This document shows positions 1 to 35,876 of a stretch of 35,876 bases of DNA, one piece after another. Within the stretch, counting starts at the first letter, position 1; the number at the start of each line of letters is the position of its first letter. A program made the translations under genes and the position numbers. The notes beneath the pieces are model-generated. The model did no database searches. It had not been told where the DNA came from and saw only the letters and a list, made by a program, of their open reading frames with translations. Location of the stretch: positions 1 to 35,876 of the forward strand of contig QKDC01000109.1 of the NCBI GenBank assembly GCA_003246755.1, given 5' to 3'. Source of the stretch: Gemmatimonadota bacterium (lineage in GTDB: Bacteria > Gemmatimonadota > Gemmatimonadetes > Gemmatimonadales > GWC2-71-9).

Positions 1-341
1 CCCATGGAGATACCGTAACTCGAGCCAAGGGCGGGTGAGGACTGGTTGAACGTGGTCCCGCCAAAGGTTGCCGATCCTGCTCCGGTGTAGTTGAAACCGC
101 TGGAGAGTTGCAGTGAGGGAATGAACTGGCCGAGAGCGTTTCGCACGGCCCACTTCGCCGGGCCGGCATCGTTGAGCGCCTGCCGATAGCCGGGGCTGTT
201 CACCCGGGCACGGGTAATGGCCTCTTGGAGACTGAGCCTCAGTCGTGGGGTTGGCCGTGTGATGTCGACGCGGATCGCGTCCTGGGCCGAACCGGTCGAC
301 GTGGCGGCAACAAGAAGGAAGATCGCGGCGCGAAGCTTCAT
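1..341 (-). CDS. TolC-like outer membrane efflux protein, N-terminal part (cut by left edge)
   Basis: I translated this partial frame by hand because its stop lies outside the window. It starts with ATG at 341 and gives about 113 residues. They begin with a signal peptide (MKLRAAIFLLVAATSTGSAQ, cleavage likely after SAQ). Next come a typical start of an outer-membrane efflux repeat (LRLSLQEAITRARVNSPGY) and, further on, FIPSLQLSSGFNY, as in TolC/OEP proteins where the first helices lead into a beta-barrel strand. TolC proteins form the outer-membrane channel of tripartite pumps. The MacA/MacB-like adaptor, ATPases and permeases at 10201-17752 could be its partners, but it is not in the same transcription unit. 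Family confidence is good; substrate unknown. Confidence 0.8.
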   Translation of the reverse strand, partial: MKLRAAIFLLVAATSTGSAQDAIRVDITRPTPRLRLSLQEAITRARVNSPGYRQALNDAGPAKWAVRNALGQFIPSLQLSSGFNYTGAGSATFGGTTFNQSSPALGSSYGISM

Positions 342-450
342 TTCGCGAGTCCTGAGGTGGAGGTTAACTATTGGTGGCTCTGCCGCTTATACGCGCATGG
401 GCATCGTAAAGTTTCATCTTGAGACGCCCGGCACAACCCAATGATGCTCT

Positions 451-1071
451 TCAACTTAACTGCGGGAAGCAGAGCACTGGCAGCGCCTCGAGGATGAAAC
501 TGTAGAGTGCACTCCCCAGGCGGACGTCTCCCTGGACGCGGGTGGGCGAGGTCTGGTCCACGAGTTCCGGTCGTAGGTGGAGAATCAGGAGGGTCTCCAG
601 CTCTCCGGTCCGAGCCGATGGTTTTCCCATGACCGGTGTAAAATCGAGGCTGAAGATGTCGACCAGGCGGACTGAACCGGCGGTGCGAATGGTACTGAGC
701 GCTTCCTGGTGGGGTTCCGCGGCGTGGGCGGTGAGCACCGCAATATCGGTCACGCCTGCGACTTCCTCCCAGTCGGCGATAAGTTCGTTCATGACTCGAT
801 GGAGCGCCTTTCGGCTCACCGTGGCCACCCCAGCCTCGTCTCGGCGGCCGCGGCCTTTGACTCCGAAGGGGATGCAGGGGGAACGCACGACGCCGATCGC
901 GGCGGAAAGGTCATCGGCGAGGTGGTCGAGAATGATCGTATCGGTGCCCAACGGCAGGTGCGGTCCCCGGATTTCGAGCGTTCCGGCGGGGATGATGAGT
1001 TTGCCCGAGTCAGCCAAGATCCGGCCGACGGTGACGGGAGTCATTTCCTCGAGTCGCAAAGGACGGGTCAT
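451..1071 (-). CDS. Creatininase-family (creatinine amidohydrolase-like) protein, divergent active site
   Basis: 206 residues; creatininases are usually 230-260. The family signature is recognisable near residues 29-44 (PAGTLEIRGPHLPLGTD), followed by LTAHAAEPHQEAL where the family has NGHGGN, and by RTGELETLLIL where the family has HAGELET. Creatininases are cytosolic metal-dependent amidohydrolases. Here the His of the E-x-H pair is Arg and the His of HAGE is replaced, so several usual metal ligands are absent and the hydrolase activity is doubtful. ATG at 1071 lies head to head with the start of the sensor kinase gene at 1072. No clear Shine-Dalgarno is visible. The gene is co-directional with the TolC-like gene 110 nt downstream. 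Family assignment is good; the reaction is unknown. Confidence 0.75.
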   Translation of the reverse strand: MTRPLRLEEMTPVTVGRILADSGKLIIPAGTLEIRGPHLPLGTDTIILDHLADDLSAAIGVVRSPCIPFGVKGRGRRDEAGVATVSRKALHRVMNELIADWEEVAGVTDIAVLTAHAAEPHQEALSTIRTAGSVRLVDIFSLDFTPVMGKPSARTGELETLLILHLRPELVDQTSPTRVQGDVRLGSALYSFILEALPVLCFPQLS

Positions 1072-4000
1072 CTGAACCGCCGCACCCAGTGGGGATGGTT
1101 CGGCCAGATCGCCATCATCGTCGCGGCGGTGGAGTGGCTCGGGGCTCCGAGTATTTTGTGGCTCGCCGTCCTTGTTGGCGGCACCCTCGTCTCGTTCCTC
1201 GGCGGGTCAAGCTCCCGCTCGTCAGGGCTCGTCATCCGGGTCTCGAGCATCGCTCTCCTTGCCATCGCCACACTGATGTCTCCGGTCGGCCGTCGCCTGG
1301 CTGATCCCTCTCCGTCCAAGATGGCCAGATCCAGGCGGGCTGCTGAAGTGGAACTCGAGCGCGCGCTCGATGCGATGCGGCTCCGCCTCGAAGCGCTCTC
1401 CCTGCGCGTGGCGACCTTGTCGCTCCAAAGCCCGGAGGATGCCTTCGGAACCCTTCACTCCTTCGTGCCGGAGGTCGATCCCAGTGTCGCCCTGGCCATT
1501 CTGGACCAGGCGGGTCGCACCGATGTCTGGGCCGGGGACCATCGTCTCATGCCATCGGCCTCCTCGGCCCCCATCGTGTTTTCGACCAATGCATACTACG
1601 AAGTATTGGAGGTGAGGCGCCAGCGGCAAGCAGGTGGGTATGCCGTGTCCTCCACGGTATTGGGCGCCGACAGCACCGTACCCTTCCCGGGCCGATCCCT
1701 TGAACACATCCTGCGAGATCGATTCGGTTTCGGTGTCGAATTCTCACGGCCTGAGGCCGCCGCGAGCGGGGGTATCGCCTGGCCGCGTGGGGATCCGGTG
1801 CTCGTTGCCAGGCCGATCTTGCCCGATCCCGACATCGTGAGTGTGGAGTGGACTCGGAGGGTGAGGCGGTTGAGTGGGGTTCTCGTCCTTCTCATCACGT
1901 TCCTGGTCGTGTTCACGGCGCCACGAGCCCGCGTCAGGTATGGCTTCCTCCTCCTGGCGCTTTGGGTGGTCGTCCGTGCCCCGCTCAATGACATCCTCGG
2001 TTGGCAGGCCGCCTTCGACCCAACCTCGTTCTTCTCCCCTCTGCTGGGTCCCTTCTCCCGCACGGCGGGCGCCCTTGCACTGTCCGGATCGGTGCTTTTC
2101 GCGGCAGCCGTGTGGCTGTGGCATCACCAAGGTCGGTGGAGGACCCTGCTGGTTCCCCTTTGTCTCCTGATCACCCTCGGGACACCGCTGATGTTGCGCG
2201 AGTTCGGTCGGGGAATCACCCCACCGTCGGAAGGGATCGGACTCGGTCTGTGGTGGACCTGGCACCTGGCTTTGCTGTTGCCGACCGCCGGAATTCTCAC
2301 CGCGGTGGCAGCGATGATCAAACGGAATCGCCGCCTCGAACCCCGGGTCGTTCCTGCAGTTCTCGGCGGGCTGCTGGCGGTCCTCGTTGCCGCGCTCGGG
2401 CTGACCATCTTTGACGGCGGTCCTTCTTGGCCCGCCTGGTACTTGCTGCTGTGGGTCCCTCCCGTGTGGTTGGCGGTGTGGCCGGCAAGACGGGCGGTGT
2501 CCATCACGGTGCTCGCGTTCGTGTCGGGAGCCGGGGCATCGCTCATGACGTGGGGCGCTGCCCTGGCGGGAAGAACCGATGTGGCGGTTCGTGACCTCGA
2601 CGGACTGGGACCGATCGTAGATCCCCTGGTCGAGCCGTTGCTGATGGAATTCGGGTCTGGATTGATGCTTGGCGGCGTCGCGGATAATCCGACCCAACTC
2701 TTCGGGCGGTGGCAGGCGAGCGCAGCGTCACGCCAACGCTATCCGGCCCGGCTGACCCTCTGGACAGAGGACTCGGTCGAGAACGCTGCCGGTGTTGGGG
2801 CCGAACAAGCACACCTCATCGGCGCGGTGAAACTCGACGCGCTTCGCGTCCCCGATTCCGTCGTGCTTCGGATCGCCAGCGCCTCCCTCGACCGCCGTGA
2901 ACCGACGGTGACGCAGATCGCAGCCTTCCCAGGTGTCCACTACCTCCTGACCGTGCCCATGGAATCGCGTCGATTCATCACGGTCCTCGTCGGGCCACGA
3001 AGCGTACTCGTCGAGAGCGCCCCCCTGGGTCGCGTGTTGGGTACGGGGTTCGATCTCACCTCACTGTATCGCCTCTCACTTGCCCCGGTACCGGTCGGGA
3101 GGTTCGCGGTACCGGAGGGTCAGTGGCGGCGCGAGGGATGGACTCTCAGGATGTGGCGTTCGGTACCCTATGCCGACGGATTGAGAGAAACACACGCCCT
3201 GATTCCTCTTGGGACGCCTCCTTGGCTCTTTGTCCGAGGTGCGCTCTTGATCTTCCTCGATGTGGCGCTGATCGGTCTCCTGTGGCTCCTCGCGGAGCGC
3301 ATCGTTGGCATTCCGAGACACGCCACGAACTGGCGGCGAGTGACACGGTCTTTTCGCACTCGACTCGCGGTTGCTCTCGCGGCGTGGTGCATCATTCCTG
3401 CGTCGCTTCTCGCAGGGCTCAGCACGATACAACTGCGATCCGAAGCTGGCCGCAGTCGTGAACTCGTGCTCCAGCGCGTCCTTCGCGATGCCCTTCCGAC
3501 GGAAGGTTTCCTGGAGGAGACATCAGCATTGCACCTCCGCGAGCAAGCCGAACGAGTCGATGCCGATCTCGGTCTCTATCACCAGGGGGTGCTCACCGGT
3601 ACCAGCGAACCCATCCTTCGTGACCTCGGTGTGTTCAGCCCGCTCCTCGACGCCTCAGCCTACCACGCCATTCACCTCGACGGCGATCAGACCGCGTTTC
3701 CGTCTGGGGGTCGAATGCGACAGTGGGTCCGTGCGAGCTATGCCACGGTTCCCGCACCGCGGGCCAGCATTCCGGCGGTCCTGGCGACCCTGGCCCCCGG
3801 CAACGATCGGGTCTTGCGCGAGCGGCAGCTAGACGTCGCAGCGCTCCTGTTGTTGGCCACCGTGCTGGGGATACTCGCTGCGATCGTCGGGGCTCGCCGC
3901 GCCTCTCTCGCCCTCAGCCGGCCCGTTACCGATCTGCGGCGCGCCGCCCTCGCCTTCGGTGCCGGTCACGATCCCGGGGTTTCGGGGGCGCGACAGCCCC

Positions 4001-5067
4001 CCGAGTTCGAGCCGGTGTTCGATGCCTTCGGGCGGATGGCGAGGGATGTGAGCGCGGCCCAAACCGCCCTGGAAACAGCGCGCCAACGGACGGACGCGGT
4101 CTTGGGCACGGTGACGACCGGGGTCGTTGCGGTGGCACCTGATGGGCAGATCCTCCTCGCCAATCGTCAGGCCGAAGAAGCCCTGGGGAGGCTCATGGTC
4201 CCGGGTGAGCCCTTCGCGGCGAGTCTGTCGCCCGACTGGGGAGTACTGTCTGAAGAGGTGTCCCGACGCCTGAAACAGGAAGGAATCGACGAGGGCGAAG
4301 TGGAGGTCCTCACTGGTGAGCGCCAATTCATGGTGCAGTTCGCGCCCCTCGGCTCGGCCATGGGTGGCCTCGTGCTAGCGGTGAACGACATCACGGAATC
4401 GACACGCGCTGCCCGGGTGCTTGCCTGGGGCGAGGTCGCGAGCCAGGTGGCCCACGCCATCAAGAACCCGCTGACGCCGGTTCGGCTCGGGATCCAGCAT
4501 CTCCAGAGGGTCCGCGGCAGCCAGCCCTCGCAGCTCCCCTCGGCGCTCGACGAAACCGTGGGACGCCTACTCGCTGAGATCGATCGACTCGACGGGATTG
4601 CCAGGGCCTTTTCCCGGTTTGCCGCGCCAGGGACACCCAATCCCACCCTCGAATTGGTACGCCTGGCGGAGGTTGTTGGTGAGGCGGGGGCGCTCTATCA
4701 ACTCGTGCCAGAAATCGACGTTGGCATCGAACTCCCGGCGAATGCCCGCGCAGCCTGCCGGGGAGACGAGTTGAAGGAGGTCCTCCTCAACCTGTTCGAC
4801 AATGCCAGGAACGCCGGAGCGACGCACATAACGGTTCGTGGGTCGGGGGCGTATATCGAGGTAGTCGATGATGGGGCCGGCATCCCTCCCGAACTCCTGC
4901 CGAGGGTATTCGAGCCCCGATTCTCGAGTACGTCCAGCGGAGCCGGACTCGGTTTGGCGATCGTGCGACGTCTGGTGGAAGGGTGGGGCGGCACGGTGTC
5001 GATTACGAGCGAGGTCGGGTCCGGGACGACGGTCCACCTGAAGTTGGCGGAAGGAAACCCTTTGTGA
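1072..5067 (+). CDS. Large membrane-bound NtrY-like sensor histidine kinase
   Basis: About 1331 residues from a putative CTG at 1072. The frame stays open upstream to 709, but that part overlaps the opposite-strand creatininase gene and looks non-coding. An AAAGGA lies 8 nt before the CTG. The next plausible start is GTG at 1129, inside the first membrane helix. The protein begins with many membrane helices, has a long extracytoplasmic sensor part, more membrane helices, a HAMP-like segment (SRPVTDLRRAALAFGAG), a PAS-like domain, a HisKA domain with phospho-acceptor His near residue 1128 (VAHAIKNPLTPVRLGIQHL), and an ATPase domain with N box (NLFDNARNAG), G1 (DDGAGIP) and G2 (GAGLGLAIV). The residue after the His is Ala where Glu is usual. 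No response regulator is adjacent; the NtrC-like regulator at 8721-10091 has its own kinase. The Spy-like gene follows after 18 nt. The signal sensed is unknown. Confidence 0.85.
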   Translation: MNRRTQWGWFGQIAIIVAAVEWLGAPSILWLAVLVGGTLVSFLGGSSSRSSGLVIRVSSIALLAIATLMSPVGRRLADPSPSKMARSRRAAEVELERALDAMRLRLEALSLRVATLSLQSPEDAFGTLHSFVPEVDPSVALAILDQAGRTDVWAGDHRLMPSASSAPIVFSTNAYYEVLEVRRQRQAGGYAVSSTVLGADSTVPFPGRSLEHILRDRFGFGVEFSRPEAAASGGIAWPRGDPVLVARPILPDPDIVSVEWTRRVRRLSGVLVLLITFLVVFTAPRARVRYGFLLLALWVVVRAPLNDILGWQAAFDPTSFFSPLLGPFSRTAGALALSGSVLFAAAVWLWHHQGRWRTLLVPLCLLITLGTPLMLREFGRGITPPSEGIGLGLWWTWHLALLLPTAGILTAVAAMIKRNRRLEPRVVPAVLGGLLAVLVAALGLTIFDGGPSWPAWYLLLWVPPVWLAVWPARRAVSITVLAFVSGAGASLMTWGAALAGRTDVAVRDLDGLGPIVDPLVEPLLMEFGSGLMLGGVADNPTQLFGRWQASAASRQRYPARLTLWTEDSVENAAGVGAEQAHLIGAVKLDALRVPDSVVLRIASASLDRREPTVTQIAAFPGVHYLLTVPMESRRFITVLVGPRSVLVESAPLGRVLGTGFDLTSLYRLSLAPVPVGRFAVPEGQWRREGWTLRMWRSVPYADGLRETHALIPLGTPPWLFVRGALLIFLDVALIGLLWLLAERIVGIPRHATNWRRVTRSFRTRLAVALAAWCIIPASLLAGLSTIQLRSEAGRSRELVLQRVLRDALPTEGFLEETSALHLREQAERVDADLGLYHQGVLTGTSEPILRDLGVFSPLLDASAYHAIHLDGDQTAFPSGGRMRQWVRASYATVPAPRASIPAVLATLAPGNDRVLRERQLDVAALLLLATVLGILAAIVGARRASLALSRPVTDLRRAALAFGAGHDPGVSGARQPPEFEPVFDAFGRMARDVSAAQTALETARQRTDAVLGTVTTGVVAVAPDGQILLANRQAEEALGRLMVPGEPFAASLSPDWGVLSEEVSRRLKQEGIDEGEVEVLTGERQFMVQFAPLGSAMGGLVLAVNDITESTRAARVLAWGEVASQVAHAIKNPLTPVRLGIQHLQRVRGSQPSQLPSALDETVGRLLAEIDRLDGIARAFSRFAAPGTPNPTLELVRLAEVVGEAGALYQLVPEIDVGIELPANARAACRGDELKEVLLNLFDNARNAGATHITVRGSGAYIEVVDDGAGIPPELLPRVFEPRFSSTSSGAGLGLAIVRRLVEGWGGTVSITSEVGSGTTVHLKLAEGNPL

Positions 5068-5085
5068 GTTTGGAGGATGACGAAC

Positions 5086-5544
5086 ATGCGTAGACGATTT
5101 GGCGTGACCGCCCTATTGGCAGCGATGGTTTTGGCCGGTCCGGCAGTGGCGCAGCAACCAGGTGGCGGAGCTGGTGGTCGCGGTGGAATGCGCGGGATGA
5201 TGGCGCCTCCCTCCGCCGATGAGCTCACTAAGGAGCTCAGCCTGGACGCCAAGCAGCAGGAGACCCTGATGGAGTTGTTGATGGTGCTCGAAGCGGACAC
5301 CAAGGACGCGCGCCAATCCATGATGGAGAACATGCAGATGGTGCGCGACGGCAGTGTGACGATGGACGCCGTCCGGGAGGACAATCAGAAAGCGATGGTC
5401 ACCCTGCGCGAGGCCAACGAGGTGTTCAACAAGAAGCTCAAGGCGATTCTGACGGATGAGCAGAAGACCGCCTACGACGCCTACCTGGCGAAACGTGCCG
5501 CGGCCAGGGGACAGGGCCGGCGGCCACCCCCGCGGCTGGGATAG
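5086..5544 (+). CDS. Small exported Spy/CpxP-like periplasmic protein
   Basis: 152 residues from ATG at 5086. I chose this start over ATG 5077 because GGAGG at 5072-5076 is 9 nt from 5086 and abuts 5077. A signal peptide (MRRRFGVTALLAAMVLAG, cleavage after AVA) is followed by a Gly/Met-rich stretch and a mostly helical acidic domain with Leu/Met-rich repeats. Near the end it has LTDEQKTAYDAYL, which resembles the LTxxQ motif of Spy/CpxP periplasmic chaperones and stress regulators. Spy-like proteins bind unfolded proteins or damp envelope-stress kinases. The position 18 nt after a membrane sensor kinase is compatible with a feedback role, which is inference. The C-terminus ends in a basic, proline-rich tail. 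Confidence 0.65.
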   Translation: MRRRFGVTALLAAMVLAGPAVAQQPGGGAGGRGGMRGMMAPPSADELTKELSLDAKQQETLMELLMVLEADTKDARQSMMENMQMVRDGSVTMDAVREDNQKAMVTLREANEVFNKKLKAILTDEQKTAYDAYLAKRAAARGQGRRPPPRLG

Positions 5545-5560
5545 GTTCTCCGCGGTCATT

Positions 5561-5631
5561 TTCGGCCCCCGGCGGTCAGCGGCCCACCTCCTGCACAGTA
5601 GGGGGTGGTGGCCCGGTCTCCGGGGGCCGAA
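5561..5631. repeat. Nested GC-rich inverted repeat (12-bp outer stem)
   Basis: TTCGGCCCCCGG at 5561-5572 is the exact reverse complement of CCGGGGGCCGAA at 5620-5631. Inside, CCACCTCC (5584-5591) can pair with GGGGGTGG (5601-5608), with one G-U pair, around a 9-nt loop. Together they form a long two-stage hairpin between the Spy-like gene and the hypothetical gene at 5652. No T-run follows, so it is not a standard intrinsic terminator. It could be an mRNA-stabilising end, a dispersed palindromic element or a cis-regulator of the next gene. Confidence 0.6.
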
Positions 5632-5651
5632 CCGTTTCGTCGATCGCCGAG

Positions 5652-6113
5652 GTGCTTGTGGACCTGATTCCGACCAATGTCGTTCCCATTCACGACCTTC
5701 TGACGGAAACCCTTGTCACGATTGAACCTGGGGGACCAGACCTCGACTACGGGCTGGCTCTGTTTCCCCGATCGGGACGGTTTGATGCCCCGGTGTTCGG
5801 AGTCGTCACCCGTGGCGGAGAGTCCACAACGCTCACTTATCGAATGCTACAGGCGCTCACCGGGACGCCGGTGTGGGTGTCTGGGAGGATGATCGGGAAG
5901 GTCAGAGAGGCGCAGATGTTCGGAGCGAGGGGTTCAACCCCGACCGGGCTGCTGGATCAGCCGGTGCTTCACATCGTGCTGACGTGCTGGGCAGGGTCGG
6001 ATCCATCGGAGATGGAACGAACTGCGGGCCTCGACTCAACGCTCTATGCGGGTGACCTTCGTGCCCCATTGATCCTGCTGACGGAAGGCCGACCCGCCGG
6101 CTGGCCCCTATGA
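5652..6113 (+). CDS. Hypothetical protein
   Basis: 153 residues from GTG at 5652. Another GTG two codons later is an equally possible start. No family recognised and no signal peptide or membrane helix. The protein looks globular, with hydrophobic beta-like stretches (FGVVTRGGESTTLTYRML, LDQPVLHIVLTCW). It follows the nested hairpin by 20 nt and ends 2 nt before the stop of the convergent kinase-peptidase gene. No competing frame on the other strand looks better. Moderate confidence that it is a gene; the function is unknown. Confidence 0.5.
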   Translation: MLVDLIPTNVVPIHDLLTETLVTIEPGGPDLDYGLALFPRSGRFDAPVFGVVTRGGESTTLTYRMLQALTGTPVWVSGRMIGKVREAQMFGARGSTPTGLLDQPVLHIVLTCWAGSDPSEMERTAGLDSTLYAGDLRAPLILLTEGRPAGWPL

Positions 6114-6115
6114 GG

Positions 6116-7408
6116 TTACCTGGCGGTACCCGCCAATCCGAGGATGAGCAGCAGGGCCCATTGCGGCCCCTTCCAGCCATCGTTGCCATCGTCGTACCGC
6201 TCGCTCAGGGAATGCGCTCCCGACCCTGATCCCCCCCCATCGATGGTGACCGCAGGAATCCCGAGACTCAGTGGGTAGTTGGAGTCGGTACTCGAAGCGC
6301 CGGGCACTGGAACGAATCCGAGCGACTCCGCGGCCGAGACGGCCATGCGGATGATGGGTGCGGTATTGGGGGGTGCGGAGGCAGGACGTTTTCCGATCTC
6401 CCTGATATCAACGACCAGGGGGACGTCGCTGTCGGGCCAACGGGCGCGTTCCGCTTCGAGTGCTCTTTGGACAACCATCCGGAAACTCCGGTCCAAGCGA
6501 TCGAGTGCCTCCTGACTTTCGGAGCGCATGTCGACGTCCATGGCGGCTGCCATGGCGATCGAATTGACCGAAGTGCCGCCCTCGATGATCCCCACGTTGA
6601 AGGTGGTCTTGGGTGTCGCTGGGACGACGATATCAGCAAAGCCCGCAATCGCACGGCCGAGCGCGTGTATCGGACTCGGCATGCCGAACGCGCCAAAGCT
6701 ATGACCGCCAGGCCCCTGGAAGGTCACCCGGTATCTGTGGCTGCCGACCCCCCGTGAGGTGAGACCGAGACCTGCGCCATCGACGGACACGAAGGCACTG
6801 AGTTCTCCGGCCGACTTGGCGTCGAACAGGTGCCGAACACCGCGGAGATCGCCGGGTCCCTCTTCACCAACGGTTCCGACGAAGACGATTGTCGCGTTGG
6901 TCTCGATCGGGTGTTGGGCGAGCGTCTTCGCAACCGCCAGCACCACGGCGAGCCCCCGGCAGTCGTCGCCGGCCCCCGGCCCGGCGATGGCTCCCCCATC
7001 GCGTGTGATGTGGATCTCGGTGGAGTCGGGGAAGACGGTGTCGAGATGGGCGGTAAGCGCGACCCGCCGACCACCCACCTTCCCCGGGCGTTCGCCGATG
7101 ACGTTGCCGACACGATCGGTTCTCACCCGTTGAAGGCCGAGTGCACGGAACCGGTCTCTGAGCGCGATGCCACGTTTCGCCTCGCCGAACGGGGGTGCAG
7201 GGATGGCGCAGATCTCGGCCTGCTGATCCAGCGTCCATTCGTTGTTGTCGCGTAGGTCGGCGAGTGCGGAGGCAATCAGGGGCGAGTCCTGACGAGGGAC
7301 CTGACCCAGGAGTGGTTGCGAAAGGGTGGAGACCAAGCCGAGAAGGACGAGAGCATTACGCACGTTGACAGACCTGATGGTGGAAGGGAGGGGGGTGCGG
7401 GTGCCCAT
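6116..7408 (-). other. M20 peptidase module with possible internal start
   Basis: This is the peptidase half of the preceding fused frame. ATG at 7408 would give 430 residues; GTG at 7363 would give a classical exported form starting right before the hydrophobic segment. Neither has a clear Shine-Dalgarno. M20 enzymes are two-zinc aminopeptidases or carboxypeptidases, and all five metal-ligand motifs plus the catalytic Glu are visible. In the fused form the third membrane segment follows positively charged residues. The kinase would then stay in the cytoplasm and the peptidase would lie outside. Whether cells make the fusion, a separate peptidase or both cannot be decided from sequence. Confidence 0.6.
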
Positions 7409-8719
7409 CACAGTTTCGGAAGTTAGCGGGAGGCGAAGACGGGCGAGACAACCCCTCTCCCCTTCACGGTTCTCCAGGCTGATCACTCCCCCGTGGGCTT
7501 CAGCCACCGCACGACTAAGCACCAGGCCAATACCTGTTCCACGGCGTTTGGTTGTATAGAAGGGGACGAAGAGGTTTGCCGTCTCGACCAACCCCGGTCC
7601 GTCATCGATGACACGCACGTCCAATTCGCCGTCTCGTACCTCCCACGACACCCGGACACCCCCACCGGTCTCCAGGGCTGCATCCACGGCGTTGCTGAGA
7701 ATGTTGATCATCAGTTGATCGAGTTGGTCGCTATCAGCGTCGATGCTGATGGGGGGTCCAGGCTCGATGACGATCGCCAGACGGGTTTCGAGATCCACCG
7801 CCCGCTGGATCCAGGCACCGACGTCCAATGGTTCAAGCCGGGGCGGTGGGAGTCGCGCGAGCCGGGCATACGATTGCATGAACCGGATAAGTGCCTGAGC
7901 GCGCGCACCGATGACGTCCAGGCCCTTGGCGAGATCGTCATCCCAGTCCTCCGGTCGGGGATCCCGGTCGAGTTGGGTCCGCAAGGCCTGCGACAGCGAA
8001 CTGATCGGGGCGAGGGAGTTGTTGATCTCATGGCTCAGCACGCGCACCAGTCTCTGCCATGCCTGGCGCTCCTCCTCTCGCAGAGTGCGACTCAGGTCGG
8101 AGAGCACCACCAGGCGATGCTGGCGTCCTTCCTGTCGGAACTCGCCTCGGCGGAGTTCCCAGCGACCCCCGTCCAATGTGACGTCCATAACGCGAGGGGT
8201 TTCGCCCTCCAGGCACTCCGCAACACCCAGACTACGAGCGTGTCGCCCGAGCAGCCGGTCGATGGGGGCGCCCACGAGGCGAGCACCCGCATTGTTGATG
8301 AGACGGAGACGATCGTCGTCGTCGAACGCGAGGATGGCCACGTCGATCTCACCCATCACGGTGCGGAGGAGGGCCGTGGCCTCGACGGCACCGAGGCGCT
8401 GTTCGCGAAGGGTCTCGGTCAGTTGGTTCACTTCGAGGAGCGCAAGACCAAGCGCATCTTCCGGTCGTGCACTTCGGGCCCGAATCGAAAAGTCGCCCTC
8501 GGCCAGGGCCGCAATGAGATTCGAGAGGGTCTGCAGGGGACGCATGACGTGCTCCCGAATGGCGAAGCCGAAGCCGAGCCACCAGCAGACAATCAGGATC
8601 GTTGCCGTCCATTGCACGCGCGGCGAAGGGTCTCCCGTCCAGAGGAGTCCCATGGCGAGAAGGGTGGCCGGGAGACTACCGAGAAAGAACAGGCGGACAA
8701 CGCGGTTCTCGTGCGTCAT
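6116..8719 (-). CDS. NtrY-like histidine kinase fused in frame to an M20 metallopeptidase
   Basis: One uninterrupted frame of 867 residues from ATG at 8719. Residues 1-437 are a complete sensor kinase: two N-terminal membrane helices (about 8-27 and 36-54), HAMP-like region (60-105), PAS-like domain (110-210), HisKA with phospho-acceptor His230 (LSHEINNSLAPISSLSQAL), then an ATPase domain with N box (NILSNAVDAA), DDGPGL and GTGIGLVLSRA. Residues 438-867 are a full M20-family peptidase preceded by a signal-like hydrophobic segment (NALVLLGLVSTLSQPLLG). The metal ligands are present: H-x-D in AHLDTVF, Asp in GAGDDCRG, Glu pair in GEEGPG, Asp in VDGAG, His in GAHSLSE. The kinase start is 1 nt past the response regulator stop, so the kinase is that regulator's partner. 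In the +1 frame, stops lie near the junction (TAA 7425-7423, TGA 7410-7408), so a single indel or lost stop could have joined two genes. Confidence 0.85.
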   Translation of the reverse strand: MTHENRVVRLFFLGSLPATLLAMGLLWTGDPSPRVQWTATILIVCWWLGFGFAIREHVMRPLQTLSNLIAALAEGDFSIRARSARPEDALGLALLEVNQLTETLREQRLGAVEATALLRTVMGEIDVAILAFDDDDRLRLINNAGARLVGAPIDRLLGRHARSLGVAECLEGETPRVMDVTLDGGRWELRRGEFRQEGRQHRLVVLSDLSRTLREEERQAWQRLVRVLSHEINNSLAPISSLSQALRTQLDRDPRPEDWDDDLAKGLDVIGARAQALIRFMQSYARLARLPPPRLEPLDVGAWIQRAVDLETRLAIVIEPGPPISIDADSDQLDQLMINILSNAVDAALETGGGVRVSWEVRDGELDVRVIDDGPGLVETANLFVPFYTTKRRGTGIGLVLSRAVAEAHGGVISLENREGERGCLARLRLPLTSETVMGTRTPLPSTIRSVNVRNALVLLGLVSTLSQPLLGQVPRQDSPLIASALADLRDNNEWTLDQQAEICAIPAPPFGEAKRGIALRDRFRALGLQRVRTDRVGNVIGERPGKVGGRRVALTAHLDTVFPDSTEIHITRDGGAIAGPGAGDDCRGLAVVLAVAKTLAQHPIETNATIVFVGTVGEEGPGDLRGVRHLFDAKSAGELSAFVSVDGAGLGLTSRGVGSHRYRVTFQGPGGHSFGAFGMPSPIHALGRAIAGFADIVVPATPKTTFNVGIIEGGTSVNSIAMAAAMDVDMRSESQEALDRLDRSFRMVVQRALEAERARWPDSDVPLVVDIREIGKRPASAPPNTAPIIRMAVSAAESLGFVPVPGASSTDSNYPLSLGIPAVTIDGGGSGSGAHSLSERYDDGNDGWKGPQWALLLILGLAGTAR

Positions 8720-8720
8720 C

Positions 8721-10091
8721 TCACAGCCCGTAGCGATCCATGCGACGATAAAGTGCGCTGCGGCTCAAGCCGAGCACTTTCGCGGCTTCAGTTACGTTCC
8801 GACCACATCGTTCCAGGGTTTCCCGGATCAGCCGACGTTCGGCCTCTTCGATGGTCACGGCGTCCGACGACCCGACGCCACTCCCGGTCGTGGTCCGTCC
8901 TGGCATTCCCAGTCCGAGATCCTCGGACTCGACCGTGGTGCCTTGTGCCATCAGCACTGCCCGCTCGACGGCGTGATCGAGTTCCCGGACATTTCCTGGC
9001 CATGGGTGGTTCATCAGCGCGTCGATGGCTTCCGCGCTGAATCCCGTCAGCGACTTCCCGTAACGCCTGCCGTACTTGGCGAGGTAGCGCGCAGCATGCG
9101 GACCGATGTCTTCGCGCCGCTCTCTCAGCGGGGGAAGATGAATCTCCACCGTGTTCAGCCGGAAGAGCAGGTCTTCTCTAAACCGCCCCTCAGAGACCTC
9201 TCGGCCGATGTCGGCATTGGTAGCAGAGAGAATTCGAACGTCGGCCTTCCGGGTGCGTGAGGAGCCCACCGGTTCGAACTCTCCCGTCTGCAACACCCGG
9301 AGCAAAGTGGCCTGCATGGCGGGGGAAATACTGGCGATCTCGTCGAGGAACAGCGTACCGTGATCGGCGACCTGAAACCTGCCGGCGCGGTCTTGCTTGG
9401 CATCGGTAAATGCGCCGCGCACATGGCCGAAGAGTTCGCTTTCGAAGACTTGCTCCGACAACCCGCCCATGTTCACCGTGACGAAAGGTCGTTCTGCTCT
9501 GGGGGAGGAGGCATGAAGGCAACGGGCAACGACCTCCTTGCCGGTACCATGTTCCCCGGTGATGAGCACATTCGCATCCGAGGGACCCACTCGGGCCATG
9601 AGACGGAGCACCGGCTGCATGGCGGGTGAGTCGGCGATGAAGACCGGAGCGCCTTCATGTCGGAGCAAGCGATTCTCTGCTTCCAAGCCCCGACTGCGTC
9701 GTAAGGCCTGGGTAAACCGGATCTGGGTGTCGAGCGTGGTCAGAAGCCGAGCATTGTCCCACGGCTTCTCGACATAGTCGCGCGCCCCCTTCTGGATGGC
9801 CTCGACCGCTCCCTCGATGCTCCCCCAGGCGGTCATCACCACCACCGGGAGCGTGTCGTCCAGAGCCCGAATTTGGGAAAGCAGATCCAGGCCTTCTCTT
9901 CCCGATGTGGTATCTCTGCTGTAATTGAGATCCATCAGGACGAGGTCGAACTCCGATGTGCCGAGCGCCTCGAGGACGTGTTGGGGAGACGTGACCGTCT
10001 GAAGGGAGTAACCCTCCCCTTTGAGAAGGAGCCTGAGGGCCTCGAGGACGTCCGACTGGTCATCCGCAACCAGAATGCGCGAAGTCTTCAT
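8721..10091 (-). CDS. NtrC-family sigma-54-dependent response regulator
   Basis: 456 residues from ATG at 10091. The receiver domain (1-120) has phospho-acceptor Asp54 (LVLMDLN), Thr87 and Lys109. The AAA+ domain (about 148-375) has Walker A GEHGTGKE (179-186), the sigma-54 contact loop GAFTDA (226-231), Walker B GTLFLDEI (245-252) and an arginine-finger region FREDLLFRLN. A Fis-type helix-turn-helix ends the protein (NVTEAAKVLGLSRSALYRR, 432-450). It activates sigma-54 promoters when phosphorylated, most likely by the kinase that follows after 1 nt. The contact loop has Asp where the classic GAFTGA has Gly. A sigma-54-like promoter and a large dyad lie upstream of this operon at 17781-17908, so autoregulation is likely. 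A gap of 109 nt separates it from the permease gene, so an extra internal promoter is possible. Confidence 0.93.
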   Translation of the reverse strand: MKTSRILVADDQSDVLEALRLLLKGEGYSLQTVTSPQHVLEALGTSEFDLVLMDLNYSRDTTSGREGLDLLSQIRALDDTLPVVVMTAWGSIEGAVEAIQKGARDYVEKPWDNARLLTTLDTQIRFTQALRRSRGLEAENRLLRHEGAPVFIADSPAMQPVLRLMARVGPSDANVLITGEHGTGKEVVARCLHASSPRAERPFVTVNMGGLSEQVFESELFGHVRGAFTDAKQDRAGRFQVADHGTLFLDEIASISPAMQATLLRVLQTGEFEPVGSSRTRKADVRILSATNADIGREVSEGRFREDLLFRLNTVEIHLPPLRERREDIGPHAARYLAKYGRRYGKSLTGFSAEAIDALMNHPWPGNVRELDHAVERAVLMAQGTTVESEDLGLGMPGRTTTGSGVGSSDAVTIEEAERRLIRETLERCGRNVTEAAKVLGLSRSALYRRMDRYGL

Positions 10092-10200
10092 GATGGGAAA
10101 GAAATACTACCCCATGGCGCTCGTGCTGGTAGGCCCCGCACCCAAGGGGGTTCCAAGGAGTCCATCGCCGATGACGAAACGCAGGGCTCCGGCGGACGGG

Positions 10201-12621
10201 CTATTCGAAGCGCAGCGCCTCGACGGGATCGACCCGTGCGGCACGTCGCGCCGGGACGAAGGAGGCCAACACGGCCACAGCGATGAGGATGAGCGGTACG
10301 AGGGTGAACGTGAGCGGGTCGTGTGGCTCGACCCCGAACAGGAAGCCCCCCACGACGGTGGCCAAGAGCCAGGAGGCGATGCCTCCGACGATGACTCCGA
10401 TGACCGCCAGACGCAGGCCTCGCCCCATGACGTGGAGGGTGACCTGTGAGGGAGGTGCGCCAAGCGCCAGCCGAACCCCGAACTCACGAGTGCGGCGCGC
10501 CACGACATAGGCCAAGACGCCGTAGAGTCCGATGGCCGCCAAACCCACGGCGAGCAGGCTAAAGAGACTCACAAGGGTCGCGATGACTCGGTATTGTCCC
10601 GTCTCGGTGGCGAGGATCTGATCGAGAGTCGTCACCGTCGACAGCACGAGGTTGGGGTCCAAGGCCCGGATCTCTCGTTCAACCTGGGGGTATGCCGCGA
10701 GAGCACTGGCGGACGTCTCGACCAAGAGGGAGAGGCGAGGCCGATTCAGCTGAAGAGGTGAGACATAGAGTTGCAGTTCGGGGGTTTCGCCGAGCTGATA
10801 GTAGGTCGCATCGCGGGCGACGCCGACAACCACAAACGTCCTCGCTCCAGCGCCGATCTCCCGCCCGAGAGGGTCTTCCTCGCCCCAGACTCGGCGAGCG
10901 AAGGCCTCATTGATCACCGCAACCCGTGTCGCCGTCTCATCGTCGCTCCATTGGAGGGCCCGTCCGGTCACGATCGGGATTTCCATCAGGTCGAAGTAGC
11001 CCGGGCTCACAACGTTTGCCCCGGTATCCAGTGACGATCCCAAGTCGGTTTGAGAACCAGCCGGCACGGGAAGCGTCGTTGACCACATTCCTCGAAATGG
11101 GAGCATTGCCGTCGACGCTGCGTTCGTTATCCCCGGGAGGCTGCGGATTCTTGGAAGGGCCTCACGAAGAAACTGACGGGTTTCAGTGTCCGAATACCCT
11201 GCGGCTCGAAGGTCGACCGTCACCGCGAGCCGATTCTCAGTTTCGAAGCCGACGTCAACCGCAGTGACGCGGTCGAGGCTTCGCAGAAACAAGGTCGCGC
11301 CACTGACGAGAAGCAGGGAGAGCGCCATTTGACCGATTACGAGGCCGCTTCTCAGACGCGATCGCCCGCTGGAACTCGTCGATGTCTTGAGTTCCTCAAC
11401 GGTTTCGGGTCGCGACGCGAGGAGTGCCGGAGCCAGTCCGAAAAGGAAGACCGTTCCCAAGGCAATCGCCATGGTGGCCCCGAAGACGACCCAGTCGGGC
11501 CGGAATGTCACCCCATACTCCCCGGGTATCAGGCGAGCGGCAGCCCCTGCCGACCAATTGGCGATGAGGAACCCAAGCCCGCCGCTGAAGATGGCCAGAA
11601 CGGTGCTCTCCAGGAGGAGCTGTGCGACCAACCGCCTGCGACTCGCGCCCAAAGCCAGGCGGACTCCGAATTCCTTGCCACGGGATGATGAGCGCGCTAG
11701 GAGAAGGATTGCGATGTTGGAACACGCCACGAGAAGGACCAAACCCACAGCCGTGCTCAGGAGCCTGAACAACTGTACGAGCCGCTGACGCACTACCGGG
11801 TGGAAGTGATAATCTGCCGAAACCAGGACCCCGGTGTTCGCATTCCAATCCGAGTATTCCCGCGCGAGTCGGTCGCCCAGTTGAGTGATCTGATCGCGTG
11901 CCGCTTCGAAACCGATTCCTGGCGCGATTCGCCCAATCCCATCGAGCCACAAGTCGACCTCGCCGGGGACACGGGCGAGCAGGTCCCCACCCGAGGGCAT
12001 GACGGCTGGTTGCATGGTGAGCGGCACCCAGAGATCCGGGGTGGCCTCTCCGGGGCTGAGTCCGCGGAACCCAGCCGGGCCAACGCCGACGATTTCAAAC
12101 GGGACCCCATTGATATCGAGTCGAGTACCGAGAACCCCGGGGTCCGCATTGAGGTGCCTCCGCCAGAACCCATCGCTGACGACCGTCACTGCACCCGCTC
12201 GCGGAACGCGGGCTTCCTCGGATCGGAACATCCGTCCCAGGGTCGCGGGAACCCCGAGCACCTCGAAATAGTTCCCGGACACCAGCCCGAGATCGGCCTG
12301 GGTGTTCCGTTCACCAACCCGAGTCATGACCGTCTGGGTTTCGCGCATGTAGGCGGCGAACCCAGACAGCACCGTGTTGTACTCCTGGTAGAAGAGATAG
12401 TCTGGATAGGAGAGGGATCCGGGAGAACCTTCTACGGTCCGATTCACCCTGACCAGCCGCGCGGGCTCCAGGACGTGTGGTGGAGGAGTGAGGAAGAGCG
12501 TGTTGACCAGGGTGAAGATGGTACTACTCGCGCCGATCCCCAGTCCGAGCACCACTACGACGATCGTGCTGAAGCCAGGGTACTTGATCAATTGGCGAAG
12601 CGCGAGTCGTAACTGGGTCAT
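10201..12621 (-). CDS. ADOP/MacB-type ABC transporter permease (FtsX domains)
   Basis: 806 residues from ATG at 12621, with GAGGAGG 8 nt upstream. The start (LRLALRQLIKYPGFSTIVVVVLGLGIGASSTIF) is the typical opening of the acidobacterial duplicated orphan permease family: one helix, a large extracytoplasmic MacB periplasmic core, three helices (near 280-430), then a second copy of core and three helices to the C-terminus, ending ARRAARVDPVEALRFE. It belongs to the inner membrane part of a mechanotransmission ABC exporter. Its start lies 3 nt after the stop of the related permease upstream. The two permeases differ clearly, so they may form a heterodimer served by the two ATPases. Substrate not predictable. 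Confidence 0.9.
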   Translation of the reverse strand: MTQLRLALRQLIKYPGFSTIVVVVLGLGIGASSTIFTLVNTLFLTPPPHVLEPARLVRVNRTVEGSPGSLSYPDYLFYQEYNTVLSGFAAYMRETQTVMTRVGERNTQADLGLVSGNYFEVLGVPATLGRMFRSEEARVPRAGAVTVVSDGFWRRHLNADPGVLGTRLDINGVPFEIVGVGPAGFRGLSPGEATPDLWVPLTMQPAVMPSGGDLLARVPGEVDLWLDGIGRIAPGIGFEAARDQITQLGDRLAREYSDWNANTGVLVSADYHFHPVVRQRLVQLFRLLSTAVGLVLLVACSNIAILLLARSSSRGKEFGVRLALGASRRRLVAQLLLESTVLAIFSGGLGFLIANWSAGAAARLIPGEYGVTFRPDWVVFGATMAIALGTVFLFGLAPALLASRPETVEELKTSTSSSGRSRLRSGLVIGQMALSLLLVSGATLFLRSLDRVTAVDVGFETENRLAVTVDLRAAGYSDTETRQFLREALPRIRSLPGITNAASTAMLPFRGMWSTTLPVPAGSQTDLGSSLDTGANVVSPGYFDLMEIPIVTGRALQWSDDETATRVAVINEAFARRVWGEEDPLGREIGAGARTFVVVGVARDATYYQLGETPELQLYVSPLQLNRPRLSLLVETSASALAAYPQVEREIRALDPNLVLSTVTTLDQILATETGQYRVIATLVSLFSLLAVGLAAIGLYGVLAYVVARRTREFGVRLALGAPPSQVTLHVMGRGLRLAVIGVIVGGIASWLLATVVGGFLFGVEPHDPLTFTLVPLILIAVAVLASFVPARRAARVDPVEALRFE

Positions 12622-12624
12622 GGT

Positions 12625-15057
12625 CTAGCCCTCCTCGCTCAGCACCACCACGGGGTCGACGCGAGTCGCCCGTCGGGCGGGAAGGTAGGCGGCAAGGAGC
12701 GCTACACTCGCGAGCCCCGCCGAAACAATGGCGAAGACGACTGGATCGATGGGTGTCACCTCATACAGCAGCCCGCTCAACATTCTCGTCAGCGCGACCG
12801 ATGCGACGAGACCGAGCATCACCCCCAAGGCGGTGAGGCGGAGCGCGCGCGTGGTGACCCATCGAATGACCTCGGCTGCTCCCGCCCCGAGGGCGATCCG
12901 AATCCCGATTTCACGTTGGCGGCGGGTCACGGCATAGGACATGACACCGAAGATGCCGAGGGCGGCAAGCGCCAATGCGGATGCGCCGAAGGCCGTCAAC
13001 AGTCTGGTGATTGACGTGCTCTGTCCCATGGCGCGTTCCACGAGGTTATCCAACGGTTGAAGGCGGGAAACCGGTACACTCGGATCGAGTCTAGTGACCA
13101 CCTCGCGAAGCGATCCGGCCGCCTGCGAGGGTGGGACCGAGGTCCTCAAAGCAATCCGGAGGCCCATGCCCCAACGGACACCCGTCTGTTCGAAGGGGAC
13201 ATAGACTTGAATCCGCGAGGGCTCGGTGAGTTCGTAGTGCCGGACATTGCGGGCGACACCAACCACGGTCCGATACACTGGAGTCGAGGCAGAATCGGTC
13301 TCGAAGGTGATCTGGTGGCCGAGTGGCTCCGCATCGGGCCAGAATCGCTCTGCCATGGTCTCGTCGATGATGGCAACGAGGTTCGAGCCCTGCCGGTCGC
13401 TGGAGGTGAACCCACGTCCGCGGATGATGGGAACACCGAGTGTCTCGAAGTACTCCGGCGAGACAACGTTGTAGAGCACCGACTGGGTCGTTTCCGGAGT
13501 CACGGGGACACCTTCCGGGTGGAGGCCCATCTCCCAGGACCGATCTTCGAGCGGCAGAAGTAAGGTCATGGCCGCCGAGCGGACTCCCGGGATGACCGCT
13601 GCCTCCCCTCGCAACTCGGAATAGAATCCCAGCCAACCTTCCCTGGTGGCGTTGCGTTCCTTGGAGATGGGAACTGACGCTGTGAGGACCGACTCGGGGT
13701 TGAACCCTTTGTCGACGTTCCGGAGCTTGTCCAGTGTACGCAGCATGAGACCGGAGGCGATCAGGAGCACCAGCGCGATGGCCACCTCACCGACCACGAG
13801 CGCCGACCGGAGTCGCTCCCGACCCTGGTCCGTGGTACGAGCCCCCGACTTGAGAGATCCCACGAGATCGGTTCGCGCCATGCGAAATGCAGGGACCAGC
13901 CCGAAGAGCACACCAGCGCCAAGGGCGACCCCGAGCGCGAACACCAGCGAGGTCCAACTCACCTTCACCTGGGCCAACAACAGGGCAGGGACTTGAGCCG
14001 GGAGCAGCCCCATCACGGCCTCGACCGATAGGTAGGCGACTCCGGCCCCCAACAGCCCGCCCATGATCGCGATGACGAACGCCTCGGCGAGCAGCAGAGA
14101 AACGACGTCCGTTTTGGCCGCTCCCAGCGCTCCCCGCACCGCGAGTTCGCGATACCGGTCTTCCCCTCTGGCTAACATCAGATTGCCAACGTTCGCCACC
14201 GCGATCAGGAGCACGAAAACGACGGCTCCCATCAGAAGGTTGAGCGGGGTCTTCACGTCGCCAACGATGAACTCGCTCAAGGTTCGCAGCTCGGGGAGGG
14301 CGGTGTCGTCGCCGGCTTCTGCCCGAACCTCTTGGCCGACCCGAGCCATGTCCTCTCGTGCGGTCTCCAGGCTGACCCCGGATGCGAGACGGCCAAAACC
14401 CCTCGTGCCGAAACTGCTACTTCGGACATCCCAGGGGAGGTTGGGAAGGGTTCCCATGGGTACGTAGAGATCCATCGAAGCCTGCGGAAACCCGACATCC
14501 GGGGGGAGAACTCCGACGATGGTGTATACCTGATCGTCCAACACGAGACTCTGCCCCAGCACATCGGTCTGTCCACCGAAGTGCTGCTGCCAGAAGCCGT
14601 GACTGATGACTGTGACGAAGGGGGCGCCTTCGTGGTCGGGGAGTTCTTCGGGTGTGAGGAGCCGGCCCAGGTGGGGACGGAGCCCCAGAGTTCCAAAGGG
14701 ATCGCCGACGGCAGCCAAGGCATAGATGGCCTGAGCCGGTCCCCGACCGGTCAGGGTCATCCCCCAATCTGCTCCTGCGGCGAAGGATTCGAAGACCCGA
14801 TTCTTGTCTCGCCAGTCACGATAATTCGGCAGGGAGAGCGAGATCGGGAAACCGGTGTGCGCCCTGACGTCGATGGTGACCAATCGGTCGGCGTCCCTGA
14901 AGGGCAGGGGTTGGAGAATCACTCCATTGAACACCGTGAACATCGTCGTGTTCGCCGCGATGGCGAGACCGATGGTGCCGATGGCGACGGCAGCATAGGT
15001 CGGTCGCCGCCGGAGAGCCCGCACAGCGTACCGGAAGTTCTTCAGGCTGAACCTCAT
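12625..15057 (-). CDS. ADOP/MacB-type ABC transporter permease (FtsX domains)
   Basis: 810 residues from ATG at 15057 (MRFSLKNFRYAVRALRR). The frame is open to 15153, but the upstream part overlaps the ATPase gene and lacks family similarity. GGAG lies 5 nt before 15057. Same architecture as the next permease: N-terminal helix, MacB-like periplasmic core, three helices, second core and three helices. FtsX-domain motifs are visible, for example ELAVRGALGAAKTDVVSLLLAEA and REIGIRIALGAGAAEVIRW, where the cytosolic coupling helix occurs. It ends ARRATRVDPVVVLSEEG. It starts 11 nt after the ATPase stop. Probable partner of the ATPases and the MacA-like adaptor in a tripartite exporter; substrate unknown. 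Confidence 0.9.
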   Translation of the reverse strand: MRFSLKNFRYAVRALRRRPTYAAVAIGTIGLAIAANTTMFTVFNGVILQPLPFRDADRLVTIDVRAHTGFPISLSLPNYRDWRDKNRVFESFAAGADWGMTLTGRGPAQAIYALAAVGDPFGTLGLRPHLGRLLTPEELPDHEGAPFVTVISHGFWQQHFGGQTDVLGQSLVLDDQVYTIVGVLPPDVGFPQASMDLYVPMGTLPNLPWDVRSSSFGTRGFGRLASGVSLETAREDMARVGQEVRAEAGDDTALPELRTLSEFIVGDVKTPLNLLMGAVVFVLLIAVANVGNLMLARGEDRYRELAVRGALGAAKTDVVSLLLAEAFVIAIMGGLLGAGVAYLSVEAVMGLLPAQVPALLLAQVKVSWTSLVFALGVALGAGVLFGLVPAFRMARTDLVGSLKSGARTTDQGRERLRSALVVGEVAIALVLLIASGLMLRTLDKLRNVDKGFNPESVLTASVPISKERNATREGWLGFYSELRGEAAVIPGVRSAAMTLLLPLEDRSWEMGLHPEGVPVTPETTQSVLYNVVSPEYFETLGVPIIRGRGFTSSDRQGSNLVAIIDETMAERFWPDAEPLGHQITFETDSASTPVYRTVVGVARNVRHYELTEPSRIQVYVPFEQTGVRWGMGLRIALRTSVPPSQAAGSLREVVTRLDPSVPVSRLQPLDNLVERAMGQSTSITRLLTAFGASALALAALGIFGVMSYAVTRRQREIGIRIALGAGAAEVIRWVTTRALRLTALGVMLGLVASVALTRMLSGLLYEVTPIDPVVFAIVSAGLASVALLAAYLPARRATRVDPVVVLSEEG

Positions 15058-15068
15058 GGCCACTCCGA

Positions 15069-15758
15069 TTATGTGGAGGAGACCGGCACGCGGGCCGGGT
15101 CGGCGATCCATCCGTCGAGAAGCTGGATCGTGCGGTTGCCGTAGGCCGCCCACTCTTCGTTGTGGGTGACCTGGATGATCGTGGTGCCCTCCTGGTTCAA
15201 GCGTTTGAGGAGGTCCATGATCATCCGCCCGTGCGTGGTGTGCAGGCTGCCTGTCGGTTCGTCCGCGAGGATGACTTTGGGATTCCCGACAACGGCTCGG
15301 GCCACGGCCACGAGCTGCTGTTGGCCACCGGAGAGCTGGCTGGGGTAGAGATCCTTCTTCCCGACGATTTGGAATCGATCGAGGGTGTCGGCGACGATCG
15401 CTTCGCGCTCACGTCGCGGAACGTCTCGGTATGACAAGGGCAGGTCGAGGTTCTCAGCCACGGTGAGATCGTCGATCAGGTGGTATTGCTGGAACACGAA
15501 GCCGATGTACTGCTTGTTGAGCGCTGCCCGATCCTTGGGTTTGAGGTCATGAACCGATTGATCGAGGAGGAAGTAATCCCCGGTGTACTCGTTGTCGAGC
15601 ATCCCCAGGATACTGAGGAGGGTCGACTTCCCCGCACCCGATGGCCCCATGATGGTGATGAACTCACCGTTCTGAATGTCCAGGTCGACCTGGCGCAGGA
15701 CGTAAACCCGTCCGGTGCCCACCGGATACGACTTTTCAACTCCGCGGAGACGGATCAC
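15069..15758 (-). CDS. MacB/LolD-type ABC transporter ATP-binding protein
   Basis: 229 residues, usual length for this class. Walker A is GPSGAGKST (residues about 39-47), Q-loop VFQQYHL, signature [14 protein letters not shown], Walker [12 protein letters not shown] and H-loop VTHNEEW. These place it with LolD/MacB/FtsE-type ATPases that work with FtsX-domain permeases. After the signature it reads [10 protein letters not shown] where most paralogues have QQQRVAVARA. It lies 7 nt after the other ATPase gene and 11 nt before a permease. Cytosolic motor of the exporter. It is clearly a different sequence from the neighbouring ATPase, suggesting an asymmetric pair. Confidence 0.92.
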
Positions 15759-15765
15759 GGGAGTC

Positions 15766-16458
15766 TCAGTTGTCCTGCACGACCTGACCGTCGAAGAGAT
15801 GCACTTCGCGGTCGGCGTGTTCGGCGTACCGCGGGTCGTGAGTCACCATGCAGATCGTGGAACCGTCCTTGTGAAGCTCCTTCAGGAGGTCCATGACCGC
15901 TCCGCCGTTCTTCGAGTCGAGGTTTCCAGTCGGCTCGTCGGCGAGGAGGATGGCTGGTTTGCCGGCGATGGCCCGCGCGACCGCAACCCGCTGTTGCTGA
16001 CCCCCGGACAGCTGCGAAGGATAGTGCTTGGTGCGGTGTGCCATGCCGACGCGTTCGAGAGCCTCCATGACACGCTCTCTGCGCTCGGCGGTGGGCATCT
16101 TCCTGTAGGTCAGTGGCAGTTCCACGTTCTCGAAGACCGTAAGATCCCCGATCAGATTGAAGGCCTGGAAAATGAACCCGATCTGTCGGTTGCGGACGTA
16201 GGCTTGCTGGGCCGGAGTGAGATTGGCAACCGATTCCCCCGCGAGCGTGTAGCTGCCTGCACTCGGCGTGTCGAGGAGTCCGATGATGGAAAGCAGAGTG
16301 GTCTTGCCGCATCCCGATGGGCCGGCAATGGCGACGTAGTCACCTTCGTTGATGTTGAGATGGATCTCTGACAACGCGTGTGTCTCGACCTCATCGGTCA
16401 GGAACACTTTCTTGATGCCGTCGAGCTTGATCAGCGTTTCTCCGTTGCTGCTTGCCAT
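15766..16458 (-). CDS. MacB/LolD-type ABC transporter ATP-binding protein
   Basis: 230 residues from ATG at 16458. Walker A GPSGCGKTT, Q-loop IFQAFNLI, signature LSGGQQQRVAVARA, Walker B ILLADEPTGNLD and H-loop MVTHDPRYAEHAD are all intact. This is the canonical MacB/LolD ATPase type that drives FtsX-domain permeases. The gene lies 49 nt after the adaptor and 7 nt before the second ATPase. Two ATPases and two permeases in one operon suggest either a heteromeric complex or two pumps sharing one adaptor. Cytosolic, membrane-associated through the permeases. Confidence 0.93.
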   Translation of the reverse strand: MASSNGETLIKLDGIKKVFLTDEVETHALSEIHLNINEGDYVAIAGPSGCGKTTLLSIIGLLDTPSAGSYTLAGESVANLTPAQQAYVRNRQIGFIFQAFNLIGDLTVFENVELPLTYRKMPTAERRERVMEALERVGMAHRTKHYPSQLSGGQQQRVAVARAIAGKPAILLADEPTGNLDSKNGGAVMDLLKELHKDGSTICMVTHDPRYAEHADREVHLFDGQVVQDN

Positions 16459-16507
16459 CGTTGCGTCTCCACGCAGGGGTGAGGCGACATTCCGCCGCCA
16501 GAGTGGG

Positions 16508-17752
16508 CTATTTGATCTTGACGCGATCGAACCGGTCCCATTGGGACATGTCGTTGAGGATCACCACGTCGCCCTCGGCGAGGCCGTCGACGACCTGAAT
16601 CGTGTTCACCGAACTCCGACCCAAACGAATGGTGACGCGTTCGGCGTAGTCGGAACCCTTCACCATACGGAAGAGCCCGACTGTCGTTTCGGCCTGCCCG
16701 AACGCGGGCCGCCCGACGTAGAGGACGTTCTCCAGCCGCTCGATTTCGATCGTGCCGTCCACCGAGAGGTCGGGTCGTGCGCCCAACGGAAGGTCTCCTT
16801 CCAGGGCGACGTCCATTGCGACGGAGGCATTTTCGACCGCCGGATCGATCCGGGCAATGCGGCCGGGGATGGTATCCCGTCGCGTGTCAATCATCACTTT
16901 CTGCCCGATGACGACGTCGCGCGCCTGCACCTGTGGGACTCTGAGCACAGCCTTCAGTCGCTCCGGTTTCACCACCCGTGCCAACGTCTGACCGGGCAGG
17001 ACGTACTGACCCTCTTCGAGCGCCATGTCCTGCAACACCCCGTCGGTTCCCGCCACGACACGCATCGATGCGATGCGTTCCCGCTGGAAGGCAACGATGG
17101 CCGTGAGACTCTTGACCTGACCTTCCTGGACCTGGAGTTGTGGTTCGATGGAGGCCTTCAAGACCTCGAGGCCTTTCTCCTCCAAGGCCATGCGGGTTCG
17201 GTACTCTTCCGCCCGTTCCTTCGCCCCCTCAGCCTCGCTCTCCGAGACCAGGTTCTTCTTGACGAGTTCCTGGGCCACTCGCGCGTTTCGTTCCGCCTCC
17301 AGGTAGAGCGTGCGAGTATTCGCGACCACGCCTTCCTGTGCCAGGCGTTGGGTTTCGAGAGAGGTCCGCAGGGTGACCAAACCGGACTGTGCGGCGGAGA
17401 GTTGTCGTTCGGCTTCGAGGAGTTCGAGCTGGACGTCGGGGTTGCTGAGTTCGAGCAGCACGGTCGTCGCCTCGACGCGAGTGCCGGGTTGGACCAGTTT
17501 CCGCTCAACCCGACCGGCGGTGATGGCCGGAACGAAGCGGATGTTCTCCGGCACCAGAGTTCCAGGGGCTCTGACTTCGCGGACGAGCGTTCCGTATCGG
17601 ACACTATCGACAAGCACCAGCGCCCTATCGACCGTTGGAGCTGCAGGCCCGAGACGGCTCACGCCCCAGGAGACGAGCGCCAAGGCGCCGACGCCGATTC
17701 CGGCATAGATGAACCTGCTTCGCTTCTTTGGTGCCGCGCGTGGTATGTCCAA
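16508..17752 (-). CDS. MacA/HlyD-like periplasmic adaptor of an efflux system
   Basis: 414 residues from TTG at 17752. The start is supported by AAGGAG 8 nt upstream. It has a single N-terminal membrane anchor (about 13-30, FIYAGIGVGALALVSWGV), a first lipoyl half (GTLVPENIRFVPAITAGRV), a long alpha-helical hairpin rich in Glu, Ala and Arg (about 105-235), the second lipoyl half (VVAGTDGVLQDMALEEGQYV), a beta-barrel and a membrane-proximal domain ending in DGLAEGDVVILND. Adaptors of this type bridge inner-membrane pumps and TolC channels. It is the first gene of the unit that also holds the ATPases, permeases, regulator and kinase. The predicted sigma-54 promoter lies about 29 nt upstream. 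Confidence 0.88.
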   Translation of the reverse strand: MDIPRAAPKKRSRFIYAGIGVGALALVSWGVSRLGPAAPTVDRALVLVDSVRYGTLVREVRAPGTLVPENIRFVPAITAGRVERKLVQPGTRVEATTVLLELSNPDVQLELLEAERQLSAAQSGLVTLRTSLETQRLAQEGVVANTRTLYLEAERNARVAQELVKKNLVSESEAEGAKERAEEYRTRMALEEKGLEVLKASIEPQLQVQEGQVKSLTAIVAFQRERIASMRVVAGTDGVLQDMALEEGQYVLPGQTLARVVKPERLKAVLRVPQVQARDVVIGQKVMIDTRRDTIPGRIARIDPAVENASVAMDVALEGDLPLGARPDLSVDGTIEIERLENVLYVGRPAFGQAETTVGLFRMVKGSDYAERVTIRLGRSSVNTIQVVDGLAEGDVVILNDMSQWDRFDRVKIK

Positions 17753-17780
17753 AGGTCAGTCTCCTTGTCCTTGTTTCTAA

Positions 17781-17796
17781 TGGAAACGTCGTGCCA
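17781..17796 (-). promoter_or_regulatory. Putative sigma-54 (-24/-12) promoter of the efflux operon
   Basis: On the minus strand the sequence reads TGGCACGACGTTTCCA. The sigma-54 consensus is TGGCACG, four variable bases, TTGCA/T. The -24 block is perfect and the -12 block differs by one base (TTCC for TTGC), with the exact 10-bp GG-to-C spacing. Transcription would begin near 17770, giving a leader of about 18 nt that contains AAGGAG and the TTG start. The operon encodes a sigma-54-dependent activator. Confidence 0.7.
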
Positions 17797-17874
17797 AGGA
17801 GCCGGAAATCGTATAAGACAAACTAAGGCAACATGTTAGATGAAGTGGGGTTGGTCTGGCGGTGGGTTTTGAGC

Positions 17875-17908
17875 GTTCGGCCATGGGATTCCAATCCCAG
17901 AATCGAAC
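17875..17908. promoter_or_regulatory. Symmetric dyad, candidate upstream activator site
   Basis: GTTCG, 4 nt, TGGGATT, CC, AATCCCA, 4 nt, CGAAC: a perfectly symmetric 34-bp element with 5-bp outer and 7-bp inner arms. Its centre lies about 120 bp upstream of the predicted sigma-54 start, the usual distance for an enhancer bound by an NtrC-type dimer. It also lies just after trpA, but no T-run follows in the trp direction, which argues against an intrinsic terminator. Confidence 0.6.
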
Positions 17909-17941
17909 ACTTGGACGGTCGCAGCCCCGGAGTGGACCTCC

Positions 17942-18766
17942 TCAACTCGGCTTGGTGGCCTCTTTCATCTCACGGACGAACTGTCCAACCGCCTCGACCA
18001 TTTGACCCTTGCGGCCCGCAGAGCTGGCGATATGAGAAACAACGGCCGAACCGCTGATGGCACCCGCCGCCCCCATTTCGAGCGCCGCGCGAACATGAGC
18101 GGGTTTGGAGATCCCGAAACCGAGCAGCGGTGGGGCGGAGCCGAGTCTTTGCAGTTGGGCGATGAGCAGGTGGCTGGTGTCCCGCAGGCGCTCATCCGTG
18201 CCGGTGACCCCAGGGCGAGTGACCACATATACGTAGCCTTCACTGCTCGAGGCCACCGAAGTCAGTGTGGCTTCATCGGCATTGGGTGGTGCGATCAGGA
18301 CAGGTGCGATCCCAGTCTCTCGAGCGGCTTCCGCGAGTTGCGCAGACTCGAGGACCGGAGCATCGGCCACCAGCACGCTATCGGCACCCGCGTGCGAGGC
18401 CTTGACGTAGAAGTCGGCGATGCCGCGACGGAAGAGAAGGTTGGCATAGACCAGCATCCCAATCGGAGTGTCTGGGAAGTCCGTCCTCACGGCGGTAACG
18501 ATCTCCCAACAGTCCGCGATAGCGACGCCACCCGCGAGCGCCCGTGTGGAAGCGGCCTGAATGACAGGACCATCCGCGACGGGATCGGAGAAGGGCAGAC
18601 CGAGTTCCAGTGCATCGGCGCCGCCCCGAACCAGGGCCCTGACCAAATCGAGACTGGTCTCCGGGTCGGGGTCACCAAGGACAACAAATGGGACGAAGGC
18701 ACCTTCGCCCTTGGACCGAAGACGGGCGAACAAGGCATCGTAGGACGCGCGGCCCCGATCGCTCAC
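17942..18766 (-). CDS. trpA: Tryptophan synthase alpha chain
   Basis: 274 residues, normal length. It cleaves indole-3-glycerol phosphate to indole and glyceraldehyde-3-phosphate and passes indole to TrpB inside the alpha2-beta2 complex. The catalytic Glu and Asp are in [14 protein letters not shown]. Other family blocks are [21 protein letters not shown]-like VLVADAPV, and [14 protein letters not shown] with the phosphate-binding [12 protein letters not shown] at 18766 overlaps the trpB stop by 4 nt (ATGA). Last gene of the trp operon. No clear terminator follows before the efflux promoter, so read-through is possible. Confidence 0.97.
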
Positions 18767-19953
18767 GACGCACCCCCGGTTCGTGGCAAATGCAGATTCA
18801 CGGTACCCAGGTCCTTATCGCCCCGACCTGAGAGGTTGACGACGAGGTGCAGTGGCTTCGATGATGCGCGCACGAGCCGCAAGGCTTCCGAGAGGGCGTG
18901 GGCCGACTCGAGCGCAGGCAGAATGCCCTCCGCCTTCGCCAATGTGGAGAACGCCTGCAAGGCTTCGCCGTCCGTGCACGATACGTACTCCGCTCGCCCC
19001 GTCTCCTTGAGATATGCGTGCTCCGGTCCGACACCCGGATAGTCGAGTCCCGCCGAGAGGGAGTGACTCTCGAGCACCTGTCCGTCCTCGTCCTGCAGGA
19101 TCGAACTAAAGGCTCCGTGGAGGACCCCAGGTGTTCCCTTGAGTAGGGTGGCGCCGTGTCGGGGTGTCTCCAATCCTTCTCCACCAGGTTCAACACCGAT
19201 GAGTCGGACATTCTCGTCGTCGAGGAAGTCGGAGAAGATCCCTATCGCGTTCGAACCTCCACCTACGCTGGCTATCACCGCATCGGGGAGACGGTTGTCG
19301 TTGGCGTCCCGAAATTGTTGGCGGGCTTCGCGGCCAATGACCCGCTGGAATTCGCGGACGATGAAGGGAAAGGGATGCGGACCGGCAACCGTTCCCAAGA
19401 GGTAGTGTGTCGTCTCGTAGGACGCCGCCCAGTCGCGGAGTGCCTCGTTGATCGCATCCTTGAGCGTACAGCCACCCTGGTTGACCGGTACGACTTCTGC
19501 CCCCATGAGTCGCATCCGGAAAACGTTCATCTCCTGGCGCTCGATGTCCTTGGTACCCATGTACACCTTGCACTCCATGCCGAGGACTGCCGCGGTCAGT
19601 GCCGTGGCGACCCCGTGCTGCCCCGCGCCGGTCTCCGCGATCAACCGGTGTTTTCCAATCCGCCGAGCCAGGAGCCCCTGTCCGAGTGCCTGATTGGTTT
19701 TGTGGGCGCCGCCATGGAGGAGGTCCTCGCGTTTGAGCCAGATCGACGATCCGGTGTCGGCGGTGAGGTTGCGGCAGCGATAGAGCGGTGTGGGCCGGCC
19801 AGCGTAGGTGGCGAGTAGCGATTCGAGTTCGGCGGTAAACTCCGGATCCACCCGTGCATCCAGGAAGGCAGCTTCGAATTCCTCGAGTGCGGGCACCAGA
19901 ATCTCCGGCACGAAAGACCCGCCGAAGCGGCCGAAGTACCTTGGGAGTTTCAT
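18763..19953 (-). CDS. trpB: Tryptophan synthase beta chain
   Basis: 396 residues from ATG at 19953 ([12 protein letters not shown]). The frame is open far upstream, but that part is antisense to other frames of trpCF and is not TrpB-like. It makes tryptophan from indole and serine with PLP. The PLP lysine is in the block [16 protein letters not shown]. The phosphate loop GGGSNAIG and the blocks [17 protein letters not shown] and [16 protein letters not shown] are all present, as in the TrpB1 type that pairs with TrpA. It overlaps trpCF by 4 nt and trpA by 4 nt. Confidence 0.97.
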
Positions 19954-21338
19954 GACAGATCTTTCCTTCGCCTGCCCGCGCCTCTCCGAGCCTTGAAGAA
20001 TGCGGCGATCAAACCCGCGTTCTTGATACCCGGCTCGTCTTCGACCCCAGAATTGACGTCGAGCGCGCCCGCACCGGTTGCTTCCGCCGCCCCGGCGTTG
20101 TCTGGTGTGAGCCCCCCGCTCAAGATGACACGGTCGAGATCCTGTCGACCCCGCAGCAGAGACCAATCGAAAGTGTTTCCGGTGCCGCCTCGCGTCTTCG
20201 CACTCCACGCATCGAGGAGCAGTCGATCTTCGCCGAACTCGCCCGCCGAGGGAATCCCATCTCGAACGCGAACCGCTTTCCACACTTCGCAGGATGTCGG
20301 TACAAGGGCCTTGATCGCGCGGACGACCTCCGGTGTCTCCTCTCCGTGCAGTTGGACGGCGTCCAACCCGAGTCGCCGGACCAACTCTCCGATGCGTGCC
20401 GGGGTTTCGTTGACGAACACGCCGACCCATCGGAGGGGAACGGTGTCCCGCAGGCGAGCGGCCTGTTCGACCACCACCGTGCGGGGAGACTCATTCGCGA
20501 AGATGAGGCCTCCATGGGTGGCACCGGCTTTCCAGGCCGCCAAGGCATCCTCGGCACGTGTGAGCCCGCACACTTTTGTCGTTCCGTAGACGAGTCGGCG
20601 CACCGCTCCAGCAAGGTCGCGCTCTTTCATCAGTGCCGTTCCAACGAGGAATGCATCCACCAACGGGCGGAGTTCCCTGACATCCTCATGATTGCGGATC
20701 CCGGACTCACACACGACGATCCGGTCGGCGGGAACTCGTGGGGCCAGTCGTTTCGTCACATCCCGATCGACCGCCAAGGTGCGCAGGTCACGATTATTGA
20801 TCCCAATGACGGGTGCTTCGAGTGTGAGGGCGCGTTCGAGTTCGTCTTCCGAGTGTACCTCGGTGAGCGTCTCGATACCCGCCTCATCCGCCGCCGCCCG
20901 ACACTCCGCGAACGATGCGTCGTCGAGAACCGAGAGCATGAGAAGCACCGCGTCCGCCCCTGCGACGCGTGCCTCGAACACTTGGTAGGGGTCCACGACG
21001 AAGTCCTTACAGAGCAGGGGGCAGTCTACCAATGCGCGTACCGTCCGGAGGTCGTCGTGCGAGCCATTGAAGAATGGGGCATTGGTGAGCACGGATACGG
21101 CATCCGCGACGGGCGCGTATGCATGGGCGACCTCCGTGAGATCGAGTGCGGGACGAATCTCCCCTCCTGAAGGAGATGAACGCTTGCACTCGAGAATGAA
21201 CCCCGGGTGCGCTTGACTGAGGGCCGCGCTGAGACTCCGGTTGGAGGGTGTGGTCTCCTGGATCAACGTCGGCAGTGGCGTGACGGATCTCCGACGCGCC
21301 AGATCTTGCCGAGTCTGCTCCACGATCCGGTCAAGCAC
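19950..21338 (-). CDS. trpCF: Bifunctional indole-3-glycerol phosphate synthase / phosphoribosylanthranilate isomerase
   Basis: 462 residues, the length of the fused enzyme of enteric bacteria. Residues 1 to about 255 are Trp[17 protein letters not shown] with the catalytic Lys, [46 protein letters not shown]. Residues from about 256 are Trp[16 protein letters not shown] with the catalytic Cys, [40 protein letters not shown] with the catalytic Asp, [10 protein letters not shown] and DVNSGVE. It catalyses two consecutive steps from phosphoribosylanthranilate to indole-3-glycerol phosphate. ATG at 21338 overlaps trpD by 8 nt. The fusion is typical of enteric and coryneform trp operons. Confidence 0.96.
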
Positions 21339-22350
21339 CTTGAGAAACCTTTACCCACCGGTCGAGTCGATCGGCACACCGTCCCGAGTCGATGGCATCG
21401 AGTGCAATCTCGACCCCGGCACCCAGTGTGTCGCTGAGACCGGCGATCCACGCGAGGGCTCCGGCGTTGACGGCCACCGCGGCTCGGTGCGCCGGTTCCA
21501 CACCGTTTCCCCCGCCAAGCAAACCTCTCAGCCATTTGGCGTTGTGCGTGGGGTCGCCGCCACGGAGGGCGGCGATGTCATGCCTGGCCAGACCGGCCTC
21601 CTCCGGTGTGAACTCCAGTTCAGTGACCCGCCCGTCTTTCCAGAGCGCCGCCGTCGTCACGCCATGGAGGGCGATCTCATCGAGTCCTTCGCCATGGACC
21701 ACGAGTGCCGCCTCACATCCCAGCAGCCCGAGGGTGACCGCGAGTGGGCGGCAGAGGGACGGATCGTAGACTCCCATCAGTTGCAGCACCGGGTGGCTCG
21801 GATTGGAGAGCGGCCCAAGCAAGTTGAAGATGGTTCGCGTGGCCAGCGTCTTCCTCACCGGCATCGCGTGGCGCACACCCGCGTGGTACTGCGGGGCGAA
21901 GAGGAAGCACACACCGACTTCGTCGAGGCACTGTCGTGCCACCTCAGGGGACGGGTCGAGCCTGACACCAACGGCCTCCAGCACGTCGGCCGAACCGCAC
22001 TGTGAGGACACCGAACGGTTACCGTGCTTGGCCACCGGCAGTCCCATCTCCGCGGTCACGATGGCCACCGCCGTGGACACATTCACCGTTCCCGTGCCAT
22101 CGCCGCCCGTTCCACACGTGTCGGCGTATCGATAATCCGGAGCGGGGAAGGGAAGCGCGGCAGCCCGAAGCGCCGAGGCGGCCCCGGCGATTTCCTCCGG
22201 GGTTTCACCACGCGCCTTGAGGGCACACACCAGACCCGACACCTCGATGTCGTTGTACTCCCCCGTCATGAGATGTCGGAAGATCTCCGTCATCTCTTCC
22301 CGGGTGAGGTTGCGTCTGCTCAGCGCATCGAGCACGGTCGCAATCCGCAT
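21331..22350 (-). CDS. trpD: Anthranilate phosphoribosyltransferase
   Basis: 339 residues, standard length, not fused to the amidotransferase. It transfers phosphoribosyl from PRPP to anthranilate. The PRPP/metal loop CGTGGDGTGTVNVST is intact. KHGNRSVSSQCGSADVLEA, HAMPVRKTLATRTIFNLLGPLSNP and VVHGEGLDEI follow in the usual order. The start is 1 nt after the trpG stop; it overlaps trpCF by 8 nt. Cytosolic dimer. Confidence 0.97.
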   Translation of the reverse strand: MRIATVLDALSRRNLTREEMTEIFRHLMTGEYNDIEVSGLVCALKARGETPEEIAGAASALRAAALPFPAPDYRYADTCGTGGDGTGTVNVSTAVAIVTAEMGLPVAKHGNRSVSSQCGSADVLEAVGVRLDPSPEVARQCLDEVGVCFLFAPQYHAGVRHAMPVRKTLATRTIFNLLGPLSNPSHPVLQLMGVYDPSLCRPLAVTLGLLGCEAALVVHGEGLDEIALHGVTTAALWKDGRVTELEFTPEEAGLARHDIAALRGGDPTHNAKWLRGLLGGGNGVEPAHRAAVAVNAGALAWIAGLSDTLGAGVEIALDAIDSGRCADRLDRWVKVSQGA

Positions 22351-22351
22351 G

Positions 22352-22960
22352 TCAGACTTCCCCGCCGAGTTTGGCCCACCGCATTACGCTTTCGATCAGC
22401 AGGCCCCCATGCGGGGTCAGCACCGATTCCGGGTGAAACTGGACTCCGAGAATGGGATGTTCGCGGTGCCGCACCGCCATGACGATGTCGTCGGTCGTGG
22501 CGATCGTCTCCAGGGAGTCGGGGACCTCGTAGCTCGCGAGAGAGTGATAGCGGCCGACGGTGAGTGGGGTCGGCATTCCCGAGAAGATGGACAATCCATG
22601 GTGATCGACCGTGGAACTCCGCCCGTGGAGAATCACGTCGGCACCGGTAACGACACCACCGAACGCTTCGATGATGGCCTGATGTCCCAGGCAGATGCCA
22701 AAGACGGGAACCCGGCCGGCGGCGGTCTGGATCAACTCGATACAGCAACCCGCCGAAGCCGGCCCACCGGGCCCCGGTGACAGGACAATCAGGCAAGGTC
22801 CGGGAGCCGCCTCGGCTCTCTCCAGGGCGTGTGCCGTCGGAATGGAGTTGCGCCAGACCTCGACGGAGGCCCCTCGCCGAGCGAACTCATCGACCAGGTT
22901 GAAGGTGAAGGAGTCGAAGTTGTCGATGAAAACGACATGGAGATCGGCCGGGGCGGTCAT
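22352..22960 (-). CDS. trpG: Anthranilate synthase glutamine amidotransferase subunit
   Basis: 202 residues; class I glutamine amidotransferase. It begins VVFIDNFDSFTFNLVDEF, has the oxyanion loop LSPGPGGPASAG, the nucleophile Cys in VFGICLGHQAIIEAFGG, and His and Glu of the triad in LGVQFHPESVLTPHG. It supplies ammonia to TrpE. It is encoded separately from trpD, unlike the fused TrpGD of E. coli. ATG at 22960 overlaps the trpE stop by 4 nt. Confidence 0.96.
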   Translation of the reverse strand: MTAPADLHVVFIDNFDSFTFNLVDEFARRGASVEVWRNSIPTAHALERAEAAPGPCLIVLSPGPGGPASAGCCIELIQTAAGRVPVFGICLGHQAIIEAFGGVVTGADVILHGRSSTVDHHGLSIFSGMPTPLTVGRYHSLASYEVPDSLETIATTDDIVMAVRHREHPILGVQFHPESVLTPHGGLLIESVMRWAKLGGEV

Positions 22961-24546
22961 TGTGTCGCCCCTTCCCCGTGGATGGCGTCCAGGACAGCCG
23001 CGGCCTTGCGCCGGGTTTCGTCAGCCTCGCGCGCGGGATCGGAGTCGAGCACGACACCTGCTCCTGCCCGGATGTGGGCCACGCCGTCGGCGACCAGGGC
23101 CGAGCGGATCACGATAGCCGTATCCATCTCGCCCGCGTGGGTGATGTAACCCACCGCGCCGCCGTAGGGACCACGCTTGTTGGTCTCGTGCTGCCGGAGC
23201 AACTCCGCCGCCCGAATCTTTGGCGCACCAACCAGCGTTCCCATGTTGAGCGATGCGGCGTAGGCGTGGAGCGCGTCCAGGCCGGGCGCGAGCGTTCCCT
23301 CGACTTCGGAGACGAGGTGCATCACGTGCTGGTACCGATCAACGGTCAGGAGCTTCGTCACTCGGCGCGAGCCTGGGGCACTGACGCGTGCCACATCGTT
23401 GCGGGCCAGGTCCACCAGCATCATGTGCTCGGCGAGTTCCTTGGTATCGGTGATGAGAGCCGCCTGCAGTCTGGCATCGAGTTCGTGGTCGACGGACCCG
23501 TCGGCATGCCGGCCGCGAGGGGCGGTACCCGCGATGGGTCGAAGCATGACCTTGCGTGTAGGGCCATCCACCCGAACCGCGGTCTCCGGAGACGCACCGA
23601 AGAGCGTACTGTCCGGTCCGTGGACGAAGAACATGTAGGGGCTGGGGTTTGCCGCGCGAAGCCTGATGTAGGCGGCAAAAGGGTCGTTCGAGTGCGTGGT
23701 GAACGTGCGCGAGGGAACGATCTGGAAGACGTCACCCGCGACGACATGCTCTTTGAGTTGTGCCACGGTCGAGGCGTAGGCTGCATCATCGAGATCCACC
23801 GACCATGGTGCTGATGGATCCGGGGGGGGAGTGGGGTGAGTGGTTCCTCTTGCGGCCTCAACCACCCGACTCAATTGCTCGACGGCACGCACGGCATCGT
23901 GGTAACTCGACTCGGTTGATTCACCCCCGACGACCGGTGCCACGATCGTCGTGGTGCGATGCTTGTGATCCAGAATCAGGATCTGTTCAGGGACCCAGAA
24001 GAGGAAATCTGGATACCCCAGAGGATCGGCGAGTGCGTCAGGAAGATCTTCGTAAAGATCGACTAGGTCATACGCAAAGACCCCTGCCGCGAGATGCGAC
24101 AGGAGTGCCGGCTCCGACACCAGTTTGGGGTTGAACACCGCTGCCCGAAGCACGTCGAGAGGCCCCCGCGCCGTCAGCCGGGCCTGCTCGTCACGGACTC
24201 CGGTCTCCCGGTCCGGGTACCCTATCCGGAAGCAGTCACCGTCTCGGCTGACGTGGGACGTGTCGCGCAGCGAGTCAGCGACGAACGCGGCGAGGGCCAC
24301 ACCGTTCGGCGTCAAGGGAGTGAGAGTGACCTTCCGGCCGCGTCCCTCGATCCGCAGCATCGTCCTGGGAAGAAGGATGCTCTTTTCTCCAACCCCCGTC
24401 GCGGCGTCTGCCGACTCCAGGAGTAGCGTGTCCGCTCTCTTACCCTCGTCAGTCAACCCGGCGTAAAGCACCAGGGGGTCGGGTGCACCACTCAGTCGGC
24501 GCACTAGCGGGAGAATGTCCCCCGGTTCCAGCTTGGGGCCGCTCAT
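22957..24546 (-). CDS. trpE: Anthranilate synthase component I
   Basis: 529 residues. The chorismate-binding domain is complete: VAGDVFQIVPSRTF, PIAGTAPRGRHADG, EHMMLVDLARNDVARV, MNMGTLVGAPKIRA-like SLNMGTLVGAPKIRAAELL, GAVGYITHAGEMDT and GAGVVLDSDPAREADET. The N-terminal LLES motif (42-45), part of the tryptophan feedback site in enteric TrpE, is present, so the enzyme is probably inhibited by tryptophan. Several blocks, such as the LLESAD start and DRYQHVMHLVSEVEG, look closer to enteric TrpE than to the common TrpE of other phyla, judged by memory. ATG at 24546 overlaps the aroF stop by 4 nt. Confidence 0.96.
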   Translation of the reverse strand: MSGPKLEPGDILPLVRRLSGAPDPLVLYAGLTDEGKRADTLLLESADAATGVGEKSILLPRTMLRIEGRGRKVTLTPLTPNGVALAAFVADSLRDTSHVSRDGDCFRIGYPDRETGVRDEQARLTARGPLDVLRAAVFNPKLVSEPALLSHLAAGVFAYDLVDLYEDLPDALADPLGYPDFLFWVPEQILILDHKHRTTTIVAPVVGGESTESSYHDAVRAVEQLSRVVEAARGTTHPTPPPDPSAPWSVDLDDAAYASTVAQLKEHVVAGDVFQIVPSRTFTTHSNDPFAAYIRLRAANPSPYMFFVHGPDSTLFGASPETAVRVDGPTRKVMLRPIAGTAPRGRHADGSVDHELDARLQAALITDTKELAEHMMLVDLARNDVARVSAPGSRRVTKLLTVDRYQHVMHLVSEVEGTLAPGLDALHAYAASLNMGTLVGAPKIRAAELLRQHETNKRGPYGGAVGYITHAGEMDTAIVIRSALVADGVAHIRAGAGVVLDSDPAREADETRRKAAAVLDAIHGEGATQ

Positions 24547-25559
24547 TGGAGTCGCTTTCCGGCAGCTCGGGCAAAAGGCTCAAGTTCGCGCATCAGGACA
24601 TCAAACTGTTTGGTGTCGAGTGACTGTCGGCCGTCAGAGAGCGCCTTTTCGGGGTCGCAGTGAACCTCGATGAGCAGGCCGTCGGCGCCGCACGCCGCGG
24701 CCGCCTTCGCCATGGGTCCGACCAGCTCGCGCAGACCCGTGCCATGGGAGGGGTCGACCATCACGGGGAGATGGCTCTTCTGTTTGATCAGTGGCACCGC
24801 GTTGAGGTCGAGCGTGTTCCGTGTGGCCGTTTCGAAGGTTTGGATGCCCCGCTCGCAGAGAATCACGTTGGGATTGCCTTCAGCGAGAACGTATTCCGCG
24901 GCGAGGAGCAGGTCTTCGATCTTGGCGGCCATGCCACGCTTGAGGATGACGGGTTTGCGGCTCTGCCCCAAGGCACGGAGCAGGCGGAAGTTCTGCATGT
25001 TCCTCGCCCCGCATTGAAAGGCATCGGCATACTGCTCGACCACCGCCACGTCCCCTACCTCGACGACCTCTGTCACGCACGACATGTCGAGTTCATGGGC
25101 CACATCGCGAAGGATTTCCAAGCCTTCCTGACCGAGACCCTGGAAGGAATAGGGGCTTGTCCTCGGTTTGTAGGCGCCTCCGCGAAGGACCAGGACGCCG
25201 GCCAGTTTGACGGCTCCTGCCGTGCGCTGCATCTGGTCGCGACTCTCCACCGCGCAGGGTCCCGCGATGACGGTGAAATGCCCACCACCGATCTGTGCCC
25301 TGCCGAGGTCCACGATCGTATCGTGGGGGTGAATTTCGCGACTCACCAGTTTGTACGGGGCGAGGATGCGCTGGACGGATTCCACCAGCGGATGACTCTC
25401 GAGGTGCAGCTGATCGATCACGCGTTCGTCGCCGATAGCTCCCAGCACGACCCGCTCGGCGCCGGGCATGTATAACGGCTTGAGGCCAAGCGCCTCGATG
25501 CGGGCCAACAACTCGTCGGCGGTCGCCTTGGTGGCGTCGGGTTTGAGGACGATGATCAC
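24543..25559 (-). CDS. aroF: 3-deoxy-7-phosphoheptulonate (DAHP) synthase, type I-beta with N-terminal regulatory domain
   Basis: 338 residues. Residues 1-68 form a ferredoxin-like domain (MIIVLKPDATKATADELLAR) as in the Thermotoga-type enzyme, where it mediates feedback by aromatic end products. The barrel follows with GGGHFTVIAGPCAVES, LRGGAYKPRTSPYSFQGL, DAFQCGARNMQNFRLL, PVILKRGMAAKIED, ILCERGIQTFE and VMVDPSHGTGLRELV, which hold the metal and substrate residues. It joins phosphoenolpyruvate and erythrose-4-phosphate in the first shikimate step. It is the first structural gene after the trp attenuator, so entry into the shikimate pathway is coupled to tryptophan supply. ATG at 25559 is 30 nt past the attenuator T-run. 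Confidence 0.96.
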   Translation of the reverse strand: MIIVLKPDATKATADELLARIEALGLKPLYMPGAERVVLGAIGDERVIDQLHLESHPLVESVQRILAPYKLVSREIHPHDTIVDLGRAQIGGGHFTVIAGPCAVESRDQMQRTAGAVKLAGVLVLRGGAYKPRTSPYSFQGLGQEGLEILRDVAHELDMSCVTEVVEVGDVAVVEQYADAFQCGARNMQNFRLLRALGQSRKPVILKRGMAAKIEDLLLAAEYVLAEGNPNVILCERGIQTFETATRNTLDLNAVPLIKQKSHLPVMVDPSHGTGLRELVGPMAKAAAACGADGLLIEVHCDPEKALSDGRQSLDTKQFDVLMRELEPFARAAGKRLQ

Positions 25560-25588
25560 GTCGGCTCACGAACTTTCGTTGAGGACAC

Positions 25589-25617
25589 AAAAAAACCCAC
25601 CACAGTGTCGCGGTGGG
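25589..25617 (-). terminator. Intrinsic terminator of the trp attenuator (3:4 hairpin)
   Basis: On the minus strand CCCACCGC, loop GACACT, GTGGTGGG (8 bp with one G-U pair, 25617-25596), then seven T residues (25595-25589). It lies between the trpL stop and aroF. Its 5' arm is also complementary to the segment just after the Trp codons (see antiterminator), which identifies it as an attenuator, not a simple terminator. Confidence 0.92.
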
Positions 25618-25673
25618 CTGGGAACGAAACCGTCTTCGATCCGTGGTCGCTAGGCAGACCAGGCCCTACCGCG
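25609..25673 (-). promoter_or_regulatory. Antiterminator (2:3) and leader (1:2) pairing of the trp attenuator
   Basis: The RNA segment from 25673-25659 (CGCGGUAGGGCCUGG) pairs with 25621-25609 (CCAGCCCACCGCG): CGCGGU with ACCGCG, GGGC with GCCC, UGG with CCA, with two single-base bulges (A25667, C25662), 13 bp in all. This uses the 5' arm of the terminator and so excludes it. Segment 2 can also pair with CCUGGCCC (25690-25683), covering the Trp13 codon, as the protecting 1:2 stem. A ribosome stalled on the Trp codons would block 1:2 and allow 2:3. Confidence 0.85.
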
Positions 25674-25724
25674 GCGAGTACCGGGCCAGGACCACCAGCA
25701 AGGGATACCAGGGACAGGCTTCAT
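25650..25724 (-). CDS. trpL: trp operon leader peptide
   Basis: 24 codons plus TAG, too short for normal gene finding. The peptide starts MKPVPGIPCWWSWP and has Trp at positions 10, 11, 13 and 22, an extreme excess of the rarest residue. An in-frame TAG lies two codons before the ATG, so this is the only start. GGGAG lies 13 nt upstream, rather far for a Shine-Dalgarno. A consensus -35 hexamer exactly 36 nt before the ATG suggests a nearly leaderless transcript. The peptide has no job of its own: ribosome stalling at the Trp codons when charged tRNA-Trp is scarce would let aroF-trpEGDCFBA be transcribed. Confidence 0.92.
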   Translation of the reverse strand: MKPVPGIPCWWSWPGTRRGRAWSA

Positions 25725-25731
25725 GCTCTAA

Positions 25732-25760
25732 CGGTTACTCCCAGGTGCATGACCTGTCAA
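25732..25760 (-). promoter_or_regulatory. Putative trp operon promoter
   Basis: Minus-strand TTGACA at 25760-25755 is a perfect -35. At 17-nt spacing the -10 position holds TAACCG (25737-25732), a poor match. Transcription would start next to the trpL ATG at 25724. The -35 hexamer lies between the end of the aminotransferase gene and trpL. Confidence 0.45.
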
Positions 25761-25774
25761 GCGAGGGTTCCCCC

Positions 25775-26911
25775 TCACGCCTCGAAGGCCTCGAGCGCCT
25801 CGATCAGACGGTCGACATCTTCGGTGTCGTTGTACACGTGTGGCGTAATCCTGAGGGCGGTCCCGCGCACACTCGCATACACGCCCCTCGACGCCAAATG
25901 TGCCCCGAGACCGTCAGGTACTCCCCCATCCCGTCGCAACCCGAGGTAGTGTCCTGCCCGTCGCTCCGCGGGCACGGCCCGGTAGCCAAGGGACTCCGTC
26001 TCGGCAACGATCCGAGCCGCCAGGTGACTGGTCGTTTGATAGAGGTTCTCGACCCCCCATGCCAGCAATTGGCGCAGGCCATCGATGGCGACCGGGAGGA
26101 GGACGAAGTTGGAGGGTTCTCCCACGTCGTACCGTCGGGATCCCGGTTGAAAGGAATCACGGTAGTGGGTGAGCCCGGCGAAGTTCTCCGAACCCTCTCT
26201 GGCGATCCAGTTGTACTCGATCGGTTGACCGTCCTGCCACTGGGGTGCGGTGTAGAGGAACCCGAGGCTGTAGGGTCCGAGCAGCCATTTGTACGTCGCG
26301 CACACCATGAAGTCGGGCCGGACCGCCTGCACGTCGAAAGGCATCACGCCAAGAGATTGGGTGGCATCGACGGCCAAGGTGGCGCCGGCCTCCCGAAGAT
26401 GGCTCGCGATCAAGGGCAGGTCGAGGAGCGCCCCGTCGGTCCAGTGGCACACCGGAAGAGCCGCCACTTTCACGCGCGGATCGATCGCGTCGAGAATAGT
26501 CCTCGTCCAGTCATGATCGGCGGGGCGAGGCAGGAGAACGACCTCGGCCCCTACATCGCGCGCTCGCGCCTGCCAGGTGTACACCATCGAAGGGAAACTT
26601 CCGTCCAGAAGGAGAACGCGCTCACCGGGCCCCAGGGGGAGATTGCGCGCGGCCACCGCCAGGCCATAGCTCGTGGCGGGGATCAGTGCCACATCATCGG
26701 ACGAGGCATCGATCAGTTGACCGAAGAGCGAGCGGGCCTCCTCCAATTCCCGGAAGAAATCCGGTGGTGTGGTGGTCCATGGGTGGAGTTTCCCGGCGAA
26801 GGCTCCACGCCCCGCGGCGACGGAGGAGCGGAGCAGGGGGGACATATAGGCGCAGTTGAGATAGGCCACCTCGCGGGGGATATCGAACAACTCTCGCTGA
26901 CAAGCGAGCAC
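25775..26911 (-). CDS. Class V (PLP-dependent) aminotransferase / cysteine desulfurase-like protein
   Basis: 378 residues from GTG at 26911, which overlaps the TAG stop of the upstream gene by 1 nt (TAGTG). The frame is open further up, but that part lies in the neighbour's coding region. Fold type I PLP features are visible: YLNCAYMSPLLRSS at the N-terminus, ALIPATSYGLAVAA, the PLP-pairing Asp in LAVDATQSLGV, the Schiff-base Lys in VCATYKWLLGPYSLGFLY, and the C-terminal ALRITPHVYNDTEDVDRLI. The family includes isopenicillin-N epimerase-like enzymes, cysteine desulfurases and kynureninase relatives; the substrate cannot be read from the sequence. It ends just before the trp promoter, but no link to tryptophan metabolism is shown. 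Confidence 0.85.
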   Translation of the reverse strand: MLACQRELFDIPREVAYLNCAYMSPLLRSSVAAGRGAFAGKLHPWTTTPPDFFRELEEARSLFGQLIDASSDDVALIPATSYGLAVAARNLPLGPGERVLLLDGSFPSMVYTWQARARDVGAEVVLLPRPADHDWTRTILDAIDPRVKVAALPVCHWTDGALLDLPLIASHLREAGATLAVDATQSLGVMPFDVQAVRPDFMVCATYKWLLGPYSLGFLYTAPQWQDGQPIEYNWIAREGSENFAGLTHYRDSFQPGSRRYDVGEPSNFVLLPVAIDGLRQLLAWGVENLYQTTSHLAARIVAETESLGYRAVPAERRAGHYLGLRRDGGVPDGLGAHLASRGVYASVRGTALRITPHVYNDTEDVDRLIEALEAFEA

Positions 26912-28083
26912 TAGAACGTCCCGTTCACCAGCATCAACCGGACCCCAGGACGCCAGCCGCTGGTTCCATTCGGTAATTCGAAACGGATCCTGGCGGGCAT
27001 GGGGAGGGGAACACCCCACCGCGGCTTTTCTCCGAGCGAAAGGAGTGAGTTCTGGAAGTTGCTAGACGCCGTCTCGATGCCGCGATCGCGGTCTTTGTAG
27101 AGGAGGGCGCCGGCAACCAACCCGATCGTCGCGGTCGCCGTGGGAATACCCACCGCCGCTTTGTCGCCGTCCACGTTGAAGAGCAAGTCGAGGCCCAAGC
27201 CCGCCACGCCGCCCGCGACACCGGCGATGCTGACCAATCGCACCTTGTTGGTTGAAGGATTCCATGCCTTCGCCGCCGGGATCGAGGCCAGGATTCCCGC
27301 GTTCCCGCCGAGCAGGATCGCCGTCAGGAGGTCATCGTCCTCGAGGTCGGTGAGGATACCGAGCGCGGTGCCGTACCAGGTACCCCAGAGAGAGGCGTTG
27401 AAGATGAGGCTCGATGTGCCGCTGGAGATGTCGTTGCGTGCCAGGTAGAGTCCTGCGCCCAAGCCTGTCAAGCCACCGATGACTCCAGCGGTCCATGGGG
27501 CCGTGTCGGAGGTGCTTTCACCACAGACACCGCCCGGAATGCCCTGGCAGGGGTTTTGAGTCGTACCGATGTCGAGCACGTCTCGCCAGCCGAACCCCTG
27601 CCAGGTTCCCCAGAACGTCGCAAAGCTGATCAACCCCGACTGTCCGGCCGTGAGGTCCCGCGAGTTCGCGTAGGCCTTCGACGCGAAAAAGCCGAGCGGC
27701 GCCCCGACGAGAAGTCCCGCTCCGAACGCTTCCGGTTCGTCGGCACCAAACGCAGCCGGCACCGCTAGGCCGAGGAAACTCCCGTAGAGCGTGTTCCAGA
27801 CCACGAACCCGGTCTTGCCGCGTCCGGCTTCGAGTTCTCGGCTCGTTTCCTCCGAACGTCCGCGCGCAAGTTCGGCGGACGGGGTATCGGGGAACCGCCG
27901 GAGGATCATCCGTAGGATCTCGTCTGCGACTCGGGTATCACCTCGGGCTCGAAACGCCTGGGCGGCGTCGAGTAGCACGGCCGCGGAGTCGGCCCTGGTG
28001 ACCTGGGCCTGAAGTGGGGAGGCGGTGGAGGCGGTGCCAATGGTGATGGCGAGGAGAACGGCGGTTCGGACCGAGCGGCTCAT
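26911..28083 (-). CDS. Exported protein with TPR-like N-terminus and glycine-rich repeats, unknown function
   Basis: 390 residues from ATG at 28083, with CGGAG 7 nt upstream. A signal peptide ends at LQAQ (about residue 27). Residues 30-75 resemble a single TPR-type helix pair (LLDAAQAFRARGDTRVADEILRMILRRFPDTP, shown here in part). The rest holds at least three related units built on a FxxWxTxxGxxxG pattern: FVVWNTLYGSFLG, ISFATFWGTWQGFG, IFNASLWGTWYGTALG, each followed by a Gly/Ala-rich hydrophobic stretch. A Cys pair lies in a loop (NPCQGIPGGVCGES). This suggests a membrane or outer-membrane protein with internal duplication. I recognise no named family. Confidence 0.7.
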   Translation of the reverse strand: MSRSVRTAVLLAITIGTASTASPLQAQVTRADSAAVLLDAAQAFRARGDTRVADEILRMILRRFPDTPSAELARGRSEETSRELEAGRGKTGFVVWNTLYGSFLGLAVPAAFGADEPEAFGAGLLVGAPLGFFASKAYANSRDLTAGQSGLISFATFWGTWQGFGWRDVLDIGTTQNPCQGIPGGVCGESTSDTAPWTAGVIGGLTGLGAGLYLARNDISSGTSSLIFNASLWGTWYGTALGILTDLEDDDLLTAILLGGNAGILASIPAAKAWNPSTNKVRLVSIAGVAGGVAGLGLDLLFNVDGDKAAVGIPTATATIGLVAGALLYKDRDRGIETASSNFQNSLLSLGEKPRWGVPLPMPARIRFELPNGTSGWRPGVRLMLVNGTF

Positions 28084-28170
28084 GTGTATCTCCGAGTATT
28101 ATTAATCGACCAAGGAGGCCCGACGGACGACCTGCAATCTAGTCTGTGATGAGACGCTTCTCTCGGGAAG

Positions 28171-28623
28171 GTGAACACGCGTACCATCCTCGATCCATCC
28201 GATTGGGCTGACGTCCAGCATCGGTTTCATGCACTTCGCCCCGATACCGAACGACGATGGGGCAAGATGACTGCGCCTCAGATGCTGGCTCACCTCTGCG
28301 ATCAGATGCGACATACGCTCGGAGACCGACCGGTCGCGCCGCGGAGTGGGCCGCGGCGGCTCCCGCTCGTCAAACACCTTGTCATCTACCTCCTGCCCTG
28401 GCCCAAGGGGAAGATCAAAGGCCCTGAGGAGGCGTTCGTGACCCCACCGGGAGATTGGGATGAAGATCTGGCGATGCTGGAAATCCTGGTCGAGCGGTTC
28501 GTGAAGGCTGGGTCGCGCGCCGAGTGGCCGCCACATGCGCTGTTCGGAAGACTGTCACGTCGAACCTGGGGTCGTTTCTGTTACCGACACTTCGATCATC
28601 ACCTCCGCCAGTTCGGAGTCTAA
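28171..28623 (+). CDS. DUF1569 / DinB-like protein
   Basis: 150 residues from GTG at 28171. The sequence RWGKMTAPQMLAHLCDQM and the C-terminal CYRHFDHHLRQFGV match the DUF1569 pattern of the DinB-like four-helix fold, in which His residues can bind a metal. Function of this group is unknown; related DinB/YfiT proteins include thiol transferases. GGGAAG directly abuts the GTG, so the exact start is uncertain. It is divergent from the exported repeat protein and 38 nt upstream of the next small gene. Confidence 0.7.
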   Translation: MNTRTILDPSDWADVQHRFHALRPDTERRWGKMTAPQMLAHLCDQMRHTLGDRPVAPRSGPRRLPLVKHLVIYLLPWPKGKIKGPEEAFVTPPGDWDEDLAMLEILVERFVKAGSRAEWPPHALFGRLSRRTWGRFCYRHFDHHLRQFGV

Positions 28624-28661
28624 GACCCACGTTGATCACCTTCTGCTCGAGACTGACACTC

Positions 28662-29132
28662 ATGCGAATCACACTCATCGTCGCCCTCTCACTCTGGCCA
28701 GCCACACTCGCCGTAGCGCAGGAAGAACCGCTCGTCCCAGGAACCCGCGTTCGCGTGACCGCAGCCCAACCCCCAGGGGAAGCGAGAGTCGGGATGTACC
28801 AGGGACTGCAGGGAGGTTTGCTCGAAATCGAGATTGATGCCACGCGGTTTTCCTATCAAATCAACGACCTCACACGACTTGAGGTGAGCCGAGGACACAA
28901 GCCATCGATTGTTGGTGGGGTGGCCGGGTTCGTGCTTGGTGGGGCGATCGGGGCGCTTGCGCTCGGCTGCCTGGCCAACCGGGATGACTACGGGGTCGTC
29001 TGTGCCGGACAGAACGACACGAAGTTTTGGACTGGGGCAATCGGCGGGGGTGCGGTGATGGGACTCCTCGGCGCCTGGCTGTTCCGCACCGAGCGCTGGG
29101 TACCGATCGACATCGCACGACTTCGCCGCTGA
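28662..29132 (+). CDS. Exported hypothetical protein with two hydrophobic segments
   Basis: 156 residues from ATG at 28662. The frame is open to 28524, but the upstream part lies in the DUF1569 gene. A signal peptide (MRITLIVALSLWPATLAVAQ) is followed by a small beta-rich region (VPGTRVRVTAAQPPGEARVG and LEIEIDATRFSYQIN, about 27-75) and two Gly/Ala-rich hydrophobic segments (IVGGVAGFVLGGAIGALALG and GAIGGGAVMGLLGAWLF) that could form a glycine-zipper hairpin. A CLANRDDYGVVC loop holds two Cys. It ends in WVPIDIARLRR, echoing the earlier LTRLEVSRG block. Function unknown. Confidence 0.7.
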   Translation: MRITLIVALSLWPATLAVAQEEPLVPGTRVRVTAAQPPGEARVGMYQGLQGGLLEIEIDATRFSYQINDLTRLEVSRGHKPSIVGGVAGFVLGGAIGALALGCLANRDDYGVVCAGQNDTKFWTGAIGGGAVMGLLGAWLFRTERWVPIDIARLRR

Positions 29133-29221
29133 GGCCCACCGGAACCTCCGAGGAAAAGAAAGCCGGGCTCGAACGTTGTAACTCCAGATAGGCAACACGA
29201 CACCTACGTCTGGAGGGGCAC

Positions 29222-29878
29222 ATGCGGGCGAGCAACTGGACTCTGAGATCTGGTGGGATGGCGGCAGTCCTCTTGATGGCGAACGCGGGAGGCGTCCTGG
29301 CCCAGGGGGAGGGGTATCCCACGCTTTCCAAGGACGAAGAACTCCGGCTGGCCATCAGTGCCGGACCCCTCACGGTGTCGCAGCACGCCGACATCTACGT
29401 GATGGGGAAGCGGGGTTTTGAGAAGGCGATTCAAGGGAGTAATGGTTGGGCCTGTATCGTCGTTCGCTCGGCATCGATCCGAACCACCCTGGCCCCGCAT
29501 TGTCTCAATCCGCAGGCAGAGCAGACGGTGTTGCGTGCGTTTCTGCTCGAGGGTGCCCTCCAGGCCAAGGGGCTTGATGCGAAGGCGATTGATGCGGAGA
29601 TGATGCGGCAGTTCAACAGTGGGGAGCTCCCGATGCCATCGGGACCAGCACACGCCTACATGCTGTCCAAGGGGCAACGTCTTGGAACCAATGCCGTCAA
29701 TTTCAAGCCGCACTTCATGCTCTACGTTCCCTATGCGACCAACGCCTCCATCGGCGGAGATCCGAGCAAACAGCAATTCCCGTTCGTCGGCCCCTACGAG
29801 AACCATCCGCTCTCGACCGTGGTCATCATCATGGACGAATTCGTCGATCCGGCGCAGGTGATTCTCCCATCGCGCTGA
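29222..29878 (+). CDS. Secreted hypothetical protein preceding an ECF sigma factor
   Basis: 218 residues from ATG at 29222, with GGAGG 5 nt upstream. A signal peptide precedes GVLAQ (cleavage about residue 28). The mature part has conserved-looking blocks such as NGWACIVVRSAS, APHCLNPQAEQTV, MPSGPAHAYMLSKGQRL and FKPHFMLYVPYATN, with two Cys. No family that I can name. Its stop (29876-29878) overlaps the likely CTG start of the sigma factor, so the three genes are probably one transcript. A role in, or as target of, the sigma/anti-sigma pathway is inference. Confidence 0.75.
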   Translation: MRASNWTLRSGGMAAVLLMANAGGVLAQGEGYPTLSKDEELRLAISAGPLTVSQHADIYVMGKRGFEKAIQGSNGWACIVVRSASIRTTLAPHCLNPQAEQTVLRAFLLEGALQAKGLDAKAIDAEMMRQFNSGELPMPSGPAHAYMLSKGQRLGTNAVNFKPHFMLYVPYATNASIGGDPSKQQFPFVGPYENHPLSTVVIIMDEFVDPAQVILPSR

Positions 29879-30438
29879 ACGATCAGCAGGTTCTGCTCGA
29901 TCGGGCGGTGCGCGGCGAAACCGAGGCGCTGAACAGCCTCGCCACCACGTTCCGCCCGGTGATCTACCGGATCGCCAAGGGGCTTCTCGGCGATCCAGAC
30001 GGCGCCGAGGACGTCGCACAAGATGTCCTGGTTCGTCTCACCGCGGCCCTGCCGGGGTTCCGGTCCGAGACAGATCTGAACCCATGGATCTACCGGGTCA
30101 CTGTCAATCGTTGTCGCGATCAGCTCCGGCGCCGGGTGCGTCGCTCCCGGGATGTGCGTGTCGAGGACGTGGCGTCCAGTCGGGATCTCGTCACCGAAGA
30201 GCGTCCAGAGATCGCGCTCGATCTCGAACGAGCACACGCCGCGGTTACCGAAGCCATGGACCGTCTACCCGATGAGCAGAGGGAAGTGCTCACGCTGCGC
30301 TACCTTGCCGGCCTTCCCTATTCTGAAATCGCACGTGTCACCTCGACAGCTCAGGGGACAATCGCCTCGCGTGTCTTTCGTGCGTTGCGTCGCCTGGGGG
30401 ATGAGTTGGATCCGCGGCACTTGGAGGTACTGAAATGA
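29875..30438 (+). CDS. RNA polymerase ECF-type sigma factor
   Basis: About 187 residues. GTG at 29908 is the first standard start. However, the in-frame codons before it (NDQQVLLDRAVRGETEAL) match the usual ECF opening, so a CTG at 29875 overlapping the previous stop (CTGA) is more likely. Region 2 is seen in FRPVIYRIAKGLLGDPDGAE, DVAQDVLVRL and NPWIYRVTVNRCRDQLRR; region 4 in LPDEQREVLTLRYLAGLPY, SEIARVTSTAQGTIASRVF and RALRRLGDEL. It directs polymerase to a small stress regulon. Its stop overlaps the anti-sigma ATG by 4 nt, typical for a sigma/anti-sigma pair. Confidence 0.9.
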   Translation: MNDQQVLLDRAVRGETEALNSLATTFRPVIYRIAKGLLGDPDGAEDVAQDVLVRLTAALPGFRSETDLNPWIYRVTVNRCRDQLRRRVRRSRDVRVEDVASSRDLVTEERPEIALDLERAHAAVTEAMDRLPDEQREVLTLRYLAGLPYSEIARVTSTAQGTIASRVFRALRRLGDELDPRHLEVLK

Positions 30439-31172
30439 CTCGGCCGACCGATGAACAACTTCTGGCGTTCCTCGAAGGGGAATTGGGGGAGGCGGAACGC
30501 GCCGATCTCCTCGAGTTGCTGGAACGCGACCCGGACCTCGCGCGTGAGCTGCGCAGTGCGGCGAGGGGCCTGGCTGCCATGGACTCGCTGAGCATTCCCG
30601 CGGCACCGGCGGATGGGGCTGGAGTCGGGGGTCCGGGCGCGGGGCGATTCTGGCCGCGGTGGGTGGCCGTGGCGGCCGTAGCCGCGACTCTGCTCGTCAG
30701 CGTTCCTGCCACGCTCTGGTTCACGTCGCGGGGTGGCCGCGCCGATTCGGGTGTTAGGGTTCAAGCACTTGGGGTACCGGCGGTGGACGAACCAGGCTTT
30801 GTCCTCGTGCTTCAGGGGCGATGGCCCGACGCGGGCATGTTGGCGCCGGAGGAAGTACAACGCAGAGCTGCCGAGTACTGGGCGTGGGCGGACTCACTGA
30901 GCCAGACCCCGCTCTTCATGGCCGCTGGGGATCTGCGTTGGGAACCCGGACGTCGACTCGGCCCTACCGGGGTGCCGGTGTCGGTCGCTGCGGATGTTGT
31001 GGAGTCACCCGACTTCATGGTGGGGATGTTCGCGCTCCGGGTGAGCACCTACGAGGAGGCGATGGCGATCGCACTCGGGTGTCCGCATTTGCGGTATGGC
31101 GGGTCGGTGTCCGTCCGGCAGGTGGCCAGGGGATTCCTGACCAACCAGGGCTCGGTGGAGCGAGGTAGCTGA
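30435..31172 (+). CDS. Membrane anti-sigma factor with C-terminal YCII/DGPF-like domain
   Basis: 245 residues from ATG at 30435. Residues 1-55 resemble the anti-sigma N-terminus (TDEQLLAFLEGELGEAERAD, LLELLERDPDLARELR) without the zinc-binding His/Cys set. A single membrane helix lies at about 74-96. Residues 120-230 look like a YCII-related (DGPF) domain: GFVLVLQGRW at the start, AAGDLRWEPGRRLGPTGVPV in the middle, and FALRVSTYEEAMAIALGCPH followed by LRYGGSVSVRQV at the end, where the family has a similar EA(M/L)xxAxxCPxxxxGGxxEVRP pattern. The expected topology puts the YCII-like domain outside the cytoplasm. Fused sensing domain is an inference; the anti-sigma role rests on overlap with the sigma gene and the N-terminus. 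Confidence 0.8.
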   Translation: MTRPTDEQLLAFLEGELGEAERADLLELLERDPDLARELRSAARGLAAMDSLSIPAAPADGAGVGGPGAGRFWPRWVAVAAVAATLLVSVPATLWFTSRGGRADSGVRVQALGVPAVDEPGFVLVLQGRWPDAGMLAPEEVQRRAAEYWAWADSLSQTPLFMAAGDLRWEPGRRLGPTGVPVSVAADVVESPDFMVGMFALRVSTYEEAMAIALGCPHLRYGGSVSVRQVARGFLTNQGSVERGS

Positions 31173-31201
31173 CCGAGGACGGCCGTTTCGAGAACTTCTT
31201 C

Positions 31202-31585
31202 CTACCAGGTCAGCAACTCCAGATCGTCAACGACGACGGCCACAGGCAGGAGTGACGAGAGGGTCGGTTCCTGCTTGAACGCTTGCACCGCCGCACGCAA
31301 CGTCGGTGACACTTGCTTGCCGGTACGCTTGCGGTACTGCGTATGCACGTCGCCAAGTTGACGCATGACGGCGCGGAGCGCACGAACCTCGCGAGTCAGA
31401 GGTGCGCGCTTGGACCTCTTGGCCTCTGCGGGCGCATCGCCCTTCTGTGGGGCCGACGGAACGGCTTCATCCCGGCGCTCCAGGGCGATAGTCGCCTTCT
31501 CGACGCGGCGCCGAACTCGATCGGTGAGGGCGGGGCTCGCCTGCGGAATTGCGCGGCCCTGAGGTGGTAGTTTCTTGTCGGACAT
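31202..31585 (-). CDS. Small basic hypothetical protein
   Basis: 127 residues from ATG at 31585. A lysine/arginine- and proline-rich, probably disordered first half (about 1-60) precedes a helical part (LTREVRALRAVMRQLGDVHTQY) and a hydrophobic C-terminus (LSSLLPVAVVVDDLELLTW). No family recognised. It is convergent with the anti-sigma gene (29-nt gap). AGGT lies 5 nt before the ATG, a weak ribosome site. Could bind nucleic acid given its charge, but that is only a guess. The 234 nt upstream, to the tRNA gene, hold only the tRNA terminator. Confidence 0.5.
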   Translation of the reverse strand: MSDKKLPPQGRAIPQASPALTDRVRRRVEKATIALERRDEAVPSAPQKGDAPAEAKRSKRAPLTREVRALRAVMRQLGDVHTQYRKRTGKQVSPTLRAAVQAFKQEPTLSSLLPVAVVVDDLELLTW

Positions 31586-31777
31586 TGGGCACCTGCTTGG
31601 GAGGGAAGAGGCCGAGAACGATCCCCGGCTGCACTGGAAGATAACTCCCCAGGCCGAACGGGCTGGATTGAAGACCTCAGTTCAGTGGTATCGGTGTGAT
31701 GGGAATGGCGGATAAACAGGGGGCGGGCGCCACTGAGAGGAATGGCTTTGGAGACAGGGTGGTACCGGAAAGACGAA

Positions 31778-31806
31778 GGCCCCACCACCCCCACTGTGGT
31801 GGAGCC
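31778..31806 (-). terminator. Intrinsic terminator downstream of tRNA-Ala
   Basis: In the tRNA direction: GGC, A/C mismatch, CCACCAC (31802-31796 on the minus strand), 7-nt loop, GTGGTGG, mismatch, GCC, then TTCGTCTTT. The stem begins 14 nt after the tRNA 3' end. The T-run is interrupted, so termination may be partial. Confidence 0.65.
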
Positions 31807-31819
31807 GAGACGTACCGAA

Positions 31820-31892
31820 TGGAGCGGAGGGGAATCGAACCCCTGACCTCCTGCTTGCAAAGCAGGCGCTCTCCCGACTGAGCTACCGCCCC
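31820..31892 (-). tRNA. tRNA-Ala (anticodon TGC)
   Basis: A 73-nt cloverleaf read by hand. Acceptor stem GGGGCGG/CCGCTCC (one G-U pair) with discriminator A, D-arm GCTC/GAGC, anticodon stem CCTGC/GCAGG around TTTGCAA with anticodon TGC, variable loop AGGTC, T-arm AGGGG/CCCCT with loop TTCGATT. CCA is not encoded. A terminator follows. The DUF488 gene lies upstream on the same strand. Confidence 0.97.
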
Positions 31893-31959
31893 GGTGCGAG
31901 GAAAAACCTAGCAACTCTTGCCCTCCGACGCATCCAGGACGGGAAGATGACCAGGCCCC

Positions 31960-32346
31960 TTACGCGATGGCCGCCTTCCGCTCGGAGAGAAGCTGGCGAA
32001 GCAGAGAGCGGTGGCAACGTGACTCTGCCTCGCAGTAGCAGCCCACCGCGAAGTTTGAGGTGTGTGATAGACCCGCGAGGAGGTCAATGACACGCTGGTT
32101 CTCCGGTGCCGCCATTTCCGCCCGATACTTCTTGGCGAACACCTCCCATTCTTTGTCAGTCCTTACCGCTTTTCCCAAGCGCATCAACTCCTGGCTCGGG
32201 GCGAGGTTCGGTAGCCAAACGTCGTAATAGTCTCGCGCTGCATACTCGGTCTTTGGGACCCCACGTGGAGGTCGTCGAACGGTGCCAATGCGGAGCCCCT
32301 CTCCCGCAGACCTCTTCGCACCTAGGCGAACAATTCGGATCGTCAT
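31960..32346 (-). CDS. DUF488 domain protein
   Basis: 128 residues from ATG at 32346. ATG at 32367 is possible, but the family typically starts near TIRIVRLG. Recognised by GEGLRIGTVRRPPRGVPK, DYYDVWLPNLAPS, WEVFAKKYRAEM and the C-terminal block VGCYCEAESRCHRSLLRQLL with two Cys and a His, which match the DUF488 family. Biochemical function is not established. It is 41 nt downstream of the DUF6632 gene. Confidence 0.8.
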   Translation of the reverse strand: MTIRIVRLGAKRSAGEGLRIGTVRRPPRGVPKTEYAARDYYDVWLPNLAPSQELMRLGKAVRTDKEWEVFAKKYRAEMAAPENQRVIDLLAGLSHTSNFAVGCYCEAESRCHRSLLRQLLSERKAAIA

Positions 32347-32387
32347 CTGACCACTTTCTGAACGCAATCGGGTGGAGACCGCCGGGG

Positions 32388-32777
32388 TCAGGTCTGGCCG
32401 AGCGAGGTTGTTTTGGGCGCGAGGACGAGAAGGACGACTCCGACGATCGCCAGGGCAGGGACGTCACCCATCAGATGTCCGCGCTCCGCGGTATCTCGGA
32501 TCGCCTGCACCCCCATGATGCCGGCATGTACCAGAGAGGACCATGCCGCGAAGGCGATGAGGCTTCTGTGTGCCGTTGGATTTCGAGACGCGATCAAGAG
32601 AAACACACCCAGCGTCGCATACACCCCCATGAACATCTGCTCATACTCCGGTTGATTCGGCTGCCATTGCCAACCCGAGGGCCAGAGGCGCATGAGCAGC
32701 CCTACGCCGAACATGAATATCAAACCGACCACCACAAGTACTGTTCGAAGCGTCTGTGAATCGCGTCCCTCGGTCAT
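32388..32777 (-). CDS. DUF6632-like four-helix membrane protein
   Basis: 129 residues from ATG at 32777, with AGGAGG 7 nt upstream. Four predicted membrane helices: LRTVLVVVGLIFMFGVGLL, MFMGVYATLGVFLLIA, SLIAFAAWSSLVHAGIMGV and ALAIVGVVLLVLA. Between helices 1 and 2 it has MRLWPSGWQWQPNQPEYEQM. The pattern, with MGVYATLGVFLLIASRNP and GHLMGDVPAL, matches from memory the DUF6632 family of uncharacterised membrane proteins. It begins 36 nt after the TetR stop, so it may share that regulator's transcript. Confidence 0.75.
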   Translation of the reverse strand: MTEGRDSQTLRTVLVVVGLIFMFGVGLLMRLWPSGWQWQPNQPEYEQMFMGVYATLGVFLLIASRNPTAHRSLIAFAAWSSLVHAGIMGVQAIRDTAERGHLMGDVPALAIVGVVLLVLAPKTTSLGQT

Positions 32778-32813
32778 GAGATTACCTCCTGAAGATGAGA
32801 CAAAACACCATTC

Positions 32814-33467
32814 TCACGGGCTGCGGGATGCTACGGGCCGGGCGGTCAGAGACTGGAGATGGTCATCGAGCCCTTCGCGGCAGGCCACAAACGGGGCGAT
32901 ATCATGAGCGTTCTTGGCGAATCCACAGGCTCCCTGGTAGGCGGCGACATAGAAGGTGGCAATGGCCTCGGTATCGACTTCCGGATGCACGAGGCCACGC
33001 TCTATGCCTTCGCGAAGACCGTTGGAGATGGTATCTCTCCACTCGTCGAGGATGTCCGCCAACCGAGAGCGAAATCCCTCGTCAACCCCCGACATCTCAG
33101 TGACGAGGTTGTTCACTGGACACCCTAGGAGGAGAACCCCTGTCTTCTCGAGTTCCTCCTGCATGCGGCGTCCCATCCTCTTCAATCCCTCGATAGGATC
33201 CGAGGCGCTTTCGAACGGGCCGAGGTAACGCTCCCGAACCAGGGGTTTGACCCGCTCCTCCACGACTGCATACCCGAGTCCCTGCTTACTCCCGAAATGG
33301 TAGTACAGCGCCCCCTTGGTCACTCCAGTCGCTCTGAGGATCGCATCCAGGCTGGCAGCCCGGAATCCGTTCTTGTACATCTCGTCGAAAGCGGCACCGA
33401 GTAATGCCTCTCGTGTCGCGTGAGCGTCGCGGTTGGGCCGGGTTGGAGCCATTGATGTAGACGACAT
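32814..33467 (-). CDS. TetR-family transcriptional repressor
   Basis: 217 residues from ATG at 33467; the open frame extends to a TTG at 33503, but that TTG is the first part of the TTGACA promoter box. The helix-turn-helix (about 17-60) reads ATREALLGAAFDEMYKNGF, RAASLDAILRATGVTKGALY, YHFGSKQGLGYAVV, typical of TetR and close to the AcuR/YxaF type. The ligand domain contains two Cys (LLGCPVNNL, GACGFAK). A dyad overlaps its own promoter and start, so it probably represses itself and the DUF6632 gene, perhaps also the divergent enolase-superfamily gene 106 bp away. The ligand is unknown. Confidence 0.9.
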   Translation of the reverse strand: MSSTSMAPTRPNRDAHATREALLGAAFDEMYKNGFRAASLDAILRATGVTKGALYYHFGSKQGLGYAVVEERVKPLVRERYLGPFESASDPIEGLKRMGRRMQEELEKTGVLLLGCPVNNLVTEMSGVDEGFRSRLADILDEWRDTISNGLREGIERGLVHPEVDTEAIATFYVAAYQGACGFAKNAHDIAPFVACREGLDDHLQSLTARPVASRSP

Positions 33468-33503
33468 ACCAACCAGTATGTATGTTCTCTCCCCAGCTGT
33501 CAA
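33464..33503 (-). promoter_or_regulatory. tetR promoter with overlapping operator
   Basis: Minus-strand TTGACA (33503-33498), 17 nt, CATACT (33480-33475; 4 of 6 matches). Transcription would start about 7 nt on, at the ATG (33467), so the mRNA may be leaderless. The dyad ACATAC, 6 nt, GTATGT (33464-33481) covers the -10 box, start site and first codon. This is ideal for autorepression by the TetR protein. Confidence 0.6.
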
Positions 33504-33573
33504 GTCGTTCTTGCCCTAGCAGAAGAACCCCCGGTATCGTTGCCAAACAACTCCCCTCGTCACCAGGAACCTC

Positions 33574-34680
33574 ATGAAGATCCGAAAGATCTCCACCTAC
33601 CAGCTCGACCTCCCCCTTCACGAGGGGAGCTACAAGTGGTCGGGTGGGAAGGCCGTGACGGTGTTCGACAGCACTATCGTCGCCGTGGAGACCGACGAGG
33701 GGATCATGGGCTACGGGGAAGTTTGTCCTCTTGGCCCCTTCTATCTCCCTGCGTTCGCCGCCGGCTGCCGAGCCGGGATCCAGGAACTCGCTCCGCATTT
33801 GATTGGCGAGAACCCCCTCGAACTCGAACGGCTCAATCGCCGGATGGACGCCGCCCTCAAGGGCCACCCCTACGTCAAATCCGCGATCGACATCGCCTGC
33901 TGGGACATTCTCGGCAAGGCCACCGATCAACCGGTCTGCACGCTCCTCGGCGGCCGATTCGGGGACGATGTGGTATTGTATCGGGCCATTTCTCAAGAGT
34001 CGCCGGAAGACATGGCTTCACGCGTGCGGGAGTACCGCGCCGAGGGGTACCGACGCTTCCAACTCAAGGTGGGCGGCGATCCAGGCGTGGATATCGAGCG
34101 CATCCATGCCGTGGCCGACCGGCTCGAGCCAGGCGACCGACTCGTCGCCGACGCCAACACCGGGTGGCTGATGCACGAAGCGATGCGTGTGGCCCATGCC
34201 GTCAGAGATGTCGACGTCTATCTCGAACAGCCCTGCCTGAGCTACGAGGAGTGCCTCTCGGTGCGACGCCACACCGACCGGCCCTTCATCCTCGACGAAG
34301 TCATCGACGGTATCACCCCACTGCTCCGAGGCCATGCCGACAGTGCGATGGACGTCGTCAACATCAAGATCAGCAAGTTCGGTGGACTCACCCGCGCGCG
34401 GCAGGCGAGAGATCTCTGCGTCTCACTTGGCATCGCAATGACGATCGAGGACAGCTGGGGCGGAGACATCACGACAGCGGCGATCGCGCATCTCGCTCAC
34501 AGTACCCCGGAGGAGTTTCGCTTCACGGCGACCGACTTCAACAGCTACGTGACGGTCAGCACCGCTGCGGGGGCGCCGGAACGAGCGAATGGGCGGATGG
34601 CGGCATCAAGCAGCCCGGGACTGGGAGTGACCCCGCGTTTCGATGTCCTGGGATCTCCGGTTGGTGTGGTTGGCGAGTAG
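33574..34680 (+). CDS. Enolase-superfamily enzyme, probably cis-3-hydroxy-L-proline dehydratase-like
   Basis: 368 residues from ATG at 33574 with AGGA 5 nt upstream. The capping domain has [20 protein letters not shown], and the barrel has the superfamily metal ligands: Asp193 (VADANTGW), Glu218 (YLEQPC), and Asp241/Glu242 (LDEVID). Catalytic Lys candidates are in FQLKVGGD and NIKISKFGG. Blocks such as [34 protein letters not shown] and [20 protein letters not shown] resemble from memory the cis-3-hydroxy-L-proline dehydratase subgroup of the muconate-lactonizing clade. Exact substrate is not certain; a racemase or other dehydratase is possible. It faces the tetR gene and converges with the Tm-1-like gene. 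Confidence 0.8.
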
Positions 34681-34692
34681 AAGAGCATCAGG

Positions 34693-34714
34693 ACTCGGGA
34701 TGATCAGCCCGAGT
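34693..34714. terminator. Hairpin between convergent genes
   Basis: ACTCGGG (34693-34699), 8-nt loop, CCCGAGT (34708-34714): perfect 7-bp stem in the 37-nt gap between the two convergent stops, followed on the plus strand by ATTTCA. The T-run is poor on both strands; it is most likely a shared, moderate terminator. Confidence 0.55.
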
Positions 34715-34717
34715 ATT

Positions 34718-35876
34718 TCAGACAGCGCGCTCGATCTCCAGCATCCCGACGAGTCTGCTCACTGCCTCGCGGACGAACGCGGGGTCCTCAGCGTGAGCGT
34801 CGATCTCGACGACTTCGACGCCCGACGGTAGACCCGATCTGAGTGCAGCGAAGAACGCTTCGTCGCTCTCCGCATCGTATAGCGGGCCGCCGGGAATGGA
34901 GTAGCGCCCGACTCCGCGAAGGGGAAGCATGAACACTGTCTTTCCCTTGGTGCTTTGAAGACGCCGGCACACCTCGTCGGCCACCTGGACGAATTCCTCG
35001 CGATTGAGGCGCGGCACGAAGATCACCGGGCTGTGAAACACGTGCAGGTGGTCCTTGTACCTCCTGGGCACGACGTTGGGTTCGACGAACAACCCCAAGT
35101 GCTCTGCCCCTCCAGGGCAGATCACCTGCGGCAACCCCAGGCTGCCCGCCACGGTGAGACGTTCAGGGCCACCTGCCCGGAGACCGCCGAACACGTCGTC
35201 CGCGATTTCGCCGAGTGCGTAGTCGAAGACGGCGTCCACCACACCCTCCTTCATCAACTGCTCCATCGCCCGACCGCCGGAACCGACAGCATGGAACACG
35301 ACGACGTCGCAGCCCGCTTCCCGGAACAGTTTGACCGCGAGAGTGGCACCTTCGGTCAGCACACCGAGGTTGGTCATCGCGACCAGCGGTCGATCGCTGG
35401 CTCGGGTTTCTACACCTCCGTCACCTTGCGCCATCCCATACGCGGCGGCCGCCGCATTTGCGAGGATTCGTTCGGTGAACGGATTCAAGCCCATCAAATC
35501 GCTGACCGAGAACATCATGGTGATGTCTTTGATGCCGACGAACGATGAGGTGTCGCCAGACGCAACCGTGGAGACCATCAGTTTCGGAAACCCATAGGGC
35601 AGCGCTTGCATCACCTGAGTGCAGGATGTGGTTCCCTGTGTACCGCCGATACCGAGCACCGCGTGCGCTCCACCGGAACCGATCAGATCGAGCAGGATCT
35701 TGGTGGCGCCTGCGGTCATGATCGGTGCGGCCTTCTCCCGAGTCGGCCCTTCGAGTAGAGCAGACAACTCCGCGCCACCAGCCCTCGCGACGTCTTGCCT
35801 GCTCACATCCGGAGCCGTCTGTGGTTCGCCGACGACCCCCATGTCGATCAAGGTGGCCTTGCCGCCAAGAGACTCG
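34718..35876 (-). CDS. Tm-1-like ATP-binding (UPF0261) protein, N-terminus cut by right edge
   Basis: 386 codons visible; the frame continues past 35876, since the codons before the TTG at 35851 (ESLGGKAT) still read as coding. Full-length members have about 400 residues. Diagnostic blocks are VLGIGGTQGTTSCTQVMQAL, LPYGFPKLMVSTVASGDTSS, GIKDITMMFSVSDLMGLNP, VFHAVGSGGRAMEQL and PRLNREEFVQVADEV. The family is named after tomato Tm-1, which binds viral replication protein; its bacterial role is unknown. Here it converges with a hydroxyproline dehydratase-like gene, so a catabolic role is only a suggestion. Confidence 0.9.
   Translation of the reverse strand, partial: ESLGGKATLIDMGVVGEPQTAPDVSRQDVARAGGAELSALLEGPTREKAAPIMTAGATKILLDLIGSGGAHAVLGIGGTQGTTSCTQVMQALPYGFPKLMVSTVASGDTSSFVGIKDITMMFSVSDLMGLNPFTERILANAAAAAYGMAQGDGGVETRASDRPLVAMTNLGVLTEGATLAVKLFREAGCDVVVFHAVGSGGRAMEQLMKEGVVDAVFDYALGEIADDVFGGLRAGGPERLTVAGSLGLPQVICPGGAEHLGLFVEPNVVPRRYKDHLHVFHSPVIFVPRLNREEFVQVADEVCRRLQSTKGKTVFMLPLRGVGRYSIPGGPLYDAESDEAFFAALRSGLPSGVEVVEIDAHAEDPAFVREAVSRLVGMLEIERAV

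Follow-up and report, generated by a model that had tools for sequence, protein, structure and literature searches.

The aroF-trp operon studied here, which lies in a stretch of Gemmatimonadota DNA of 35,876 nucleotides analysed as a whole (the window), is very probably controlled by a classical trp attenuator that acts on transcription and is mediated by the ribosome, and this explanation, the best available, includes the transfer of leader and operon as a unit. An attenuator in front of an aroF-trp operon had been proposed in an earlier note on this DNA, and the gene assignments agree with it: a promoter and the leader are followed by aroF-trpE-trpG-trpD-trpCF-trpB-trpA (Table 1). The leader has the features of its class, namely a short open reading frame (ORF) in which Trp codons stand side by side, placed immediately ahead of trp genes.

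Results

Leader ORF and promoter

The leader ORF lies about 50 nt past the stop codon of an aminotransferase class V gene and about 90 nt ahead of aroF. Trp codons 10, 11, 13 and 22, noted earlier as those of a short Trp-rich leader, are all present in the ORF. Those of the stretch of codons 10-14 are kept in 11 leaders (see below), while Trp22 is found in only 2/11, those of the window and G062, and is positioned 3' of the segment 2 core. Being unconserved and so placed, Trp22 is unlikely to be a Trp sensor.

Table 1 Features of the leader and operon in the window, and variant leaders in related genomes
Feature	Position	Strand	Basis or remark
Aminotransferase class V (PF00266, distant from SufS)	25775..27019	minus	directly upstream of leader
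-35 box TTGACA	25755..25760	minus	sequence; TTGACN or variant in relatives
-10-like hexamer TAACCG, weak	25732..25737	minus	ends 7 nt before leader ATG
trpL leader ORF, 24 codons, MKPVPGIPCWWSWPGTRRGRAWSA and stop	25650..25724	minus	sequence
Sensor Trp codons 10 and 11	25692..25697	minus	sequence, conservation
Sensor Trp codon 13, within segment 1	25686..25688	minus	sequence, conservation
Segment 1, 5' arm of 1:2 protector stem	25678..25701	minus	folding
Segment 2, core CGCGGTAGGGC at 25673-25663, inside ORF (codons 18-22)	25659..25673	minus	folding
Segment 3, 3' arm of antiterminator, overlaps terminator 5' arm	25609..25622	minus	folding, alignment
3:4 intrinsic terminator hairpin	25594..25619	minus	folding, alignment
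T7 tract	25589..25595	minus	sequence
aroF, DAHP synthase of Thermotoga 1RZM type with N-terminal domain	24543..25559	minus	NF006421 477.7 bits (cut-off 335); 1rzm
trpE, proteobacterial type	22957..24546	minus	TIGR00565 499.3 bits (cut-off 494.65); tree
trpG	22352..22960	minus	profile search
trpD	21331..22350	minus	TIGR01245
trpC-trpF fusion	19950..21338	minus	NF006945 556.6 bits (cut-off 380)
trpB	18763..19953	minus	TIGR00263
trpA	17942..18766	minus	TIGR00262
Tandem trp attenuators upstream of trpD	L199 (G021:C46), L198 (G046:C68)		
Two-Trp leader before trpD	L201 (G299), L202 (G331)		

The ORF is preceded by a sigma-70-like promoter in which TTGACA, a spacer of 17 nt, TAACCG and a further 7 nt lead up to the ATG. 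A sigma-70 scan of the window did not pick it up, because the -10 hexamer is weak. In the leaders of relatives for which upstream sequence was read, TTGACN or a variant stands about 17 nt ahead of the -10-like hexamer (G139 excluded for the -35), which is GATACT, TATACT, TATCCT, CAGACT or similar and ends 6-10 nt ahead of the ATG, so that there is no room for a Shine-Dalgarno site. Judging from this arrangement, the trpL leader is probably leaderless, with transcription starting at the AUG or a few nucleotides from it. Leaderless trpL leader RNAs are known in Sinorhizobium (PMC7298713) and Streptomyces (PMC8079986).

RNA pairing and folding

The 13-bp antiterminator claimed for the leader was recovered as a 2:3 duplex with two bulges, pairing 25673-25659 with 25622-25609. 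Its energy was -22.9 kcal/mol, compared to -14.6 +/- 2.6 for dinucleotide shuffles of segment 2 against segment 3 (p=0.006). The shuffle p was <=0.054 in 8/11 leaders, and the combined p over 11 leaders was 5e-9, an optimistic value as the sequences are related. The protecting 1:2 stem is likewise present in the window as a hairpin of -27.4 kcal/mol, and a stem including the Trp codons forms in 11/11 leaders, though the stability of this region was not above that of shuffles in the window (p=0.2) and its folding was unremarkable against shuffles in most of the 11 leaders. The terminator had been described as an 8-bp hairpin with seven Ts; the hairpin and the Ts, which run down to 25589, are there, but the hairpin is 10-11 bp long. 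The hairpin at 25619-25594 with its T7 tract exceeds the other terminator-like sites listed between 17000 and 27000 in number of pairs and in length of T run.

The full window leader folds as the 1:2 stem and 3:4, and removal of segments 1 and 4 leaves a sequence that adopts the 2:3 antiterminator; 2:3 and 3:4 are mutually exclusive in silico. In transcripts that stop at segment 3 and have segment 1 masked, pairing of segment 3 with the ORF had a mean probability of 0.52-0.91 in all 11 leaders, and with a ribosome at the stop codon 3:4 formed in 6/6 leaders folded. With a stalled ribosome on the full transcript, the energy minimum included the terminator in 4/6 leaders, and antitermination must therefore be kinetic. 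In the E. coli trp leader antitermination is likewise kinetic.

Conservation of the Trp codons and of the 2:3 and 3:4 pairing in relatives, which the earlier note had put forward as a check, was found in 11 leaders. When the partner was shifted by 1-3 columns, the share of paired cells fell to 30-53% for 2:3 (87% in register) and to 33-55% for 3:4 (94% in register), the pairing being derived from the same sequences. Covariation counts for 2:3 and 3:4 were few and not clearly above shuffles, the leaders being related. Two related genomes, G299 and G331, carry two G-C to A-U changes in the 2:3 helix, by which the antiterminator is kept and the terminator is mismatched. G062 retains the competing pairing despite a different sequence; in its stalled-ribosome fold, ORF sequence lies opposite both segments 3 and 4.

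Leaders in related genomes

Close AroF orthologues of the window's (69-77%) occur in G002, G017, G028, G050 and G062, and a Trp-rich leader stands ahead of aroF in 5/5; the leader peptides of this set are MRISCRTEQSWWPWRGVSRGGPVCA, MSYPIRPTLWYWSWRDIRGGPGCV, MQHLVTLNLWWWPWRNSAVGRASV, MIGRNVSTQWWWPWRDFAVGQSVRLSR and MTSVAFRHLWWRWRGFSRGRPWCA. The covariance model R1, made from these five leaders and that of the window, was searched against the family and then the phylum (395 Gemmatimonadota genomes). At E<=1e-6 it matched in 12/395 genomes, comprising the six model sources, five new leaders (G138, G139, G140, G299 and G331) and one partial match. Four of the five new leaders are directly before trp genes and one is at a contig end, and altogether 10 homologous leaders in other Gemmatimonadota retain the same parts as that of the window. 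The partial match, in G193, has no trp gene nearby and falls outside the trp loci. Weaker matches (E from 1e-5 to 1e-2), seen in many relatives, were regarded as noise, given the short calibration and the GC-rich genomes; the weak matches in G124 and G036 were inspected and contain no Trp-rich ORF.

Counting the tandem leaders of two genomes, the leader is present in 13 genomes with this type of aroF-trp operon; G001 is outside the count, as its contig begins in trpD. As a check on contamination, the operon occurs in contigs of up to 304 kb in independent genomes of the family. At the 23 other trpE loci of relatives, Trp-rich ORFs occur upstream by chance, none of them with a terminator.

Some leaders are placed or built differently. 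Those of G299 and G331 (family f2), M(T/A)NR..CWRPWRD(S/T)SRSRALRV, have two Trp codons (CWRPWRD) and precede trpD-trpCF-trpB-trpA, and neither genome gave a match to the window TrpE at E<=1e-20. G021 and G046, of one genus, have two successive units before trpD, each consisting of a Trp-rich ORF and a terminator, with the peptides M(T)xRNP..(R/S)WWRDERHGG.LRAISG and M.V.P.FRAPLRRWWWPTPPPGGAARA; complementary segments 2 and 3, unscored, can be read by eye in both units. Tandem leader ORFs have been described for mgtCBR (PMC3641672), and a limited literature search showed no tandem trp leaders among the titles and abstracts returned. G042 has a promoter and a terminator before trpE with no room for a leader ORF (L129, G042:C9, ~560-720, minus strand), and it is possible that this site is a decayed attenuator.

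Operon genes and phylogeny

The gene order of the window operon is common to the relatives and to Ferrimonas, Salinivibrio and a Kangiellaceae MAG, and a gammaproteobacterial MAG contig agrees with this order over the part that it covers. Trp-rich leaders are found before the aroF-first trp operons of Ferrimonas, Salinivibrio and the Kangiellaceae MAG; going by these sequences, the arrangement is not unique to the window. The aminotransferase-V gene occupies the corresponding position in G002, G017, G028, G050, G138 and G139 (52-60% identity). Elsewhere in the window, a UPF0261 gene (34718-35851, minus strand) was absent from 40/40 relatives searched.

In the TrpE tree, the attenuated Gemmatimonadota and the gammaproteobacteria were separated from 23 other Gemmatimonadota TrpE and Firmicutes with support of 100/100. 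The attenuated Gemmatimonadota TrpE formed one clade (98/98), sister to the gammaproteobacterial TrpE, for which the sampling is thin (five sequences). The TrpCF fusion model NF006945 was above cut-off in 10/151 relatives, largely leader-carrying genomes. The AroF tree shows a corresponding grouping and takes in three further MAGs, one each from Myxococcota, Methylomirabilota and Lentisphaerota. The AroF of these MAGs (L033, L034 and L036) is 70-76% identical to the window's and had no trp genes of the window type in the stretch examined; the likeness may be due to either transfer or misbinning.

Discussion

From the observed parts, their conservation, the in silico pairings, the gene order and the phylogeny, we infer the transcription start, the ribosome stalling and the Trp-dependent termination of the following scheme. 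RNA polymerase would start at the leader AUG or no more than a few nucleotides from it, with a ribosome following. At low levels of charged tRNA-Trp, the ribosome would stall at codon 10, 11 or 13 and cover segment 1, leaving segment 2 to pair with segment 3, and the polymerase would read on into aroF-trpEGD(CF)BA. With tRNA-Trp charged, the ribosome would pass segment 2 and reach the UAG, where it would hide part of segment 2; on its release 1:2 would re-form, segment 3 would pair with segment 4, and transcription would end at the T7 tract.

The hairpin could be a plain terminator of the aminotransferase-V gene, downstream of which it lies on the same strand, with the Trp-rich ORF being fortuitous. 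This is highly improbable, as ORF, Trp codons and hairpin persist in G299 and G331, where they stand before trpD, and in G062, where the aminotransferase-V gene was not found adjacent; in the relatives, moreover, promoter-like sequence separates that gene from the ORF. The leader might also act by translation, a stalled or terminating ribosome controlling initiation at aroF, or in trans through its RNA or peptide in the manner of rnTrpL and peTrpL, since the leaderless trpL RNAs of Sinorhizobium do act in trans (PMC7298713). We give this little weight, although somewhat more than the plain terminator, because a conserved intrinsic terminator with a U tail and a competing antiterminator are sufficient for control of transcription. 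A role in trans could exist in addition to attenuation.

Regarding the origin of the operon, the leader and operon are most likely shared as a unit with Gammaproteobacteria by horizontal transfer, in either direction. Transfer of the whole operon is the best-fitting reading of the TrpE phylogeny and the fused TrpCF, both of which place it with Gammaproteobacteria, and of the matching gene order and leaders found there. The Gemmatimonadota group is sister to the five gammaproteobacterial TrpE sampled, which is compatible with either direction of transfer. It is unlikely that the attenuator arose within Gemmatimonadota and that the operon was inherited vertically: the single clade of attenuated TrpE and the operon GC of 0.64, against 0.63 for the contig, would fit such a history, yet the 100/100 split from the other Gemmatimonadota TrpE, the fused TrpCF, the score of TrpE above the cut-off of the proteobacterial model and the patchy spread speak against it, and the equal GC shows only that any transfer must be old.

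Beyond the horizontal transfer itself, we moderately favour the view that attenuator and operon are a mobile, self-regulated cassette which passed between Proteobacteria and Gemmatimonadota and later took on several shapes in its new host: probably leaderless forms, forms before trpD of a split operon (G299, G331), tandem forms (G021, G046) and a bare terminator (G042).

Ribosome-mediated trp attenuation is a textbook mechanism; the mechanism is thus already known, and it is the phylum Gemmatimonadota that is new for it. A full-text literature search, with most subscription papers outside it, gave no report joining Gemmatimonadota and leader-peptide attenuation, and the present results extend this translation-coupled switch to such a phylum. 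In a survey from 2010, amino-acid leader peptides were found only in Proteobacteria and Actinobacteria, besides the survey's own Firmicutes case (PMC2965389). If the transfer is true, a regulator whose action requires ribosome and polymerase to be coupled has come through a move between phyla intact. Observing Trp-dependent readthrough in a Gemmatimonadota isolate would thus test directly whether transcription and translation are coupled in it. What is gained from a second attenuator in series could be learned from the two relatives with tandem attenuators, which offer a natural experiment.

Comparison with known systems

No Rfam leader family was matched in the window at gathering score or E 10, and the same held for the window leader against RF00513 (Trp_leader), a model which does match the leaders of E. 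coli (93 bits) and Salinivibrio (41.5). Rfam gave no T-box match upstream of the trp genes, and TrpR (PF01371) was found in 0/12 genomes, with G000 being 96% complete.

Like the enteric trpL of E. coli (RF00513), the window leader has Trp codons in segment 1, the 1:2, 2:3 and 3:4 pairings and an intrinsic terminator, and the fused TrpCF is common to both systems. The enteric order and spacing attributed to it in the earlier note holds only in rough outline: at 24 codons its ORF exceeds the 14 of E. coli and takes in segment 2, aroF is the first gene, and the leader is probably leaderless. With the trp attenuators of Corynebacterium and Streptomyces it shares ribosome mediation, occurrence outside Proteobacteria and a double or triple UGG, the phylum and operon content being different (PMC1262725). 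The leaderless trpL of Sinorhizobium and Streptomyces resemble it in an ORF placed at the transcript start or close by, a Trp run and a terminator (PMC7298713, PMC8079986); they control trpE alone or trpE(G) and differ in sequence, and the leaderlessness of the window leader is putative.

The operons of Ferrimonas, Salinivibrio and the Kangiellaceae MAG agree with the window in gene order, TrpCF fusion, Trp-rich leader and AroF clade, although by eye the leader peptides have little in common beyond the Trp run. Unlike the window leader, that of Ferrimonas has a 5' UTR, whereas the Kangiellaceae leader, like those of the Gemmatimonadota, starts close behind a -10-like box, at a distance of 8 nt.
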